Positions 1-64,000 of a stretch of 64,000 nucleotides of DNA are shown in pieces. The notes beneath the pieces were generated by a model that did not search any database, had not been told where the DNA came from, and saw only the letters and a program-made list of their open reading frames with translations. Made by a program: the position numbers and the translations under genes. Source of the DNA: Bdellovibrionales bacterium (lineage in GTDB: Bacteria; Bdellovibrionota; UBA1018; CAIMNF01); NCBI GenBank assembly GCA_947502835.1, contig CANNBJ010000004.1:124001-188000 (forward strand), written 5' to 3'. Each line of letters opens with the position of its first letter. Position 1 is the stretch's first letter.

Positions 1-555
1 GTCACCGAGTTCGTCATCGTCCTCATCGGCGAAGTCTTCATCCTCGTCTCCGAGACCTTCGGACTCCTCGTCCTCGTCATATCCGCGGGTGAAGTAATCC
101 TCTTCGTCCTCGTCCTCATCCATTTCGCGAAGGGACTCCTCATCATCGATGAAGGTCTCTTCCATGCCCATGTCATCCGAATCCGAAAGTTCGTCGGCTT
201 GAGCCTCATGGTCCATCAGGGTGGCGCCGAGTGCGCCCACTGCTGCCGTTGCCGCGATGGCGGAAGCAAGAGAGGAGGAGCTTTGGGGCTGATTCATCAT
301 CACTTGCTTGGTTTGGGTCTTTTTCGCCGCTGCAGGCTTCTTGGCCACTGCTTTTTTGGGAGCCGCTTTCTTTGGAGCCGTTTTTTTCGGTGCGGTTTTT
401 TTTGCGACGGCCTTCTTGGGGGCTGCCTTTTTCACACTCTTCTTTGCGATTTTTTTCGCAGCTTTTTTCGGAGCGGCGGCCTTCTTTTTGGTCGCGGGTT
501 TCTTTTTTGCCGCTGTTTTCTTCGCGACTTTTTTCGCAGGTTTCTTTTTCGCCAT
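1..555 (-). CDS. Histone H1-like Lys/Ala/Pro-rich protein with acidic tail (C-terminus cut by window edge)
   Basis: The frame stays open from an ATG at 555 to the window edge (185 codons), with a GGAG ribosome site just upstream. Residues 1 to about 82 are almost entirely Lys, Ala, Pro, Thr and Val in KKAAPKK- and KKTAPKK-like units, as in eukaryotic H1 tails and bacterial Hc1/AlgP-type proteins. A short Ser/Ala-rich, mildly hydrophobic stretch (about 90-110) follows. The remainder is dominated by Asp and Glu in long runs with a few aromatic residues. A strong positive block joined to a strong negative block in one chain is unusual. DNA or RNA binding by the basic half is expected from this class; self-neutralisation or binding of basic partners by the acidic half is inference. 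No folded domain is recognisable. Confidence 0.8.
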   Translation of the reverse strand, partial: MAKKKPAKKVAKKTAAKKKPATKKKAAAPKKAAKKIAKKSVKKAAPKKAVAKKTAPKKTAPKKAAPKKAVAKKPAAAKKTQTKQVMMNQPQSSSSLASAIAATAAVGALGATLMDHEAQADELSDSDDMGMEETFIDDEESLREMDEDEDEEDYFTRGYDEDEESEGLGDEDEDFADEDDDELGD

Positions 556-651
556 GGGGAATCTCCTTCAAAGTTTCGGAAATGAGTACTCGAAGAAAGC
601 TAGCGAAGAAAGAAGGATTTTGGCAAGTCTCGGGCCCGTTTTTTTTTAGGC

Positions 652-2811
652 TCAATGAGGGATGCTGTCGATCTCGTCATCCATCGAATTTACCCCCTCC
701 GACATGAGTTCACGCAGTGCGACATGCTTTACGGAGTACCCGAAGCGGGGGGAGTAATAGGGGCCTGAGGCGGTTTTGATGTGCCGGGGCCCCCAGGAGG
801 TGAGAACTTCCGTGCCTTTGGTGAGCCAGAAGCTCTGAGTGTCCGGGCTGTTGAGATTGTACATCGGAAGCTCGATCGCCGCAAAGGTGAGGGATTCCGT
901 GTTTTCCGGTTGATCCCCGTTGATCAAGGAGTCGTTGATGTATCTTTTGATGGAGTCCAGAGCGGTATTGTAGGTCGTCTCCGGATTGTATCCGTACTGG
1001 GTGGTGGCGGGATTGTTCTTCAAGAAGGCCAGGAATGTTGCGATATAGTTTTCCGGATCGGTCACCGATTTCTCATGAATTGGTGCGTAAAACCTGTAAA
1101 TCGGGAGATTGGGATTGAACTGGGTGTTTTGGGGAATTCCCTTTCCATCGAAGTAGGGAAGGAATTCATATCGCATATTGCCGGGTGAGTTTGCGGGCGG
1201 TGGCGGGATGATCCCGTAGCGGCCCACTTCCTTCGGGTTCGGAGCCATGGCGTGGTATTGGGCTTTTTGGATGCCCGCGAGGGAATAGACACCGGATTCC
1301 ATGGCAAAAGACTTCATTTGAGTCAGAAACTCGGTATCGAAAAAGGTTTTTCCCGCTCCCACCTCGATGTTCGGCACCGGGCATTGAGGCGACAGGCCCA
1401 TGTCGCAAACCGGAGGGCCATTGATTCTGACTCCGTTCATGTCGACCTCGAAGCCGAAAGAACTGGATTGAATCGCGGCCGGACCGACCCGGCTTCCAAA
1501 GGGTTTGGCACCCGCAATCGCGGTGAGCTCCAGGTTTTCGCTCCAGGGCGCGAACAAAAGCCCCCGAGGCTTGATGTATGCACGCACCTTCACTGCATAC
1601 ACCACATTTTTCGACCCGGATTGGATTCGTTTTACTCCCACGGGGATTCCCTTCAGTGTGATCTGCTGGGCGTAGGATTTGCAAAACGTCATCTCAGTGT
1701 CATTTGCCGTGGAAGTGCCCTGAATTTGGGAGGCCTGATAAAAAACATTCAGGCCATCGTTTTGGGTTCCCCCTGTTCCTCCGCCGCTCCCTGCATACAG
1801 GGGTTCAAGCTTAAGCATTTCCGAAGGCTGAAGTTCATCCATTTGAACCAAAGACGGATCAAAAATGTCCTGATTGAGGTTCGACAGGGCGGATTTGAAG
1901 GCAAGAATGGTGCGCTCCATTTTTTCAGCCTTTGAGGAATCCTGCTCGGAGGCTTCCACTGTTTCGAGGTCCACGGCGCTCTGCGGGGGGTGGTTGATGA
2001 ATTTGGCCATCGTTTCGATTCGCATCAGGTGCAGGATGTTCCGGGGGTACAGCCCAAGCCCCTTGACGAGTCCTTTCATGAGCTCTTTGATGCTTCCCTT
2101 GTTTTGGTTGGTCGCCGCACCTGCCGTTTGAAACCAGTTGTCCACAAGCGTCTCGATGTAGCTGTCCTTGTTTTCCCCCTTGAACAGCCACGAGATCAGC
2201 ACCGCCTCGTTGATCCCGGATTGCCCGACACAGGTCTTTTCCATGGCATTATTGAGGTTCTGTGTGCTTTGCACGAGGGCCTGGATGATGGAGCTCCCTC
2301 CGCCCGGAAGAACCCCGAGTTTATCCCGGATGTCAAAAGAGGTGTTCCTCATGTTGAGCTGCATGCAGCGATCGGAGTTCACGCCTTTTGCGATCAGGGG
2401 GATGCAGATGACGGGAACACGAAGCGGGATCCGTGTGGCCGGGGTGTTCGTAAAGTCCCACTTGGGGAAATCATAGGGCCCGGAGGTCTGTCCCGTGGAG
2501 GTTTGGGGGAAGTTTGGACTCCCCAAAGCGCCGACAAAGGCATTCCGGAACAGGAATTTCTTGTACTGCCTGCGCATGTCGTAATTGAGGAAGGAAATCG
2601 CATTGAGTTGTCTTCCTTGGGTGGCAGCCCCCGCATAGGCGGCCGCGTCCGCCGCGGACTGAACGCTGATCTTTGCGTGAATCAGGAGACCTGTGTTCAG
2701 GGCGAAGGTGAAAAACATCAGGAAGCTCAGGATCATGATCGCAACGAGAACGATGGATTGCCCGCGCTCGTTCCCGATCGTCGATCCCTGAATGAGTTTT
2801 CTCCCCGCCAT
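652..2811 (-). CDS. TadG-like pilus/secretion protein
   Basis: A 719-residue protein starting MAGRKLIQGS. Residues about 12-45 carry the TadE/TadG signature: a short polar head, the NERGQS motif, one long transmembrane helix, then a helix with SAADAAAYAGA. In TadG-like proteins this anchors a large periplasmic domain at the inner membrane near a Flp/Tad pilus or type II-like machine. The remaining 650 residues have no domain I can name and contain Pro- and Tyr-rich stretches. The gene diverges from the nucleoside transporter operon with only 69 bases between the starts. A cpaF-type ATPase gene lies 5.5 kb away rather than next to it, so the Tad genes are scattered. The reading frame extends far upstream, but the TadG signature fixes the start at 2811. 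Confidence 0.75.
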   Translation of the reverse strand: MAGRKLIQGSTIGNERGQSIVLVAIMILSFLMFFTFALNTGLLIHAKISVQSAADAAAYAGAATQGRQLNAISFLNYDMRRQYKKFLFRNAFVGALGSPNFPQTSTGQTSGPYDFPKWDFTNTPATRIPLRVPVICIPLIAKGVNSDRCMQLNMRNTSFDIRDKLGVLPGGGSSIIQALVQSTQNLNNAMEKTCVGQSGINEAVLISWLFKGENKDSYIETLVDNWFQTAGAATNQNKGSIKELMKGLVKGLGLYPRNILHLMRIETMAKFINHPPQSAVDLETVEASEQDSSKAEKMERTILAFKSALSNLNQDIFDPSLVQMDELQPSEMLKLEPLYAGSGGGTGGTQNDGLNVFYQASQIQGTSTANDTEMTFCKSYAQQITLKGIPVGVKRIQSGSKNVVYAVKVRAYIKPRGLLFAPWSENLELTAIAGAKPFGSRVGPAAIQSSSFGFEVDMNGVRINGPPVCDMGLSPQCPVPNIEVGAGKTFFDTEFLTQMKSFAMESGVYSLAGIQKAQYHAMAPNPKEVGRYGIIPPPPANSPGNMRYEFLPYFDGKGIPQNTQFNPNLPIYRFYAPIHEKSVTDPENYIATFLAFLKNNPATTQYGYNPETTYNTALDSIKRYINDSLINGDQPENTESLTFAAIELPMYNLNSPDTQSFWLTKGTEVLTSWGPRHIKTASGPYYSPRFGYSVKHVALRELMSEGVNSMDDEIDSIPH

Positions 2812-2880
2812 GGCTCTCAGGGTAGCCTTTGGGGCGGCCAAAATCAATTCGACGAACGGGGGCAGGATCGGATAAAGACC

Positions 2881-3906
2881 ATGGATATGAAAAACACGAG
2901 ATGTTGGCGAATCGGGGTGGCGGCGTGGGTGATCATTGCGGGAGCGGGAGTGGCCCTGTTCTCCGGAGCGGAGGCTGCGGACCTCCGCGTGGGCCTCGTG
3001 CTCGAGCGCTCCGGCAAGGACGACAAGTCCTTCAATGCTTCTGCGTATCAGGGACTCAAGCGCGCGGAAAAGGAACTGGGGCTGACAACAAAAACAGTGG
3101 AGGCACCTGACAATTCGGCCTATGAGTCCCTGCAGCGTGCGTTCGCAGAAAAGAAGTTCGATCTCATCATCGCAGTCGGCTTCCATCAGCTCGAGGCGGT
3201 GAAGAACAATGCGGCACGGTTTCCAAACCAGAAGTTCCTGCTGATCGACGAGGACGCGAAGGCGCCCAATGTCCGATCCGTGATGTTCGAGGAGCATGAG
3301 GGGAGCTACCTGGTCGGTGCCCTTGCTGCTCTTCACACAAAGTCCGGAAAGGTCGGATTCATCGGAGGAATGGATGTGCCCCTCATTCGCAGGTTTGAAA
3401 TGGGATTTGCGGCGGGCGTGAAAAAGATCAATCCCAAAGCCGAGGTCACGGCAAACTACCTCGGCGTGACGGGGGATGCCTGGAACAATCCGCCGAAAGC
3501 AAAGGAACTTGCGCTTGATCAATACAATCGGGGCATCGAGGTGATCTTTGTTGCGGCCGGAAATTCGGGCCTCGGGGTTTTCGATGCGGCGGCCGAGAAG
3601 AATAAACTCGCCATCGGTGTGGACTCCAATCAGGACTGGATCAAGCCCGGATACATCCTGACCTCCATGATGAAGAGGGTGGATGAGGCGGTCTTCGATT
3701 CGATTCGCATGTTCAAGGAGGGAAAGTTCGAAACCGGGCTGGTCCGCTATGGGGTCAAGTCGAAGGGAGTGGATTACTCTGTGGATGAACACAATGCGAA
3801 GCTTGTTGCAGAGAGTGACAAAAAACAGCTCGAAGCCCTCCGTGCCCAGATCATCAGTGGTCAGATCAAGGTTCCGGATTACTATCTCGTGCAGAAGAAA
3901 AAATGA
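2881..3906 (+). CDS. BmpA/Med-family ABC transporter substrate-binding protein
   Basis: A 341-residue periplasmic binding protein of the Bmp family (PF02608). An N-terminal hydrophobic stretch ends at GAEA before ADLRVG, which looks like a signal peptidase I site. There is no lipobox cysteine, so it is probably soluble in the periplasm, unlike the lipid-anchored Gram-positive BmpA. The family fold is shown by GLVLERSGKDDKSFN near the start, then VGFHQLEAV, FIGGMDVP, and GVDSNQDW in the second lobe. Family members bind purine nucleosides, which fits the downstream genes for one ATPase and two permeases. Its stop codon overlaps the ATPase start (ATGA). ATG at 2887 is an alternative start. Confidence 0.9.
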   Translation: MDMKNTRCWRIGVAAWVIIAGAGVALFSGAEAADLRVGLVLERSGKDDKSFNASAYQGLKRAEKELGLTTKTVEAPDNSAYESLQRAFAEKKFDLIIAVGFHQLEAVKNNAARFPNQKFLLIDEDAKAPNVRSVMFEEHEGSYLVGALAALHTKSGKVGFIGGMDVPLIRRFEMGFAAGVKKINPKAEVTANYLGVTGDAWNNPPKAKELALDQYNRGIEVIFVAAGNSGLGVFDAAAEKNKLAIGVDSNQDWIKPGYILTSMMKRVDEAVFDSIRMFKEGKFETGLVRYGVKSKGVDYSVDEHNAKLVAESDKKQLEALRAQIISGQIKVPDYYLVQKKK

Positions 3907-5423
3907 GCGCACTCGAATTCAGGGGAGTTTCGAAGTGTTTCGGTTCCTTTTTTGCAAACCGTGACCTGAGTTTCTCGGTTGAGCCCGGGACCATCCACGG
4001 TCTCATCGGTGAGAACGGAGCCGGCAAATCGACGGCGATGAAAGCGCTTTTCGGGATCTATCCCATCGACGGAGGAACGATCCTGATTCAGGGAAAACCC
4101 GTCCGGAACAAGAGTCCGGTCCAGGCGATGAGGCTCGGCATCGGCATGGTTCATCAGCATTTCATGCTCGCAGGCCCCGAGACTGTACTCGACAACATCA
4201 TCCTCGGGCACGAGCCGGGATTCCTTCGCCTCGATCGGGAGCGGGCACTCGAGGAGCTGAAGAAAATCTCGGAAACCTACGGGCTGCACTTCCAAAAATG
4301 GCATGCGAGGGTGGATGAGCTGTCGGTCGGCGAGCAGCAGCGGGTTGAGATCCTGAAACTCCTCTATCAGCGCTCTGCAATCTTGATTCTCGATGAACCC
4401 ACTGCGGTGTTGACCCCCCAAGAAGTCACGGAGCTTTTCGAGAATCTGAAAAGATTGAAAGCAGAGGGAAAAACGATCATCCTGATTTCCCATAAGCTCA
4501 AGGAAGTGCTGACCCATACCGATTCGGTCACGGTGCTCCGCCGTGGAGAGTGCGTCGGCACAAGAGTCACCGCCGAAACGAATGAGGATGAGCTTGCGCA
4601 GATGATGGTGGGGCGGCCGGTGTCCTTCACCTACGAGGGGGAGCGCAAGGTGTTTGCGAAGGCCGACGAATCCCGTGCAGTCCTGAGGGTCGAGCGCCTG
4701 ACGATCGAGGGCGTTTCCGAGCCCCTTCGCAAGGTCGGATTTGACCTGAGGCCCGCAGAGATTCTAGGCGTTGCCGGGGTTCAGGGAAATGGCCAGACCA
4801 CGCTCCTCAGGTTTCTCTCGAATCCTTCCCGCTACAGGAGTGCTGATGGCGAATATCGTTTTGCCGGCGCCAACCGGATGGGTTCAAATCCACTTGCGCT
4901 CAGACGGGCCGGAATGGCTCTTGTCCCCGAGGATCGACTCTCCGAGGGATTGTTGCTTGAGCAGGATCTGGTCGAGAATTATCTCCTCGGTCAGCACGAG
5001 GATCCGCGCTTTGTCAGAAACGGCATGATTGATCGCTCGAAACTGCGTCCCCGGGTCGAGGCCGCGATCCGTGATTTCGACATCCGCCCGCCCTACACCA
5101 ATATCTGGGCATCGCGTTTGAGTGGCGGCAACCAGCAGAAACTCGTGATCGCCCGAGCCTTGGACTCGAATCCGAATACCTTGTTGATTGCCCACCCCAC
5201 TCGGGGAGTGGATGTGGGCGCGATCGAGAGGATCCATGAGGCGATCATGAAGGAGCGCAATGCGGGAAAATCGATCCTTCTGTTTTCCTCCGAACTCGAT
5301 GAGCTGATGGATTTGAGTGATCGCATTCTTGTGTTCTACAACGGCGCGGTCGCAGCCGAATTTTCCCGTCGTGAATTCGACCCTTGGGCGATCGGACGGG
5401 TGATGGGGGGAGGCGCAAAATGA
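3903..5423 (+). CDS. Nucleoside-type ABC transporter, duplicated ATP-binding protein
   Basis: A 506-residue protein with two fused ABC ATPase domains, as in the YufO/RbsA class. Domain 1 has Walker A GENGAGKST (36-44), a variant signature LSVGEQQ (about 139) and Walker B with DEPTAVL (about 164). Domain 2 has a degenerate Walker A (GVQGNGQTT, about 292), a full LSGGNQQ signature (about 405) and an altered Walker B reading LLIAHPTRG instead of a DEP motif. This asymmetry is normal in the YufO group and implies one main hydrolysis site. The protein would sit on the cytoplasmic face and power uptake by the two permeases downstream. The start overlaps the upstream stop, and the stop overlaps the next start, both as ATGA. 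Confidence 0.93.
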   Translation: MSALEFRGVSKCFGSFFANRDLSFSVEPGTIHGLIGENGAGKSTAMKALFGIYPIDGGTILIQGKPVRNKSPVQAMRLGIGMVHQHFMLAGPETVLDNIILGHEPGFLRLDRERALEELKKISETYGLHFQKWHARVDELSVGEQQRVEILKLLYQRSAILILDEPTAVLTPQEVTELFENLKRLKAEGKTIILISHKLKEVLTHTDSVTVLRRGECVGTRVTAETNEDELAQMMVGRPVSFTYEGERKVFAKADESRAVLRVERLTIEGVSEPLRKVGFDLRPAEILGVAGVQGNGQTTLLRFLSNPSRYRSADGEYRFAGANRMGSNPLALRRAGMALVPEDRLSEGLLLEQDLVENYLLGQHEDPRFVRNGMIDRSKLRPRVEAAIRDFDIRPPYTNIWASRLSGGNQQKLVIARALDSNPNTLLIAHPTRGVDVGAIERIHEAIMKERNAGKSILLFSSELDELMDLSDRILVFYNGAVAAEFSRREFDPWAIGRVMGGGAK

Positions 5424-6478
5424 AAAGTACCTGGTATGCCTCGTTTCGTTCCTTTCTTCGCGCAGTTGCCGGAGCCGCCCTCGGTTTGTCGCTCGGGCTC
5501 CTGATCTGCAAACTGGTGGGGGAGTCGCCGCTCAAGGTACTGCATGTCCTCTACCAGAGCAGTTTTGGGTCAGGCTACGACTTCGGGATGACTCTCTTCT
5601 ATACGGCGCCCCTCATTCTGACGGGGCTTGCCGTTGCGATTCCGCTGAAGGGAGGACTGTTCAACATCGGGGCCGAGGGGCAGCTCACCGTGGGGGCGCT
5701 TGCCGCTGCCTGGGCCGGCGTGATCGGAGCCTCGATTCAATCACCCGTGATTGCGGTGGTTTTCGCGACTTCTTCCGCATTTCTTGCCGGGGGGCTCTGG
5801 GGTCTTCTGCCCGGATTCCTCAAGGCCCGGCAGGGGAGCCATGAAGTGATCACCACGATCATGCTCAATTTCATTGCGGCAGGAGTGACCGCGTATTTTA
5901 CCCTCTATTCGATCAAGGATCCGGTCTCGGCACAGGCGGAAACGATTCCTCTCCCGGAGGCATTCCATCTCAAGCCCTTCGCGGCATTCAATGGGGCGCC
6001 CATGGGCGGGCTCATCTTTTTCCTGATCCTCCTTGCGGTCGGGATCCATTACGCTTTGTGGAAGAGTTCGTGGGGATATTCGCTGAAGGCTTTGGGCGAG
6101 AACGAGACCGCAGCGGAAACCTATGGGATTTCACGGGGCCGGTCCTGGATGAGTTCGATGTTCCTTGCGGGCGGAGTGGCGGGGCTTGTGGGGCTCGTTG
6201 AAGTTCTCGGGAATTCCCATCGCTTCAAGATCGGATTTTCGGCGGACTATGGATTTGTTGGGATCGCGGTTGCGCTTGTGGCGCGGGGAAACATCCTGGG
6301 AGTATTGCCTTCGGCATTCCTGTTCGGGATTCTCCAGAAGGGATCGGCGAGTCTTGATCTGGAAACCGACAAGATCACGCGCGATCTTTCCTACTTGATT
6401 CAAGGACTGATCATTCTCGGGGTTTCTGCGGAAGATCTTTGGGGCTGGATCTGGCAACTGGTGAGGAGAAAGAAATGA
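5420..6478 (+). CDS. Nucleoside-type ABC transporter permease 1 (YufP-like)
   Basis: A 352-residue, strongly hydrophobic inner-membrane protein of the BPD_transp_2 family (PF02653). The family motif FNIGAEGQLTVGAL lies near residue 80, in the conserved region that faces the binding protein. A later loop, KALGENETAAETYGI, is the cytoplasmic coupling segment that contacts the ATPase. About eight to ten membrane segments are visible. The start at 5420 was chosen because its ATG overlaps the ATPase stop as ATGA; an in-frame ATG 36 bases upstream lies inside the ATPase gene. With the next gene it forms the heterodimeric membrane channel. Confidence 0.9.
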   Translation: MKSTWYASFRSFLRAVAGAALGLSLGLLICKLVGESPLKVLHVLYQSSFGSGYDFGMTLFYTAPLILTGLAVAIPLKGGLFNIGAEGQLTVGALAAAWAGVIGASIQSPVIAVVFATSSAFLAGGLWGLLPGFLKARQGSHEVITTIMLNFIAAGVTAYFTLYSIKDPVSAQAETIPLPEAFHLKPFAAFNGAPMGGLIFFLILLAVGIHYALWKSSWGYSLKALGENETAAETYGISRGRSWMSSMFLAGGVAGLVGLVEVLGNSHRFKIGFSADYGFVGIAVALVARGNILGVLPSAFLFGILQKGSASLDLETDKITRDLSYLIQGLIILGVSAEDLWGWIWQLVRRKK

Positions 6479-7350
6479 TCGAAGAGTTTTTTTCAAATTG
6501 GATCCTGCCCACTGTGCGCGTCTCGGCACCACTCGTGTTTGCCGCCTTGGGCGGAATGTGGTGTGAGCGAAGCGGTGTCATCCAGATCGGGCTTGAGGGC
6601 TTCATGCTGGTAGGAGCGTTCTTCGCCGCAGTCACAACCCACTATTTCAGCAATCCCTATCTCGGGCTTGTGGCAGCGGCCCTGTCAGGGCTTGCGCTTT
6701 CCTGGATCTACGGTGTTTCCGTGTTGCGCTTTCGTGCAAACCAGATCGTAGCGGGGACTGCGATCAATCTTTTTGCACTTGGAGTTCCGCCATTTCTCTC
6801 GAAGGTCTGGTTTGATTCGACTGGAAACACGCCGCCCATTCCCGGAGAGGCCCAGTTCCGGTTCACGCCCTTGGTCCTGATGGGGGTCTCGATCCTGCTT
6901 AGCGTGTTCGTGTTCTCTTCCACCCGTTTCGGGCTCAGGCTTCGGTTCGCGGGTGAGCATCCGGAGGCATTGAAGAGTGCCGGGGTTTCTGTGGAGTGGA
7001 AGCGCTGGCAGGGAATCGCGCTGAGCGGAATCCTTGCAGGAATCGGCGGGGCGACCCTCTCGACCTATCTTTCATCCTCGTTTACGAGGAACATGTCCGC
7101 GGGACGGGGCTTCATTGCGCTTGCTGCGGTAATCTTGGGGAAATGGAAGCCCGTACCGACGGTGCTTGCGTGTCTTTTGTTCGGGTTCACCGATCAGGTG
7201 CAGATCCGGCTTCAGGGGGTGGTGCTTTGGGGCGAGAGCCCGGTCCCGGTCCAGTGGATCCAGATTCTCCCTTACCTGATCACCCTCCTCGTTTTGACCT
7301 TCGCCGTGGGTCGCTCCCGTGCACCCCGGAGACTCGGAGTGGTGGAATGA
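6475..7350 (+). CDS. Nucleoside-type ABC transporter permease 2 (YufQ-like)
   Basis: A 291-residue inner-membrane permease, the second half of the channel, also PF02653. The signature IQIGLEGFMLVGAF lies near residue 40, and the coupling loop LRFAGEHPEALKSAGVS near 150-165. It is shorter than permease 1, as is normal for the YufQ partner. The ATG overlaps the permease 1 stop as ATGA, and its own stop overlaps the start of the lipoprotein gene that follows. The whole five-gene run is therefore one translationally coupled operon. Confidence 0.9.
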   Translation: MIEEFFSNWILPTVRVSAPLVFAALGGMWCERSGVIQIGLEGFMLVGAFFAAVTTHYFSNPYLGLVAAALSGLALSWIYGVSVLRFRANQIVAGTAINLFALGVPPFLSKVWFDSTGNTPPIPGEAQFRFTPLVLMGVSILLSVFVFSSTRFGLRLRFAGEHPEALKSAGVSVEWKRWQGIALSGILAGIGGATLSTYLSSSFTRNMSAGRGFIALAAVILGKWKPVPTVLACLLFGFTDQVQIRLQGVVLWGESPVPVQWIQILPYLITLLVLTFAVGRSRAPRRLGVVE

Positions 7351-8237
7351 AGAAAACCGCAATGGGCTCACTCCTGGTTTTGGTTCTCCTGAGTGCCTGT
7401 GAGCCGCTCTCAGACCTCCGTTCTTTTCTTGGAATCGGCAAGTCACGCACGGAACTTCCGGCCGAGATGAAAGCGGAGATGAAGTCTGCTGATTCCGCCG
7501 GACAGGGCGCCAATCCCGGAGGGCTTGCAAAGGAAAACCAGGAGCTTCTCGCCGAGATGCTTCGGGTGGTGTTTGATCGCGAGGATTCCGAGGACCAGGC
7601 CGATTTCGAAGCGCTTTCCCGCACGCTCAATCAGGGAGCAAGCCTTGAGGGGATTTACCGGGGCATCATCATGGGATCGAGGTATCGGGCGCTTGAATCA
7701 AGCTCCCAGGCGGCCACTCCTTCGGTGTTGAAGGTTTTTGCAAGCGAGATGGCGGAGCTGCAGGATGGAATGCGGGAGCCGACACGCTTTGATCCTGAGA
7801 TTGCAAGACAGGCCCCGCGCATCGACTTTCCCGAGGATGTGCCTTCCGCTTTATCTGCCGCATCGAAGGCTGCTCGAAAGGATCCCGCGCAGGAGGCTTC
7901 ACCAACGCCGCGTCTGGACAAGGCGGCAAACTTTCGGGAACTGCTTGGCATCTTTGTGGGAGCCTCTCCCTACACCCTGAAGCGGGTGCTCGGGGAGGAG
8001 GCTTTGAAGCGTTTCGAGGAAGCAGGTGAGGATCCGAGTGCCATTCCCCTTTGGTATGCGGGGCTTGTGGTCCGGCTTTCCAGCGCGAATGTGGATTTCG
8101 GATTGGACCTCAGGCGCAAACCTGACTTTGAATTTCACAGGAATTTTGCAAAAAGAATCGCAATCGACCGGGTGAAATGGGAGGTCTTGAACCGCTATCA
8201 CCGATTGTTGAACGCCGTGAAGAAAAGCTCGGGGTGA
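7347..8237 (+). CDS. Lipoprotein of unknown function, last gene of the nucleoside transporter operon
   Basis: A 296-residue protein whose signal peptide ends in the lipobox LLSAC (Cys at about 18), so it is lipid-anchored and exported. The mature part is mostly helical and charged, with a Glu/Asp/Lys-rich middle and no Cys-rich or Gly-rich repeats. I do not recognise a domain. The ATGA overlap with the permease gene ties it firmly to the transporter, suggesting a periplasmic or outer-membrane accessory role in nucleoside capture. That role is inference, since typical Bmp operons lack this gene. It converges with cpaF, leaving 28 bases between the two stops. Confidence 0.75.
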   Translation: MKKTAMGSLLVLVLLSACEPLSDLRSFLGIGKSRTELPAEMKAEMKSADSAGQGANPGGLAKENQELLAEMLRVVFDREDSEDQADFEALSRTLNQGASLEGIYRGIIMGSRYRALESSSQAATPSVLKVFASEMAELQDGMREPTRFDPEIARQAPRIDFPEDVPSALSAASKAARKDPAQEASPTPRLDKAANFRELLGIFVGASPYTLKRVLGEEALKRFEEAGEDPSAIPLWYAGLVVRLSSANVDFGLDLRRKPDFEFHRNFAKRIAIDRVKWEVLNRYHRLLNAVKKSSG

Positions 8238-8265
8238 AGGGTGCTTGAGGTGGAAGCCCGTAGTC

Positions 8266-9414
8266 TCAGGGCAAAGCCTTGATCCCCTGGCTCTTCAGAT
8301 CCTCGATCACAGTCGAGGAGACATTGAATCGAAATGAACCCTGATCACTTTGCGAATCACCCGGGTCCCGGGCTTCAAACGAGAACACCTCTTGCAGAAG
8401 AATCGTGTCTTGTTCGGTTCCTGTGACTTCTTGAATGGACACAAGTTTCCGCGCACCCGAGCGAAACCTTCTGATCTGTATGATCATCTGAAGCGCGCTG
8501 CTGATCTGCCTCCGGATCGCGGGGAGTGGAATCTCAAGGCCTGAGCTCATCATCAGGGTTTCGAGCCTGAAGAGGGCATCCCGCGGAGAGTTGGCATGAA
8601 TTGTGGTCATGGAACCTCGATGCCCCGTGTTCATCGCCTGAATCATATCAAGAGCCTCAGGGCCCCGGCACTCTCCTACGATGATCCGGTCCGGTCTCAT
8701 CCGGAGTGCATTTGCGACGAGTTCGCGCGCGGTGATGGCTTCTCCCCCGAAGGCCCCCGACTTTGTCATCATCCGGACCTGATTGGGAAGCAGGTAGGGA
8801 ATCTCTGCCGTATCCTCGATCGTGATCACGCGCTCGTGGTGGGGGATGAGTGTCAGAAGAGCATTCAGGATCGTGGTTTTCCCGGTACCGGTTCCCCCGC
8901 TGATCAGGATGTTTTGCTTTCCAAGGACGCAGGCGTTCAGAAAGTGGGCCATGCGCGGATCAAGAGTCTGGAGTTTCAGGAGGTTTGTGACCGTATAGCG
9001 CTTGGGAAAACGTCGGATCGTGATGCAGGGGCCGTAATCGGTGATCGGAGGCGCTGCGATGTGTACCCGTGAACCATCGGGAAGGGAGGTAACGCAGAGC
9101 GGATGATCGTAGGAGAGTTCTTTTCCAGAAGATGCGATCAGGGCTTGGACGACCCGATTCAGCTCTTCCAGGGTCTTGAAACGAATCGGGGTCACGATGA
9201 TTTGTCCGCGTTTTTCAATCGCGATGTTGCGAAGATCGTTCACCATGATCTCGGTGATGTCGGGATCCGAGAGGGCCCCGTTCAAGATGCCGAGATCCGG
9301 CATTTTCGACTCAGGCTTGGCACCCACGGGATTGGGGGCGGTATTCTCGGAGGGGATGTCGCCCGCATTCGCTTCCGTGACATCGCCATCCTTCGAGGGA
9401 ACCTTGAAACCCAT
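8266..9414 (-). CDS. cpaF: CpaF/TadA-type secretion ATPase
   Basis: A 382-residue hexameric ATPase of the type II/IV secretion superfamily (GspE/CpaF). After a poorly conserved N-terminus, LSDPDITEIMVND (48-60) starts the CpaF N-terminal domain. Walker A is GGTGTGKTT (173-181), the Asp box is VITIEDTAEI (196-205), Walker B includes RIIVGE (243-248), and the His box is GHRGSMTTIHA (264-274). The protein powers assembly of Flp/Tad pili at the inner membrane. It is somewhat short because the N-terminal extension seen in many CpaF proteins is missing. No other tad genes adjoin it; a TadG-like gene lies 5.5 kb away. Confidence 0.9.
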   Translation of the reverse strand: MGFKVPSKDGDVTEANAGDIPSENTAPNPVGAKPESKMPDLGILNGALSDPDITEIMVNDLRNIAIEKRGQIIVTPIRFKTLEELNRVVQALIASSGKELSYDHPLCVTSLPDGSRVHIAAPPITDYGPCITIRRFPKRYTVTNLLKLQTLDPRMAHFLNACVLGKQNILISGGTGTGKTTILNALLTLIPHHERVITIEDTAEIPYLLPNQVRMMTKSGAFGGEAITARELVANALRMRPDRIIVGECRGPEALDMIQAMNTGHRGSMTTIHANSPRDALFRLETLMMSSGLEIPLPAIRRQISSALQMIIQIRRFRSGARKLVSIQEVTGTEQDTILLQEVFSFEARDPGDSQSDQGSFRFNVSSTVIEDLKSQGIKALP

Positions 9415-9469
9415 GGAGAAATTATCTCAAGATTGTGTAAAATATGCTAGGCTCGAATCAAGGAAAATC

Positions 9470-9820
9470 ATGGACCAAGACAAGGACTTGACGCAAAGCC
9501 AAAGCGCAGGAGACTCGGCCACCGCAGTGAAGGAGGCCGATCCAAGGGTGGGCGAACCGAAGCGCTACGCGGTATTTCTTCACAATGATGACTACACCAC
9601 AATGGAATTTGTTGTGGAGGTCTTGACTACGGACTTTTCGAAACCACAAGAAGAGGCAGTGGGTCTCATGCTGAGGGTCCATGAAGAAGGAAAAGCAGTG
9701 GCAGGAATTTATTCATTCGAGATCGCAGAGAGCAAGATTGCAAAAGTGACCGAAAAAGCACGTCGGGCCGGGTTTCCCCTGAAACTCACCATGGAGCCCG
9801 TCGAGAGGAGTGAGTCATGA
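9470..9820 (+). CDS. clpS: ATP-dependent Clp protease adaptor ClpS
   Basis: A 116-residue protein with a Gln/Ser/Asp-rich flexible N-terminus (1-30) and a full ClpS core. FLHNDDYTTMEFVVEVL (about 36-52) carries the Asn-Asp-Asp and Met residues that form the N-degron pocket. VHEEGKAVAGIY and EIAESKI complete the domain. ClpS hands proteins with bulky N-terminal residues to ClpAP. The ATG has an AAGGA site 8 bases upstream, and the stop overlaps the clpA start as ATGA, so the pair is co-translated in the classic clpS-clpA order. It diverges from cpaF with 55 bases between the starts. Confidence 0.95.
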   Translation: MDQDKDLTQSQSAGDSATAVKEADPRVGEPKRYAVFLHNDDYTTMEFVVEVLTTDFSKPQEEAVGLMLRVHEEGKAVAGIYSFEIAESKIAKVTEKARRAGFPLKLTMEPVERSES

Positions 9821-12180
9821 TCGGAAAACGCGCAGAGTCGATTCTCAATCGCGCCTTGGCATCGGCGGTGGACAGCAAACACGAGTTCCTGACGCTTGAG
9901 CATGTCATGCTTGTGCTCCTTGATGAACCCGAGGTCATTCAGGTGGTGCATCATTGCAAGGGCTCGCCCGAAAAATTGCGCGAGGATCTTCGAGCCTATC
10001 TTCAAAAGGAAGTTCCCCTTGCTCCCAAAACCGAAAAAGGAGATTCCGAGAACCCGATTGCGACCTTGGGCGTGCAGCGCCTTGTGCAGCGAGCAATCTT
10101 CCAGGTGCAGTCTTCCGGCAAAAATGAAATCCAACCTGTGGATCTGTTCGTTGCTCTCTTTCAGGCAAAGGATTCTTGGTCCCTTTACCTGTTGAATCAA
10201 CAGGGCATTGATCGCCTCGAAGTCGTAAGCTTCCTGAGCCACGGGCATTCCCCGAGTGAAGAGAGCCAATCGAGCGAACCCACGGGAGGTACAGGACCCG
10301 AACCAAAGTCCGAACGCGAGCCCAGAGCATCGCTCAATGACGTCCTCACGACCTACACGGTGAATTTGAATGAGCTGGCAAAGCAGGACCGGCTTGATCC
10401 TCTGGTGGGCCGGAAATCAGAGCTGGATCGGGTGATTCAAACCCTCTGCCGCAGGCGCAAAAACAACCCGCTCCTGGTGGGCGAGGCAGGAGTCGGAAAG
10501 ACGGCGATCGCCGAAGGTCTTGCCCAGCGAGTGGTGAATGGAGATGTCCCCTCGCTGTTGAAGGATGCGGTGATCTACTCGCTTGATCTCGGTTCACTTT
10601 TGGCCGGAACCAAATTCCGCGGCGATTTCGAGCAACGCATGAAGCGCGTGATCCAAGCGCTCGAAGTGAAGCACAACAAGGGTCTGTTTCCGATCCTGTT
10701 CATCGATGAGATTCATACGATCATCGGCGCGGGCTCCGTGAATGGCGGTACGGTCGATGCGGCCAATCTGTTGAAGCCCATGCTCGCGCGCGGCGAGATC
10801 CGATGCTTTGGTTCGACGACGTTTCAGGAATATCGAAACGCTTTCAACCGCGACCAAGCCCTCTCAAGGCGCTTTCAGAAAATCGAGGTGCCTGAGCCGA
10901 CCCAGGACGAAACCATTCAGATTTTGAACGGGCTCAAACCCCAGTTCGAACTTCATCATGGTGTGATCTACACGCCCGAGGCGATCAAGTCTGCGGTTGA
11001 GCTTTCGGTAAAACATCTCACCGACCGATTTTTGCCCGACAAGGCGATCGATGTGATCGACGAGGTGGGGGCGAAGATGCGCATCAAACGCACGGCCGAG
11101 GGTGCGGCCGGTGCCACAGACGACAAGTTGGATGACACTCTTGGGCCTGCGACCATCACCGACATCGAAGTCGAGGAAATGATTGCTCAAATGGCTCGAA
11201 TTCCCGCAAAGACGGTTACTCACAATCAGAAGGACCGGTTGCAGACTCTTGATCGAAACTTGAAGCTCACCATTTTCGGCCAAGATCACGCGATCGAGAA
11301 GGTGGTCTCCTCCATTCGCCTCGCCCGCTCCGGCCTTCGCACCGGCGACAAGCCGATTGGCTCATTCCTGTTTTGCGGTCCGACCGGAGTCGGAAAGACC
11401 GAGCTCTCAAAACAGCTCGCAAGTCATCTGGGCGTGGCCTTTTTGCGCTTTGATATGTCCGAGTACATGGAGCAGCACACGGTGTCTCGCTTGATTGGCG
11501 CGCCCCCGGGCTATGTGGGTTTTGAACAAGCGGGGCTCCTTACCGATGCGGCGATGAAGAATCCTCACTCGGTGGTCTTGCTCGATGAGATCGAGAAGGC
11601 TCATCCGAGTGTGTGGAATATTTTGCTTCAGGTGATGGACCACGGATTCCTGACCGACAACAACGGCAAGAAGGCCGACTTCCGGAACGTGATTCTGATC
11701 ATGACCTCGAACGTGGGCTCCCGCGATGCCGAGCGCCGCACGGTCGGCTTCCAGAGTGATGCTGCGGGACTTGGTGCCGCGCAAAAGGAGCTTGAGCGCA
11801 CGTTTTCGCCTGAGTTTCGAAACCGTCTCGACTCGGTGGTGTTCTTCAATGCGCTTGATGAGCGGATGATGGATCAGGTAGTCGGAAAGCAGATGGTGGA
11901 GCTTGAGCATCTGCTCCTTGCGAAGAACGTCGAGATCGAGATCGAGCAGCCGGTCCGCGACTGGCTCTCAAAGAAGGGTTATGATCGCAAGATGGGTGCG
12001 CGCCCATTGGCACGGGTCATTCAAGACGAGATCAAACGTCCCCTCTCGGAAGAGATCTTGTTTGGAAAGCTCGAAAATGGGGGAGCAGTTCGCGTGGTGC
12101 TGAAGGACGACAAACCTCACTTTGTGATCGAGTCAAAGGTTCCGGCCACAGGCAAGAAGTCCGAAACCGTGAAGGGGTGA
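9817..12180 (+). CDS. clpA: ATP-dependent Clp protease ATP-binding subunit ClpA
   Basis: A 787-residue double AAA+ unfoldase. The N-domain (1 to about 145) has the two-repeat Clp_N fold. D1 has Walker A GEAGVGKT (about 222) and Walker B FIDEIH. D2 has Walker A GPTGVGKT (about 521) and DEIEKAH. There is no ClpB-type coiled-coil insertion in D1. The tripeptide VGF (about 643), followed by the C-terminal EFRNRLD region, sits where ClpA/ClpX carry the IGL/IGF loop that docks ClpP, so ClpP partnership is expected. A linker of about 40 residues rich in Ser, Glu and Pro follows the N-domain. No clpP lies in this window. Confidence 0.95.
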
Positions 12181-12462
12181 GGGCAATCGACCGGAATTCA
12201 AACCATACTGGATTCTTGACAGAACTCAGGGAAAGGGATGAGTTCGATCTGCCCTGATGCCCTATTTCGGTGAGGAATTGAACCGCGGAGGTGCCGACCA
12301 TCTCCGCCGGGTCCCTCCAAAGTCGCCCTACGTGAACTCTGCGAATCTGATAGGTGAGGGCGTGAGTAAGTGTGGGGGTAAAGCGAAGTGGGTAAGTCTT
12401 AAGGCCATGTATTTCTTAATGCTTTTTCAAGCAAGGCAATGCCATTAAAACATGATTCCAGG
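12181..12462. other. Non-coding gap after clpA
   Basis: I see no convincing gene in these 282 bases. A 63-codon reading frame exists here but has no ribosome site and no recognisable features. A TTGACA hexamer at 12216 lacks a matching -10 element. There is a loose inverted repeat around 12228-12256 but no T-tract, so a clpA terminator is not evident. Base composition shifts towards AT after about 12400, where the small secreted-protein region begins. Confidence 0.5.
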
Positions 12463-12490
12463 TTGTTTTTTCTAGGAATGAGTCTATAAT
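12463..12490 (+). promoter_or_regulatory. Sigma70-like promoter of the small Cys-rich secreted protein
   Basis: TTGTTT (12463-12468) and a perfect TATAAT (12485-12490) are separated by 16 bases. Transcription would start near 12497, just before the AGGA ribosome site at 12501. That rules out the in-frame ATG at 12494 and supports the start at 12509. Confidence 0.6.
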
Positions 12491-12508
12491 TTTATGTGTG
12501 AGGATCGT

Positions 12509-12718
12509 ATGTTTTCACAAAAAAAGTTCATTGGTATTGTTTTTTTGTTGAGTGTATTCAGTATTGAGTCCAAGGCTGGGACGTTTTGTAATACCCCAAC
12601 CGCTCCATGCGAAGTGGGCACTGTTTGGGACGCACAATTGTGTAAGTGCGTAGAATCTAACCCGTCAGCGCCAGTCAAGGTTTCTCCAGGCACGTCGCCA
12701 AAGACGCGGAAGAGGTAA
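12509..12718 (+). CDS. Small secreted Cys-rich protein
   Basis: A 69-residue protein starting MFSQKKFIGI, with a signal peptide ending about residue 23 (SIESKA before GTF). The mature part of about 45 residues has four cysteines in the order C-x6-C-x10-C-x-C, within a segment resembling FCNTPTAPC and LCKCV, followed by a Ser/Pro/Lys-rich tail. Two disulphides are likely. No known family is assigned. The start is supported by the promoter and the AGGA site immediately upstream. Base composition is AT-richer than in neighbouring housekeeping genes, which suits recent acquisition or relaxed selection. It stands alone, with non-coding DNA on both sides. Confidence 0.6.
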   Translation: MFSQKKFIGIVFLLSVFSIESKAGTFCNTPTAPCEVGTVWDAQLCKCVESNPSAPVKVSPGTSPKTRKR

Positions 12719-13230
12719 ACGATCTTCAGGCCGCTTCACTCTAAAGGCTTGGACTGGTTTTGGTCATGGGGCGAGTTTTTATGCTAAGGGGCTCCTCACG
12801 GTTTTTTGTTTTAGCGATGATTTGGGTTTGGTCTTTGAGCGAATCTCAGCCGCGACGGCGGAACCATTCATGAGACAATACCCTGCCCAAGCAGGGCTGA
12901 TTTTTTTTGGGAATTAGGAGTCGGAGCTCTTGAGGAGAGGCCCTTTAATTTTCTGCCATCGTGTTGCATTTTTAGCTTCCGTTAGCTTACTCACTACCGC
13001 TCAAGAGATACGACTTGTTCCTGTTGGTCATAAAACATCCCTTTCTGGTTTTTGTTTCGCAACTCGAACCCTGAAAGAGGTGTTTTTGTGAGTCATTGAG
13101 GACACCCCTCACAATCCATGCCCAGCAAATTGCGGCATTTAATTTGAGTCAATTCGAGATGGCAATTGAAATATCTTATTAGTTGACCAAATTAATTTTT
13201 CTTAAGAAAATATTATTCTGGGAGATTTTA
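12719..13230. other. AT-rich non-coding interval
   Basis: This 512-base interval contains the terminator at 12881-12908 and otherwise no gene I can defend. An ATG at 12781 opens a 30-codon frame whose first residues (MLRGSSRFFVLAMIWVW) look like a signal peptide but which stops at once, so it may be the remnant of a secreted-protein gene. The final 50 bases hold the leader of the glycine-rich lipoprotein gene, with TTGACC at 13183 and TATTAT at 13211, whose spacing is too long for a standard promoter. Confidence 0.45.
12881..12908 (+). terminator. Rho-independent terminator
   Basis: A CCCTGC / GCAGGG stem of six pairs with a CCAA loop (12881-12896) is followed four bases later by eight T residues (12901-12908). 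It lies 160 bases past the small Cys-rich gene and is oriented to end its transcript. Confidence 0.7.
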
Positions 13231-14325
13231 ATGAGGTTATTTTGGGCGGGCATTGTTGGCGGTAGGTATACGCGCGGATTGGGCTTCATCTGCTGCTCCC
13301 TGGGTTTTTTTTTGGTGAGCTGCTCCCCAAAGCTTGTGGTCAATCAAAATGGTGACGTAGTTTACGAGCCTGCACCCTCAAATTCATCCCCATCTCCATC
13401 CCCTTCCCCATCCCCGTGCATCCATGGAAAAGTAGTATTCGAATTCAACTTTTTGAAGGCGGAAGTGTCCGAAGTCGGTTCTGTCGACTCCTACTTTGAT
13501 CAGAACTTTTCGGTGCCTGCAAATTGTAGCGAGATCACGGTAAAGGCTTGGGGTGCCGGGGGGGGCGGGATCTACCTGCTACCTGAGAATTTCGGCGGCG
13601 GTGGGGGGTTTGCCAGTGCGACATTGACAGTAACTCCGGGAGAGACGCTCAAAGTTCGGGTGGGCCAGGGCGGAATGGGCCCTGCTGATATGTTCAATTA
13701 TTGTTCCGAATGCACAAACTGGTGGTATCGAATCGCAGGAGGAGGGTCTCGGGGTGGGTCGGTCGCAAACCCGACGGGTGGAGGCGGCAGTTTCGTATTG
13801 AGGGACTCATCGGTACTGATCGCTGCAGGCGGTGGCGGTGGAGCGGGTGCCTATGGCGGTATGCCCGGAGGAGCCGGTGGTGGGGTAGCGGGGTTACAGG
13901 GGCTGCCATTGACCTTGGTTCCAGTTTACTCATCCGGCCATTTGGGTGGAAGGGGAGGAACTCAAAGTGCGGGAGGTCTTTCCGGTGGCGGTGATTCCAC
14001 CGCAGGGACGAGTTTGAAGGGGGGCTTCGGTGGATCCTCAATCTGGTCAGAGGATTCTTTTTATGCCGGTGGAGGCGGCGGAGGGGGTGGATATTTTGGA
14101 GGCGGCGGAGGCGCTGGATCTCAAACCTATTTTATTTCTGGAGGCGGCGGAGGGGGATCCGGGTTTGTCTCTGGACGTCAAACCAGTTTGATCCCGGGAT
14201 CTGGACGGCAAGCGGCAAGTCAAGGAGATCCTGATTATCAGAGCGGAATCGGAATGGGAGGCATTTCGACTCTGATAACAGAGTATGGAAGCGGCGGGAA
14301 CGGTCTTGTTGTGATCGAATATTGA
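13231..14325 (+). CDS. Glycine-rich lipoprotein
   Basis: A 364-residue protein. The ATG at 13231 has GGGAG six bases upstream and opens a signal peptide ending in LVSC, a lipobox. A Ser-Pro repeat linker follows (about residues 50-65). Then comes a beta-rich Gly domain: VKAWGAGGGG, FASATLTVTPGETL, VRVGQGG, long GGGG runs, and a closing GSGGNGLVVIEY. This arrangement matches the bacterial glycine-rich domain related to the ALK/LTK Gly-rich region (PF12810-like). Such proteins are exported and surface-associated; the ligand is unknown. It stands alone in an AT-rich accessory stretch and is transcribed in the same direction as the alcohol dehydrogenase gene 145 bases downstream. Confidence 0.75.
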   Translation: MRLFWAGIVGGRYTRGLGFICCSLGFFLVSCSPKLVVNQNGDVVYEPAPSNSSPSPSPSPSPCIHGKVVFEFNFLKAEVSEVGSVDSYFDQNFSVPANCSEITVKAWGAGGGGIYLLPENFGGGGGFASATLTVTPGETLKVRVGQGGMGPADMFNYCSECTNWWYRIAGGGSRGGSVANPTGGGGSFVLRDSSVLIAAGGGGGAGAYGGMPGGAGGGVAGLQGLPLTLVPVYSSGHLGGRGGTQSAGGLSGGGDSTAGTSLKGGFGGSSIWSEDSFYAGGGGGGGGYFGGGGGAGSQTYFISGGGGGGSGFVSGRQTSLIPGSGRQAASQGDPDYQSGIGMGGISTLITEYGSGGNGLVVIEY

Positions 14326-14469
14326 TATGGTTTCTCGAAGTGACTCAGTCTTTGCAACTGTGTTGTGAAGAGAATTGGCAAAGTGTCCATGCACGGTCTC
14401 CCTCCGAAGCCCACATCCTTGTCATATTACCCCCTTTGGGTTTAGCTTCTCAGGCAAGGAGATTCTACC

Positions 14470-15513
14470 ATGATCGAAACCCGTGCCTACGCAGCCCATT
14501 CCGCAACCGAGCCGCTTAAGTCCTACACATTTGAACGCCGGGATCCGGGGGCGAGCGACGTTTTGATCGAGATCCTTTATTCCGGGATCTGTCACTCCGA
14601 CATTCACACCGCGCGCAGCGAGTGGGGACCGACTGCGTACCCTTGCGTTCCCGGGCACGAGATCGTGGGAGTCGTTCGACGCGTCGGAAAGAAAGTGAAA
14701 AAGTTCAAAGTCGGCGATTTCGCGGGCGTGGGCTGCATGGTGGATTCGTGCGGCAAGTGTTCAAGTTGCAAAAGTCATGAGGAGCAGTACTGCACAAAGC
14801 AAACTGCCTTCACCTACAACAGCCTCGAACTCGATGGAAAAACTCCAACTCAAGGAGGGTACTCGCAATTCATCACCGTAAAGGAGCCTTTCGCGCTGAA
14901 AGTGAAGAAAGGCCAGCCGCTCGAACGGATTGCGCCCTTGCTGTGCGCGGGGATCACGACCTATTCACCGCTCAAACGCTACAACATCAAAAAAGGCCAC
15001 AAGATCGGAGTGGTGGGTCTCGGAGGCCTCGGCCACATGGCCGTGAAGATCGCAAAAGCAATGGGGGCGGAGGTCACGATTTTCAGTACTTCGCCCAACA
15101 AGGCTCAGGACGCAAAAAAGCTCGGGGCGAAGCATTTTGTCATGACCAAGGATCCTGCGAATTTCGAGGGACTTGAAGGAAGGTTTGATTTCATCCTGGA
15201 TACCGTTTCTGCAAAGCACGATTTCACTCCGTATCTTGCTTCGCTTAAGAATGACGGGACGATGGTGCTTGTGGGAGCGGCTCCCGAGCCAAGCGAAGTG
15301 GCGGCGTTTGCTTTGATTTTCGGTCGAAAAAAGCTTACTGGATCCCTCATCGGCGGGATCAAGGAAACCCAGGAGATGCTCGATTTTTGCGCAAAGAAAA
15401 AAGTATTCTCCGAGATCGAGTTGATTCCTGCCGCGAAGATCAACGAAGCCTATGAGCGCACGATTCGGGGTGATGTGAAGTATCGATTTGTGATTGATGC
15501 GAAAACGTTTTAG
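14470..15513 (+). CDS. Zinc-dependent NADP(H) alcohol dehydrogenase, YahK/CAD-like
   Basis: A 347-residue medium-chain dehydrogenase. Catalytic zinc ligands appear in GICHSDIH (about 40) and GHE (about 62). The structural zinc loop is CGKCSSCKSHEEQYC (about 93-107). The Rossmann motif is GVGLGGLGHMAVK (about 179-191). A Ser-Thr-Ser run after the second strand (IFSTSPNK) suggests NADP preference, as in the YahK/cinnamyl-alcohol dehydrogenase group. These enzymes reduce aldehydes to alcohols in the cytoplasm. A strong AAGGAG site precedes the ATG. It is flanked by unrelated secreted-protein genes, which suggests a stand-alone detoxification role; that is inference. Confidence 0.92.
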   Translation: MIETRAYAAHSATEPLKSYTFERRDPGASDVLIEILYSGICHSDIHTARSEWGPTAYPCVPGHEIVGVVRRVGKKVKKFKVGDFAGVGCMVDSCGKCSSCKSHEEQYCTKQTAFTYNSLELDGKTPTQGGYSQFITVKEPFALKVKKGQPLERIAPLLCAGITTYSPLKRYNIKKGHKIGVVGLGGLGHMAVKIAKAMGAEVTIFSTSPNKAQDAKKLGAKHFVMTKDPANFEGLEGRFDFILDTVSAKHDFTPYLASLKNDGTMVLVGAAPEPSEVAAFALIFGRKKLTGSLIGGIKETQEMLDFCAKKKVFSEIELIPAAKINEAYERTIRGDVKYRFVIDAKTF

Positions 15514-15552
15514 AGCTCATGGGCGCCAGTTCCGGACTGGTCTCTGTCAGGA

Positions 15553-15909
15553 TTATTCTATTTCGATGTTGGAAACGCAGGTGCCGGAGAAATGGAGCTG
15601 CTCCTTGTAGGCAAGGAATCCAAGATCAGTGGAGTGACGTACCATCGGGTTCATGATGGTTCCATTCGGGCAGAGTTTCTGAAAGCTCTTCCAGCCGTTG
15701 TCGACAAAATCGGTGTTATTCAAAAAGCCCAGGAGCACATTTCGGGTTACGTCCCGCTCGATCGGTTTTGAATTCGTGTTTGCGGGAATGGGAGCCTGCT
15801 CAAGATAAGATACATTGTGAAGGGACTTTACGAGTCCGATCGCACAGCCCGACAGAGCCGGCGCTGCCAAGAGCAGACACGCTCCAAGCATGATCCGCGG
15901 GAGATTCAT
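15553..15909 (-). CDS. Small lipoprotein, third of three tandem paralogues
   Basis: A 118-residue protein with a signal peptide ending in the lipobox ALSGC. The C-terminal part contains a Cys pair about 31 residues apart, in the pattern CPNGTI...FSGTC. The gene immediately upstream has the same pattern (CENGRI...ASGYC), so the two appear to be diverged copies. The ATG overlaps the upstream stop as ATGA. The family is unknown to me. It is likely anchored in the outer or inner membrane facing the periplasm, with one disulphide in the C-terminal hairpin. Confidence 0.7.
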   Translation of the reverse strand: MNLPRIMLGACLLLAAPALSGCAIGLVKSLHNVSYLEQAPIPANTNSKPIERDVTRNVLLGFLNNTDFVDNGWKSFQKLCPNGTIMNPMVRHSTDLGFLAYKEQLHFSGTCVSNIEIE

Positions 15910-16229
15910 TTCGAATTCCCCGCAAGGCAGTATCCGCTCGCATTGATGGTTCGAGTGGTCCAAAGAAAGTAAAACTTGCTCGTATATTTCGTCATCACCC
16001 CGGAGATCCGGCCATTTTCACATTGGGAGTCGAGTTTCTTGACCGCCTCGTTTGCGAAATCGTTATCGAAATAAATTCCAAGGAATCCCCAGCCCCAAGC
16101 TTCACTGGAGATGGGATTTGAGCGGTCCTGAGGAACCCTTGTTACCGATACACTTTTCAAGTTGGCGCAGGCACCAAGAGCAAGGAATGAAAGAATAAGA
16201 AGTAGTTTTTTCACGGATGTTGATTTCAT
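15906..16229 (-). CDS. Small lipoprotein, second of three tandem paralogues
   Basis: A 107-residue protein with lipobox LGAC (signal peptide starting MKSTSVKKLLL). The mature start CANLKSVSV is very close to CANLHSVMI in the gene upstream. Two Cys residues near the C-terminus sit in CENGRI and ASGYC. The start at 16229 was chosen because it overlaps the previous stop as ATGA; an ATG at 16235 would add two residues. It is the central member of a translationally coupled trio. Function unknown. Confidence 0.7.
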   Translation of the reverse strand: MKSTSVKKLLLILSFLALGACANLKSVSVTRVPQDRSNPISSEAWGWGFLGIYFDNDFANEAVKKLDSQCENGRISGVMTKYTSKFYFLWTTRTINASGYCLAGNSK

Positions 16230-16660
16230 TTGCATTGTCCCCAGATTTTAACGATTTCACCGCTGATGACCGGGTACTTCATGGTTTCCCGGATGCTCAC
16301 TACGCCGATTGTTTTTTCAGGCGCACACGAATTCGAAGATTGTTCGCCGATCATGTCCGCATATTTGGTGTCCAAGACAGTATTCCCGGTAACGGGCCCG
16401 AAGGATACCAGGTCATAGAGATCATTCACCGTTTTTGAAGCTTTACCAACGCCTGAGTTCTTTCCGCCAATGGCCTGAACGACGCTTGTGGCCTCTTTCA
16501 CATTGAATCCAACTTCGCTCACTTTGACGTCGAAATCCTGTCCGCCTGCGGGCGTAAGTCTCCGTTCTCCGATCATTACGGAGTGAAGGTTTGCACATCC
16601 TGAGCTAACGCAAAGCGCAAGTGCTGTGATCTTGATTTTAAAGAGATTTTGACTTCGCAT
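16226..16660 (-). CDS. Small lipoprotein, first of three tandem paralogues
   Basis: A 144-residue protein with a signal peptide ending in VSSGC and a mature start CANLHSV. It is longer than its two neighbours, with an extra Val/Gly-rich central segment, but keeps the terminal Cys pair (NSCAPEKTIG ... IWGQC). A GGAGAG site precedes the ATG. It is the first gene of a three-gene operon read on the minus strand. The shared N-terminus and Cys pair indicate tandem duplication followed by divergence. No named domain seen. Confidence 0.7.
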   Translation of the reverse strand: MRSQNLFKIKITALALCVSSGCANLHSVMIGERRLTPAGGQDFDVKVSEVGFNVKEATSVVQAIGGKNSGVGKASKTVNDLYDLVSFGPVTGNTVLDTKYADMIGEQSSNSCAPEKTIGVVSIRETMKYPVISGEIVKIWGQCK

Positions 16661-16701
16661 GTTCTCTCCATTCTCAGAGAGAGAAGCCTCGAAATCAAGA
16701 T

Positions 16702-17298
16702 TTACTTTCCGAACCGGAAAAGTCTGAGGCGTACCCCCATGACAAGTTCCGGCACGGGATTCACGACCTGGTATTTTGGATTGTAATCCGCAAGCAGGCT
16801 CAATCCGATGTGGCCTGTCACAAATCTTCTGCCGCCAGACAAACCAACAGTAGGCCCGAGCAGAAATTCATTCACTCCCTGGGCATTGTTCATCACGCTT
16901 GCCTTCCCACCCACAAAAACGGCATTCCCCATCGGATGAAAGCCTGCTCGAATGGAGGCGGCGCTGCCTCCTAAGGAGCCTTCCGCTCCCAAAGAAAGAT
17001 GATAGTGAAGCTCGCCGTTCTTGAGTCGGGAATAGGTGAACTCATATCCGAAAAAGGGGAGACCGGCGTTCACTCCAAAATAAATCAAATTCGATTTTGG
17101 GACGGCCTGGGAGGTAGTGACGATTACATCATCTCCTTGTCTGCAGACTGTTGCCATCACGGTTTGGTTTTCATCCACCTGAAGGGATGCGATCAACGGC
17201 GTGGGAGACGGATCACAGCCAACGAAGTCCTGCGCATCGGATTGGGCAAAGGCGATGGCATTCAAGAGAAGTGAGCTTAGGATCAAGAATGATTTCAT
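16702..17298 (-). CDS. Secreted, outer-membrane-barrel-like protein of unknown function
   Basis: A 198-residue protein with a signal peptide cleaved after AIAFA. The mature part opens with a Cys-containing segment (GCDPSPTP and VCRQGDD), likely a disulphide. The remainder alternates Gly/aromatic strands (FGVNAGLPFFGYEFTYSR, HYHLSLGAEGS, GLSLLADYNPKY) and ends in RLRLFRFGK, an aromatic-rich C-terminal strand as in beta-barrels. A small outer-membrane barrel is therefore plausible, though no family is recognised. GGAGG lies just upstream of the ATG. It diverges from the DUF4360 gene across a 251-base intergenic region. Confidence 0.65.
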   Translation of the reverse strand: MKSFLILSSLLLNAIAFAQSDAQDFVGCDPSPTPLIASLQVDENQTVMATVCRQGDDVIVTTSQAVPKSNLIYFGVNAGLPFFGYEFTYSRLKNGELHYHLSLGAEGSLGGSAASIRAGFHPMGNAVFVGGKASVMNNAQGVNEFLLGPTVGLSGGRRFVTGHIGLSLLADYNPKYQVVNPVPELVMGVRLRLFRFGK

Positions 17299-17549
17299 GA
17301 GGGTCCTCCCGAGGATGAAAAAGCTTCTACCATAATGTGCTAAAGCTGCCATTTTTACATGGCATCTGCTGGTGTCGTTTTGCCCGAAGAAGCAGAAGCC
17401 TATTGAGGCAAAATCCGGCAAACACGCGTAACTCAATGGATTTCATTGCAAATGAGATCCTTCAGAATTTTGGCACGGGCTTCGCAGAAGGCATTTCCAA
17501 GAAGGGCAAGGCTAACCCGCTTCTTCGTAACCACACCTTAGGGGGAATC

Positions 17550-18737
17550 ATGATCCAGACTTCGCATTTCAAACTCTTCGCTCCGATGCTTTTGCTTTCC
17601 GGGAGCGCGCTTGCCCAGCTTCCGGTTGACCAGATTCGCTTAGGCACGCCGACTTATGCCGGAACAGGTTGCCCGCTCGGCACAGTATCGGCGCAATTGA
17701 GCCCGGATGCGCAGAGTTTGAGTATCCTCTTTGGTGGATTTCAGGCTGAAGCAGGAGGATTTACCGGAAAGACTGTAGATCGAAAGGCATGCAATATCGC
17801 GATTCCGGTTGCAGTTCCCGGCGGCTATTCGGTGTCGGTCATCAAGATCGATTATCGCGGCTACAATCGACTTCCTCTCAATGCGAGTTCCAGCTTTGAA
17901 GTCGAATACTTTTTCGCGGGCCAAAACGGTCCTGCCTACCGCAAGAATTTCGTGGGCGCGACGGATGGAAATTTTACTCTGAACAACACGCTCATGGCGA
18001 CTGCGAATGTATGGTCTCCTTGCGGAGAGGATGTGAACCTCAGAACCAATACCAGTATCGCAGTTCAAACCAATGGCTTCAACGAGCAGGCCATGATGAC
18101 TCTTGATTCTGCGGATATTTCGTCAGGTGTGGTGTATCAGCTCCAATGGAGATCCTGTGGAGCAGGAGGTGGAGGCTATCCTGGAGGTAATGGTGGCTCG
18201 AACAATGGCGGCTATCCGGGTGGGAATGGCAACGGCAACAATGGTGGCGGATACCCTTACCCTGGCCAGATCGGACCCTGCATGATCAATAGCTACTACG
18301 ATCAGCGAGGATTCCAGGTGTTCATGGTGAAGGATGGAACCGGTCGAATCTTAGGTAACACGGTTCAATATGCGGAAGCACTTCGAATCGCAGAACAATC
18401 GCAGCAAATGGGGTTTTGTCAGGGGATCGTGAACAACGTGAATCAATCTGGGAATAACGGCGGATACCCTGGCAATAACGGCGGATACCCTGGCAATAAC
18501 GGCGGATACCCCGGCAATAACGGCGGATACCCTGGCGATAACGGCGGATACCCCGGCAATAACGGCGGCCAGCCTGGTAACGGGGGATACGTTGGACGCT
18601 GTCAGATCATGCGCGGTGGAAATGCGATGGGGCAGCGATTCTTCCGGGTGATTGATCGATCAGGAAGAATCCTCTTCAACACACCTGACTACAATCAGGC
18701 AGTTCGATTCGCACAGCAAAGCCCAGCCTGTTACTGA
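17550..18737 (+). CDS. Secreted DUF4360 protein with repeat linker and duplicated C-terminal motif
   Basis: A 395-residue protein. A signal peptide ends at SALA before QLPVDQ. Residues about 25-210 match DUF4360 (PF14273): a GTGCPLGTV start, KACNIAIPV, PGGYSVSVIKIDYRGYNRL, and a late Cys. A Gly/Asn/Tyr/Pro linker follows. Two copies of a motif of about 45 residues come next: the first contains DGTGRILGNTVQYAEALR, the second DRSGRILFNTPDYNQAVR, each bounded by cysteines. Between them lie NNGGYPG heptad repeats encoded by a 21-base tandem repeat. GGGGGAA precedes the ATG. A longer in-frame N-terminus is possible but lacks signal-peptide logic. Function unknown, probably cell surface or extracellular. 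Confidence 0.8.
   Translation: MIQTSHFKLFAPMLLLSGSALAQLPVDQIRLGTPTYAGTGCPLGTVSAQLSPDAQSLSILFGGFQAEAGGFTGKTVDRKACNIAIPVAVPGGYSVSVIKIDYRGYNRLPLNASSSFEVEYFFAGQNGPAYRKNFVGATDGNFTLNNTLMATANVWSPCGEDVNLRTNTSIAVQTNGFNEQAMMTLDSADISSGVVYQLQWRSCGAGGGGYPGGNGGSNNGGYPGGNGNGNNGGGYPYPGQIGPCMINSYYDQRGFQVFMVKDGTGRILGNTVQYAEALRIAEQSQQMGFCQGIVNNVNQSGNNGGYPGNNGGYPGNNGGYPGNNGGYPGDNGGYPGNNGGQPGNGGYVGRCQIMRGGNAMGQRFFRVIDRSGRILFNTPDYNQAVRFAQQSPACY
18453..18578 (+). repeat. 21-bp tandem repeat, six units, inside the DUF4360 gene
   Basis: The unit AATAACGGCGGATACCCTGG plus C occurs six times in a row with single-base changes and encodes NNGGYPG. In-frame copy-number change would lengthen or shorten the linker without breaking the gene. 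Confidence 0.9.
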
Positions 18738-18764
18738 GTGTTGAAATATTAAAAATGAAGAGAG

Positions 18765-18797
18765 CGGGGTCCGGGATTCGGGCCCCGTTTTCTTTTT
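18765..18797 (+). terminator. Rho-independent terminator of the DUF4360 gene
   Basis: CGGGGTCC pairs with GGGCCCCG (one G-T pair) around a 7-base loop, followed by TTTTCTTTTT. It sits between two converging genes. Confidence 0.8.
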
Positions 18798-18803
18798 ATG
18801 CAT

Positions 18804-19907
18804 CTATTGTTTCACAGAATAAATTACGACACGGGGCTGAGCTTTTGATTGCAGAGGGTTCTTCAGCAGCTCGAAGAGTCCAGCAGGATCTTGATGGATC
18901 AGGTGAACTTCAATTCCGGCTGGCATCTGTGATCTCAGCATTTCATCGGGAACAACCTGACCTCCAGTCGCGGAGGCTAAGCCATTCTGAAAGATCAAAA
19001 TGTCAAATGAAATGCCCCTTTGGTGGGCTTCCCCAAGTGCAAGGGCTCCTGTGGAAATGAATGAAAAATCTCCGCTCACCGCAAGGACCCTGTTTTTTCC
19101 CCCCAGCACAGCACCCATGGCAAGCGGGATTGCGCCACCCATGTGGGTGCAGACATCGATCAAATCATGGGGAGGCAAACCAAAAAGAGAGGATGTGCCG
19201 GCATCGCCCGTGACCCAGGAATATCCGATCTTTTTCAGTACCTCGATGGCCGGTTCATAGGATCTTGCGGTGATGCTCAGGTGGGGCGGTAAATCCCGCG
19301 GGCAGTGAGGAATTTTAGGCAAGGGAGATGAGTAGCGGGGACTCAGGAGTGGATTCAGAAGAGCCTGATACCGGGGGAGGAGGCTGAATTCCGGCAAGGA
19401 GTGAATGTGTTTCAAGGCTTCACGGGCGAAAGCTTTGAGGGATGCATGATCAGGTAGGTCGCGGGTTCCGATCGAAAGAAATGCCGGAAGTTTTTTTGCC
19501 ATCGAAAACGAAATGGCCTCGTAAAACCCGGTGAGCAGGGTTTCTGCCCGAACTTGAAAAACTTTTGCGCCAACTCCTTCGAGCATTTTTAGGGAGGAAA
19601 AGGGATGATCGGAGCTTGATCCCTGTTCGTCTTCAAACGTGAACACCGCAAGGGGAGCCGCGACACCCGAATGCAAACTTGCGATCACGCTGTTCATTGC
19701 CTTTGCAATTCCGTGGGACTTCACAAAGACCAACGCGGGTGTGCAGGCAAGAGAGGATCCGTGAGCCAGAGTGTATGCGATTTCCTCGTGATAGAAGTGG
19801 CTTGCGTGGATGCTGTTTGAATTCGCTGATGCGAGAGCCGAGTGAAATACCGAATGAAACTCTGTGGCGCCTTTTCCCGGTACATAAGTGAGGTTTAGGT
19901 TTTTCAT
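18804..19907 (-). CDS. ThDP-dependent enzyme, IorA/phosphonopyruvate decarboxylase-like
   Basis: A 367-residue protein with both thiamine-diphosphate domains. The N-terminal half resembles the pyrimidine-binding domain of indolepyruvate ferredoxin oxidoreductase alpha (SHGIAKAMNSVIASLHSGV, then a DEQGSSSDH segment like the DDPGxxSSQNEQD motif of IorA). The C-terminal half has the ThDP motif GDFSFISTGALALGEA ... IFQNG, then SATGGQ. It lacks the ferredoxin-like Fe-S domain of true IorA, and no beta subunit gene adjoins it. It may be a decarboxylase of an alpha-keto acid; substrate unknown. The ATG at 19907 overlaps the protease stop. It is the last gene of a five-gene minus-strand operon. Confidence 0.75.
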   Translation of the reverse strand: MKNLNLTYVPGKGATEFHSVFHSALASANSNSIHASHFYHEEIAYTLAHGSSLACTPALVFVKSHGIAKAMNSVIASLHSGVAAPLAVFTFEDEQGSSSDHPFSSLKMLEGVGAKVFQVRAETLLTGFYEAISFSMAKKLPAFLSIGTRDLPDHASLKAFAREALKHIHSLPEFSLLPRYQALLNPLLSPRYSSPLPKIPHCPRDLPPHLSITARSYEPAIEVLKKIGYSWVTGDAGTSSLFGLPPHDLIDVCTHMGGAIPLAMGAVLGGKNRVLAVSGDFSFISTGALALGEAHQRGISFDILIFQNGLASATGGQVVPDEMLRSQMPAGIEVHLIHQDPAGLFELLKNPLQSKAQPRVVIYSVKQ

Positions 19908-20590
19908 TTGGAAAAGATCCATTCTTTATAGGCGGGCAGGTAGGGACCATACCCCCGCTCGGGTTCTTTGTGGTCGCGATCATCGCGAGTGGAGTGTATG
20001 CCAATCAGCAAAAGATCAGGTGAGTAAATCGGGCCTCCGGAATCCCCCGATGCGCTCAAAGCATCCTCGGTTTCCAAGGTGAGTTTGTTTTGAATGGAAA
20101 GAAACTTGGGATCTGTGAAATTCCTCGAATTGAAGCCGTTTCTAAGCCCTACGCCGATTCTCTTGATTCTTGTGCCAGCGGGGATCTCGAGTTTGTCGGG
20201 TATGGTGCGAATGGAAGCCTGTGCAAGCGGGGCCGGTTTCCCGAGACGAATTCGGGCAAGGTCATACAAAAAATACGATTTTCTCGGATCATACAAAGGA
20301 TGCATCGCCCATGTTCCGGGCTTTGCGGTTTGCACCTGTTTTGCCGTGGCTCCGTTTTCCACGTCAAACGTGATTCGAACTTCGGTGGCATCACTCACGC
20401 AATGAGCGGTGGTGAGCACCAAATGAGGCGATACGACAACTGCGGTACAAATCGTATTTCCAATGGGATGCCCTTTGGGACGTGTGATCGTGAGCATTGC
20501 AGTGTCATTGTAATCGGCCCAGTTCACAGGTTCAGATCGGGCACTCAGATACGGGCCGATGAAAAAAAAGAAAAACAGCCCGGCCTTCAT
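19904..20590 (-). CDS. Secreted trypsin-like serine protease (S1)
   Basis: A 228-residue protein with a very hydrophobic signal peptide (MKAGLFFFFFIGPY). The catalytic triad is visible as LTTAHC (His), YDLARIRL (Asp) and SASGDSGGP (Ser). The Ala before Ser-Gly-Asp-Ser suggests no deep acidic S1 pocket at the usual position, so trypsin-like cleavage after Lys/Arg is not assured. There is no long propeptide. It would act in the periplasm or outside the cell. It is followed directly by the IorA-like gene (ATGA overlap) and preceded by ychJ with 10 bases between. Confidence 0.88.
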   Translation of the reverse strand: MKAGLFFFFFIGPYLSARSEPVNWADYNDTAMLTITRPKGHPIGNTICTAVVVSPHLVLTTAHCVSDATEVRITFDVENGATAKQVQTAKPGTWAMHPLYDPRKSYFLYDLARIRLGKPAPLAQASIRTIPDKLEIPAGTRIKRIGVGLRNGFNSRNFTDPKFLSIQNKLTLETEDALSASGDSGGPIYSPDLLLIGIHSTRDDRDHKEPERGYGPYLPAYKEWIFSK

Positions 20591-20600
20591 CCTAAATCTC

Positions 20601-21101
20601 TCATCCGCAGCACTTTTTGAATTTTTTACCGCTCCCGCAAGGGCAGGGGTCGTTTCGACCGGTTCTTTGCTCCGAGCGCATGGGTTGAAGAATGTCCCTG
20701 CCATCCGAGTAAAACCATTGTCCGCCGCCGTTCACCGGAAGGAATTTGAACAGGCTCACTTCATGGTGGACCGTTTCTTTTCCATCCCTTCGATAGCGTG
20801 CCTTGAATTCCACCTCTCCCGTTTTGTCGCCGGAGTTTCCTTCACGTGTCGCAATGATCTGAAGTCCAAGCCACTCGGACTCTTTCGCCCAAGAAAGAGC
20901 TGCTTCTTTGTCAAAGGAGTCCCGGCTTTCGGGATCGCAGGTTCTCTCGACGTGGTCGATTTCTCCTGCCACATAAGCCGAGTAACGGGAACGCATGAGC
21001 TTTTCGGCAGTGTCGGGGAGGGCTGCTCCCGAAATGAAGAGTTTGCAGCATTCACCATAGGAACGACCGGAATCGCAGGGGCATCGGGCTTCGGATTTCA
21101 T
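20601..21101 (-). CDS. ychJ: YchJ family SEC-C motif protein (UPF0225)
   Basis: A 166-residue protein with a SEC-C zinc motif at each end: [13 protein letters not shown] at about 7-19 and [15 protein letters not shown] at the C-terminus. The central region ([10 protein letters not shown], then FKARYRRDG) is the NTF2-like YchJ domain. SEC-C motifs bind zinc, as in SecA; YchJ's own function is not established. Its ATG overlaps the stop of the GIY-YIG gene as ATGA, so it is coupled to that gene. Confidence 0.92.
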
Positions 21102-21436
21102 GAGAGCGAATCTAGCAGGCTCTTGAGATTCCGTCTAACCTTCAGTTTGAGCTTTTCCTCCCGCTTTAGCTGTTTGATCCGGTGTTCAAGCTTGAGCGCA
21201 ATCGAGCGGGAATACGGTCCTGAGCGCACAAGGAACCGTTTCGGAGGGGATCTGCGAAAGAATTTCGCACCCTTTTTCCCCTCCTTGTGTTCCTTGATCC
21301 GGCGGTCAAGGTCGGTCGTGATTCCGGTGTAGAGAAATCCATTTTCCGCTTCAATGAGGTAAACAAACCATTCGTTCTCTGGAGGAGGCTCTGCCTTTTT
21401 GTCGATTCGCCCCCTTCCGGCTTGGCCCTCATTCAT
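21098..21436 (-). CDS. GIY-YIG nuclease-superfamily protein (UPF0213/YhbQ-like)
   Basis: A 112-residue single-domain protein. The GIY-YIG core is [18 protein letters not shown] (about 23-40), followed by the Arg-containing helix [18 protein letters not shown]. The domain ends in a Lys/Arg-rich helix. UPF0213 proteins are small stand-alone members, some with DNA nicking activity, thought to act in DNA repair. The usual second motif tyrosine is present as YTG. It overlaps both neighbours by 4 bases within the operon. Confidence 0.88.
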
Positions 21437-21936
21437 TGGAAGTCCACCACGCGAAATACGGATATGCCTGATTTCGCCTCGATTTCAAATTCATCACCCG
21501 TTTTCAGCCCGATCAGATTCTCTCCAAGGGGAGAGAGCGGGCTCACGAGTGAAAGAGGGATTCCCTCGAGCTGGATTCGGGTACCGCCCCCGTGATTTGC
21601 AAGAAGGGAGAGAGTGGTTCTTCCCCCGCTTGAAAGGGTCACAAGAGAACCGACCTCGATCCTGTTCCGGTTGGTTCCAGTTTCAAGGTGTTGTTTCAAT
21701 TCCAAAAGGGTTGCTCTCAATTCCGAGACCCGGGCGGCTTGTCCTGCGGCAAGGTAGCTTGCCTCAATGGCAAAGGTGTCATGCTTGTCTTCAGCCCGCG
21801 ATTCCTCATGGGTTGCGGCAAGGTGTGCAGCTCTTGCGCTTTGAATCAGTCCGCGGAGTTCGAGTTCCAGATGGGAGATCAGGGCTGGAAGTGCCTTCTT
21901 TTTCAGGCCTGATGTTGAAAGTGGGTTTGGATTCAT
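21433..21936 (-). CDS. GreA/GreB-family transcription elongation factor-like protein
   Basis: A 167-residue protein. Residues about 15-90 form a long charged helical region that fits the coiled-coil finger, and residues about 95-165 match the GreA/GreB C-terminal FKBP-like domain (SPLSPLGENLIGLKTGDEFEIE). Gre factors enter the secondary channel of RNA polymerase and trigger cleavage of backtracked RNA. The tip acidic pair is not clearly at the canonical place, so it could be a regulator of the Rnk/Gfh type rather than a cleavage factor. It is the first gene of the five-gene operon. Confidence 0.8.
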   Translation of the reverse strand: MNPNPLSTSGLKKKALPALISHLELELRGLIQSARAAHLAATHEESRAEDKHDTFAIEASYLAAGQAARVSELRATLLELKQHLETGTNRNRIEVGSLVTLSSGGRTTLSLLANHGGGTRIQLEGIPLSLVSPLSPLGENLIGLKTGDEFEIEAKSGISVFRVVDFQ

Positions 21937-21950
21937 GCAGGACTCATATT

Positions 21951-23147
21951 ATGCTGCGGTCGATGGTTTCGGCAAAAAAAACCGCAATTTTCGGATCAGG
22001 TCCTGCGGGACTCATGGCGGCGACCCAGCTGGTTCGCGCTGGAGTGGGTGTCACTGTTTTTGAGAGACGCCCGTCCTTTGGGCGAAAACTCCTGATTGCC
22101 GGGAGTTCCGGGCTCAATATCTCACATGAGGCGTCGATCCCTGAATTCATCGCCCATTATGAAGGCTTTTCCCCCGAAGTCTGGTCCCGGTTTTTCGGAG
22201 TGTTTTCACCAAAGGCCTGGATCGCTTTTGTGGAGAGTCTTGGATTTGAGACGTTCGTGGGAACTTCCTCCCGAACCTTTGTTCGTGAAATGAAGGCTTC
22301 GAATCTTCTTCGTGCTTGGATAGAAATGTTGAAGAAGGCCGGAGTTGAGTTTGTTCCGAATACCGAACTCAATTCCGAGACCCGTCTTTCCGATTTCGAC
22401 TCGGTTGGTTTTTTTCTCGGAGGGGGAAGCTGGGAGGATCGAGAACCCCTTTGGCCCGAAGTCTTCCAGAAGAAGTTCGGCATTCGGGTGCGTCCCTTCG
22501 CTCCTTCCAATGTAGGCTATGAGGTGTCTTGGAATCCCGGCTTTCTTCAGGAAGCGGAAGGAAAGCCATTCAAGAATATTGTTTTCACGTCGAAAGCGGG
22601 GACCAAGGCAGGCGAACTCATGGTGACCCGCTATGGGCTCGAGGGGACTCCAATTTATTTTCATGGGACCAAAGGGACGGCTTTGATTGACCTGAAGCCC
22701 GGGATGAGTGAATCCGCCATCACTGATAAATTGAAGTCTGTTCGGGAGAATCTCTCACCGCTCCGGAGAATCAAAAAAGTACTGGGTTTGAATGAAACCG
22801 CACTGGCACTTTTGTTTCATCAGACCGAAAAGAGCGATCGTGAAAATCTCGAGAAAATGGCGAAGCTCCTGAAAGCATTTCCGCTCGAGCTTCTGGGCCC
22901 AAGACCTCTGCTCGAGGCGATTTCAAGCAAGGGAGGGGTTGATCTTGAGGAGATCGAAACTCAGCCGGGGCTGGAACTCATGCTGAAAAAGCATCCCGGC
23001 TTTTTCTGCGGAGGAGAGATGCTCGATTGGGACGCACCGACGGGAGGGTTCCTGATTCAGGCAAGCGTCACTCAAGGTGCGGTTGCAGCGCGGGGGATGT
23101 TGAATTGGCTCAATAGGGTGGTGTCCGTGGAGCAAAAATCGATTTGA
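21951..23147 (+). CDS. HI0933/TIGR03862-type FAD-dependent oxidoreductase
   Basis: A 398-residue flavoprotein. The dinucleotide motif is FGSGPAGLMAATQLVRAG (about 13-30), followed by FERRPSFGRKLLIAGSSGLN, the HI0933-family signature. A C-terminal FAD contact is APTGGFLIQASVTQGAVAARGM. Length and motif order match the TIGR03862 subgroup. Substrate unknown. ATG at 21951 has AGGA eight bases upstream; ATG at 21963 is an alternative. It diverges from the GreA-like operon across only 14 bases. Its last 38 bases overlap the end of the convergent gene at 23110. Confidence 0.9.
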   Translation: MLRSMVSAKKTAIFGSGPAGLMAATQLVRAGVGVTVFERRPSFGRKLLIAGSSGLNISHEASIPEFIAHYEGFSPEVWSRFFGVFSPKAWIAFVESLGFETFVGTSSRTFVREMKASNLLRAWIEMLKKAGVEFVPNTELNSETRLSDFDSVGFFLGGGSWEDREPLWPEVFQKKFGIRVRPFAPSNVGYEVSWNPGFLQEAEGKPFKNIVFTSKAGTKAGELMVTRYGLEGTPIYFHGTKGTALIDLKPGMSESAITDKLKSVRENLSPLRRIKKVLGLNETALALLFHQTEKSDRENLEKMAKLLKAFPLELLGPRPLLEAISSKGGVDLEEIETQPGLELMLKKHPGFFCGGEMLDWDAPTGGFLIQASVTQGAVAARGMLNWLNRVVSVEQKSI

Positions 23148-23451
23148 TCTCGGTCAATTTTTCCTCGAGCTCGTGTTCGAGGTGCTTGCGATAAGATCCT
23201 GCGAGAAGACGCAACTCTTGGGTCTGCGCCATGAGTTCGAGTGCCTTGAACAGGATCCTTCCCTGAATCATCAAAGCGAGGCTCATCTTCTCACCCTTGG
23301 AGCGGGAGTCGTTGAAACGGACCATCTCCTCGAGCAGTTCCATTTTGTCCATCTTGTTGATCTTGATCTGGTAAACAGGATCATGGGGCATTAGACCCCT
23401 TTTCTTCCGCTCCAGCTCAAGATCGATGATCATCCCAGATTTCTTTGTCAT
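23110..23451 (-). CDS. Conserved-looking small cytoplasmic protein, unknown function
   Basis: A 113-residue, highly charged helical protein (MTKKSGMIIDLELERKKRG start). It has no signal peptide and no cysteine. Met-rich and Leu/Glu-rich helices (KMDKMELLEEMVRF, ELMAQTQELRLLAG, HLEHELEEKL) suggest a helical bundle or dimer. The start at 23451 was preferred over one 33 bases upstream, because the region before MTKKSG carries no ribosome site of note. Its 3' end overlaps the flavoprotein gene tail. No family assigned. Confidence 0.6.
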   Translation of the reverse strand: MTKKSGMIIDLELERKKRGLMPHDPVYQIKINKMDKMELLEEMVRFNDSRSKGEKMSLALMIQGRILFKALELMAQTQELRLLAGSYRKHLEHELEEKLTEIKSIFAPRTPPY

Positions 23452-23597
23452 ACCCGCCTTGAGAAAGTACAAGCTTCGTGCCACCGGAAGAAAGCGGCCC
23501 GCCAGCTACACAAGATTTAAATAATAAATAGTTACAGATGCTTGCACTTTCGGAGGGGGCAGCTGTTCAACTTCGCGGGTTGAGCCGGAATTCTGGC

Positions 23598-23625
23598 GGG
23601 GCATTTTGAAACCACAAAATGTCCC
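23598..23625 (-). terminator. Hairpin after the lactate permease gene
   Basis: An 11-pair stem (GGGGCATTTTG with CAAAATGTCCC, one G-T pair) and 6-base loop start 4 bases after the permease stop on the minus strand. It lacks a long T-run, so it may be a weak terminator or a 3' mRNA stabiliser. Confidence 0.5.
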
Positions 23626-23628
23626 GGT

Positions 23629-24963
23629 TCAAAGAAGGGAAAGAAGAAGAATGTAGCCGAGACTCACGGGAAGGATCAGGCGGTAGATCTGTTTTTCACT
23701 CAGGCGATCATGCAAAATGCTTTTCATTGCCACTACCGATTGAAAGGCAAGTTGCACTCCGATGGCACTTCCTCCTGCGATCGAGACATACCGGGTCGGA
23801 TCAACAACCTTGGAGAGAAGAAGGTTCGCCATGGTCGAAGTTCCGATCAAGATGCTGCCCATCCACCCCAGGAATGGAGAGCCGGATCCGAGAAGGAATG
23901 AGGGGAGGGAGCGGGTCAGGAGTTCAAGTGAACCGTTGGCCCTGAGTTGTTGCACAAGAAATGTCATGCAAAACAAAACTGCGAGAGTGCGTTTGGACCG
24001 ATGGAGGGTTTCCACGATCACAGACCGGAATGAGAGGCGGGGATGCAGGGGAATGAGAAGTGATCCGAACAGCAGAAATACAAATCCGGGATTGAAGATG
24101 CGGACCAAGGTGCCGGGAATGAGTTGATCCATGAATGTGCGTTTTCCGAGCCAAAGAGCAATCAGCAGCAAACCGTACAGGGTAACCCCTTTGAGTTCGA
24201 ACTTCCGGGAGGTCTCCTTGGATTTCAGGAACAGCCGGGTGCTGATCAGTCCCCAGATCAGGGTCAGGAACGCGGGACCAAGGGCCGCAAGCTCGGGTCC
24301 GCTTTCGGCAAAAGGGCGCCCCGAAAAAAAGTAGACGGTGCTCAAGGAGAGGGTCCAGAACACGATTTTGAGCGGAGGGCGGCGAGTGAGAAGAAAGAGG
24401 GTCAGGATCGGGGCAAGAAAAACGAAGGGACTCAGGGACATGAAGGTGCCGAATGTGGGATTCGAACCCGGAAATCCGAGACGCGTCGGAGTTCCAAGAG
24501 CTCCGTAGGGAATGCCGATGATGAAGCTCACAAAAGGAAGAAGTGCACAGTGTTCGATCTTGAATTCAAGTGCAAGGAGGATCGGGGCAATCACAAGAAG
24601 CGGGGTGCCGAAACCGCTTGAGCCTTCCACCATCAAGGCAAGGGGAAAGGTGACCAACACCGCCTGGATGAGCCGGTTTGGCGAGATGGTCCGGATCAGT
24701 TGCGCGAGCGAATCAATGATGCCCGTTCGTTTGGCCACCTCCAGAAAGAAAAAGGCGCCAAGAAGGATCAGTCCGATCTCCACCATCATTTGTGCGGTTT
24801 TGCCCAGGGCAACACCCCAGACTTCGGAGGAGGCATGAAAGAGGGTTTGTGTCAGGAGGGTCCCGGCTAGAAGCGACAAAAAGGAGGAGTGGGTAAGGGG
24901 AAGCCTCAGGCCGACAAAGGAGACCAGCAGGACAATGAAAGGGATGAGTCCTGAAAAGGCCAT
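23629..24963 (-). CDS. L-lactate permease family transporter
   Basis: A 444-residue inner-membrane protein of the LldP/GlcA family (PF02652) with about 12 membrane segments. Family motifs are MVEGSSGFGTPLLVIAPIL (about 110-128), GIPYGALGTPT, and near the end GTSTMANLLLS. It is shorter than E. coli LldP (about 550), mainly because loops are trimmed. It would import lactate or glycolate by proton symport. A D-lactate/glycolate-type dehydrogenase gene lies 830 bases away on the other strand, with one anchored protein gene between, so the two probably serve one pathway. Confidence 0.9.
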   Translation of the reverse strand: MAFSGLIPFIVLLVSFVGLRLPLTHSSFLSLLAGTLLTQTLFHASSEVWGVALGKTAQMMVEIGLILLGAFFFLEVAKRTGIIDSLAQLIRTISPNRLIQAVLVTFPLALMVEGSSGFGTPLLVIAPILLALEFKIEHCALLPFVSFIIGIPYGALGTPTRLGFPGSNPTFGTFMSLSPFVFLAPILTLFLLTRRPPLKIVFWTLSLSTVYFFSGRPFAESGPELAALGPAFLTLIWGLISTRLFLKSKETSRKFELKGVTLYGLLLIALWLGKRTFMDQLIPGTLVRIFNPGFVFLLFGSLLIPLHPRLSFRSVIVETLHRSKRTLAVLFCMTFLVQQLRANGSLELLTRSLPSFLLGSGSPFLGWMGSILIGTSTMANLLLSKVVDPTRYVSIAGGSAIGVQLAFQSVVAMKSILHDRLSEKQIYRLILPVSLGYILLLSLL

Positions 24964-24975
24964 GATCTTCCAGGA

Positions 24976-25734
24976 TTACCCGCGAGTTTCGAGGACTTGC
25001 GTGATGAGGTAGCTTCCGTCAATCTTCTCGAATTGGAATTTCACGGTGACCGGAATGTCCACTTCATCGTTCTGTGGATCTGAAACTTCATACTTCACTG
25101 TGAAATGAAAAACTCCTGCTTGGACCGATCGGATCTTGCGGGTGTCGGGATTTGTGAGGCCGCCGAAAAATCCCTCGCCCATCAGGACCTGCTTGATGAA
25201 CGACTTCAGCTTTCCCTTGCCGGCAACCGAGCTGCGGCTTTTCATTTCCTTTGAGAAGAAGCGGGTCATGGTTTCCGGATTTCTTTCTTCGATTGCGCTT
25301 ACAAAACGATCCACCATGTTGACATGATCGCCCTGTAATCCCACTGAGCCTTGAATCCAGGGAACGGAGGACCCCGGCTGGGCCGGAGATTTCCTTCCGC
25401 CCGATACCACTGGCGCATCCGCGGGTGTGCCGCCGGTTTCCATCGATGATGTACCGGACTGGACGCCGGTGGCGGTGCCAGGTGCTGCGCCGGTGGCGGT
25501 GCCAGGTGCTGCGCCGGTGGCGGTGCCTGGCGCTGGGCTCTCTGTCTCTGCCCCGTCCCCGGAACCTGAAAGGGAGTCTGTGCCGGAACCCGGGCTCGCG
25601 CCCTCAGGTGAGTCCTTTTCCAGGGTCTTTTCCGAAGTTTCGCCAGAATCGGAAGTTGATTGATTTCTTTTGACGAAAAAATAAGCCCCTCCGATCAGGG
25701 CGATGAGCAGGGCCAAGGCAACAATCTTTTTCAT
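24976..25734 (-). CDS. Membrane-anchored protein with Pro/Gly/Thr/Ala repeat linker
   Basis: A 252-residue protein. Residues 1-23 (MKKIVALALLIALIGGAYFF) are an uncleaved-looking membrane anchor. An acidic Ser/Gly/Glu linker follows, with three exact-looking APGTATGA repeats, then a C-terminal domain of about 130 residues (VDRFVSAIEERNPETM to YLITQVLETRG) that resembles an NTF2/SnoaL-type or DUF4878-like fold with helices then strands. The domain guess is by eye. The start at 25734 was chosen by the hydrophobic segment; ATGs at 25743 and 25767 are possible. It lies 12 bases upstream of the lactate permease gene, in the same direction. Confidence 0.65.
   Translation of the reverse strand: MKKIVALALLIALIGGAYFFVKRNQSTSDSGETSEKTLEKDSPEGASPGSGTDSLSGSGDGAETESPAPGTATGAAPGTATGAAPGTATGVQSGTSSMETGGTPADAPVVSGGRKSPAQPGSSVPWIQGSVGLQGDHVNMVDRFVSAIEERNPETMTRFFSKEMKSRSSVAGKGKLKSFIKQVLMGEGFFGGLTNPDTRKIRSVQAGVFHFTVKYEVSDPQNDEVDIPVTVKFQFEKIDGSYLITQVLETRG
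25465..25536 (-). repeat. 24-bp tandem repeat, three units
   Basis: GCCGGTGGCGGTGCCAGGTG plus CTGC occurs twice exactly and once with changes, encoding the APGTATGA linker of the anchored protein. Confidence 0.85.
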
Positions 25735-25795
25735 GTCGGTCATCGTATTCGGGAATGGGCTTTTCATCAAAGATTTCTTTGCGTAGCATGACGGG

Positions 25796-27205
25796 GTGGG
25801 AGCTCCATTCATCGATCAATTGAGGCAGGAATTCAGGGCCGGATTTTTCTCAACGGAATCCGGTGACCTTGCGACGTATGGCAGGGATTGGACCAAGGTC
25901 CATACTCCCGATCCATTGGTAATTTGTTTTCCCGAGTCTACGGAAGAAGTCTCCCGCCTGCTTGCCCTCTGCAATCGTTCCGGGATTGCGGTTGTTCCTT
26001 CGGGCGGGCGCACCGGTCTCGCAGGTGGAGCGGTTGCTGCGAACGGGGAATGTGTCGTGTCCCTCACCAAAATGAGGAAAATCGGGACATTCGATCCACT
26101 TGCGCTCACGCTCGAGGTCGAGGCGGGAGTGGTCACTGAGGCGGTGCATGAACACCTGAAGCCTCGTGGGCTCACCTGGCCCATCGATTTTGCGTCGAAA
26201 GGCTCGTCCTCTGTCGGGGGCAATATCGCCACGAATGCCGGGGGAGTGAAGGTGATCCGCTACGGGCTGACCCGAAACTGGGTCCTCGGACTGACCGTGG
26301 TTCTCATGTCGGGAGAAGTCCTTCGCTTGAACGGATCGCTTGAAAAGAACAACACCGGAGTCGATCTTCGCCAGCTTTTCATCGGGACTGAGGGAATTCT
26401 TGGAATCGTGACGGAAGCAATTTTGAAACTCTCGCCTTTGCCGGGCGAGAGTGATGTTTTCTTTTTTGCTCTCTCCAACCTTAACGATGTGTTTGAGTTG
26501 TTCGCAAAAGCCCGCAGCAGCGGATTTCTTATCAATGCGTTTGAGTGCTTGTCGAATGCGTGCCTCCAAGTGGTGCTTCAGAATCGGGGTTTTTCCGCTC
26601 CGTTTGCAGAAGCGCACGATTTCTATGTCTTGATGGAAATTGAGCGTCCGCGCGAAAGTGGCGGACAGGGGGCGCTAGAGGGCTGGCTCTCCAGTCTGCT
26701 CTCGCCCGATGAGGGTGTTCCTTGTGTGCAAGACGCGGTTCTCGCCCAATCCCCCAAAGAAGCGCAGACTCTTTGGGCGATGCGGGAGGGGATCTCGGAA
26801 TCGCTGTCGAATCTGGGACTTTTGCACAAGCACGACATCTCACTCCCCATTCGCAGACTGAAAGAGTTCATCGAGACCTGGAGTCGAGATCTGAACGAGA
26901 ATTATCCGGGACTCAAGCCCTTCGTGTTCGGGCATATCGGAGATGGAAATCTGCATGTGAATCTTTTAAAGCCGGAAGGGATGGATGCGGCAGGGTTCAA
27001 GGCTGTGTGTGCCAAGGCGGACGAGAAAATGTTCGGGTGGATTCAGGAATTCGAGGGCTCCGTTTCGGCCGAGCATGGCATCGGATTGCTCAAGAAGCAT
27101 CTTCTTGCCTACACGCGGACGCCGAGCGAGATAGAGTTTATGCGCGGATTGAAGCGGGTGTTTGACGCGAAGGGGCTTTTGAATCCCGGCAAACTCCTCC
27201 CTTAG
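25796..27205 (+). CDS. FAD-linked oxidase, D-lactate/glycolate dehydrogenase (GlcD-like)
   Basis: A 469-residue flavoenzyme of the FAD_binding_4/FAD-oxidase_C family. The FAD domain shows VVPSGGRTGLAGGAV (about 68-82) and SSVGGNIATNAGG. The C-terminal domain has the metal-binding HIGDGNLHVN (about 380) and SAEHGIGLLKK (about 420). Substrates in this family include D-lactate, glycolate and D-2-hydroxyglutarate; the sequence alone does not choose, but the nearby lactate permease favours D-lactate or glycolate. The start is a GTG with no good ribosome site, so the N-terminus is uncertain by a few residues. It probably donates electrons to the quinone pool or a cytochrome. Confidence 0.9.
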   Translation: MGAPFIDQLRQEFRAGFFSTESGDLATYGRDWTKVHTPDPLVICFPESTEEVSRLLALCNRSGIAVVPSGGRTGLAGGAVAANGECVVSLTKMRKIGTFDPLALTLEVEAGVVTEAVHEHLKPRGLTWPIDFASKGSSSVGGNIATNAGGVKVIRYGLTRNWVLGLTVVLMSGEVLRLNGSLEKNNTGVDLRQLFIGTEGILGIVTEAILKLSPLPGESDVFFFALSNLNDVFELFAKARSSGFLINAFECLSNACLQVVLQNRGFSAPFAEAHDFYVLMEIERPRESGGQGALEGWLSSLLSPDEGVPCVQDAVLAQSPKEAQTLWAMREGISESLSNLGLLHKHDISLPIRRLKEFIETWSRDLNENYPGLKPFVFGHIGDGNLHVNLLKPEGMDAAGFKAVCAKADEKMFGWIQEFEGSVSAEHGIGLLKKHLLAYTRTPSEIEFMRGLKRVFDAKGLLNPGKLLP

Positions 27206-27274
27206 TTTGTTGGCGAGTTGGGTTTGATTTTTCCAAGTTCCTGATTTTGGTACGGGTTTTGAATTCTTCCGGGT

Positions 27275-28186
27275 GTGAATCCCAACTGCCCTAAAAGATC
27301 ATGCTCCTTATCTGCAAAGACAGGTCCGAAATCCAATCAGGTGATTCGATACGGATCATTCTATCGCAGTTCCGACAGCCGTAAGATCGGTCGATATCTT
27401 TGCAAATGCTGCGGAGGAACCTTCTCACGCGCAACGCTCAGCCCGGGCGTGTGGCAAAAGCGACGTCGGATTACTCATCCACTGAAGCTCTTGCTTTCAT
27501 CAGGTGTCACCAAGAGCAGAGCGGCGGTTCTTTTGCGAGCTGACCCGAAAACGATTGCTCGCAGGAGTCAGTTTCTTGCGCGTGAATCGAGAAAATCCCA
27601 TTCGAGGTGGTTGAAGAGCCTCGAGGCAAGGCCGATCGTGAGTGTTCAATTTGATGATCTAGAAACGTTTGAACACACCAAGTGCAAGCCCCTGAGTGTT
27701 GCGCTGGTAGTGGAGCCGGATTCGCGCAAAATCATTGGATTTCAGGTGTCAAGGATGCCTGCAAAGGGGAGGCTTGCAAAAATTGCACGGAAAAAATATC
27801 CAAAAAGAAAAGACCAGCGGATTCAAGGATGGAATCGACTTATGAGACGCCTCACTACGGTGATTGCTTCAGATGCCGAGTGGAAGTCGGATGATCATCC
27901 GTTTTATCCGAAACTTCTTCGGCTAAATTATCCGCAAGCCACTCATGTCACCGTAAAGGGAGGGCGCGGAGCGATTACGGGACAGGGGGAGCTCAAGAAG
28001 CTTGTGTTTGATCCGATATTTTCCCTCAATCACACCTGCGCGATGCTGAGAGCGAACATGAGCAGACTTTTTCGAAGGACCTGGAACACTACAAAGACAC
28101 TTCAGGGGCTTGTGGATCACCTTTCGATATTCATTGGATTTCATAATGAACATCTCACTCCGGATCTGATTCACCAACAGGCTTAG
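27275..28186 (+). CDS. IS1-like transposase, orphan copy without recognisable inverted repeats
   Basis: A 303-residue protein with an N-terminal zinc ribbon (Cys pairs near 5/10 and CKCC at about 44) and a helix-turn-helix-like segment (SSGVTKSRAAVLLRADPKTIARR). A DDE-like core follows: VQFDDLETFEHTKCKPL, SDAEWKSDDHPFYPKLL, and a basic end FSLNHTCAMLRAN...RLFRRTW. The last part resembles the IS1 InsB C-terminus, but the third acidic residue is not where I would expect it. It is clearly related to the protein at 61723. Unlike that copy, its flanks show no AACTGG inverted repeats, so it may be immobile or co-opted. Start codon GTG. Confidence 0.75.
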   Translation: MNPNCPKRSCSLSAKTGPKSNQVIRYGSFYRSSDSRKIGRYLCKCCGGTFSRATLSPGVWQKRRRITHPLKLLLSSGVTKSRAAVLLRADPKTIARRSQFLARESRKSHSRWLKSLEARPIVSVQFDDLETFEHTKCKPLSVALVVEPDSRKIIGFQVSRMPAKGRLAKIARKKYPKRKDQRIQGWNRLMRRLTTVIASDAEWKSDDHPFYPKLLRLNYPQATHVTVKGGRGAITGQGELKKLVFDPIFSLNHTCAMLRANMSRLFRRTWNTTKTLQGLVDHLSIFIGFHNEHLTPDLIHQQA

Positions 28187-28194
28187 GGAGGAGT

Positions 28195-29928
28195 TTACAA
28201 GGTTTTGAGAAACTCAATCATCTCCCGCTTCTGCTCCGCCGTATACCTCTCCGAACGATCCGGGTTCCGGAAGATCCGCTCATAGTGTCCGGCGTTCGAG
28301 AGCCCCGGGCGGGACGTGTCGAATCGATGGTCTCGCGAGTCCTTGGCGATCCTCCAAGCTCTCGGTGTCTTTGATCCGGTGGGATATCCCACGCAGTCCT
28401 GGTCGAAATCCCGCTCGCGATCGATGACCTCGCCCGTATAGAACACTTCGGGGCGTTGCTCGGGCGGTGTCATCAAGGCGCAAAGATTTGGAATCGAATT
28501 GTTGTGGAAGTAGGGGAATCTCGCCCAAATGCCCTCAAGCGGTGGTGCCACGTATCCCGTCTGTTCCTCGATCACGATCCCGAAACGTTTTGAGAACTCG
28601 AGCGGATTCAAGGACTCGCGAAGAGCGCGCATGCCAAGTCTTCGGCCCGGGTCCGTTCCCACGTCCTTGATCTTTGCCTGCGAGAAGTATCGCACGCGGA
28701 TCGTGTCGGTGAGGGCCCGTTTGATCAGGGCGGGATCGGACTCGTTCTCCCGCAATTCGGGGTTTTTGATCGACCAGGCCTTTTCGTAGGTGCCGTGGCA
28801 GTGGGCGCAGTTCTCCTGGAACAGGATTTGTCCCCGTTTTGCGCTCTCGATGTGGATTGCAGATTCGCTTAGGAAGTCCCGCCATTTCGGAGCCTCGGTG
28901 GCGAACACTGCGGTGGTGAGCTCTTCGACGATCTCTGGTTTCGACTGAAGCCACGAAACCAGCTCTGGCAAGTCCGCGCCGCGGCCGATCTCGTTCCACA
29001 AGAAATTCGTGAAGATCGGGTTCCCTGAAACCACGCTTCCGTCCGAGAGCCAGCGGTTCTTGTATTTTACATTCCACCATACGGCAGGTTTGCTGTCCGA
29101 GACCAGGGCGTCGAGCAGGTTTGCTCTGGGGTTTCGTGCCGCATCCGGATCCCTTCCGGCCCAGGGTTCCTCTTTCCGTTTAGCCAACGAGAGCGCGACC
29201 TGCGCAAGAGAGGTGTCGAGGCCCAGGGCTGCGGGGCGTTTCAATCCCACGGATTCGATCCGGTCTCTCGAGTCGGCATACATGGCCTTCTCTGCGGGAG
29301 ATGCGCCCGTCAAGAGTGCAAAGAGCTTGGGGTCGATTTTCCGAAGCGCGGTCTGGCCATGGATGAAAAATAGATTCGCCCTCGGAAACCGATTCGTAAG
29401 TCCCAAAATGGGCCTTCCAAAGAGTTGGGAGGAGTGGCAGGCGGCACAGCTGAGCGTGAACCCTTCGGCTCCGTTTCTGGAAAGGATCGACACTCCCATT
29501 GGAAATCCCGGTTTTCGCCCGTCGGGGTAGGGGATGTCGGATGGGTTCGCGCCCGGGCCAGAGTCTGGATAGTCGTGAAGTCCGAGCCACTTCCAAAACC
29601 CCTTGAAATCCCGGAAATCGGAATCGAGCGAGAGGATCCCGCGCATGAGTGCGAACAGCGGATCGCCAGGCTTTGCATCGAGTGCTCGAAGGGACGGTTT
29701 TGCGGGGATCAGGAGGCCGGTAATCGTGATCGGGTACTTCAGGGCATGGATCTGCCCTGAATTGATTTTGGCTTCAAGAACTCCGGGTGCCCATGAGTAG
29801 GGGTTGGGGCGCCCCTCCTCAGGTATGGAGGCTCCGGCACTCCAGTCGGGATCTGTCGGAGTTGAGGCAAGGGCATGTCCCGGGCTTGAGAAAACCATCA
29901 CGCAGATCAGGATTTGAAAAAAATTCAC
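28195..29928 (-). CDS. Di-haem c-type cytochrome, RoxA/CcP-like
   Basis: A 577-residue exported protein (signal peptide ending about HALA, residue 21). It has two haem-binding motifs, CAACH (161-165) and CAHCH (374-378). PAVWWNVKYKNRW (281-293) resembles the conserved Trp region in RoxA-like di-haem oxygenases, and distal ligands could come from C-terminal His and Met residues. Length and layout fit the RoxA/cytochrome c peroxidase superfamily rather than simple cytochromes. Function could be peroxide removal or oxidative cleavage of a polyisoprenoid; sequence alone does not decide. Start codon is GTG after a G-rich stretch. It ends 9 bases from the orphan transposase, tail to tail. Confidence 0.8.
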   Translation of the reverse strand: MNFFQILICVMVFSSPGHALASTPTDPDWSAGASIPEEGRPNPYSWAPGVLEAKINSGQIHALKYPITITGLLIPAKPSLRALDAKPGDPLFALMRGILSLDSDFRDFKGFWKWLGLHDYPDSGPGANPSDIPYPDGRKPGFPMGVSILSRNGAEGFTLSCAACHSSQLFGRPILGLTNRFPRANLFFIHGQTALRKIDPKLFALLTGASPAEKAMYADSRDRIESVGLKRPAALGLDTSLAQVALSLAKRKEEPWAGRDPDAARNPRANLLDALVSDSKPAVWWNVKYKNRWLSDGSVVSGNPIFTNFLWNEIGRGADLPELVSWLQSKPEIVEELTTAVFATEAPKWRDFLSESAIHIESAKRGQILFQENCAHCHGTYEKAWSIKNPELRENESDPALIKRALTDTIRVRYFSQAKIKDVGTDPGRRLGMRALRESLNPLEFSKRFGIVIEEQTGYVAPPLEGIWARFPYFHNNSIPNLCALMTPPEQRPEVFYTGEVIDRERDFDQDCVGYPTGSKTPRAWRIAKDSRDHRFDTSRPGLSNAGHYERIFRNPDRSERYTAEQKREMIEFLKTL

Positions 29929-30105
29929 AAAAGGCCCCCCCGAGAAGCTTGAATCGTGTCGTGAAGTTTTTCTACCGTGCGCGCCTGAATGTCAACCAGC
30001 CCGAGGGGGTGATCGACTTGCCATGCCGCACCGCACCGCACTATGCTGCGCCATTCCTGCATTGCTGGAGGCTTTTTTTCATGAATCTGGTACAAAAGAC
30101 GCCTC

Positions 30106-31002
30106 ATGAGCACAAAATTCAAAAAGATCGGGATCATCATCAAACATCACCATGCAGAGGCGGCAACCCTCTCGCTTGATCTTGCTCATCAACTCGTGAA
30201 CCGGGGGCTCCAGGTTTATTTTTGTGATGAGAGTGCACGCGTCCTGAAGGGGCTTGCTCCTTCCGAGCGAAAACACATCCTTGTTGTGAAAAAAGAGGCA
30301 CTCGTGAGCCAGGTGGATTTCGTGATTGTGCTCGGAGGGGATGGAACCTATCTGAGTGCGGCGCGACTCATGACGGATTTGAGCAAGCCGATTCTTGGCG
30401 TGAACATGGGCACACTTGGATTCCTGACCGAGGTCCGGAAGGATGAAATGCACGACGTGCTTGGAAAGATCCTCAATACCGGAAAGTGCGCGATCTCCGA
30501 GCGCATGATGCTCGAGGTGCGGGTGATCCGCAAAGGGAAGGTTGTGCTGGAAGACCTCGTCGTGAACGATGCCGTGGTCTCAAAGGGGGCAATCGCGCGC
30601 ATCATCGGAGTAAAGATGGATGTGAACGGTGAGTGGGCGAACACGGTTCGAGCGGATGGAATGATCATCAGTACGCCTACGGGGTCCACAGCCTATTCCC
30701 TCGCTGCGGGGGGGCCGATCGTCATGCCCCAGCTCGGGTGCATGCTTCTCACGCCCATTTGTCCGCACGGATTGACCCAGCGGACGCTCGTGCTGCCGGA
30801 TACGGTCACGGTCGATCTGACGCTCGAACACATGCCGGGGCATGTGTATCTCACGATCGACGGCCAGAATGGCCTCGATCTCAAGGATGGTGATCTGATC
30901 CGGATTTCAAAATTCAAGAAACACAAACTCAAGATTGTGCGTGCGCAGAATCGCGACTACTTTTCACTTCTTCGGGAAAAACTGAACTTCGGAGGAAAAT
31001 GA
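30106..31002 (+). CDS. nadK: NAD kinase
   Basis: A 298-residue cytoplasmic enzyme that phosphorylates NAD to NADP. The hallmark GGDGT is at 77-81, followed by the NMGTLGFLTEV motif (NE/D replaced by TEV), SERMMLEV, and TPTGSTAYSLAAGGPI (about 188-203). The C-terminal IDGQ is present. Length is typical. An SD sequence GGAGGAAAA inside its last codons serves recN, which starts 1 base after the nadK stop, so the two form an operon. Confidence 0.95.
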   Translation: MSTKFKKIGIIIKHHHAEAATLSLDLAHQLVNRGLQVYFCDESARVLKGLAPSERKHILVVKKEALVSQVDFVIVLGGDGTYLSAARLMTDLSKPILGVNMGTLGFLTEVRKDEMHDVLGKILNTGKCAISERMMLEVRVIRKGKVVLEDLVVNDAVVSKGAIARIIGVKMDVNGEWANTVRADGMIISTPTGSTAYSLAAGGPIVMPQLGCMLLTPICPHGLTQRTLVLPDTVTVDLTLEHMPGHVYLTIDGQNGLDLKDGDLIRISKFKKHKLKIVRAQNRDYFSLLREKLNFGGK

Positions 31003-31003
31003 C

Positions 31004-32680
31004 ATGCTTCAGGCAATCAAGATCAGGAATTTTGCCCTCATTGAAAATGCCGAGATTCCCTTTGAGAAGGGCTTGAATGTCCTCTCGGGCGAAACGGGGG
31101 CCGGGAAATCCATTGTCCTGGAGGCAATCTCCTTGCTCCTGGGCGGGAGGGCCCAGACCGAGGTGATCCGTTCGGGCGCGGAGGAGGCAGTGGTGGAGGG
31201 ACTCTTTGAGGTGAGCGAACTTCCTTGGCTGAAGGAACGGCTCAATGAGGTGGGAATCGAACTGGATCAGAACGAGCTCTTGATCAAGCGGACCATCAAT
31301 CGCAACGGCAAGAACCGCATCTTCATGAACGGGGAGCTGGCAACACTCTCGATGCTGTCCACAGTTTGTGAGGACCTCGTCGATCTTTGCGGGCAGCATG
31401 AACATCAGTCTTTGTTCAAGGCAACGGAGCAGATCCATCTGATGGACAGGTTTGCGGGCCTTGAGGATCTCGCATCGGCCACGCGTGCCGCGTACAAGAA
31501 AGCAGTGGCGCTTCTTGAGGAGCGGGAATCACTGAAGAAGAAAGAGGAAGAGAGGGTGCAGCGCCTGGCCTTCATTCAGTTCCAGATCGAAGAGCTGGCC
31601 CAGGCTGGTCTCCGACCGGGCGAGGATGAGGAACTGCTTTCCGAGAAGCGCTTGCTTCAATCCTCCGAGCAGAGAATGCAGCTCATGAATCAGGTCGATT
31701 CGGCCCTTGCAGGCGAAGAGGGAGCACTGCACGCCCTGAAGCTCGCTGCCAACAAGGCGCGTGCACTTTCGCAAATGGATGAGAGCGCGGACGAGATGTT
31801 TCGATCCATCGAACGTGCGCTCCTCGAGGTGGAAGAGTCCTCCAGGCAAGTGGCAAGTTATCTGGGGCGCGAGGATTCCAGTCCGGAGCGCATGGAGTCC
31901 ATCCAGGAGCGCCTGAGCCTGATCACGAACCTGAAACGGAAATATGGAGCGGGCATCGAGGACATTCTCGCACATCAAGCGCGACTTGCAGAGGAGTCGG
32001 ATCTGCTCCAGAACATCGGAACGAAACTCGACTCCCTGGAGGGCGAATACGAACGTTCGAGAACGAGTGCGCTCACGCTTGCGCGCGAGTTGTTCCAGAA
32101 ACGAAAAAAAGGGGCTGAGGCTTTCACGAAAGCCGTATCGAAGGAACTCAAGGAGTTGCGCATGCAGGATGCCGAGATCACACTCGCCCTTGAGTTCTCG
32201 GAGGACATCGGCACCTACGGGCCCGAATCCTTGGGAACCGTGGTCGAACTCCTCGTTCAGACCAATCTCGGGGAAGGGCGAAAACCCATCCAGAAGATCG
32301 TCTCGGGTGGAGAGCTCTCGCGTCTCATGCTTGCGATCCGCCGTGTGATCGCTGACAAAGGTGGAATTGGTGTGTACTTGTTTGATGAGATCGATGCGGG
32401 ATTGGGCGGACAAACCGCATTCACCGTGGGAAAGAAGCTCAAGTCGGTCGCCCGCTACAATCAGGTTCTCTGCATCACGCATGTGCCACAGGTGGCATGT
32501 TTTGCGGACCACCACCTCTCAATCAGCAAGCATGTTGCGAAGGGCCGTACCGTGACCGAGGTCAGCGCTCTCTCCGATTCAGAACGCAAGGAAGAGATCG
32601 CACGGATGCTGGGCTCTGAAAAACTCACGCCCTCAGCACTGAAAAACGCCAAGGAGCTCATCGAGAGCGCTGCTCTCTAA
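31004..32680 (+). CDS. recN: DNA repair protein RecN
   Basis: A 558-residue SMC-like ATPase. Walker A GETGAGKS (29-36), a long coiled-coil central region (about 150-360) rich in Glu, Leu and Lys, then the ABC signature VSGGELSRLMLA (about 440) and Walker B YLFDEIDAGLGG. RecN organises broken DNA ends during double-strand break repair. The nadK-recN order is common in proteobacteria. It converges with the LpoA-like gene, with 19 bases between stops. Confidence 0.96.
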   Translation: MLQAIKIRNFALIENAEIPFEKGLNVLSGETGAGKSIVLEAISLLLGGRAQTEVIRSGAEEAVVEGLFEVSELPWLKERLNEVGIELDQNELLIKRTINRNGKNRIFMNGELATLSMLSTVCEDLVDLCGQHEHQSLFKATEQIHLMDRFAGLEDLASATRAAYKKAVALLEERESLKKKEEERVQRLAFIQFQIEELAQAGLRPGEDEELLSEKRLLQSSEQRMQLMNQVDSALAGEEGALHALKLAANKARALSQMDESADEMFRSIERALLEVEESSRQVASYLGREDSSPERMESIQERLSLITNLKRKYGAGIEDILAHQARLAEESDLLQNIGTKLDSLEGEYERSRTSALTLARELFQKRKKGAEAFTKAVSKELKELRMQDAEITLALEFSEDIGTYGPESLGTVVELLVQTNLGEGRKPIQKIVSGGELSRLMLAIRRVIADKGGIGVYLFDEIDAGLGGQTAFTVGKKLKSVARYNQVLCITHVPQVACFADHHLSISKHVAKGRTVTEVSALSDSERKEEIARMLGSEKLTPSALKNAKELIESAAL

Positions 32681-32699
32681 TGCCCGCAAATTGATCCGC

Positions 32700-34487
32700 T
32701 CACCGGGTGGTCGAGCTTTCAATCACTTCGAAGGCGCCTTTTTTGATTCCGTAGAGCGTGAGATTCCGCGCGCAGCGGTTTCCGTCAATGGAGATCTCCC
32801 CGGTGGCACCCTCGGTTCCCTTTTGTTCCTCGATGATTCTTTTCAGTTCGCCTCTTGAGGAGGGTGACCTTGAGAGGCCCTTGATCAGGATCGCAGCGGC
32901 ATCGAATGAAACGGCGTCGAGCTCCCCCGGGTGGGTGTTGTAGGCTGCCGAGTACAGGTCATAGAATCTTCGGGTCGCCTCGGGCGGATTCCGGATGTTG
33001 AAAGCCACCGGAAAAAATGCACCCTCCACAAGATCGCCTGCGCGTTGGATCAGCTGGGTCGAGTTCCATGATGAAATTCCCATGAAGGGAATGGACTTCG
33101 CATCACGGTACGCAAATGTGGGGATGATCTGTCCAACTGTTTTTGCCTCGTCCGCGATGAAGACCGCATCAAAATCCTGGATCGGAGGAAGGTTGAAATA
33201 CTGGATCGTCTTCATGGTTTTCTTGGTGATGTTCAGTTCCTTGCGTTTCTCGGAAAGCTCCACCCATTCCTGGTTCCTTGGCTCTGTGTAATGGAGGCCC
33301 ACGATCTTGTCGACCGGCTCGCGAAAGTCGGTAAGGTCCGGGTCATAGAGTTCGTAACCCCTGATTTCGCCGCGCTTTTCCGCGACTTCATCCCAGAACA
33401 GGCGGGCCATTTCTTTTCCCGCCTTGTTGGAGGGGGCGAGGATCGCGAAACGCTTGAAACCGCGAACCCCGATCGCATAATCGACGATTTTTGCGACCTG
33501 GTCCTTCACTGAGATCGAGCAGGAAAAAATATTCGGCGAGAGGGCCCCCTGGGCCTGTGCCACCGAGATCATCGGGGTCTGGTAGTACTCGGCCTTGGAT
33601 TTGATCGCTTCGAGTGTCTTGCTGAGTACCGGTCCGATGATCGCGATGACCTGATGTTCCTCGACCAACTTTCTCATTCCCTCGAGATGGGACTCCGCGG
33701 TCTCACCCGCATCCACAGAAATGAGCTCGAAGGATTTCGCATTCGAATCGGTGGAGGTCTGGAAGGCGAGTTCGACCGAACGTTGGACCTTCTTCCCGAA
33801 ATTTTCGTACTTTCCACTCAAGGGGAGCAAGAGTCCCACTTTTTTCCCGTCCGACTGGCCTGTGAATACCGGTTCGCTCTCGGCGGGAGCGGGCTCTCCC
33901 GTGGGGGAAGCTGCAGAACCGGGAAGGGAGGGGCGAATGGCCTGTGCCGCAGTGGAATCCGGTTTGATGCGCTTTGAGACCTTGTCTTTCAAGACGAGCA
34001 CTTTCTTCTGCTCCGCCTCCGGCATCCCGGTGGAGTCGAGTTTGGAGAGAATCGCTTGTGACTCGTCGAAGTTCCCGGCCTCCGCATGAGCTGTGGCGAG
34101 ATTGTACTCATAAAAACTTGTGTGTTCCTTGACCGGATTCGAGGCGACGGCTTTTTTGAAATTGATCACCGCCGCCGGATGGTTTTTTTCCGCAAGACGA
34201 ATCAGGCCCTTCAGGTTGAAATAGTCGGTCTTTTCAGCATCGGTAAGTTTCTCTTCGCTCACGAGGCTGAGCGAGTTCATTGCGTTGCCGTACTCTCCTG
34301 TGGAGTAGTAGGAGTGCGCACGCTTCAGGGCTTCAGCCTTCGGGTCCCATTCCGCCGCGGGATCTTGAGCCGGGGTGTAGCCCTTCCGGACCGGCATTTG
34401 CGAACAACCTGATGCGCTGATCAGAAGAAGTCCAAAGAAGGCAATCGCAAGGGGAATCAGAAATCGCGGCTTCCTCCCGAAGTTCAT
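32700..34487 (-). CDS. LpoA-like lipoprotein: TPR segment plus type I periplasmic-binding fold
   Basis: A 595-residue lipoprotein (lipobox SASGC, Cys28). Residues about 55-175 are TPR-like helices (AHSYYSTGEYGNAMNSL, AAVINFKKAVASNP). Residues about 215-590 form a type I periplasmic-binding fold (VGLLLPLSGKYENFG, AIIGPVLSKTLEAIKS, AVFIADEAKTVGQIIP). This domain order matches LpoA, the outer-membrane activator of class A penicillin-binding proteins, and related penicillin-binding protein activators. The TPR part is shorter than in E. coli LpoA. Its ATG overlaps the dnaJ stop as ATGA, an unusual partnership. Confidence 0.85.
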   Translation of the reverse strand: MNFGRKPRFLIPLAIAFFGLLLISASGCSQMPVRKGYTPAQDPAAEWDPKAEALKRAHSYYSTGEYGNAMNSLSLVSEEKLTDAEKTDYFNLKGLIRLAEKNHPAAVINFKKAVASNPVKEHTSFYEYNLATAHAEAGNFDESQAILSKLDSTGMPEAEQKKVLVLKDKVSKRIKPDSTAAQAIRPSLPGSAASPTGEPAPAESEPVFTGQSDGKKVGLLLPLSGKYENFGKKVQRSVELAFQTSTDSNAKSFELISVDAGETAESHLEGMRKLVEEHQVIAIIGPVLSKTLEAIKSKAEYYQTPMISVAQAQGALSPNIFSCSISVKDQVAKIVDYAIGVRGFKRFAILAPSNKAGKEMARLFWDEVAEKRGEIRGYELYDPDLTDFREPVDKIVGLHYTEPRNQEWVELSEKRKELNITKKTMKTIQYFNLPPIQDFDAVFIADEAKTVGQIIPTFAYRDAKSIPFMGISSWNSTQLIQRAGDLVEGAFFPVAFNIRNPPEATRRFYDLYSAAYNTHPGELDAVSFDAAAILIKGLSRSPSSRGELKRIIEEQKGTEGATGEISIDGNRCARNLTLYGIKKGAFEVIESSTTR

Positions 34488-35650
34488 TCGAAAATCCTCC
34501 GGACCCGCTCAAAAAATCCATGATGCAGAGGGTGGGCTCGCTGATCCGAGAGGGTCAGCTCGTCAAAACGCTTCAGTAGCTCGATCTGCTCGGAGGAGAG
34601 TTTTTGGGGTACTTCGACCAGAACGCGAACGAGCTGATCACCCCGTCCACCGCGTCCGAGGTTCGGGAGTCCCTTGTGCTTGAGCCGGAACACCTTGTGC
34701 GACTGTGTGCCGGAGGGAATCTTCATCTCGACCTTTCCGTCGAGCGTAGGAATGTCGATCTCGGCACCGAGTGCCGCATGGGCAAAGGTGATCGGCACAT
34801 CACAAATGATATCGGCCCCGTCGCGCTTGAAGAAGTCATGCTCGAGCACGTTGATCAGGATGTACAAATCCCCGCTCGGGCCACCGTTTTCGCCAGCCTC
34901 GCCTTCGTTTGAAAGCTTGAGCCTTTGTCCGGTGTCGATTCCGGCCGGAATGGTGACCGAAATTTGAGAGGTCTTCTTTTGCTTGCCTGCGCCTTTGCAA
35001 GGTGCGCATGGGGAGGTGATGACCTGCCCTGTTCCATGACAACTGGTGCAGGGGCGTGAGACTGCAAAAAATCCCTGCTGAAAGGTCACCTCTCCCCGGC
35101 CGTTGCATATCTTGCAGGTCTCGGGCGAGGTTCCGGGTTTGGCACCTGATCCGTGACAGGTGTCGCAGTCCACTCGTTTGTTGAGAGTGATGACTTTCTC
35201 GGCGCCTTTGTAGGCCTCCTCGAATGTGATGTCGACTCGGGTTTCGAGATCCGCCCCTTGGCGCGCTCGCCGGCGCGATCCACCGCGCCCCCTGCCTCCG
35301 CCTCCGCCAAAGATGTCGCCGAAAATGTCACCGAATATGTCACCAAAATCGGCAGCACCGCCGCCCGCAAAACCACCCCCGAACGGACCGCCGGCACCAA
35401 AGGGTCCCTGGCCACCACCCATGTTCGATGCAGCATGCCCGAACTGATCATACAGTTTCTTTTTCTGCGGATCCGAGAGGTGTTCGTAGGCTTCGTTGAT
35501 CTCCTTGAACTTTTCTTCGGATTTTTTGTCGCCGGGATTCTTGTCAGGGTGAAACTGAATCGCAAGCTTCCGGAAAGCCTTTTTGATTTCTTCCGCGCTT
35601 GAGCTCTTGCTCACACCGAGTACTTCGTAATAATCCCGTTTGTCCGCCAT
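34484..35650 (-). CDS. dnaJ: Chaperone protein DnaJ
   Basis: A 388-residue type I J-protein. The J domain has the HPD motif (QFHPDKNPGD, about 32). A Gly/Phe-rich linker includes a long Gly-rich run (about 78-130). The zinc region has four CxxCxGxG motifs: CDTCHGSG, CKICNGRG, CTSCHGTG, CAPCKGAG. C-terminal substrate-binding domains follow. It delivers unfolded proteins to DnaK. It lies downstream of dnaK with a 119-base gap containing a strong hairpin. Confidence 0.97.
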   Translation of the reverse strand: MADKRDYYEVLGVSKSSSAEEIKKAFRKLAIQFHPDKNPGDKKSEEKFKEINEAYEHLSDPQKKKLYDQFGHAASNMGGGQGPFGAGGPFGGGFAGGGAADFGDIFGDIFGDIFGGGGGRGRGGSRRRARQGADLETRVDITFEEAYKGAEKVITLNKRVDCDTCHGSGAKPGTSPETCKICNGRGEVTFQQGFFAVSRPCTSCHGTGQVITSPCAPCKGAGKQKKTSQISVTIPAGIDTGQRLKLSNEGEAGENGGPSGDLYILINVLEHDFFKRDGADIICDVPITFAHAALGAEIDIPTLDGKVEMKIPSGTQSHKVFRLKHKGLPNLGRGGRGDQLVRVLVEVPQKLSSEQIELLKRFDELTLSDQRAHPLHHGFFERVRRIFE

Positions 35651-35715
35651 GGCTTTAGTCCTTGGTTAGCTAACCCGTTATTTCGAGAAAAATCAAATCC
35701 TCTGAAAATGCGGAT

Positions 35716-35748
35716 GGGCTTGAACCCGGAAACTCCGGATTCAAGCCC
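35716..35748 (-). other. Intercistronic hairpin between dnaK and dnaJ
   Basis: A 14-pair stem (GGGCTTGAACCCGG with CCGGATTCAAGCCC, one G-T or T-G pair) with a 5-base loop. No T-run follows on the minus strand, so partial termination or mRNA processing/stabilisation between dnaK and dnaJ is more likely than full termination. Confidence 0.6.
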
Positions 35749-35769
35749 ATCAAACTGCATGAAATGGTC

Positions 35770-37704
35770 TTAAACCTGCTTGAAGTCTGCGTCGATCACA
35801 TCGTCATCTTTTTTTCCGGATGAAGATTCGCCGCCCGACTGACCCGTCGCTCCCGCGCCTGCAGCTCCCTGAGCTTCAGGTCCCGCTGCATTTGCGCCGG
35901 TGTTCTTGTAGAGGATCTCGGCCATTTTATTGGATGCAGTGGTCAGGTCCTGGGTCGCTTTTTCGATTTCAGCAAGTTCATTGCTGGTCACGAATTTGCG
36001 GGCCTCGGCAAGAGCCGCCTCGACCTTGGTCTTTTCTTCTGCAGGGATCTTCTCGCCGCTTTCCTTCACGGTCTTTTCGATCGAGTAGATCAAGCCATCA
36101 AGCGTGTTGCGTGCGTTCACGACCTGCTTGCGCTTCTCATCTTCAGAGCGATGCTCTTCAGCCTCGCGCTGCATGCGCTTGATTTCTTCTTCGCTGAGCC
36201 CACTTGAAGCCGTGATCTTGATCGACTGCTCCTTGCCGGTTCCGAGATCCTTCGCGCCCACGTGAACGATCCCGTTCGCGTCGATGTCGAAGGTTACTTC
36301 GATTTGTGGCATTCCGCGTGGAGCTGCTGGAATTCCAACGAGGTCAAAGCGCCCAAGCGACTTGTTGTGCTCTGCGAACTCACGCTCACCCTGCAAACAG
36401 TGAATGGTCACTGCGGTCTGGTTGTCAGCTGCAGTCGAAAATATCTGCGACTTCTTGGTAGGGATGGTGGTGTTCTTCTCGATGAGCTTTGTGAACACGC
36501 CTCCCATGGTTTCGATCCCAAGAGAGAGGGGGGTCACGTCGAGAAGGAGAACGTCCTTCACTTCGCCCTTCAGAACTCCGCCCTGGATTGCGGCACCGAC
36601 TGCCACGACTTCATCAGGGTTCACGCCTTTGTGCGCTTCTTTTCCGAAGATTTCCTTCACCTTGCTCTGAACGCGAGGCATGCGGGTCATCCCGCCGACG
36701 AGGATCACTTCGTCGATCTTGTCCTTGGTGAGGCCTGCGTCCTTCAGAGCGGTTTCGCAAGGACCTACGAGTCCCTGGATGAGCGAATCCACCAGCTGCT
36801 CGAGTTTTGCGCGAGAGAGTTTCAGGTTCAGGTGTTTTGGACCCGAAGCATCTGCAGTGATGAACGGAAGATTGATGTCCGTTTCCATCATGCTGGAAAG
36901 CTCGTGCTTGGCTTTTTCTGCAGCTTCCTTCAGACGCTGGAGGGCCATCTTGTCGTTGAGCAGGTTGATGCCAGATTCTTTTTTGAACTCGTCTGCGATC
37001 CAATCGATGATCTTTTGGTCGAAGTTACCGCCGCCAAGGAAAGTGTCTCCGTTGGTTGCTTTGACTTCGAATACGCCATCACCGAGTTCAAGAACCGACA
37101 CATCGAAAGTACCGCCGCCGAGATCGAATACGGCAATGGTCATGTTCTTGCCTTGCTTATCAAGACCGTATGCAAGAGCTGCTGCTGTCGGCTCGTTGAT
37201 GATCCGCTTCACTTCAAGACCTGCAATGCGGCCCGCATCTTTTGTGGCCTGGCGCTGAGCATCGTTGAAGTAGGCTGGAACGGTCACGACCGCTTCAGTT
37301 ACGGGTTCACCAAGATAATCCTCTGCGGTCTTCTTCATCTTCTGAAGAACCATTGCAGAGATTTCTTGAGGCGCGTATTCGCGATCCGCAACCTTCACCC
37401 AAGCATCTCCGTTCTTTGCTTCCTGAACTTTGAACGGAGCCACCTTTACGAATTCAGACACTTCTTTTGAGCCGAACTTGCGTCCGATCAGACGCTTTAC
37501 TTCGAACAAAGTCTTCTCAGGGTTGGTGACGGCTTGGCGTTTTGCTGCCTGTCCGACCACTTTCTCGCCATTTGGCAAAAAGCCAACGATCGAGGGAGTG
37601 GTGTTCCCGCCTTCAGCGTTTGCGATCACCTTCGGCTCGCCGCCTTCAAGTACAGATACGCACGAGTTCGTGGTTCCCAAGTCAATTCCAATGATTTTAC
37701 CCAT
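35770..37704 (-). CDS. dnaK: Chaperone protein DnaK (Hsp70)
   Basis: A 644-residue Hsp70. The N-terminus [18 protein letters not shown] is the ATPase signature 1, [16 protein letters not shown] is signature 2, and [14 protein letters not shown] is signature 3. The substrate domain includes [13 protein letters not shown]. The C-terminus ends with VIDADFKQV, close to the usual VIDADFEEV. A GGAGA site precedes the ATG. It follows grpE by 76 bases and precedes dnaJ, the common grpE-dnaK-dnaJ order. Confidence 0.98.
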
Positions 37705-37755
37705 ATGTTTCTCCTTTAAAGTTTCGGTCTAAAGTTTTGGTCTCTGCCCAAATTT

Positions 37756-37784
37756 TTTAATGATTCTTGTTTCTGTTTTGTCAA
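37756..37784 (-). promoter_or_regulatory. Possible internal promoter upstream of dnaK
   Basis: On the minus strand a perfect TTGACA (37784-37779) includes the grpE stop codon and is followed 17 bases later by ATTAAA (37761-37756). The -10 match is weak. It could give dnaK extra transcripts independent of grpE. No CIRCE inverted repeat is visible here or before grpE. Confidence 0.3.
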
Positions 37785-38338
37785 TGAACGGAATTCGTTG
37801 GCCCAGTCGAAATCAACACCCGGGACGGACGCAAAAGACGTCCATGCAGGGTATAGCCCTTTTGGTGCTCCTGAACGATGATTCCAGCTGCCTTTTCGCT
37901 TGGGATCTGGCCCACAGCCTCATGAAGCTCGGGGTTGAATGCCTGGTCTGCGGTTTGAATCTCGGTGACGCCTTGTTTTTCAAGGACCGATTTAAACTGC
38001 TGGGACACCATTTTCAGACCGCTCACGAGGTCCGGATCTCCATCGGGTTTGGCAAACGTAAGGGCGCGCTCGAAGTTATCGAGAACTTCGAGGAGTCCTG
38101 CAGCCACGTTTTTCCAGCCGAACTTGATCGTTTCCTGCTGTTCGCGGAGGGCGCGTTTTTTGAAATTCTCAAACTCGGCATACAGATAGACGTGCTTTTG
38201 CTCGGCTTCTTTCAGCTTCTTTTCGAGTTCAAGCGTGGTTTCTGTGGTGGCGTTTGGGGCTGTCGTACCGGTTGCATTCGCTTCAGATGAATTTTCCTGA
38301 GCGGTTTGCTCGGGTGAAGGGTTTTGGTTTTCTTGCAT
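37781..38338 (-). CDS. grpE: Nucleotide exchange factor GrpE
   Basis: A 185-residue protein with a disordered Gln/Glu/Thr-rich N-terminus (1-35), a long coiled coil (LELEKKLKEAEQKHVYLYAEFENFKKR, about 38-65) and the beta-domain (FNPELHEAVGQIP, GIIVQEHQKGYTLHGRLLRPSRV). It releases ADP from DnaK. The LRPSRV segment is the family signature. Its upstream region is occupied by nested mobile repeats rather than hrcA or a CIRCE element. Confidence 0.96.
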   Translation of the reverse strand: MQENQNPSPEQTAQENSSEANATGTTAPNATTETTLELEKKLKEAEQKHVYLYAEFENFKKRALREQQETIKFGWKNVAAGLLEVLDNFERALTFAKPDGDPDLVSGLKMVSQQFKSVLEKQGVTEIQTADQAFNPELHEAVGQIPSEKAAGIIVQEHQKGYTLHGRLLRPSRVLISTGPTNSVH

Positions 38339-38398
38339 GATGAGGGACTTATGGAGTCGGGATCACGATTGGCAAGGGTCGGGTGTAAATAAATGTCC

Positions 38399-38787
38399 AA
38401 ACTGGTCCCTTTGCGAACTGGCCTCTTTGAGTGGGCATGGCGTTTAGATTTGGGTAGGCAATCCCCTTTGATTCTTTGAGGTTTAGCCTCCGAGCCGCGT
38501 CCTGCGGCCTTGCTTTCGTCCGTCCGAGCTCGCAAGAGTCGGCTAAACCTCAAAGAATCAAAGGGGTTGGCCTCCACAAGCCCGAAGACCATGCCCACTC
38601 AAAGATGGCAGTTAGCAAGCTCTATCCCTCGCGAATCATGCCCACTCAAAGGGACCCGTTGGGGTGCATTTTTTGCCGAATTGACGCAAGCGAGGCCGCA
38701 GGACGCGGCTCGAAGGTGAAACCTTTGTGACTCTGACGGGTTAGGTCACCGAAGCTCGCGAATCATGCCCACTGAAAGAGACCAACT
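38399..38787. mobile_element. Cluster of nested/truncated MITE copies (family A)
   Basis: This interval between grpE and the helicase gene contains at least three pieces of the same repeat family. AACTGGTCCCTTTG (38399-38412) is a left terminal repeat cut short by a complete inner element (38416-38613). A right-type terminal repeat lies at 38638-38660 (ending GGGACCCGTT), and another at 38765-38787 (ending GAGACCAACT). The stretch 38661-38764 is the right half of a second-type element similar to the copy at 40311-40506. CTCGCGAATCATGCCCACT occurs twice, before each right-type end. No genes are present. Confidence 0.75.
38416..38613. mobile_element. MITE-like element, family A, 198 bp, complete
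   Basis: Terminal inverted repeats of about 23 bases (left AACTGGCCTCTTTGAGTGGG, right the reverse complement with a few changes) enclose long internal arms: TTTGATTCTTTGAGGTTTAG pairs with its complement CTAAACCTCAAAGAATCAAA. The GC-rich loop is the reverse complement of the loop in the 49525 copy, so this copy is inserted in the opposite orientation. Length is identical to that copy. No coding capacity. Confidence 0.85.
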
Positions 38788-38800
38788 CGAGAGGCGATCT

Positions 38801-40291
38801 CTAATGCTTGAATCTCATCTTGAACCCGCCCTTTTTCTTCTTTTTGAAGGGCTGCTTCTCGCGGGGGGCGAAGGCCGGAGTTTCAGAGCGTTTCGTGGGA
38901 GCCTTGATGTTCTTCGCTAAAAACCTGGCCACGATCTCTTCCTTGCTCATGATCTCAAGGGCCTCGGGCCAGCCTGTGCCAAGAAGAATTTCGCTGAGCG
39001 CATTCACGCCAATCGACTCTTTGCCCGGTTCTTCGAGGAAGGTATTGAGTGCGCGCTGCAGTCGCACCTTCAGGACTTCAATGTCGGCAGGAATCTGACC
39101 ACGGGTCATTTTGCTCTTCGTTGCGTTTTCAATCCGACTCACGAGAAACATGTGGCTTGGGCTTACGAGACTCATCGCGATGCCTTCTGCTCCACCGCGT
39201 CCAGTCCGCCCGATTCGATGCACATACAAATCAAGCTCACGGGGGAGTGAGTAGTTCACCACGTGGGTCAGGTCCTTCACGTCGATTCCGCGGGAGGCAA
39301 CATCGGTGCAGATCAGAATCTTCGCGGTTTTTGCTTTGAACGCCTTCATCGTGCGCTCGCGGGCATCCTGCTCCATGTCTCCGTGCAGGCAATCCACAGC
39401 ATAGCCGCGGGTTCGGAGGCGCTCGGTAAGATCCACCACGAGTGCTTTGGTTTGGCAGAAAATCAGGCCATAGAAATCAGGAGCCTGGTCGATCAGCTTT
39501 TGCAGCACATCGGGCTTCTCATCTTCGCGAACCGTGTAAAAGAACTGCTTTACGGCCTTCGAGACACCTTCTTGCTTGTTCACCTGGATCTGCTCTGGCC
39601 GGTCGAGGAATTGATCCGCGATCTTGCGGATCTCAGGACTCATGGTTGCGGAAAAGAGCCAAGTCTGGTGCTTTTCTTCTTGCTGCACTTTTTCGAGAAT
39701 GGATTCGATTTCTTCCTTGAAGCCCATCGAGATCATCTCGTCTGCTTCATCGAGGATCACGGTTTGAATTTCATTGAGCTTGAGAGTCCCGCGCTCGAGG
39801 TGATCAATGATCCGTCCTGGCGTTCCGACCACAATCGCAACTCCCTCTTTCAGCGCGCGAAGCTGGCCGCCGTAATTTGACCCGCCATAGATTGCAAGCG
39901 CCTTGGTCTTTTTGTAGCGGGCGAGCATATTGATTTGTTCACTGGTTTGTTTGGCGAGTTCGCGGGTGGGGCACAAAATCAGCGCCTGCACGTTCTTTGA
40001 TCCACCCTTCAGGTTTTCAAGAAGCGGGATCGAGAAGGCTGCAGTCTTTCCGGTACCGGTTGCGGCAAGCCCTAAGAAATCGGTCGGGCGATTGAGCAAA
40101 ATGGGAAGAGTCTCGAGTTGGATCGGGGTCGGTGCGGTGAATCCGAGTTCATCGATGGCGCGTTTCATTTCGGGACTGAAGGAATAGTGGCTAAAGGAGG
40201 TCTGTACTTCGGAATTCAAGGGGGGCTCGTTTCTTTTGGGACGCGGGCGGTTATTAGGCTCAAAGATGGCGAAGGGTATAAAATCAGACAC
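38801..40291 (-). CDS. DEAD-box ATP-dependent RNA helicase
   Basis: A protein of up to 496 residues with the full motif set: Q motif GFTAPTPIQ, Walker A AATGTGKT, PTRELA, GG, TPGR, DEAD in VILDEADEM, SAT, then DVASRGIDV and HRIGRTGR. The C-terminus has a non-catalytic extension and a Lys/Phe-rich tail (KKKKKGGFKMRF) for RNA contact. These proteins remodel rRNA or mRNA, often in the cold. The start is uncertain: the longest frame begins with GTG at 40291, but TTGACT at 40302 and TTATAC at 40281 could form a promoter that would place the start downstream, possibly at a TTG near 40220. Confidence 0.9.
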   Translation of the reverse strand: MSDFIPFAIFEPNNRPRPKRNEPPLNSEVQTSFSHYSFSPEMKRAIDELGFTAPTPIQLETLPILLNRPTDFLGLAATGTGKTAAFSIPLLENLKGGSKNVQALILCPTRELAKQTSEQINMLARYKKTKALAIYGGSNYGGQLRALKEGVAIVVGTPGRIIDHLERGTLKLNEIQTVILDEADEMISMGFKEEIESILEKVQQEEKHQTWLFSATMSPEIRKIADQFLDRPEQIQVNKQEGVSKAVKQFFYTVREDEKPDVLQKLIDQAPDFYGLIFCQTKALVVDLTERLRTRGYAVDCLHGDMEQDARERTMKAFKAKTAKILICTDVASRGIDVKDLTHVVNYSLPRELDLYVHRIGRTGRGGAEGIAMSLVSPSHMFLVSRIENATKSKMTRGQIPADIEVLKVRLQRALNTFLEEPGKESIGVNALSEILLGTGWPEALEIMSKEEIVARFLAKNIKAPTKRSETPAFAPREKQPFKKKKKGGFKMRFKH

Positions 40292-40310
40292 AAAAAGTCA
40301 ACAAATTACG

Positions 40311-40506
40311 AACTGGCCCTTTTGAATGGGCATGGCCATAGAGTTTCGGATTAGAACCCATTGGATTTATGGAGGTTTGACCGACTTTCGCGAGTTCGGA
40401 TTGACGATAGCGATGCCGCGGGAGGCGGCTCGGGGCGAAACACCTGTGACTCCGATGGGATCGGTCAATGGAGCCCAGGCTCCATGCCCATTCAAGAGGG
40501 CCAGTT
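40311..40506. mobile_element. MITE-like element, family A subtype II, 196 bp
   Basis: Ends are AACTGGCCCTTTTGAATGGG (left) and the near-exact inverted complement ATGCCCATTCAAGAGGGCCAGTT truncated here to its last 20 bases CCCATTCAAGAGGGCCAGTT (right). The interior shares the subtype seen in the half copy at 38661-38764 (GAGGCGGCTCGG-like core and ACCTGTGACTC) and has weaker arms than the 198-bp copies. It lies 55 bases before the start of the Cys-rich secreted gene and 19 bases from the helicase start, so it separates two divergent promoters. Confidence 0.8.
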
Positions 40507-40561
40507 GAGAGGCTAAAGAAAACGACTCATTGGGCCGAGAAGTTTTTCGAGGAAGCTGTCT

Positions 40562-41626
40562 ATGTACAAAAATGGTTCAAAAACGATGCTGATGAAGGTT
40601 CTTTTAATAGCACTGACTTCACTAAATGCCTGGTTCGCCCCTTCGGCAAAAGCGGAAGTGGACGTGATTTCCTGCGGTTCGGTTACATTCGATACCTGCA
40701 GCGTAAACATGCTCTGTTTTGATGACGGCTATCACAAGGTCACAAAATGTGTGAATAAGCCTGCAACTTGGTATCGTCAAAACGCCAAGAATAAGGTTTT
40801 CTATACGGCGCTTTCCAAAAAAGAATTGATCGAGCGAGGGCTGATCAGGAATGCCAGCGTTTCAGGAGGAGTGGGTCATGCCCAGGTCACCGTGCGTCAC
40901 GGCAAATCAGACACAGATACCTATGTGTATCGGCATTCATCCAGATCTTCTGATCCCTGGAATGTTCTTCGCGTGGGTTGTCCTGAACTAACCGGGGTCG
41001 TTAATGAAAAACGTGAAGATTTGTCAAGTTTAAGGAAGCAGTTGGTCTCTGCGGAAAAAAAACTACAGGAGGTGAAGTTCAAACTCTCAGATTGTCATAA
41101 GGACTGCCGGAACTTTGCAGTCAAGGACTCATCGAATAAGTGTCACTTTAAAAAAGTGAAGAGGGTGAACGACTATAAGAAAGTTGCGAAATATCTCACC
41201 GGAGATGATTTTAAGAATCCTGAACTGGCTCAATTCCTGGCGGATGGCCAAACAAACGGAAAAACCTTGGTCCAATCAGATTTCAAGGGAAGCGAAGGCG
41301 ACATTTGCGAAAAGCTTCTTGAGGATGAAGGGTGTGCGGAGTTTTTGTTGGATGAGAATCTTGGATCTTGTTTTGAGGATGAGGATTACGCAGCCTGGAG
41401 AGACAAGGCCAAGAAGGTCGGTGATCTCAAGGTTCGGATTGCGGTGCTTGAGCGGGATGCAGATATAAATGTGTGCGTGATTAGCAAAACCCGCTTACCA
41501 AACCCAGACACCTATGGTGACAAATCCGTCGCATGTCTTGAGTTGATGGCACAAACCTGTTTTGACGAGCTTGATCGACTCTTTGCCGAGCAAAACCCGG
41601 ATTGCGTTGATTGCAACATGCGCTAA
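40562..41626 (+). CDS. Cys-rich secreted protein, paralogue 1
   Basis: A 354-residue exported protein (signal peptide ending SAKA, residue 31). Cysteines at 38, 46, 52 and 63 match the spacing in the gene at 42947. Later shared blocks are CHKDCR, YLTGDD, DFKGSEGDICEKL, KSVACL, and a C-terminal CVDCN at which this protein ends. A coiled-coil-like segment (SSLRKQLVSAEKKLQEVK) lies in the middle. Many paired cysteines suggest a disulphide-stabilised extracytoplasmic protein. I know no family for it. GAGGA lies before the ATG. A MITE is directly upstream and may carry or disrupt its promoter. It converges with hemW, overlapping by 4 bases. Confidence 0.8.
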   Translation: MYKNGSKTMLMKVLLIALTSLNAWFAPSAKAEVDVISCGSVTFDTCSVNMLCFDDGYHKVTKCVNKPATWYRQNAKNKVFYTALSKKELIERGLIRNASVSGGVGHAQVTVRHGKSDTDTYVYRHSSRSSDPWNVLRVGCPELTGVVNEKREDLSSLRKQLVSAEKKLQEVKFKLSDCHKDCRNFAVKDSSNKCHFKKVKRVNDYKKVAKYLTGDDFKNPELAQFLADGQTNGKTLVQSDFKGSEGDICEKLLEDEGCAEFLLDENLGSCFEDEDYAAWRDKAKKVGDLKVRIAVLERDADINVCVISKTRLPNPDTYGDKSVACLELMAQTCFDELDRLFAEQNPDCVDCNMR

Positions 41627-42762
41627 AGTAGCTCCTTCACAAGCGCATCACTGAGTGCAAAGCCTCTCACGGTGGCTCGTAGGCGTTCGGGATGATCTGG
41701 ATGCTCTTCGAGCAAGCCCCTTTCGATAAAAAGGTGCCCCTTTTGGCGTTGCCGATCTGAGACGAGCCACACCTTTGGAAAGCCCTCGCTCAGTCGAATC
41801 GCAAGCATCCATTTTTCAAGTTCCATTTGCGATTCATTCAGAGTCTCCGACCACTCCATCGGGAGGCGGCTTTCTTCAATGAGCATCGTTGCATATTTGT
41901 GAAGCGAGGAAACATTCTTAAAGCGCACGCGCGCATCTTTGGAGAAGGAGTGTGCGGAAGGTCCGAACGAAAGGTAAGAGCCTCCGGTCCAGTACACGAG
42001 GTTGTGACGGGCTTGACGGCCAGGGCGGGCAAAATTCGAGATTTCATAATGATCAAATCCCCGTGCGCGCATTTCTTGGTCAATCAGGAGCAGGTGTTCA
42101 AGCTGCTCGTTCTCGTTCGGAAGTTCCTTGTACATCGAATGATGGGGAGGAAGGGTCAACAGGTAAATCGAGAGGTGCTGGATCGGAAACGAAGTGAGGC
42201 GCTCGATGTGCGATTTTAGATCGTGAATCGTCTGTCCGGGTACACCACAAAGAAGATCGGTCGAAACATTTTGAAACCCGGCTGAAAACACCGCTTCCAG
42301 AGCCTGAGTTGCCTGTGCCTCATCGTGCACGCGACCGAGCTTCAGCAAATGCTCTCCCTTTAAGCTCTGCACTCCCATGCTGACACGGTTGATGCCGAGC
42401 GCTTTGAAAGCGCGGAATTTTTCAACATCAATCGAGGAAGGATTCGCTTCCATTGTCCACTCATAGCCGGGCGCAAGGGTGGCGTACCGAAACAGAGTGT
42501 CTGTGATTCGCTTCATGGAGTCGGGCGGAGTCATGCTCGGTGTCCCGCCCCCAAAAAAGATGGTCTCGATCGGAGAGGCGAGCTCGCCCCCTTCTCCGCG
42601 GAGAGTGATTTCGCGGATCATGGCGGTTTCAAAACGATCCGGATCGCCGGGCTTTGTTTTTTCGCGACCGAGCGAGTAAAAGTCGCAGTAATGACACTTG
42701 GTTTCGCAGAAGGGGAAGTGAAAATAAAGGGATCGGGCCGCGCGGGCCTCCGCCAAAGTCAT
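41623..42762 (-). CDS. hemW: Radical SAM protein HemW (haem chaperone, CPO-III-like)
   Basis: A 379-residue radical SAM protein. The Fe-S motif is CETKCHYC (C19, C23, C26). FFGGGTPSMT follows, and MEANPSS is the next family block. The C-terminal HemN_C-like part (WTGGSYLSFGPSAHSF) is present. The N-terminal Cys that HemN has is absent, as expected for HemW, which binds haem rather than making protoporphyrinogen. A TTGACA (42797-42792) and TTAGAT (42774-42769) on the minus strand would give a nearly leaderless mRNA, but the -10 is poor. It sits between two paralogous Cys-rich genes read on the opposite strand. Confidence 0.92.
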   Translation of the reverse strand: MTLAEARAARSLYFHFPFCETKCHYCDFYSLGREKTKPGDPDRFETAMIREITLRGEGGELASPIETIFFGGGTPSMTPPDSMKRITDTLFRYATLAPGYEWTMEANPSSIDVEKFRAFKALGINRVSMGVQSLKGEHLLKLGRVHDEAQATQALEAVFSAGFQNVSTDLLCGVPGQTIHDLKSHIERLTSFPIQHLSIYLLTLPPHHSMYKELPNENEQLEHLLLIDQEMRARGFDHYEISNFARPGRQARHNLVYWTGGSYLSFGPSAHSFSKDARVRFKNVSSLHKYATMLIEESRLPMEWSETLNESQMELEKWMLAIRLSEGFPKVWLVSDRQRQKGHLFIERGLLEEHPDHPERLRATVRGFALSDALVKELL

Positions 42763-42854
42763 GACCGGATCTAAGCAGTGCCCGCACGAACTGTCAACCG
42801 AATGGCGTGGATTAACAAAAAAGTAGCTGTTTTCCGCGGGAAATCAAAATAATT

Positions 42855-42883
42855 TTGGTATTCCCTCAGACTTTCGCTACTAT
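42855..42883 (+). promoter_or_regulatory. Promoter of the Gly/Met-rich Cys protein gene
   Basis: TTGGTA (42855-42860) and TACTAT (42878-42883) are separated by 17 bases. Each matches the consensus at four positions. Transcription would begin near 42890, just before the leader hairpin. Confidence 0.5.
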
Positions 42884-42896
42884 TTTAAGCGGTACC

Positions 42897-42918
42897 CTCC
42901 AGAAAAGGATTTCTGGAG
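42897..42918 (+). promoter_or_regulatory. Leader stem-loop with AGGA loop
   Basis: CTCCAGAAA and TTTCTGGAG form a perfect nine-pair stem around the loop AGGA, near the predicted 5' end of the mRNA and 16 bases before the GAGGAG ribosome site. It could protect the mRNA end or bind a regulator. Confidence 0.55.
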
Positions 42919-42946
42919 CCGAAAAGACACTTTGAGGAGCTTACTC

Positions 42947-44995
42947 ATGTCCAAAAATTTTTTTAGCAAGATGCTGGTGAATGTTCTCACGATCTCACTG
43001 ATTTTCCAAAACACCTGGGTGGTTCGCTCTGCGAATGCAGAAGATTATTACGCCTGCAAGAGTCTTTCGGCTGATACCTGCACAGAGGGAAAATACTGCA
43101 TAGAGGACGGGGAGTACTATAAGATTAAAAGATGTAAATATAAAAACGGGAGTTTCCTTGGGGTTGATTATAGCAAAAGCAAACATAGAGCAAGGAAAGC
43201 TAGTACCAAGCAGCTCATAGAAGACGGGATCATCACCATTCCACAGCCTACGGTTAAAAAAACTGTGTACAAGGATAGTGACACGGATAAAGACGATTCA
43301 GAAACTGAGACAGTGGAGAAAGTTCCGTGCTACCTTTATCGTGATTGCGCCTATCAAAAAGTAGTGGTGCGTTCTGGAAGCTACACAGATCAATATGATT
43401 ATTTGTCCGTTGCATGCGAAGATGTATATGAGTTCCAGTCAAAGAGAACGGATGAGAAGAAGACTAGGGATGGGGAGCTTAAAAAGTTAGATAAGGAGCT
43501 CAAAGATTTGGCAGGTCAGATGTCCGACATTTGGGAAGGATGTCACAAAGATTGTCGAGACCTTGTGATTACAAAGGCTTGTGAGTACAAAACTTTGGAA
43601 ATCAAGAACAAGAAAATAATCGCACGATTGCTTACCGGGGATGATTACGACTCCTTCTATGGAAACACCTCTTCCGATGGGTATAAGTTCTTTGAAATGG
43701 GTGGTCAAAATGTTGTTTCCTCGAAGAATGACTTTCAGGGTAGCAAAGGTGATTTGTGCCAGAAATTCCTGAAAAGCGATGGTTGCATCAAAGCGTTAAT
43801 CGATAACACAGCTTGTGACACGGATGGTTTGCTGGCCCAGTACCTAACGAAGAAGCAAGAGTATGACAAGGTCAAGGCGGATCTAGATGCCTTGAATGCG
43901 CCTCTAGCGGACGATGACAAGGAATGTAGAGTTCCTCCGTCCAAAAATGCACATAAGGATAATTTGAAGGGTAAGTCTGTTGCGTGTTTGGATTCGATTG
44001 CGGCAAGTTGCGAAGAGTATTTGTCATTCTTAAGCGCCCACGTCTCAGACGAATGCGTGGATTGCAACAAAAGCTCCTCTGCAAATCAAAATGACCAATA
44101 CAATCAACAACAGTTCTGCTTCTACGGTCCCTGCCCTCCGGGCGTAAGCAAGGCGGCGCAAGTCATTGGTGCGATCGGTGGGCTTGCAGTTCCCCTCGGA
44201 CTCGGTGCGATGCAGATGTCCATGTACAACCGGGGCTTGAATGCATGTACCTCGAATTATGCACTTCAGGTTGCTCAGGCGACCTATGTGGGTCTTCCTC
44301 CAACCGCATCCATGTGCGGAGTGGGTGGCTTCGGAATGGGCGGATTTATGGGCGGCCTCGGTGGAATGGGCGGGCTTGGCGGTATGGGCGGATTTGGAAT
44401 GAATCCTTACATGATGGGCGGGCTTGGCGGCATGGGTGGATTTGGAATGAATCCTTTCATGATGGGCGGGCTTGGCGGCATGGGTGGACTTGGTTTGAAT
44501 GCGGGCCTGAGCCTTGGGCTTGGAATGGGCATGAACCCCATGATGATGGGCGGAATGGGCATGAACCCCATGATGATGGGTGGAATGGGCATGAACCCCA
44601 TGATGATGGGTGGAATGGGCATGAACCCCATGATGATGGGTGGAATGGGCATGAACCCCATGATGGGAATTCAGCAGCAAATGTTTGATTCCCAGATCCG
44701 GATGCAGGAAATGGCTGCGATGCAAATGGCTGCCCAAACTGCCTACGGCATGGGCTATCCAAACATGATGAATGGAATGAGCATGCCGTACTACGGAATG
44801 GGGTCCAATCCCATGATGTTCAACCCGATGATGAACAACGGGCTCTACATGAATGCCGGAGTGAATTTCGGAAGCTCCTTTGGGAGTCCGTACGGCAGCA
44901 TGAATCCGTATGGAAACATGAATCCTTACGGGAATATGATGAACCCCTATGGAAACGGTTGCGGCTACTACATGGCCGGGATCCCGTGCCAGTGA
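42947..44995 (+). CDS. Cys-rich secreted protein, paralogue 2, with Gly/Met-rich repeat tail
   Basis: A 682-residue exported protein (signal peptide ending SANA, residue 31). The N-terminal 370 residues are homologous to the gene at 40562: Cys 37, 45, 51, 63, then CHKDCR, LLTGDDYD, DFQGSKGDLCQKF, KSVACL and CVDCN. After a Gln/Asn linker and a hydrophobic Ala/Gly segment (KAAQVIGAIGGLAVPLGLG), residues about 460-575 are Gly/Met/Asn/Phe repeats, first with 18-residue units (GGLGGMGGFGMNPYMM), then five MGMNPMMMGG units. The end is Met/Tyr/Asn/Pro-rich and closes GCGYYMAGIPCQ. GAGGAG precedes the ATG at the right distance. Likely a surface or extracellular structural protein. Confidence 0.82.
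   Translation: MSKNFFSKMLVNVLTISLIFQNTWVVRSANAEDYYACKSLSADTCTEGKYCIEDGEYYKIKRCKYKNGSFLGVDYSKSKHRARKASTKQLIEDGIITIPQPTVKKTVYKDSDTDKDDSETETVEKVPCYLYRDCAYQKVVVRSGSYTDQYDYLSVACEDVYEFQSKRTDEKKTRDGELKKLDKELKDLAGQMSDIWEGCHKDCRDLVITKACEYKTLEIKNKKIIARLLTGDDYDSFYGNTSSDGYKFFEMGGQNVVSSKNDFQGSKGDLCQKFLKSDGCIKALIDNTACDTDGLLAQYLTKKQEYDKVKADLDALNAPLADDDKECRVPPSKNAHKDNLKGKSVACLDSIAASCEEYLSFLSAHVSDECVDCNKSSSANQNDQYNQQQFCFYGPCPPGVSKAAQVIGAIGGLAVPLGLGAMQMSMYNRGLNACTSNYALQVAQATYVGLPPTASMCGVGGFGMGGFMGGLGGMGGLGGMGGFGMNPYMMGGLGGMGGFGMNPFMMGGLGGMGGLGLNAGLSLGLGMGMNPMMMGGMGMNPMMMGGMGMNPMMMGGMGMNPMMMGGMGMNPMMGIQQQMFDSQIRMQEMAAMQMAAQTAYGMGYPNMMNGMSMPYYGMGSNPMMFNPMMNNGLYMNAGVNFGSSFGSPYGSMNPYGNMNPYGNMMNPYGNGCGYYMAGIPCQ
44522..44667 (+). 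repeat. 30-bp tandem repeat, five units (last partial)
   Basis: GGAATGGGCATGAACCCCAT plus GATGATGGGY recurs at 44522, 44552, 44582, 44612 and 44642, nearly identical, encoding MGMNPMMMGG. The high identity suggests recent slippage or homogenisation. Confidence 0.92.
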
Positions 44996-45033
44996 TCTCA
45001 GGGTAGTTTCGTCTACGAACTGAATTGTATCGA

Positions 45034-45065
45034 GCCTCGGCGGGAGAACCCTGCCGGGGCTTTTT
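45034..45065 (+). terminator. Rho-independent terminator
   Basis: An 11-pair GC-rich stem with two G-T pairs (GCCTCGGCGGG / CCTGCCGGGGC), AGAAC-type loop, and five T residues, 39 bases after the Gly/Met-rich gene. Confidence 0.8.
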
Positions 45066-45068
45066 CGT

Positions 45069-45097
45069 TTGACGAAATTGCTCCGATTCGTTTATCT
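45069..45097 (+). promoter_or_regulatory. Promoter of rpsA
   Basis: TTGACG (45069-45074) and TTATCT (45092-45097) with a 17-base spacer, directly after the preceding terminator and about 90 bases before the rpsA start. Confidence 0.6.
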
Positions 45098-45193
45098 TTT
45101 CGCAGTCAGATCAAACCTGATGTCCGATTCATCCTCCCGAAATGCTTTGCGTTTTTGGATGAACGGAGTTCGTTTTTAAGGAAATCAAAACAA

Positions 45194-47002
45194 ATGGCAA
45201 AACTAAACACAGAAGCTACTGCTCCCAAGCAGCAGAAGAACCTTCTTTCCAATCTGAAGTGGATCGAAGAATTCAGCGATGTTCAAGGTGACATCGTTGA
45301 AACCCGCGCCCATGGAGGCGAGGAAGACTTCACGACTCTTTTTGAGAACCGTCAAAAAGACAGTGAAATCCAGGAAGGCGCAGTGATCGAGGGCGGTAAA
45401 GTCGTCGCAATCGGTCCCGAGTACGTCACCGTGGATATCGGATTCAAATGCGAAGGCTTTGTTCCGACCTACGAATTCAAGGATGCAACCGGCATCGCAA
45501 AAGTTGCGGTGGGCGACATTCTTTCTGTTTACGTGGAAAGGCTCGAAATCGAGCAAGGCATGATCCACCTCTCCAAGGACCGCGCGGACATCATCAAGGC
45601 GTGGGACGAAATCTCTGCTGCATGCGAAGGCGATCAGCTGGTGGAAGGGATTGTGATTGCAAAAGTGAAGGGCGGTCTTGCCGTTGATATCGGCGTGAAG
45701 GCGTTCCTTCCCGGCTCCCAGCTTGACACCAAAGCGGTCAAGAACCTCGACAAGTACATCGGCAGCCGCATGAAGTTCAAGATCCTGAAGTTCAACAAGA
45801 AGCGCGGTAACATCGTGCTTTCCCGCAAGGCGGTTGTTGCCCAGGAGCGCGAGCTTCAACGTGCAGAGACCCTCTCTCAAATGCAAGAGGGAATGGTCGT
45901 GGCAGGTACCGTGAAGAACATCACCGAATACGGTGCGTTCATTGATCTCGGCGGTATGGACGGACTCCTCCACATCACTGACATGTCTTGGGGACGCATC
46001 AAGCACCCAAGCGAGCTCTTCAATGTGGGCGATGAAGTGAAAGTGAAGATCCTGAAGTACGATCGCGAAAAAGAACGCGTATCACTCGGACTCAAGCAAG
46101 TATCTCCGAATCCTTGGGAAGAAGCAGAATACAAATTCCCAGTGGGTAAAGTGGTTAAGGGCAAAGTGGTCAGTCTCAAAGACTACGGCGCATTCGTTGA
46201 GCTCGACGACGGCGTTGAAGGTCTCATCCACGTGTCTGAAATGTCTTGGACTGAGCGCGTGAAGAACCCTGGCAAATACGTTAAAGTGGGCGACGTTGTG
46301 GAATGCAAGGTTCTCGAAGTCGACACCCGCAACAAGCGCATCAGCCTTGGAATGAAGCAGCTTCAGGAGAATCCTTGGGATGCTCTTGAGCTGAAGTTCC
46401 CTGTAGGCGCGATTGTTGACGAATGTGAAGTGAAGTCGATCACTGACTTCGGAATGTTCGTGGACGTTGGCATGGGAATCGATGGACTCATCCACGTTTC
46501 AGACCTGAGCTGGAACAAGAAGGTGACCAACCCGGCCGAGAAGTACAAGAAGGGCGACAAAGTGAAGGCGGTTGTGCTTGGAATCGACAAGCAAGCCGAG
46601 AAGTTCTCTTTGGGCGTGAAGCAGCTTGAGCGTGATCCTTGGGAGAACATCAAGAGCCGCTACCGCACCGGCCAGTCTGTGGAAGGCCTCGTGACCAAGA
46701 TCACCGATTTCGGTGCATTCATGGAAATCGAAGAAGGTGTGGAAGGGTTGATCTACGTAAGCGAGCTCTCTGAGCAGCGCGTAGAGAAGCCAAGCGACAT
46801 CGTGAAGCTCGGTGAAAAAGTTCGTGCAGAGATCCTCTCGATCGAACCAAAAGATCGCCGAATCAGCCTCTCGATCAAGCAACTCGGACGTTCTGAAGAG
46901 CGTGCGAACTACGAAACCTATATGGGCGATCGCAACAAGAAGACCTCCATGGGAGACATTCTGGGCGAGAAGCTCAAGGGCGCCCTTAAGAAGGACGAAT
47001 AA
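45194..47002 (+). CDS. rpsA: 30S ribosomal protein S1
   Basis: A 602-residue protein with six S1/OB RNA-binding domains. The third to sixth are the most regular, with GAFIDLGGMDGLLHITDMSW, GAFVELDDGVEGLIHVSEMS, GMFVDVGMGIDGLIHVSDLS and GAFMEIEEGVEGLIYVSELS. S1 brings mRNA to the 30S subunit. The start ATG at 45194 has AAGGA upstream, although 11 bases away. The N-terminal 30 residues are Lys/Ala/Gln-rich. The stop codon lies inside a perfect 12-pair hairpin. Confidence 0.96.
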   Translation: MAKLNTEATAPKQQKNLLSNLKWIEEFSDVQGDIVETRAHGGEEDFTTLFENRQKDSEIQEGAVIEGGKVVAIGPEYVTVDIGFKCEGFVPTYEFKDATGIAKVAVGDILSVYVERLEIEQGMIHLSKDRADIIKAWDEISAACEGDQLVEGIVIAKVKGGLAVDIGVKAFLPGSQLDTKAVKNLDKYIGSRMKFKILKFNKKRGNIVLSRKAVVAQERELQRAETLSQMQEGMVVAGTVKNITEYGAFIDLGGMDGLLHITDMSWGRIKHPSELFNVGDEVKVKILKYDREKERVSLGLKQVSPNPWEEAEYKFPVGKVVKGKVVSLKDYGAFVELDDGVEGLIHVSEMSWTERVKNPGKYVKVGDVVECKVLEVDTRNKRISLGMKQLQENPWDALELKFPVGAIVDECEVKSITDFGMFVDVGMGIDGLIHVSDLSWNKKVTNPAEKYKKGDKVKAVVLGIDKQAEKFSLGVKQLERDPWENIKSRYRTGQSVEGLVTKITDFGAFMEIEEGVEGLIYVSELSEQRVEKPSDIVKLGEKVRAEILSIEPKDRRISLSIKQLGRSEERANYETYMGDRNKKTSMGDILGEKLKGALKKDE

Positions 47003-47107
47003 CCCCCGGAAGGGGTTATTCGTGGGATCGCAGCGTGCCCCCAGTGGGGGCACATCGCACGTGATGTGCGATGGAGCGAGAACCCAACAAACCCCCGGAA
47101 GGGGTTT
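46995..47107 (+). other. Run of four hairpins over the rpsA stop codon and trailer
   Basis: Stem 1: ACGAATAACCCC with GGGGTTATTCGT (46995-47023), perfect, containing the TAA stop. Stem 2: GTGCCCCC with GGGGGCAC (47035-47053). Stem 3: CATCGCAC with GTGCGATG (47053-47073). Stem 4: AAACCCC with GGGGTTT (47089-47107), repeating the CCCCCGGAAGGGG core of stem 1. A true terminator follows at 47124. Confidence 0.75.
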
Positions 47108-47123
47108 TCATTGAATTCGATTG

Positions 47124-47155
47124 AGCCCTGGAGGAGTTTCTTCCAGGGCTTTTTT
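47124..47155 (+). terminator. Rho-independent terminator of rpsA
   Basis: AGCCCTGGA pairs with TTCCAGGGCT around an 8-base loop, followed by six T residues. Confidence 0.85.
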
Positions 47156-47192
47156 GTTGACCGAAATAAGCCGGAATAATAAGCTCCGCGCC

Positions 47193-49517
47193 ATGAAGTT
47201 GAGTGTTTTGGTTTTTTTCGGATGGGGATTCTTCACCGCTTCCTTTGCGCAAGGCACGCTGATCCCTGGGGCGGGGCCTGATCGAACTCCTTGGGTTGAG
47301 AAACTTCGCGAGGAGTTTCAGGTCGAGATCGTTGAGGACGACCCGGAGCTTTTTGATGCAGATCTGATGCAAGCGCTTCATGCGTATGTTTCAGTTTCAC
47401 CACGAACCAGACCAATTCATCTGCATGCCACAAAAAAGACGGGAGCCCGCAAGGTCTGGGTTCGGGATCGTGCGAATCCGGCAGAATCGGGTGTCATTGA
47501 TCTTTACTTTGCAAAAGACGCAGGCAAAGGGCTCTTCTCAAAAGGCCAGAGGCAGCAGACCCTGCTTGGGGATGGTCGCACCGAGATCACCCATGAATAC
47601 TCAAGCGATCTGACCCTTCAATTGAACGAGATTCTGTACCCGATCCCGGAGCTTCAGCGCATCTTGCTTGAGCGTTATCACATCAGGACCGATTGTGCAG
47701 GCGTGAGCGATCCCTGTGACTCCTTCAAAAAGAAGGAGTATCTCGCAATACTCGGAATTCTTCACGATCTTCCTCCGGTCATCCTTCAAACCTTCAAACT
47801 GAAACGGATGATTCGATTTCCCGATGGAGTTTCCAATATCCTGGAGGTCGATGCCGCCGCCGTCTATTCCGGAGACGGAACGATCCGTATCACAAGTAGG
47901 GCATTCGATGAGGAAGGGGATCGCCTCGGAGAGGGGACGCTCACTCATGAGATCGGCCATGCGGTTTGGTACGGAATGCCCCCTGGAATCCGTGAGTCTT
48001 TTGTCGCGATCTCCTGGGAGATGGATCCGAAAACCGGTGAAGCCCGGTTGAAGGGCGGAAACGGAAACTTCATCAGCGAGTACTCTCTCTCCAAACCGGA
48101 AGAGGATTTTGCCGAACATTTCTCGGCCTTTTTCAACCAGCCGGAAATGCTGAACCACCTCGCTCCTGTCAAGCGGGCGTGGCTGAAGGAGCGGATTTTC
48201 ATCGACACCGAGTATTTTTCGACCGCAGCCGAAAATGCCCGCATCCATGTGATTCCGGAGACTCCGGATACACGAGCGCCCGGGTTCACCGGTCGTGTGG
48301 ACAAAAGCATCGAGGTGAAGACGGAAGTTTTGGATCAAGAGCGGGTTCAGCTGCAGGTGCGCTTGAAGGGGCTCCGCGATGACGTGTCCGGCTTCTCCAG
48401 TGGATGGCTTACGTTTCGTTCCGATCCGAAGCCCGGGGTTCCGATGGCTGAATATGACCTGGAGGTCATCGCATCGGAATGCATACAACAAAAAGAGGAT
48501 GAATACATTCAGACCAGGATCTTGATGCGTTCGGAGTTGCCTCCCGGAGTCCTGAGCCTGAATGTGGTGAGGCTTCAGGACCGCGCGGGAAATTGGGATT
48601 ATGTATTTCCTGAAAGCACGGCGATCACACTCGATCTGCAAGGAACTGCATCCAAGCAGAGTCTTCTCGAAAAAAGTCATTCTTACGAGAATCAACGGCA
48701 GAAAAGGATTCGTGAGGCGATTGAGAAGAACCTGAAGCCTCTCCAAGGAGAGGTTCGTCTGGTCCCGGGGAAGGCGTCAGGCACCTTCATTCTTCACCTG
48801 CCAAAAGAAGTGGATCGACAGGAAGTCGATCTGACCGAGGTTCAGGTGAGGTTTCTGGGGATTCGAGATTGGGGAGTTCCCGGGGATTCCCATCTCGATT
48901 GGAATCACGAGCAGGAGCTTTCCTATCAATTCAAACGCAAGGAGATTCGGGACGGGACAAATGAATCCGGAGTGGATCTCTTTCTGGACCTCCGCCACGG
49001 AGTGAATCTCGATCGCATGAGTCTTTATGCAGTGGTTCTGAGTTACCGGACGCTCACCTGGAGTTTGTGGTTTCATCCACATCGGGAGGTCAAGGTGATC
49101 GAGCTTGATTCCATTGGCTCTGACCCAACGCCCGCGGAGATCGAAATCAACGACATCGACATTGATTTGGTTCGCCCGAATGGAACGAATGAGAACATGA
49201 TCATCAAAACCCGAATCCCCTTGAGTGGATTCGAGCACGGCGGGAGGGTTCGGATCACCTACCAGACTCCGAGTGGAAAGCGGATCACAGGCTCGGGACA
49301 AGAGCTGAAACCAGGAGAGTCGGTGGGGGACATTGAGATCAAACTCGACCGGTTCCGGGAAGGGGGCGAGTACCTCATTCGAGAGGTTGAGATTCTCGAG
49401 AACAGCCCGTCCGGCAGCAACCCTTCGATTACCCAAGGATCGCAATACCGTGTACAGAAGGTCCTGACACGGGGGATTCGGAAGACCGTGACGGTCGAGC
49501 CGAAGCTCGACCTTTGA
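47193..49517 (+). CDS. Secreted zinc metallopeptidase (HEIGH, anthrax-lethal-factor-like arrangement)
   Basis: A 774-residue exported protein (signal peptide ending ASFA before QGT). The active site is THEIGHAVW (HEIGH at about 252-256) with the third ligand probably in EEDFAEHFSAFF (about 302-312), an arrangement like ATLF/M34 and related gluzincin-type peptidases. The N-terminal 240 residues contain the substrate groove candidates, including a CAGVSDPC disulphide pair. After residue 350 come several beta-sandwich-like modules (LKGLRDDVSGFSSGWL, RLQDRAGNWDYVF) with a long charged linker between. Probably digests extracellular or periplasmic protein; target unknown. Ribosome site is weak. Confidence 0.8.
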   Translation: MKLSVLVFFGWGFFTASFAQGTLIPGAGPDRTPWVEKLREEFQVEIVEDDPELFDADLMQALHAYVSVSPRTRPIHLHATKKTGARKVWVRDRANPAESGVIDLYFAKDAGKGLFSKGQRQQTLLGDGRTEITHEYSSDLTLQLNEILYPIPELQRILLERYHIRTDCAGVSDPCDSFKKKEYLAILGILHDLPPVILQTFKLKRMIRFPDGVSNILEVDAAAVYSGDGTIRITSRAFDEEGDRLGEGTLTHEIGHAVWYGMPPGIRESFVAISWEMDPKTGEARLKGGNGNFISEYSLSKPEEDFAEHFSAFFNQPEMLNHLAPVKRAWLKERIFIDTEYFSTAAENARIHVIPETPDTRAPGFTGRVDKSIEVKTEVLDQERVQLQVRLKGLRDDVSGFSSGWLTFRSDPKPGVPMAEYDLEVIASECIQQKEDEYIQTRILMRSELPPGVLSLNVVRLQDRAGNWDYVFPESTAITLDLQGTASKQSLLEKSHSYENQRQKRIREAIEKNLKPLQGEVRLVPGKASGTFILHLPKEVDRQEVDLTEVQVRFLGIRDWGVPGDSHLDWNHEQELSYQFKRKEIRDGTNESGVDLFLDLRHGVNLDRMSLYAVVLSYRTLTWSLWFHPHREVKVIELDSIGSDPTPAEIEINDIDIDLVRPNGTNENMIIKTRIPLSGFEHGGRVRITYQTPSGKRITGSGQELKPGESVGDIEIKLDRFREGGEYLIREVEILENSPSGSNPSITQGSQYRVQKVLTRGIRKTVTVEPKLDL

Positions 49518-49524
49518 GGGCTCC

Positions 49525-49722
49525 AACTGGCCTCTTTGAATGGGCATGGCCTTCGGGCTTGTGAGGGCGAACCCCTTTGATTCTTGGAGGTTTAGCCGAC
49601 TCTTGCGAGTTCGGACTGACGAAAGCAAGGCCGCAGGACGCGGCTCGGAGGCTAAACCTCCAAGAATCAAAGGGAATTAGCCACCTAAGTCTAGACGCTA
49701 TGCCCACTCAAAGAGGCCAGTT
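49525..49722. mobile_element. MITE-like element, family A, 198 bp, complete
   Basis: Ends are AACTGGCCTCTTTGAATGGG and its inverted complement. Inside, CCCTTTGATTCTTGGAGGTT plus TAGCC is perfectly complemented about 50 bases later, giving a 25-pair cruciform-capable arm pair. The loop contains AGGCCGCAGGACGCGGCTC. The element starts 7 bases after the stop of the peptidase gene. No obvious target duplication is seen. Confidence 0.88.
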
Positions 49723-49841
49723 AGTTGAAGGTATCCGCTGTAGCGTGTTAATTCAGTCCGAGTTTCCATTCCTGATCGGAAATTGGGTGGCCGGCAAACT
49801 TTGCCCTCTCCCTTGCATGAAAACTTCGCGAAAATCAGAGC

Positions 49842-50573
49842 ATGACCATGATTTCAAAAGCCCTGATTGCTATGTACTTCCTTTTTTCCTCCATCTCGAC
49901 TCTCGCAGGAGAAAAGCCGCTTGCCTTGGTTTGGGAGGGCCCCGGGGCGTGCAGACCCTCTTGTCTCGACGCCTCTGTGATCATCGCAAGACGCGCGGGA
50001 TTCAAGGTCAAAAAAGTAGGACCGGGATTTACGGATTTTTCCCTCTTCAAGAAAGCCAAGCTTTGGGTGCAACCAGGGGGTAAGTCCACAACCGCAGCGG
50101 CTGCAATGGGTCCGGTCATGATGGATCAGATTCGTGAATTCGTGAGAAATGGCGGCGGATATGTCGGCTTTTGTGCGGGGATGTTCATCTCGACTCCAGA
50201 AATCGGAACCTCGAAGAAAATCGGCTATGGGATTATTCCTGGCGAAACCGAGCTTTTGATCAAGGGAGAAAATGATCGCGCGATGATTCCCATCGATACG
50301 ATCGACCATGGGCGGGTGAAGATGTACTACGCCGGCGGGCCCTACATGAGGGTGAGCGAAGCGGACTTGAAAGCGGTCGACGGAGAAGTGATTGCGCGCT
50401 ATCCGGATGGGAAGATCGCAGGGATTCGTGCTCGGTACGGCAAAGGCAAGGTCGCTGTCATTGGAACTCATCCAGAAGCGGGATTCATCTGGAAACTCAG
50501 TCGTGGATATTTTGACCCGAGAGGCGAGCGTTTCTTTGTGAAAGACATGGTTCGCTACGCGACTTCTCCGTGA
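49842..50573 (+). CDS. Secreted BPL_N / class I glutamine amidotransferase-like protein
   Basis: A 243-residue protein with a signal peptide (about 1-23) and a BPL_N (PF09825) domain. The nucleophile elbow is YVGFCAGMF (Cys about 114), after WVQPGGKSTTAAAAMG (about 70-85). A late His in IGTHPEAG could be the second catalytic residue. BPL_N proteins share the fold of class I glutamine amidotransferases but their activity is often unknown. Export to the periplasm is unusual for a GATase fold. GC and codon use look ordinary. ATG at 49848 is an alternative start. Confidence 0.8.
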   Translation: MTMISKALIAMYFLFSSISTLAGEKPLALVWEGPGACRPSCLDASVIIARRAGFKVKKVGPGFTDFSLFKKAKLWVQPGGKSTTAAAAMGPVMMDQIREFVRNGGGYVGFCAGMFISTPEIGTSKKIGYGIIPGETELLIKGENDRAMIPIDTIDHGRVKMYYAGGPYMRVSEADLKAVDGEVIARYPDGKIAGIRARYGKGKVAVIGTHPEAGFIWKLSRGYFDPRGERFFVKDMVRYATSP

Positions 50574-50581
50574 TCCTTGAG

Positions 50582-50778
50582 AACTGCCCCCGAAGAATGC
50601 GCCTGAGGGGGGCCGATTTCAGCTTTAACTCATGGTAATTGTGCTGATTTTGGAATCGAAATCGGCAAAAGAATCAGGCTGCCCCGGATCTGGGGTGGCG
50701 GCCCGGAAAATACCTGCGTCAAATCAAGCATTGTGCGGCCAATCAATTCGAGGGTAGGCGCAATCTTCGGGGGCAGTT
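50582..50778. repeat. Family B 197-bp repeat, copy 1
   Basis: Terminal inverted repeats: AACTGCCCCCGAAGAATGCG at the left, and CGCAATCTTCGGGGGCAGTT at the right. Internal GCCGATTT (50612-50619) pairs with AAATCGGC (50659-50666). The second copy at 51853 is in the same orientation and same length, about 88 percent identical by eye. No coding capacity. Confidence 0.85.
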
Positions 50779-50823
50779 GGTCAAGGTATTGCTCTGCAAC
50801 GATTCCCTATCTAACATTCAATC

Positions 50824-51201
50824 ATGTCAGATGTTCTTGCCCGGATCGATCCATTGGTAATTATTCGAAGGAATCGAATTCGAATCCTGGTGGTCACATT
50901 GGTAGCTATCTCCACTTTCTCAGGCTTTCTGTTGTTCGATAACCTTCACAACTACATGCCCTGGCAAACCAGGGTCCCTTTGGCCATTCGAAAAACCATG
51001 ATGGTTCATTTCGGTCTTTGGCTCTCCGTTCTTGGAGTAAGAAACAAGTGGAGATTCTTGATCGCCATGTTCCTGATTCCGTCTGGTTTGGGTGCTTATC
51101 TTTTGCTTTGGCATAGAGGATTGATCACTGCTCTTCCAGTCTTGGCAGGGCTAGGCTGGCTGCTTTTCAAAATAATTCGAGGTGAAAAACTTGATCCCTG
51201 A
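50824..51201 (+). CDS. Small membrane protein, partner of the DUF6973-like gene
   Basis: A 125-residue protein with about three transmembrane segments (ILVVTLVAISTFSGFLLF, FGLWLSVLGVRNKW region, FLIAMFLIPSGLGAYLLLW, TALPVLAGLGWLLF) and short charged loops; the N-terminus is cytoplasmic-looking. No family recognised. Its 3' end overlaps the next gene by 20 bases, so the two are translated together. The pair is enclosed by direct copies of the 197-bp family B repeat. It could be an immunity or membrane-anchoring partner for the following protein; that is inference. Confidence 0.65.
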   Translation: MSDVLARIDPLVIIRRNRIRILVVTLVAISTFSGFLLFDNLHNYMPWQTRVPLAIRKTMMVHFGLWLSVLGVRNKWRFLIAMFLIPSGLGAYLLLWHRGLITALPVLAGLGWLLFKIIRGEKLDP

Positions 51202-51844
51202 TTTTCTTTATCAAAAAATGGAAGATGCCCGAATGGAGGGATACGAGTATTTCAACAAGAACATTCGTCCTCTTCCGAAACTAAGAAACGGTAGAATCAA
51301 CCCTCAGGCGCCGGGCTTGGATGATAATGACATTGATGCCTTTCGACATGCCTATGTGAGCGGTGTCTTCACTCAAGACTATGGTGAAATCACCGCGAAT
51401 ATCATGGGGCTTATGAATGAGTTTGATCCGGCAGGCGCCTTTTCGAACTCGGTCAATCCCCGATCCAGGAATATGGATCTTTGGAATAACCGGATTGGCC
51501 GAAAGTTTGGAAAAAAGACCAAGGGTCGGAAGGCACTTCTCAGGCTGATTCACCAAGCTTTGAAAAAGGGAGAGCTGATCATTGATTTAGAAGACCCTCG
51601 AGAATATTCCGGACTGCAAAAACCACCAAAGCGCTTGGCCAGACCTATTGTTGCTTTGTCGGAGTCCGAATCAGGGCGAAATGAAATCTACTATGATTTG
51701 ATTGCCAGGCGGATGATGTCTCGAGAGGAGCTGACAAGTCTTATTCGTAATGGTTCTTATCCAGGGTATTCAATAAAACTGATTCGAGGGGTGGAGACGC
51801 CTGTTTCGAGACGTGACGGGAAACGAATCAATAACATCGGGTAA
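51182..51844 (+). CDS. DUF6973-like protein, toxin-domain-like
   Basis: A 220-residue protein with no signal peptide. The core has DNDIDAFRHAYVSGVFTQDYG (given here in part as DIDAFRHAYVSG), then IMGLMNEFD and NMDLWNNRIGRKFG. The order D-A-x-R-H-A-Y ... E ... M-D-L-x-N-N-x-x-G matches the DUF6973-type domain often found at the C-terminus of polymorphic toxins and in phage or effector proteins. The conserved His, Glu, Asp and Asn residues look like a metal or hydrolase site. The C-terminus is Arg/Lys-rich. Start codon GTG inside the upstream gene. Effector activity is inferred, not shown. Confidence 0.6.
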   Translation: MKNLIPDFLYQKMEDARMEGYEYFNKNIRPLPKLRNGRINPQAPGLDDNDIDAFRHAYVSGVFTQDYGEITANIMGLMNEFDPAGAFSNSVNPRSRNMDLWNNRIGRKFGKKTKGRKALLRLIHQALKKGELIIDLEDPREYSGLQKPPKRLARPIVALSESESGRNEIYYDLIARRMMSREELTSLIRNGSYPGYSIKLIRGVETPVSRRDGKRINNIG

Positions 51845-51852
51845 TCTTTTTT

Positions 51853-52049
51853 AAATGCCCCCGAAGATTGCGCCTGAGGGCGGCCGATTTCAGCTTTAAC
51901 TCGTGGTAATTGTGCTGGTTTTGCAGTCAAAATCAGCAAAAGAATCAGGCTACTCCGGATCTGAGGTGGCAGCCCGGCAAATGCGTGCGTCAAATCAAGC
52001 ATTATGCAGCCAATCATTACGAGGGCAGGCGCAATCTTCGGGGGCAGTT
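51853..52049. repeat. Family B 197-bp repeat, copy 2
   Basis: Direct repeat of 50582-50778. The left end reads AAATGCCCCCGAAGATTGCG and the right end CGCAATCTTCGGGGGCAGTT, so its terminal inverted repeats are even better matched than in copy 1. It starts 9 bases after the stop of the DUF6973-like gene. Confidence 0.85.
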
Positions 52050-52132
52050 GGTAAACTTTGAATCGGTTTTCTCCGACAAGTTCCTTGGCAAGGGACTTGC
52101 TCTCCCCAATGGGAGTCATATGGAGATGAACC

Positions 52133-52846
52133 ATGAACCGATCCTCACTTTCCTTCTTGTTTGCTGTCTACGCCGTCCTCACCGTGTTTCCAACGCTTGT
52201 TCAGGCCGGAAGCGAAGTCCGGTTTTCAAACCGCGAGCTTGAAGCCGGATTCGTTCTGCTCAGGCCCGAGTTGAATGAAATCGAAGTCAATGGCCTCACC
52301 GGTCATTTCACTCCTGCGCCCGCGCTTCGGTTTTTCGGACTCGAGGATCAGAAGTTTGAAATCAACTTCAGCCCCGTCATTGATCTTGTGGATCTTGAGT
52401 TCAATCACCTGAAGGCGAAGGTTCCGCAAGTCCGATTTTCTGACGGCAGCCTGGAGCTCAGGATTCCACTCCATGACCAGGAAAAAGTCCTGCAAAGCAG
52501 ACTCGGGAGCATATCGATTCAGGGCGGCGAGCTGATCGCAGAGCTGGGTTGGAAGACCTTCTCGAATGGCAGGCAGCAAATCGAGCTGAGACACGCGCGT
52601 TTTAATGGAGATATGAAAGGTACCGGAATTCTTCGACCGCAGTATATCTTGATGAAGACCCGCCAGTTTCTGGTGTTTCTCCTTTCCCGTCAGGTCCGAC
52701 AGATCCTGAAAAACCCAAAGGTTCATGAATCCATCGAAGAGGGTCTTAAGACGTGGGCACGCTTCACTCTGGGCACCTCACCTCACGAGGTGATCGAGGG
52801 TACACTTCGATTTGACCGTGACGGGCTCAGGTATCAGGTGGAATAA
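52133..52846 (+). CDS. Secreted protein of unknown function
   Basis: A 237-residue exported protein (signal peptide ending VQAG, about 25). The mature part is rich in beta strands with alternating hydrophobic and charged residues (FSPVIDLVDLEFNHLKAKVPQ, VRFSDGSLELRIPLHDQ), resembling lipid- or membrane-binding barrel-like folds such as the BPI/TULIP or LptA-like families, without a firm match. A C-terminal helical segment (RQFLVFLLSRQVRQILKN) follows. GGAG precedes the ATG at the right spacing. It lies just after family B copy 2, and its tail overlaps the ClC gene by 13 bases in convergent orientation. Confidence 0.65.
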   Translation: MNRSSLSFLFAVYAVLTVFPTLVQAGSEVRFSNRELEAGFVLLRPELNEIEVNGLTGHFTPAPALRFFGLEDQKFEINFSPVIDLVDLEFNHLKAKVPQVRFSDGSLELRIPLHDQEKVLQSRLGSISIQGGELIAELGWKTFSNGRQQIELRHARFNGDMKGTGILRPQYILMKTRQFLVFLLSRQVRQILKNPKVHESIEEGLKTWARFTLGTSPHEVIEGTLRFDRDGLRYQVE

Positions 52847-54075
52847 AGTGACTTCTTGGGTGGAAACATCCGTGTGACAGCCAAGGCGATCAAAAGGCTC
52901 GGGACGATGCTCATTCCAAACAATTCAATTCCGAGTATCAAACAAGTCACAGGCATTCTGGAAGCACCACCGAAAGCGGCAACGCATCCGAGGGCCGCGA
53001 GGTCACCGATCGAGAGGGACAGGTGGATCCCCATTCCTGAGGCCACTCCTGACAGTGCACTTCCTGCACTTGCGCCGATAAAGAACAAGGGAATGAATTC
53101 TCCCCCCTTGAAGCCTCCTGCCAAGGACCATGCAGTGAAGGCAAGCTTCAACACGGGCACAAGAGGCGAGGCACTTTGATGAAAACTCAACTCAAGCTCT
53201 GCGATTCCGAGTCCGCGAAAAGCATCAAAAGGGCCGATTCCATACAGTGCACAAAGGCCCAGGCCCGCAATTCCTCCTCGATGGATTGGATTCCTTGAGA
53301 TTCTTCCAAGAATTCTCCGTGAACCTTCTTGGGCAATAAAAAATCCTCGCACCAGGATGACCGAAATCAATCCGACTCCAAGGGCTGCTGCCACCTCGCG
53401 GAAGCCAAAAAATTGCAGGGGGGAAAAGGAGTGCAGCTTCAATCCGGAAGACCCGAGCCGGGCCCGAATGAAAAATGATGTGGCCGTACCGATGGCTGAG
53501 GCGAGAAGGGAGATCCACAGGGCAGGGAGAAGCTGGTTTGCATTTTTTCGAAGTCGATCCATGCCCAAGGGACCTTGGATTTCTATTGCAAAAAGTGCTG
53601 CGGCAATCGGAGTGCCAAGTGCTCCGGCGAACCCCGCTGCGATGCCGGCAGTGAGAAGCCGTGCCCGGGCAATCGGTTCGAGTCGAATCCATCGACTCCA
53701 TTGATCTGAAAAAGCGGCTGCGATTTGGACTGCGGCCGCCTCCCGCCCGGCAGAGGCCCCTCCGATCTGGGTGAGTATGGATGACAAAAAAACGAGGGGG
53801 CCGAAGCGAAGCGGAAAAATGTGTTCGGGGCTCCGGATTTCCTCGAGGATTTGGCCCGTCTCGGACTTTTCTGGATGAGAGTAGAATCTTGATAGAAAGC
53901 CTAGAAGCGCACCAAAGAGGGGAAGGGCCAACACCCACTCCCGATGACTGCGATGAAACTCGGCGCTCAAATCGAGGGCGAGGACAAAAAGTCCGACGGC
54001 GAATCCTGAGGTGATTCCCGCCAGGAGTGCGAGCAGAACAAAAAACAGGATGCGCTTCAAGACAGAAAAGGCCAT
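52834..54075 (-). CDS. ClC-family chloride/fluoride channel or antiporter
   Basis: A 413-residue integral membrane protein. Family motifs: GGASAGREAAAVQIA (variant of the GxxGREGP selectivity motif, here GREAA), GALGTPIAAALFAIE, and GGFKGGEFIPLFFIGASAG (GGxFxP). The typical proton-glutamate position in GREGP has Glu retained but Gly-Pro replaced by Ala-Ala. No CBS domain is present. It could be a chloride/proton antiporter or a fluoride exporter; the changed motif makes the ion choice open. The start at 54075 is preceded by GGGA; a TTG start further out is possible. Confidence 0.85.
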   Translation of the reverse strand: MAFSVLKRILFFVLLALLAGITSGFAVGLFVLALDLSAEFHRSHREWVLALPLFGALLGFLSRFYSHPEKSETGQILEEIRSPEHIFPLRFGPLVFLSSILTQIGGASAGREAAAVQIAAAFSDQWSRWIRLEPIARARLLTAGIAAGFAGALGTPIAAALFAIEIQGPLGMDRLRKNANQLLPALWISLLASAIGTATSFFIRARLGSSGLKLHSFSPLQFFGFREVAAALGVGLISVILVRGFFIAQEGSRRILGRISRNPIHRGGIAGLGLCALYGIGPFDAFRGLGIAELELSFHQSASPLVPVLKLAFTAWSLAGGFKGGEFIPLFFIGASAGSALSGVASGMGIHLSLSIGDLAALGCVAAFGGASRMPVTCLILGIELFGMSIVPSLLIALAVTRMFPPKKSLYST

Positions 54076-54130
54076 CTGTTTCCCGATTATAGGGTTGCGC
54101 GGAAGGGGCGGCAAGTTTTAGCGTGGGCTC

Positions 54131-55321
54131 ATGAACCCGGTCATCCTGAAGGTGGGCCTCATTTCTTTCTTTGCGGATCTTTCAAGCGAGTTGCTCTATC
54201 CGATCACACCGCTATTCATAACGGGAGTTCTACATGCTTCCATGACCTCGCTTGGAATGATCGAGGGGTGTGCCGAACTGACCGCGAGTCTCATCAAGGG
54301 TTGGGCGGGAAAGAAGTCCGATCAGGTGGGGTCGCGACGGAAATTTGTGTGGGGAGGGTACTTGATTTCAACTCTCTCGAAAGCATCGATTGGCCTTGCG
54401 GGTTCTTGGGTGGGGGTCCTGGTGGCGCGAAGTCTCGATCGAGTGGGAAAGGGCGTGCGAACCGCACCGCGGGATGCGCTGATTGCGGAGTCAGTGCCCA
54501 AGGAGCAACTCGGATTTGCTTTCGGGGTTCATCGGGGCATGGATACGCTCGGCGCGGTGCTTGGACCTCTTTTTACGATTTATCTGTTGGGTATCTACGG
54601 ACAGGAAAGTTTACGGGGCTTTTATTTTTACGCACTCATCCCGGGCCTTCTTGCCGTGATTCTGGCAACTCGCCTTCCCGAGACAGTGAAAGCAGGCGCC
54701 AAAGCTGCTATGAATCTTGCAGGCGATTTGAGCCGGTCTCTCCAAGGGAACGGGGCAACGACCTCAAACGGCAGGCTTGCGCAACTTCCGAGATCTTATT
54801 TTGTCTTCATGCTGGGGTGGGGGATTTTCTCGTTTGCGAATTCCAGCGACGCTTTTTTAATCCTGAAAACCCAGAACCATGAAACAAGTCTCACCCGGAC
54901 GGTGTTCATGTATTGCCTCTTCAATCTTGTTTACGCGGTTTCGAGTCCTTTTCTCGGAAAAATTGCGGATCGTTTCGGAAAACTGTTTGTTCTCAAGGTT
55001 TCACTTGTGGTGTTTGCGGGAGTGTATGTGGGCTTCGGGCTTGGGCTCAATCCGTGGATCCTGTTTCCGGTCTATGGCCTCTTCATGGGGATGTCGGAGG
55101 GGGTAGGGAAAGCACTGGTTGCTGACTTTGTGCCGGAGGGCCGCCAGAAGGATCTTGGAGCCACGGCACAGGGTTTTTTTGGCTTGGTTACGGGGATTTC
55201 CGCACTGGGGGCCAGCCTCATTGCAGGACTGCTCTGGGATCAGTTTGGCGAGAGCGCACCGTTTTTTTACGGCGGGGGAGGCGCATTGCTGTCCCTCATT
55301 GTTTTTCTGATTTTGCGGTGA
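54131..55321 (+). CDS. Major facilitator superfamily transporter
   Basis: A 396-residue membrane protein with 12 predicted segments. The loop after segment 2, KSDQVGSRRKFVWGGY, is the MFS signature (G-x-x-x-D-x-x-G-R-R-x-variant), and DRVGKGVRTAPRDALIAESV is a strongly conserved cytoplasmic block in a subgroup of drug- or sugar-type exporters. A second half signature is GKIADRFGKLFVLK. Substrate cannot be told. It diverges from the ClC gene with 55 bases between the starts. Confidence 0.88.
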   Translation: MNPVILKVGLISFFADLSSELLYPITPLFITGVLHASMTSLGMIEGCAELTASLIKGWAGKKSDQVGSRRKFVWGGYLISTLSKASIGLAGSWVGVLVARSLDRVGKGVRTAPRDALIAESVPKEQLGFAFGVHRGMDTLGAVLGPLFTIYLLGIYGQESLRGFYFYALIPGLLAVILATRLPETVKAGAKAAMNLAGDLSRSLQGNGATTSNGRLAQLPRSYFVFMLGWGIFSFANSSDAFLILKTQNHETSLTRTVFMYCLFNLVYAVSSPFLGKIADRFGKLFVLKVSLVVFAGVYVGFGLGLNPWILFPVYGLFMGMSEGVGKALVADFVPEGRQKDLGATAQGFFGLVTGISALGASLIAGLLWDQFGESAPFFYGGGGALLSLIVFLILR

Positions 55322-55357
55322 TAGATTTTTTTCATTCGCCACATGCGAATCTAGGGT

Positions 55358-55434
55358 GGGCCATTAGCTCAGCTGGTTAGAGCGGTCCGCTCATAACGGA
55401 TTGGTCGCTGGTTCAAGTCCGGCATGGCCCACCA
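55358..55434 (+). tRNA. ileX: tRNA-Ile2 with CAU anticodon (lysidine-type)
   Basis: A 77-base cloverleaf: acceptor GGGCCAT / ATGGCCC, D-arm AGCTCAGCTGGTTAGAGC, anticodon loop CTCATAA, T-arm CTGGTTCAAGTCCGG, and encoded CCA. The CTCATAA loop and TTGGTCGCTGGTTCAA variable and T region match E. coli ileX rather than tRNA-Met. C34 would be changed to lysidine by TilS to read AUA. Its last 22 bases (CAAGTCC... to CCAT) are repeated at 55694. Confidence 0.93.
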
Positions 55435-55494
55435 TTTTCCCTCGTCCCTTCCATTTTTTACATTGCCTCCTCACAGAATCTGCTCGGAGTGCTA

Positions 55495-55662
55495 ATGTGT
55501 ACACCTGCGGAGATTTTGTTCGATCGGCTTCCTAAAAAAATGGGAAGGCACGAGGGAAGACCTTTCGGGGTCATGATGGACTTGAAGGAAGAAAGGCGTC
55601 ACGCTCTTTCGAGCGTGCTGACGACCCGGACGGGAGTCAGAGCCTATCGCCCTGGGTTTTGA
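55495..55662 (+). CDS. Possible 55-residue protein between the tRNA end repeats
   Basis: An ATG at 55495 has GGAG seven bases upstream and opens a 55-codon frame (MCTPAEILFDRLPKKMGRHE start, ending TGVRAYRPGF). The product is basic (many Arg/Lys) with no membrane segment or signal. The whole frame lies between the two copies of the tRNA 3' end. It could be a remnant or small regulator of an integrated element, or a chance frame. No promoter is evident. Confidence 0.4.
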   Translation: MCTPAEILFDRLPKKMGRHEGRPFGVMMDLKEERRHALSSVLTTRTGVRAYRPGF

Positions 55663-55693
55663 AGGAATGAGCAGGAAGCGAATGACTGAAAAA

Positions 55694-55715
55694 CAAGTCC
55701 GGCATGGCCCACCAT
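55694..55715. repeat. 22-bp duplication of the tRNA-Ile2 3' end (att-like)
   Basis: CAAGTCCGGCATGGCCCACC plus AT is an exact copy of 55414-55435, 280 bases downstream. The sequence after both copies is also partly similar (about two thirds). This resembles attL/attR sites left by a tRNA-integrating element. Confidence 0.7.
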
Positions 55716-55744
55716 CTTTCCTAGCCCGTTTCCATCTTTACAAA

Positions 55745-56482
55745 TCAAAACCAAGCAAAAAACAGGATCGCGTCATCAAATTCGTAGTCCGATTCGATCC
55801 GGGCGAGGCCCTGCGCCGCCTCTTTTGAAATCATCGGAAGCGGACCCTCTTTGGGCCAAGTGTAGAAAGGAGCAGGCACGCGGATGTGGGACGTCCCGTC
55901 TCCTGAAGCAAGATTCACTGCTTCGCTGCCGTCCGGTAGTTCGTAAGCGAGTCTCCTCTGAGCGCGAAACTCATCGAGTGTTACGGCAAAGGGGGATGGA
56001 AGAAACTCGTAGTCGGCAATCGAATGGATTCCCGTCATGAAAGGCGGAGGAGGAGAGAGCTGGATCACGGCAAGTTGTGTGTGACCCGTGGCAAGGTTGC
56101 GACACGAGCCCACCAATGTTGAGTGGAATGCAGGATGCTCGGAAGGAGATGGAGCGTAATCCTTTCCAAAAATCAATCGTGCTTCCTCATCAAGGGCACG
56201 GATGCTTGCCAGCGTTTGCTCGCGAGGTTGATCTTTCTCGTGCCATTGATCCTGACCTTGGATGTGGGTAAGCCCCGTGAAGATCGAGAAATCAAGAGCC
56301 CGATTATGTCTGGCCCAGTCCAGGATCCCTTGCTTTTGATCCGGGGTGACTGGATGAACCCATCCGTTTGAGTGAAGGTAGTCGACGCCGTCGACTTGGA
56401 AGAGCACCTGACCCCAAGCCAGAAACATCTTTGACTCAATCCGGCGGACGAAGTCGGGGTTTGTGAGCTTTGGCTCAATCAA
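55745..56482 (-). CDS. Unknown protein, TTG start, coupled to membrane gene
   Basis: A 245-residue protein. No signal peptide or membrane segment. Aromatic- and Pro-rich regions (GQVLFQVDGVDYLHSNGWVHP, PAPFYTWPKEGPLPM, DDAILFFAWF) suggest a compact alpha/beta enzyme or binding fold, and His/Asp residues (LTHIQGQDQWHEKD, EHPAFHSTLVG) could be functional. I do not recognise it. The TTG start overlaps the stop of the membrane gene as TTGA, supporting translational coupling; ATG at residue 19 is an alternative. It lies tail-on to the duplicated tRNA end. Confidence 0.6.
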   Translation of the reverse strand: MIEPKLTNPDFVRRIESKMFLAWGQVLFQVDGVDYLHSNGWVHPVTPDQKQGILDWARHNRALDFSIFTGLTHIQGQDQWHEKDQPREQTLASIRALDEEARLIFGKDYAPSPSEHPAFHSTLVGSCRNLATGHTQLAVIQLSPPPPFMTGIHSIADYEFLPSPFAVTLDEFRAQRRLAYELPDGSEAVNLASGDGTSHIRVPAPFYTWPKEGPLPMISKEAAQGLARIESDYEFDDAILFFAWF

Positions 56483-57024
56483 GCGCGCCTCACATTCACA
56501 AGGTGAAGAGCGGCAATGGGGAGGGAGCCGAAAAAAATGATCAGAACAAGCAAGCCGAGCGATTCAGGCATGGTCGAAGGAAGTTGTGTGAACTGAAACT
56601 CAGAAACCATCGGGATGGTCCAGAAGGACGCCTGATTCCAACTCTCCAGCGGAATCGAAGCCACCGCAAGCGAAACCCAGGCCCAGCGCAGGCCCGACAT
56701 GGTGAAATGCATCCAGTATTCAGCAGGGGGGAGTCCGCCCAGGTTCTTCCGGCTCTCGGCTTCGCCCAAAACATCAAGGCTCTCGATTCCAAAGGTTGCG
56801 AGGTTCGCGATGAGCGCAAGCCAGAGCCATGCGCCCGATGCTTCTCCGATCAACAGGGGGCCTGCGGCAAAAGGCAGGAGGCACGCATTCAGTGTGTGAA
56901 GCAGATGCTCCCGCCGGCACTCGGGCCTTGCGTGCAGGCGGAAGCGATAGAAATGAAAATAAAATGCATCGATCGATGCAATGAGGGTGAACAGGATAAA
57001 GAGAATTCCTGCCGTCTCACGCAT
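56479..57024 (-). CDS. Small integral membrane protein, unknown function
   Basis: A 181-residue membrane protein with about five segments (ETAGILFILFTLIASIDAFYFH at the start and GLLVLIIFFGSLPIAALHLV at the end). The loop after segment 1 has FHFYRFRLHARPECRREHLLHT, with several His and Arg residues. The order and His content recall small membrane enzymes or quinone-linked proteins, but no family match is claimed. It is the first gene of a two-gene unit with the TTG-start gene that follows. The carboxylesterase gene ends 8 bases upstream of its start region, in the same direction. Confidence 0.6.
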   Translation of the reverse strand: MRETAGILFILFTLIASIDAFYFHFYRFRLHARPECRREHLLHTLNACLLPFAAGPLLIGEASGAWLWLALIANLATFGIESLDVLGEAESRKNLGGLPPAEYWMHFTMSGLRWAWVSLAVASIPLESWNQASFWTIPMVSEFQFTQLPSTMPESLGLLVLIIFFGSLPIAALHLVNVRRA

Positions 57025-57032
57025 CCATCACC

Positions 57033-58697
57033 TCAGAGCTGCTCTGGATACATGCGCTTCCAGAATGAGCAATGATGTTGTTTGGAGGCATCATAGGTTC
57101 TGATGTTGCCTGGCTCAAGACGCAGAGTGGTTTTCGGGCCCTTGTAGCGCGGCCATTTTGGCAAGCCTTTTACGGAAGGAGTCCCGGTGCGAACAAAGCT
57201 GCTCCAGTACGCGATCATCTGATCGGCAAGTTTTTGCGATGCGGGTTTCAGGTCCGGCGCATTGATCTTTGATGTGTTGTCGAGTTTTGGAAACAGATAG
57301 TTCAATTCGGAAGAGTGGACGGATCCCATTTTGAACCCAGGATCCGGAGTCGCGGCGATTCCGACTCCAAGAACCGGAGCCTCTTCGTCCGCAAATTCGA
57401 ACTCATAAACCGGAACCACCTTTGAGGCCAATGTTGCAGCCCTGTGATACATGCAGTTGTTGATTCCGGGAGTGGGAATGTAATCGGACATGAGGCTTCC
57501 GAGTTTTTCGGCTGGAACATCTCCTTTTTTGAGCGCGTATTCGCGTGCCACATTTTCAGGAACCTTCCGCTTTTGCTCAAGTTCCGTCTTTCCGTACATT
57601 CCTTGGATCGCAAAAGGAAAGGTCTCGGGGGTGATTTTCTTCCCGGCCTGGACATCATAGCCGACATAGAGACGAAGCTCGTTTCTGGTTCCACCCATTA
57701 AAATCGGCACCCGGGCAATGGTTCCCTTCTTGAAGGCTTCCGGTGGAGCTACGGGCAGCGTCTCGTTTTGAACGGTCGGTGCAAATCCAAGCAGTTCCTT
57801 TTCAGAGATCTCGGTTTGAGCGGCAAGAAGGCCTTCAATGGGAGCTTTTCTTAGGCAATCGAGCGCGTTCTTCGATTGAGCGCAGTTCACCTTCGGGTGT
57901 TCTGACACATGGATCCCGGTGGATGCGGCGTCATCAAAGCTGCGAAGGGAATAGGTACACGCTGCGGACTGAATGATCGCTTGATGGAAGAGGCCTTTCA
58001 CCAAGTCGGGACTTCCCACATGGGCACAGGTCGATCCGGCACCTGCCGACTCACCGCCCACGGTGATGCGGTCCGGGTCTCCGCCAAAGGCCGCAATGTT
58101 GGTTTTCACCCAGCGAAGCGCAGCACGTTGATCCTCAAGTCCGAATACACGTTTCTCGAAGGCAGGATGTGCCATGAATCCGAAAACCCCAAGGCGATAG
58201 TTCAGGGAAACCATGATCACGCCCCCGTCGCGGGCCATGGCATCGAGGCGATACAGGTTGCTTCCTCCGCCCACAAATGCGCCACCGTGAATCCAAACGA
58301 ACACCGGGAGCTTTTCCGATTTTCCGATGGATTTTTCCGGAATGGAAACGTTCACAAACAAGCAGTCTTCATCAACACTGCCTTCGGTCAGGTTGTAGCG
58401 GGCCACCTGTGGACATGCACTTCCGAAGCGGGTTGCATCGAGTACTCCGCGCCACGGTTTTCTAGGCTGCGGGAGTGTCCAACGGTTTTCGCCCCCGGTT
58501 GGTTCTGCGTAAGGGATCCCGCGAAATTCAAGGGCTCCATTCCGAAACGCCCCCCGAACAAAGCCCTTGTCTGTCTGAACCACGGTTGGGTCGCCTGCTT
58601 TCGGCTCTTCAAGGTTCCCTTCATTGCGGTGAAAGGAAGAGCAGGATGCAAGAATGCTCAGGGCAAGAATTGAAATGACGTATTTAATGGATTTCAT
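57033..58697 (-). CDS. Carboxylesterase type B lipoprotein
   Basis: A 554-residue exported lipoprotein (lipobox LASC, Cys19) of the COesterase family (PF00135). The oxyanion region is FVWIHGGAFVGGG, and the nucleophile elbow is GGESAGAGST (Ser at about 213). Glu is probably in MGGTRNELRLYVG, and His in GSVHSSELNYLFP. Disulphide-type Cys pairs are present. Type B esterases cut ester bonds of lipids, polymers or xenobiotics. The lipid anchor puts it in the cell envelope. GGAGA precedes the ATG. It is shorter in surface loops than eukaryotic relatives. Confidence 0.9.
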   Translation of the reverse strand: MKSIKYVISILALSILASCSSFHRNEGNLEEPKAGDPTVVQTDKGFVRGAFRNGALEFRGIPYAEPTGGENRWTLPQPRKPWRGVLDATRFGSACPQVARYNLTEGSVDEDCLFVNVSIPEKSIGKSEKLPVFVWIHGGAFVGGGSNLYRLDAMARDGGVIMVSLNYRLGVFGFMAHPAFEKRVFGLEDQRAALRWVKTNIAAFGGDPDRITVGGESAGAGSTCAHVGSPDLVKGLFHQAIIQSAACTYSLRSFDDAASTGIHVSEHPKVNCAQSKNALDCLRKAPIEGLLAAQTEISEKELLGFAPTVQNETLPVAPPEAFKKGTIARVPILMGGTRNELRLYVGYDVQAGKKITPETFPFAIQGMYGKTELEQKRKVPENVAREYALKKGDVPAEKLGSLMSDYIPTPGINNCMYHRAATLASKVVPVYEFEFADEEAPVLGVGIAATPDPGFKMGSVHSSELNYLFPKLDNTSKINAPDLKPASQKLADQMIAYWSSFVRTGTPSVKGLPKWPRYKGPKTTLRLEPGNIRTYDASKQHHCSFWKRMYPEQL

Positions 58698-58783
58698 GGA
58701 ATCTCCGGTCTCCATCTGGTTGGAATAGGGGTTTCCGGAATCTTTACCTCAGGAAAAAAAAAATTGCGAATCGAAGTTTCGGG

Positions 58784-59929
58784 CTACTGAACTGAAAATC
58801 CGATCCGGGTCGGGAGATAGATTCTGGAGTTCAGGACCGACACTTCACCGATCACAGTCTCAAGAATCCGCGAATCCTTGCTCACTGCGGGGCTCATGTC
58901 TTGGGTCTTTGTGTAGCAATTGAATTTGCCCATGATTCCGATTCCGCAGTAGTCCTCATTCATGCGGAAGGGGGGATTGATGAAGGGTTCCGGGAACTCA
59001 CCAAGAAACGTGATTTTTTGAGTCACAAGATTGAGTAAAATGAAGTCTCCGGTCGAGAGGGTCAGGAATGCTTCGTTCTTTTCTACGGGTGGGGCAAAGA
59101 AGTTGAATCCCCGGAGTTCCTTCTCAAATCGGAGTTTCTTTTCTTTAAGATCCACCACATAAAAATCAGAAGGAATGTCGAACTTGGGCTCAAGCAGATT
59201 TCCGCTCGTGGCAAACCCGTAGATCAGGTCCTTTGAAGTTCCGAGCTGTCCCTTCGGATCCCGCTTCAGTTCATGAAAGCGGGTTTCTTTTCCGGTGGCC
59301 TTGTCAAAGCAGATCAAGCCTTTGACTTCGTACACAGAGGCCGCGCAAACCTCGCTCTGGTACTCGACGAGATTGCTGTCGATGTGAAGGGGTTTGGCAC
59401 CATGTTGACTTGTTCGCCAGGTTTCCTTGTAAGACCCTGTTGCCTTGCCTTTTGCAGTTTCGCTGTCGAGTCGGGCAATTCCTCCCGGCCCCATCGGTAC
59501 ATACAGGCTCCCGCCCGATGCCAGAACCGGACGCTCAACATGGCCCGTAACTTTGAAGCTCGGTCCAATTTTCTTTTTCTTCAGGTCGTAGGAGTGGAGT
59601 TCGGTTGAGGTATCCCCATGAAGGCCTTCGCCCCAATAGAGAGTGTCTCCGGAAAGGGTGATTGCACCGGTGCTTTGCTTCTTTCCCTCGAACAGCTTTT
59701 TGATTTTTTTCATTTCGGAATCGGCTTCGTATAGGACCCCGGTTGTTGAAACAAAGTAAAGATTCTCACCATGTGCAACGGGCGCAGAAAACACACTGCC
59801 CACTTTGGAGCGGGTCAGGTCGGGCTTGGGTGCTTTGGACTCTGGCGCGGCAGTCGAATCCATGCCACCAGCGATCAGGATCAGGGAAACCAAACAAAGA
59901 TTCGAAACAAAACCCGGTTGAGTGCGCAT
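58784..59929 (-). CDS. Secreted beta-propeller-like protein (PQQ-repeat type)
   Basis: A 381-residue exported protein (signal peptide ending about DSTAA). Repeated four-stranded blade patterns are seen (VGSVFSAPVAHGENLYFVSTTG, GAITLSGDTLYWGEGL, RPVLASGGSLYVPMGPGG, DLIYGFATSGN), typical of PQQ-like or YVTN-like propellers. A pair of Cys residues lies in VCAASVYEVKGLIC. No active-site residues are evident, so a scaffold or binding role is likely. AGGAA precedes the ATG. It is separated from the downstream esterase gene by 86 bases and read in the same direction. Confidence 0.75.
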   Translation of the reverse strand: MRTQPGFVSNLCLVSLILIAGGMDSTAAPESKAPKPDLTRSKVGSVFSAPVAHGENLYFVSTTGVLYEADSEMKKIKKLFEGKKQSTGAITLSGDTLYWGEGLHGDTSTELHSYDLKKKKIGPSFKVTGHVERPVLASGGSLYVPMGPGGIARLDSETAKGKATGSYKETWRTSQHGAKPLHIDSNLVEYQSEVCAASVYEVKGLICFDKATGKETRFHELKRDPKGQLGTSKDLIYGFATSGNLLEPKFDIPSDFYVVDLKEKKLRFEKELRGFNFFAPPVEKNEAFLTLSTGDFILLNLVTQKITFLGEFPEPFINPPFRMNEDYCGIGIMGKFNCYTKTQDMSPAVSKDSRILETVIGEVSVLNSRIYLPTRIGFSVQ

Positions 59930-60126
59930 AAGATTCCTGCCTTTATTGACCTTGATCCTCGCAAGTCGGAGGCTGATTTTCAAACCTGAAAGTGGGTTTG
60001 AGACAGGAATTTGTCGGAAACTCTGCCTGCGAACTTCACAAATCGCGACCAAAGTCGAGTCACCGCCCATTGAGAGCTTTGGTTTGGGCTTGTTTCCCGA
60101 TAAAATGAAAACAGGAGAGGTTTCCC

Positions 60127-60534
60127 ATGGAGTCAAATTTCAGGATGAAAAAGGCAGGTCGATTCATCGTTGCAGGCTTTCTTGCGTTGAGCGGTCTGCT
60201 GGAAAACGGGGGCCAGGCGAACGCATACATGGCGTATCCGGGAGGTTCTACCCCGATTTACCAACCCCAGGGTATTCCAAATCCAATGTGGGGACCTTAT
60301 TCCAATCCCTACCAGACAAATCTGAATTTTTACGGGACTCCCTGGGGGCAGGTACCCCCCGCATATTTTTATCCTTCATTGACTCCGTTTCCGGGACTTC
60401 CGCCTTCGAATTTTTTCATGCCGCACTTTCCCTCTCCGTACGGACCCGGAAATTATTGTCCGACCTGCAATCCCTACAGCCCGATTCCGATCATGCCGCA
60501 GCAGACCCAGAATCAGTGGCATATTATGTCTTGA
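60127..60534 (+). CDS. Secreted Pro/Tyr/Asn-rich protein
   Basis: A 135-residue exported protein (signal peptide ending GQANA, about 33). The mature part is dominated by Pro, Tyr, Phe, Asn and Gly with almost no charge, e.g. MWGPYSNPYQTNLNFYG and PHFPSPYGPGNY, plus a single CPTC motif. It looks intrinsically disordered and adhesive or wall-associated, as with other low-complexity envelope proteins in this window. AGGAGAGG precedes the ATG. TTGGTT (60079) and TAAAAT (60101) form a possible promoter with a 16-base spacer. Family unknown. Confidence 0.6.
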   Translation: MESNFRMKKAGRFIVAGFLALSGLLENGGQANAYMAYPGGSTPIYQPQGIPNPMWGPYSNPYQTNLNFYGTPWGQVPPAYFYPSLTPFPGLPPSNFFMPHFPSPYGPGNYCPTCNPYSPIPIMPQQTQNQWHIMS

Positions 60535-60543
60535 GGCAGATGC

Positions 60544-61368
60544 ATGAGCGGAGTTTTTCAAGGCTTGATGGCGCCCTCTCTTTTTATTTCACTTCTCTTC
60601 GGGGGCGCTGCCGCTCTCGGACTGATTCCCTATGAAAAGCTCGTGTTCTTGAACGTTTGGTTCCTGTCCGTACCTCATACTTTTGCGACTTTTTTTCGAA
60701 GCGATCTGAGGACACCCGTACGAGGTGCGATAGCCGTGTTGGTATTCTTCGCTCTCTTGCTCCTTTGCATCGCATTTAGAAACAGTTCTGATCTCAGTGT
60801 GTTGGTCCTTGCCTATTTCTTTGCCCAGCAATTCCATTACTCGCGCCAGAATTTCGGATTCTCCCGGATCGGGGGAGCGGTCGAGGGTGGAAGTGTGCTC
60901 GAAACTGTGTTTTATCCGGCAGTCGCGATGATCTCGATTCTGGGGGCCCTCTCCAAAGGGCCGATCAATTTTTTCGGGTTCGCAGTCAGAAACCCTCTTC
61001 CCTTCCAAGTTCAGGAATCGTTCACCGCGGTGGCACTTTCAGTTCTCATGGCAGCCATTCTCTTGTGTCGCCCGAGAAAAAATTGGCCACATGCTGTTTT
61101 GCACCTCGCCCTGAATGGGGCTTTGTTTTGGTTCAGCAATCACTTCATTTTTGTTTGGTTCATGATCAATGTGCTGCACAATTTCCAGTATCTTCTCCTG
61201 ATGATCCGGGTGGAACGCTCAGCGCGGGTCCTTGCTTTTCCCTATCTTCTCAGTTTCGGGCTCGCCCTGATCGCGGGCTTGCCTGAAATGATATTGGTGT
61301 TCATTTCCATTAATTTTACGCACTACCTCTGGGACGCAAGAATCTGGCGAGGGGTTCGAGTCACTTGA
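60544..61368 (+). CDS. Integral membrane protein with conserved-looking His motifs
   Basis: A 274-residue protein with about seven or eight membrane segments. Histidines at segment ends (SVPHTFATFFR, QQFHYSRQNFG, NVLHNFQYLL, NFTHYLWDARIWR) suggest metal or cofactor binding in the membrane; the HYxxDxxIW end motif is distinctive. It could be a membrane-bound oxygenase/desaturase-like enzyme or a carotenoid-related Brp/Blh-type protein, but I do not claim a match. GAGG precedes the ATG, 9 bases after the Pro-rich gene's stop, so the two probably form an operon. Confidence 0.65.
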   Translation: MSGVFQGLMAPSLFISLLFGGAAALGLIPYEKLVFLNVWFLSVPHTFATFFRSDLRTPVRGAIAVLVFFALLLLCIAFRNSSDLSVLVLAYFFAQQFHYSRQNFGFSRIGGAVEGGSVLETVFYPAVAMISILGALSKGPINFFGFAVRNPLPFQVQESFTAVALSVLMAAILLCRPRKNWPHAVLHLALNGALFWFSNHFIFVWFMINVLHNFQYLLLMIRVERSARVLAFPYLLSFGLALIAGLPEMILVFISINFTHYLWDARIWRGVRVT

Positions 61369-61431
61369 AGAAAATCTACTTACCCTGATGCAGAGAGCAT
61401 CAGGTAGGGTCTGGAGCGAAAAGGGGGCGTT

Positions 61432-61626
61432 ATGTTTTCAATCGCCTTTGTTCTCTATCTGTTTGGCTTTGGGACCCTATTGTTCGATGCAAGACTCAGG
61501 GAAGGGTACTCGCTTTCGCTAGCGGTTTTCGGAGCTGTTCTGGTCGGTTTATCCATTTTGGTTTTTGTGGGGGGAATCCTTCAGAAACGAAGACTCGAAA
61601 CGGATTCACATGAGTCTCTTCCGTAA
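61432..61626 (+). CDS. Small membrane protein
   Basis: A 64-residue protein with two transmembrane helices (MFSIAFVLYLFGFGTLLF and LAVFGAVLVGLSILVFVGGIL) and short charged tail. GGGGG precedes the ATG. A hairpin (CCTGATGC / GCATCAGG) lies upstream at about 61385-61411. It ends 8 bases before the left inverted repeat of the IS1-like element. Function unknown. Confidence 0.5.
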   Translation: MFSIAFVLYLFGFGTLLFDARLREGYSLSLAVFGAVLVGLSILVFVGGILQKRRLETDSHESLP

Positions 61627-61634
61627 ACTTTTCA

Positions 61635-62660
61635 AACTGGTCTCCTTGATTGGGTAAGTCTTCAACATGACTCAACGGAATCCTCCTGAAATGTTGGCAT
61701 TTTTTCTGCAACTCCTGGAGACATGAAGCGTTATTGCATTAATTCTGACTGCTCAGAGCATCAATCAAAGCACCTCCAGAGTGCGAATTCCGGACGAGTC
61801 TCCAAAAAGGGAACATTCTATCGACTTTGTGATCGCCGTTATATTCAGCGATTCAAGTGCCTGGTTTGCCGGACGCAGTTCTCAAAGGCTACCTTCGATC
61901 CAGATTACCGGCAGCATCGACGTGAAATCAATGAGATGCTCTTTTTGTTTCTTGCTTCAGGCGTTACCCAGAGAAGATCCGCGATCCTTCTAAAAACCGA
62001 CCGCAAGACGATCAGCCGAAAGCTCAAGATCCTGGGAGCAAGGGCAAAAGAGGATCACGCGGAATGGCTCGAGGAGCGCTTCTCGGAAACGCCTATCAGG
62101 CACATTCAGTTTGATGACCTTGAGACAGTGGAGCATACGAAATGCAAACCCCTGAGTGTCACCCTCGCAGTTCAAAACAAGAGTCGGGAAATCCTTGATA
62201 TTCAGGTAAAACGAATGCCGGCGAAAGGTCCCCTCTCGAGAGTCGCCCGAAAGAAATACGGACCAAGAAAAGACGAACGCCCGGCTGGTTGGGATCAGCT
62301 CTTCAGGAATTTAAAATCTCTGCTCCATGCCAATGTTCTGTGTGAGTCTGATGAGAATCCGCACTACCCGCAGTTCGTGAGAAGTCACCTGCCCCAGGCC
62401 AGACACGTTCGTCATAAGGGCGCGCGGGGTGCGATTGTGGGTCAGGGCGAGCTGAAGAAACTAAAGTTTGATCCTCTGTTTTCGCTCAACCACACCTGTG
62501 CAATGCTCAGAGCCAACGTAAATCGTCTCTTTAGAAAGACTTGGAGTACGACCAAGAAAGTCGAGTGCCTCGTCGATCATCTTTGGATTTACGTGAGGTA
62601 CCATAACGCAGTCCTTGTGAACTCGGATCCGGGGTTCGTGCCCACTCAAAGAAGCCAGTT
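61635..62660 (+). mobile_element. IS1-like insertion element with terminal inverted repeats
   Basis: Left end AACTGGTCTCCTTGATTGGG (61635-61654) and right end CCCACTCAAAGAAGCCAGTT (62641-62660) are inverted and imperfect (roughly 18 of 23 positions match). One transposase gene fills the element. The ends match those of the 196-198 bp repeats elsewhere in the window. No target duplication is visible. Confidence 0.8.
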
Positions 62661-62673
62661 GGGGGGAGGTTGA
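61723..62673 (+). CDS. IS1-like transposase within the AACTGG element
   Basis: A 316-residue protein. N-terminal zinc ribbon (CINSDC and CLVC), HTH-like region (LASGVTQRRSAILLKTDRKTISRK), then IQFDDLETVEHTKCKPLSV, RMPAKG, ARGAIVGQGELKKLKFDP, and the basic end FSLNHTCAMLRAN...LFRKTWSTTK. It is homologous throughout to the protein at 27275. By eye the end aligns with the IS1 InsB C-terminus, but Asn stands where the catalytic Glu would be. The reading frame runs through the right inverted repeat and ends 13 bases outside it (QRSQLGGG), so the last residues come from repeat and flank DNA. Confidence 0.82.
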   Translation: MKRYCINSDCSEHQSKHLQSANSGRVSKKGTFYRLCDRRYIQRFKCLVCRTQFSKATFDPDYRQHRREINEMLFLFLASGVTQRRSAILLKTDRKTISRKLKILGARAKEDHAEWLEERFSETPIRHIQFDDLETVEHTKCKPLSVTLAVQNKSREILDIQVKRMPAKGPLSRVARKKYGPRKDERPAGWDQLFRNLKSLLHANVLCESDENPHYPQFVRSHLPQARHVRHKGARGAIVGQGELKKLKFDPLFSLNHTCAMLRANVNRLFRKTWSTTKKVECLVDHLWIYVRYHNAVLVNSDPGFVPTQRSQLGGG

Positions 62674-62706
62674 TAAGTTGCCCCCGACTCGCTAAGCTCT
62701 CCCACC

Positions 62707-63732
62707 ATGATGACTCTTTCTCCGCAAAAAAGGATCTTGGTGGGTGGATTGTTGGTCGCGCTCGGGGCGGCTGCTTATTTTGCCTGGACCTCGTATTTCG
62801 GCGTTTCCAAGAACCTGCGGACGAATCCGGTCTTGAAAAAGGATTACCAAATCCTGCGGAATGAGGACCAGAAAACCCATGTGGAGCAGATCTCCATGGC
62901 GCTGCACCGGCTGAACAGTTACCGACTCCCCGAGGGGCTCGCCGAGGCCTTGAAGCGGGAAAAGGATCCCCGTCCCCAGGTTCGGAGTTCGGTTGCGGAG
63001 TCTCTTGCCATGAATGTGATGCAGGGGGAGGTTCTCGAGGCCGAAATCCGGCTTCTCGGGGATCCCGAGGAGGCGGTTCGGGTCGCTGCCCTGACGGCGC
63101 TCTCCCGGGTCGGGGACCCGCGCCGGATCGAGTTGCTGAAGAAGGCCATGGCCAATCCCTCTAAATCGGTTCGGGAGGAGTTTCTCATTCGCTCAGGGCT
63201 TTACAACGCAATCCAAGGATCGGAACAGGAGTCTCATTTGAGCGCCATTCATGCGCTTCTGGATCAACACAAGGGGGATCCAGGACTGAATGCCTTCGGC
63301 CTCAAGGTCCTGCTGAGGACCGGTGCGACCGACGCAAGGAGTCTCGATCGGGTGGAGGGTGCTTTTTTGAATTCCGCTACGCCCAAAGAACTGATCCCCT
63401 CGCTGTATCGGCAACTCGTGCGGACGCGGCCGGAGCTGCTCGTAAAGCGTTTCTCCAAGGATGCGCGCTCCTCATTCGTTGCGCTCCGGATCACCGCATT
63501 GAACAGCATTCTTGAACTTTGTCCGCCTGAAAGGTGGGATGTGATTCAGGGGGTCGTGAATGATCCGGAAATGGACCCGCAATCAAAGATGGTCGCCAAA
63601 AGAATCGCAAGCCATCTCGGGGGAAAGATCGATGCGTCGGAGAAAATCCTGGCACCTCCTGCCGGATCGGATCGTTGTGCGGTTTCCCGCCGGAGCAAAT
63701 TGAAGCACCCCGATACTGGAAAAGGAACCTGA
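62707..63732 (+). CDS. Membrane-anchored HEAT-repeat protein
   Basis: A 341-residue protein with an N-terminal membrane helix (GGLLVALGAAAYFAWTSYF) and a periplasmic or cytoplasmic helical-repeat domain: PQVRSSVAESLAMNV, EAVRVAALTALSRVGDPRR, SKSVREEFLIRSGLY and so on, the HEAT/PBS-lyase repeat pattern with Asp-Pro turns. Such proteins are scaffolds. The C-terminus is short and unstructured with one Cys. It starts 33 bases past the transposase stop and precedes the PLD-like gene by 22 bases in the same direction, so it may be co-transcribed with it. Confidence 0.75.
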   Translation: MMTLSPQKRILVGGLLVALGAAAYFAWTSYFGVSKNLRTNPVLKKDYQILRNEDQKTHVEQISMALHRLNSYRLPEGLAEALKREKDPRPQVRSSVAESLAMNVMQGEVLEAEIRLLGDPEEAVRVAALTALSRVGDPRRIELLKKAMANPSKSVREEFLIRSGLYNAIQGSEQESHLSAIHALLDQHKGDPGLNAFGLKVLLRTGATDARSLDRVEGAFLNSATPKELIPSLYRQLVRTRPELLVKRFSKDARSSFVALRITALNSILELCPPERWDVIQGVVNDPEMDPQSKMVAKRIASHLGGKIDASEKILAPPAGSDRCAVSRRSKLKHPDTGKGT

Positions 63733-63753
63733 ATTCTGAGATAAGGTGCTGGC

Positions 63754-64000
63754 ATGAAAGCCGGGGCCTGGGCGGAAGAACAGATTTATTTTGATCAGGG
63801 GGACTACTTTCAGGCCATCCTTTCGGAGATTTCTTCTGCACGGCATTCGATTGAGTTGGAGTCCTATATTTTCGAGCTGGATGCAATTGGCATGGCCGTT
63901 ACAAGCGCGCTCCGGGAAGCAGCACTCCGCGGAGTGCGGGTGAGGATTCTGGTGGATGGAATGGGAACCTGGTTCACCCAGGATCGGCTGAAAAATGGGT
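63754..64000 (+). CDS. Phospholipase D/cardiolipin synthase-like protein (start only)
   Basis: The first 82 codons of a protein that runs off the window. AAGG precedes the ATG. IYFDQGDYFQAILSEIS, HSIELESYIFELDAIG, and LREAALRGVRVRILVDGMGT are typical of the N-terminal half of the first PLD domain in cardiolipin synthases and related phosphatidyltransferases. The catalytic HxKxxxxD motif lies beyond the edge. No membrane segments precede the domain, unlike ClsA, so a ClsB/ClsC-type is suggested. Confidence 0.8.
   Translation, partial: MKAGAWAEEQIYFDQGDYFQAILSEISSARHSIELESYIFELDAIGMAVTSALREAALRGVRVRILVDGMGTWFTQDRLKNG

Follow-up and report, generated by a model that had tools for sequence, protein, structure and literature searches.

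An exported cysteine-rich protein family beside hemW in a genus of the Bdellovibrionales, with an order-wide tail module and a candidate CsrA-type leader

Two paralogous genes flanking hemW

The window, the whole stretch of 64,000 nucleotides that was analysed, belongs to a 2.73-Mb genome of a Bdellovibrionales bacterium. Two genes, designated A and B, lie on either side of hemW (Table 1), and the stop codons of gene A and hemW overlap. The start of B was assigned to the ATG at position 42947, located behind an AGGAG motif, rather than to the TTG at position 42932, leading to a protein of 682 residues. Gene B looks monocistronic. Its candidate promoter was located by eye, the sequence being too degenerate for a pattern scan.

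Table 1. Features of the hemW locus (positions in the window).
Feature	Positions	Strand	Remarks
Interspersed palindromic element	40311..40506		Terminal inverted repeats 40311-40335 and 40482-40506; multi-copy family
Gene A	40562..41626	+	Tail-less paralogue, 354 aa; signal peptide at residues ~1-32
Cys core of A	40937..41623	+	Modelled as an all-helical bundle (mean pLDDT 76.8, pTM 0.70)
hemW	41623..42762	-	87% identity to HemW of the nearest species (G011)
Candidate promoter of B	42855..42883	+	TTGGTA-17 nt-TACTAT; region conserved in genus leaders; missed by consensus scan
Leader hairpin of B	42897..42918	+	CTCCAGAAA-AGGA-TTTCTGGAG, GGA in loop
Shine-Dalgarno sequence of B	42935..42939	+	AGGAG (second GGA); GGAG invariant in 11/11 aligned leaders
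Gene B	42947..44995	+	Full-length member
Signal peptide of B	42947..43039	+	n, h and c regions; ANA-E cleavage-like site
Cys core of B	43373..44068	+	Ends at CVDCN; holds 11 of the 12 genus-invariant Cys
Hydrophobic Gly/Pro segment of B	44147..44338	+	SKAAQVIGAIGGLAVPLGLGAMQM...VGLPP; common to the order; hydropathy peak 1.63
Gly/Met/Asn/Pro tail of B	44357..44992	+	Nearly uncharged; Q-rich helix region ~44660-44739; C-terminal Cys
Terminator-like hairpin 3' of B	45032..45062	+	13 pairs, then TTTCGTTT; shuffles give as many matches

The alignment of A with B comprised 113 identical residues out of 383 (30%, E-value of 6e-38) and spanned all of A, bearing out the proposal of an earlier note on this DNA that the genes flanking hemW are paralogous. 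Every shared block listed in that note (CHKDCR, LTGDD, DFxGSxGD, KSVACL, and CVDCN) was found, and its estimate of at least nine aligned cysteines was exceeded since 16 Cys columns were identical, each cysteine of mature A having a counterpart in B. As also proposed, A stops at the last of these blocks (C-terminus CVDCNMR), whereas B extends for about 308 residues beyond CVDCN, close to the 300 originally claimed, and the prediction of export signals in both proteins was supported. A search for further paralogues in the same genome revealed none that was convincing.

The claim that the two proteins belong to no known family held for Pfam, PHROGs, PADLOC, PDB sequences, and folds. The Pfam scan of A and B gave nothing above the cut-off, and the PHROGs and PADLOC scans gave no match. 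NCBIfam, queried with the order-level relatives described below, also gave nothing above the cut-off. The best matches in these four collections were far below the curated cut-offs. The best hit of a sequence-profile search of the PDB was a helicase (E-value of 0.012), which is not meaningful. Comparison of the core model with the PDB by Foldseek gave no significant fold match (best E-value of 0.86), and a viral fold search with the model of the A core detected no counterpart. No paper on the family was found in the literature.

Conservation of B in the genus and beyond

The gene hemW was located in 10 of the 11 other genomes of the genus, which are metagenome-assembled. In all ten, an orthologue of B adjoins hemW on its far side, followed by rpsA wherever the contig extends that far. 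The complete orthologues all contain a signal peptide, a Cys-rich part, a hydrophobic segment, a Gly-rich tail, and a Q-rich stretch, and the tail is only missing where the contig ends first. The tail-less form was seen in only two species, in both cases beside hemW. B is the founding gene of the pair and A is a derived, tail-less duplicate.

Loss of the Cys pattern in homologues, which the earlier note had named as evidence against its proposal, was not seen, 12 Cys columns being invariant in the genus alignment of A and nine B proteins. Their spacing in the core is nearly fixed (C-x37-54-C-x3-C-x8-16-C-x48-59-C-x7-8-C-x9-14-C-x34-41-C-x26-30-C-x14-19-C-x2-C). As judged from these alignments, it is the Cys-rich part that varies, although 12 cysteines are fixed within the genus. 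The genome contains two DSBA-fold genes. A model covering mature B up to and including the hydrophobic segment had a pLDDT of 55 and was taken for helix content only.

A profile of the B proteins matched proteins from other genera of the order, chiefly in the CxxC motif and the hydrophobic segment. The full proteins from these genera have the same build as B, and a profile made from these order-level relatives revealed that the majority of families in the order have members. Comparison of the CxxC and hydrophobic part with the order profile by hhalign gave a probability of 98.4% (E-value of 9e-15). The Cys core gave a weak match (25%), so that homology of the core beyond the genus was not detected by profile-profile comparison; the order of the cysteines was similar by eye. 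The order-level relatives (L040, L043, L044, L045, and L051 among others) resemble B in having a signal peptide, a coiled coil with Cys pairs, a CPxC motif, the hydrophobic Gly/Pro segment, a YxxYLxxC-GVPC motif, Gly repeats, and a Q-rich helix, but differ from it in that their Cys cores are not detectably homologous. Their genes also differ in location: in the examined genomes they usually adjoin a CarD-like gene and a series of genes for glyoxalase, rhomboid, TrxB, LysS, LolC, LolD, and BamA, in contrast to the hemW-rpsA location of B. A search for an ancestral place of B beside LysS in the present genome was negative since the LysS gene had no LolCD, BamA, or rhomboid neighbours within a 17-kb stretch.

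From sequence comparison, the features conserved beyond the genus are the CxxC motif, the hydrophobic Gly/Pro segment, the Gly-rich tail, and the Q-rich helix. B contains the hydrophobic segment after CxxC whereas A ends at CxxC, and the Gly-rich repeat tail and the Q-rich helix are present in B, its orthologues, and the order-level relatives but not in A. What A lacks is therefore the most ancient and most strongly conserved part, and the earlier description of the tail as an optional structural addition to a basic module has the relationship the wrong way round: the tail occurs in every complete B orthologue and the segment at its base is shared across the order, whereas no such sharing was detected for the Cys core. 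These comparisons define an exported, apparently unnamed protein family, which is order-wide in the Bdellovibrionales group and combines a conserved tail or putative assembly module with a fast-evolving, predicted disulphide-rich ectodomain at a fixed locus.

More distant candidates were detected in complete genomes from another family of the phylum. Two Gly/Met-repeat proteins (L093 and L095) resemble B in having a signal peptide, a coiled coil, a CVDC motif, a hydrophobic stretch, Gly/Met repeats, and a Q-rich helix. Their match is weak (E-value of about 1e-8) and largely due to the coiled coil, making them candidate homologues only, and their neighbours differ. A Gly/Met-repeat exported protein, a possible distant relative, is also encoded at positions 8079-10310 of L101, close to genes for a secretin and a T2SSE-type ATPase; L101 stems from a complete genome of 3.77 Mb that belongs to another family of the phylum.

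The leader of B and the origin of A

The leader hairpin of B is located 28 nt upstream from the ATG codon, ahead of the GGA-containing Shine-Dalgarno sequence. In 9 of the 11 B leaders, a hairpin of 8 to 11 pairs with GGA in the loop was detected that exceeded chance expectation. The hairpin of G002 comprised 6 pairs and was not above chance, and that of G010 had no GGA in its loop. When seven different stems were positioned manually and their loops removed, six of the nine pairs changed on both sides and 96.8% of the cells were paired, values that none of 500 shuffles equalled; the stems were picked for pairing, which inflates the paired percentage and, to a lesser extent, the two-sided changes. 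The GGA-loop hairpin was absent from the leader of A, and no counterpart was found in folds of the extra copy of G004 (see below) or of the order-level genes.

A GGA in a hairpin loop combined with a GGA-containing Shine-Dalgarno sequence is the anatomy of CsrA control (Csr/Rsm). The B leaders are similar to CsrA- and RsmA-regulated leaders in the location of the loop GGA upstream from such a Shine-Dalgarno sequence and in the presence of CsrA, which is encoded in all 12 genomes of the genus. They differ by the one genus member lacking GGA in the loop, and CsrA binding is predicted in the present case. Based on these similarities, synthesis of B is probably repressed by CsrA via the leader hairpin, which may alternatively be a 5' stabilising hairpin. 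A CsrA-type leader supported by covariation would provide a regulatory handle on a putative envelope protein of predator-related bacteria.

The palindromic element upstream from gene A ends about 55 bp 5' of its ATG codon, and homology of the A leader to the B leader begins shortly past the element. Related copies are present at more than a dozen other sites in the genome. In G011, the gap between the DEAD gene and hemW contains no trace of gene A and is filled by a related palindromic element. Within the window, intergenic palindromic (MITE/REP-like) elements of about 200 bp were observed at positions 40311-40506, 38411-38795, and 49525-49722; relatives of these are also present in G011. The second species with a tail-less form is G004, in which a second copy beside hemW (positions 7450-8775 of L023) is closest to the B of the same genome and contains a doubled N-terminal module. 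On the opposite side of hemW in G004, positions 5599-6258 of L023 encode a Cys-rich exported protein, which looks unrelated.

The absence of the leader hairpin, the hydrophobic part, and the tail from A, its location with an interspersed element on one side and the hemW stop codon on the other, and its absence from the nearest species could indicate that A is a relic duplicate, severed from its control region and tail and unexpressed or barely expressed. We consider this possible but doubtful, since the 354 codons of A are intact and it retains the 16 cysteines, the signal peptide, and an SD-like GAGGA sequence. In addition, the core of A is 63% identical to that of G011 at the protein level despite near-saturated synonymous sites, which argues that A has long been under selection.

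Proposed role of B and diversification of the core

The reading that we favour, with a confidence somewhat better than even, is that B is an exported, disulphide-stapled, helical structural protein of the envelope or extracellular space under CsrA-type control. B would be exported by the Sec system. Its ectodomain would form a fast-changing helical bundle stapled by conserved disulphides, the hydrophobic Gly/Pro segment would anchor the protein or pack against partners, and the neutral Gly-rich tail and the Q-rich helix would drive assembly outside the cytoplasm. CsrA would repress synthesis through the leader hairpin. A, with a signal peptide and a Cys core but devoid of anchor, tail, and leader hairpin, would be a soluble duplicate, if expressed. 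This reading is supported by the signal peptide and the even set of 16 matched cysteines of A, the 12 invariant cysteines, the two DSBA-fold genes, the fairly confident helical core, the occurrence of the hydrophobic segment and of the neutral tail in all complete B proteins as well as in further families of the order, and, in a genus encoding CsrA throughout, the covarying GGA-loop hairpin, which is missing from A, the leader of which abuts the repeat element. Against it, the hydrophobic segment is borderline as a membrane helix (hydropathy of 1.4 to 2.0), no fold match suggests a role, and the hairpin is exceptional in G010 and G002 and missing from the order-level relatives. The envelope or extracellular role put forward for the family by the earlier note is plausible, and we infer this function together with the disulphides, location, assembly, and CsrA binding of B.

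Variation of the core between species on a scaffold of fixed cysteines would also be expected of a surface adhesin or receptor for contact with prey or kin, the fast core acting as the binding face. The organisms are Bdellovibrionales- or Oligoflexia-type MAGs, in agreement with this role, but no known adhesin domain was found and we consider it somewhat unlikely. The composition of the B tail (26% Met and 26% Gly, with tandem units of 30 bp and 48 bp) raises the question of metal binding or buffering, in particular of copper, by the Met-rich repeats and the cysteines. The G005 orthologue retains Gly repeats but has 3% Met in its tail, indicating that Met is not essential; other relatives carry G/Y/P/A repeats, and tail cysteines are few. 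Copper binding by Met repeats is thereby rejected as a general role, and a metal-binding function of B is very improbable.

Amino acid identity between B and its G011 counterpart is mosaic: 0.77 for the signal peptide, 0.20 for the N-terminal part, 0.31 for the core, 0.68 for the linker and hydrophobic segment, and 0.79 for the tail. The cores of A and G011 display an identity of 0.63. In agreement with this pattern, path lengths between B and G011 were 2.97 for the core region versus 0.37 for the tail, and that between A and G011 was 1.05. The tail tree grouped B with G011 (support of 96/97) and the Cys-part tree grouped A with G011 (89/94, not starred). These features, together with the altered leader and missing tail of A and the independent origin of the tail-less copy of G004, could be explained by exchange of the Cys core between copies or strains inside a constant signal peptide and tail, A being a stored alternative core. 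We regard such cassette exchange as unlikely, and to the same degree its possible logic, antigenic variation or kin recognition. The support of 89/94 is modest for this purpose, and a Cys-part topology constrained to group B with G011 was not rejected (p-AU of 0.051). The Cys parts of A, B, and G011 form one clade (100/99), indicating that B did not acquire its core from outside the lineage. Even hemW is close to saturation at synonymous sites, so that exchange and fast divergence of B after duplication are not separable with these data. The trio G001, G006, and G009 displays no swap.

The silent-cassette system pilE/pilS offers a comparison. The locus is similar in that a shortened copy whose leader is altered (A) lies close to a full gene with constant ends (B), but it differs by the presence of a single such copy and by the lack of near-identical blocks shared by A and B, the pilE/pilS-type criterion of gene conversion, none of which was found in this genome. 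Nucleotide identity between A and B ranged from 17 to 66% per 30-column block, which is too low for present-day gene conversion. A wider scheme of locus-specific diversification, in which the disulphide-stapled ectodomain of an envelope protein is exchanged inside an unchanging signal peptide and tail, tail-less cores are kept beside hemW, and the CsrA hairpin gates expression, is quite improbable.

Two other features were observed downstream in the window. A hairpin with a 12-bp stem, ACGAATAACCCC-CGGAA-GGGGTTATTCGT, spans the end of rpsA (positions 46995-47023). The large gene located 3' of rpsA (positions 47121-49517) displays 53% identity to its G011 counterpart, versus 86-99% for housekeeping neighbours, and encodes another fast-evolving, possibly exported protein.
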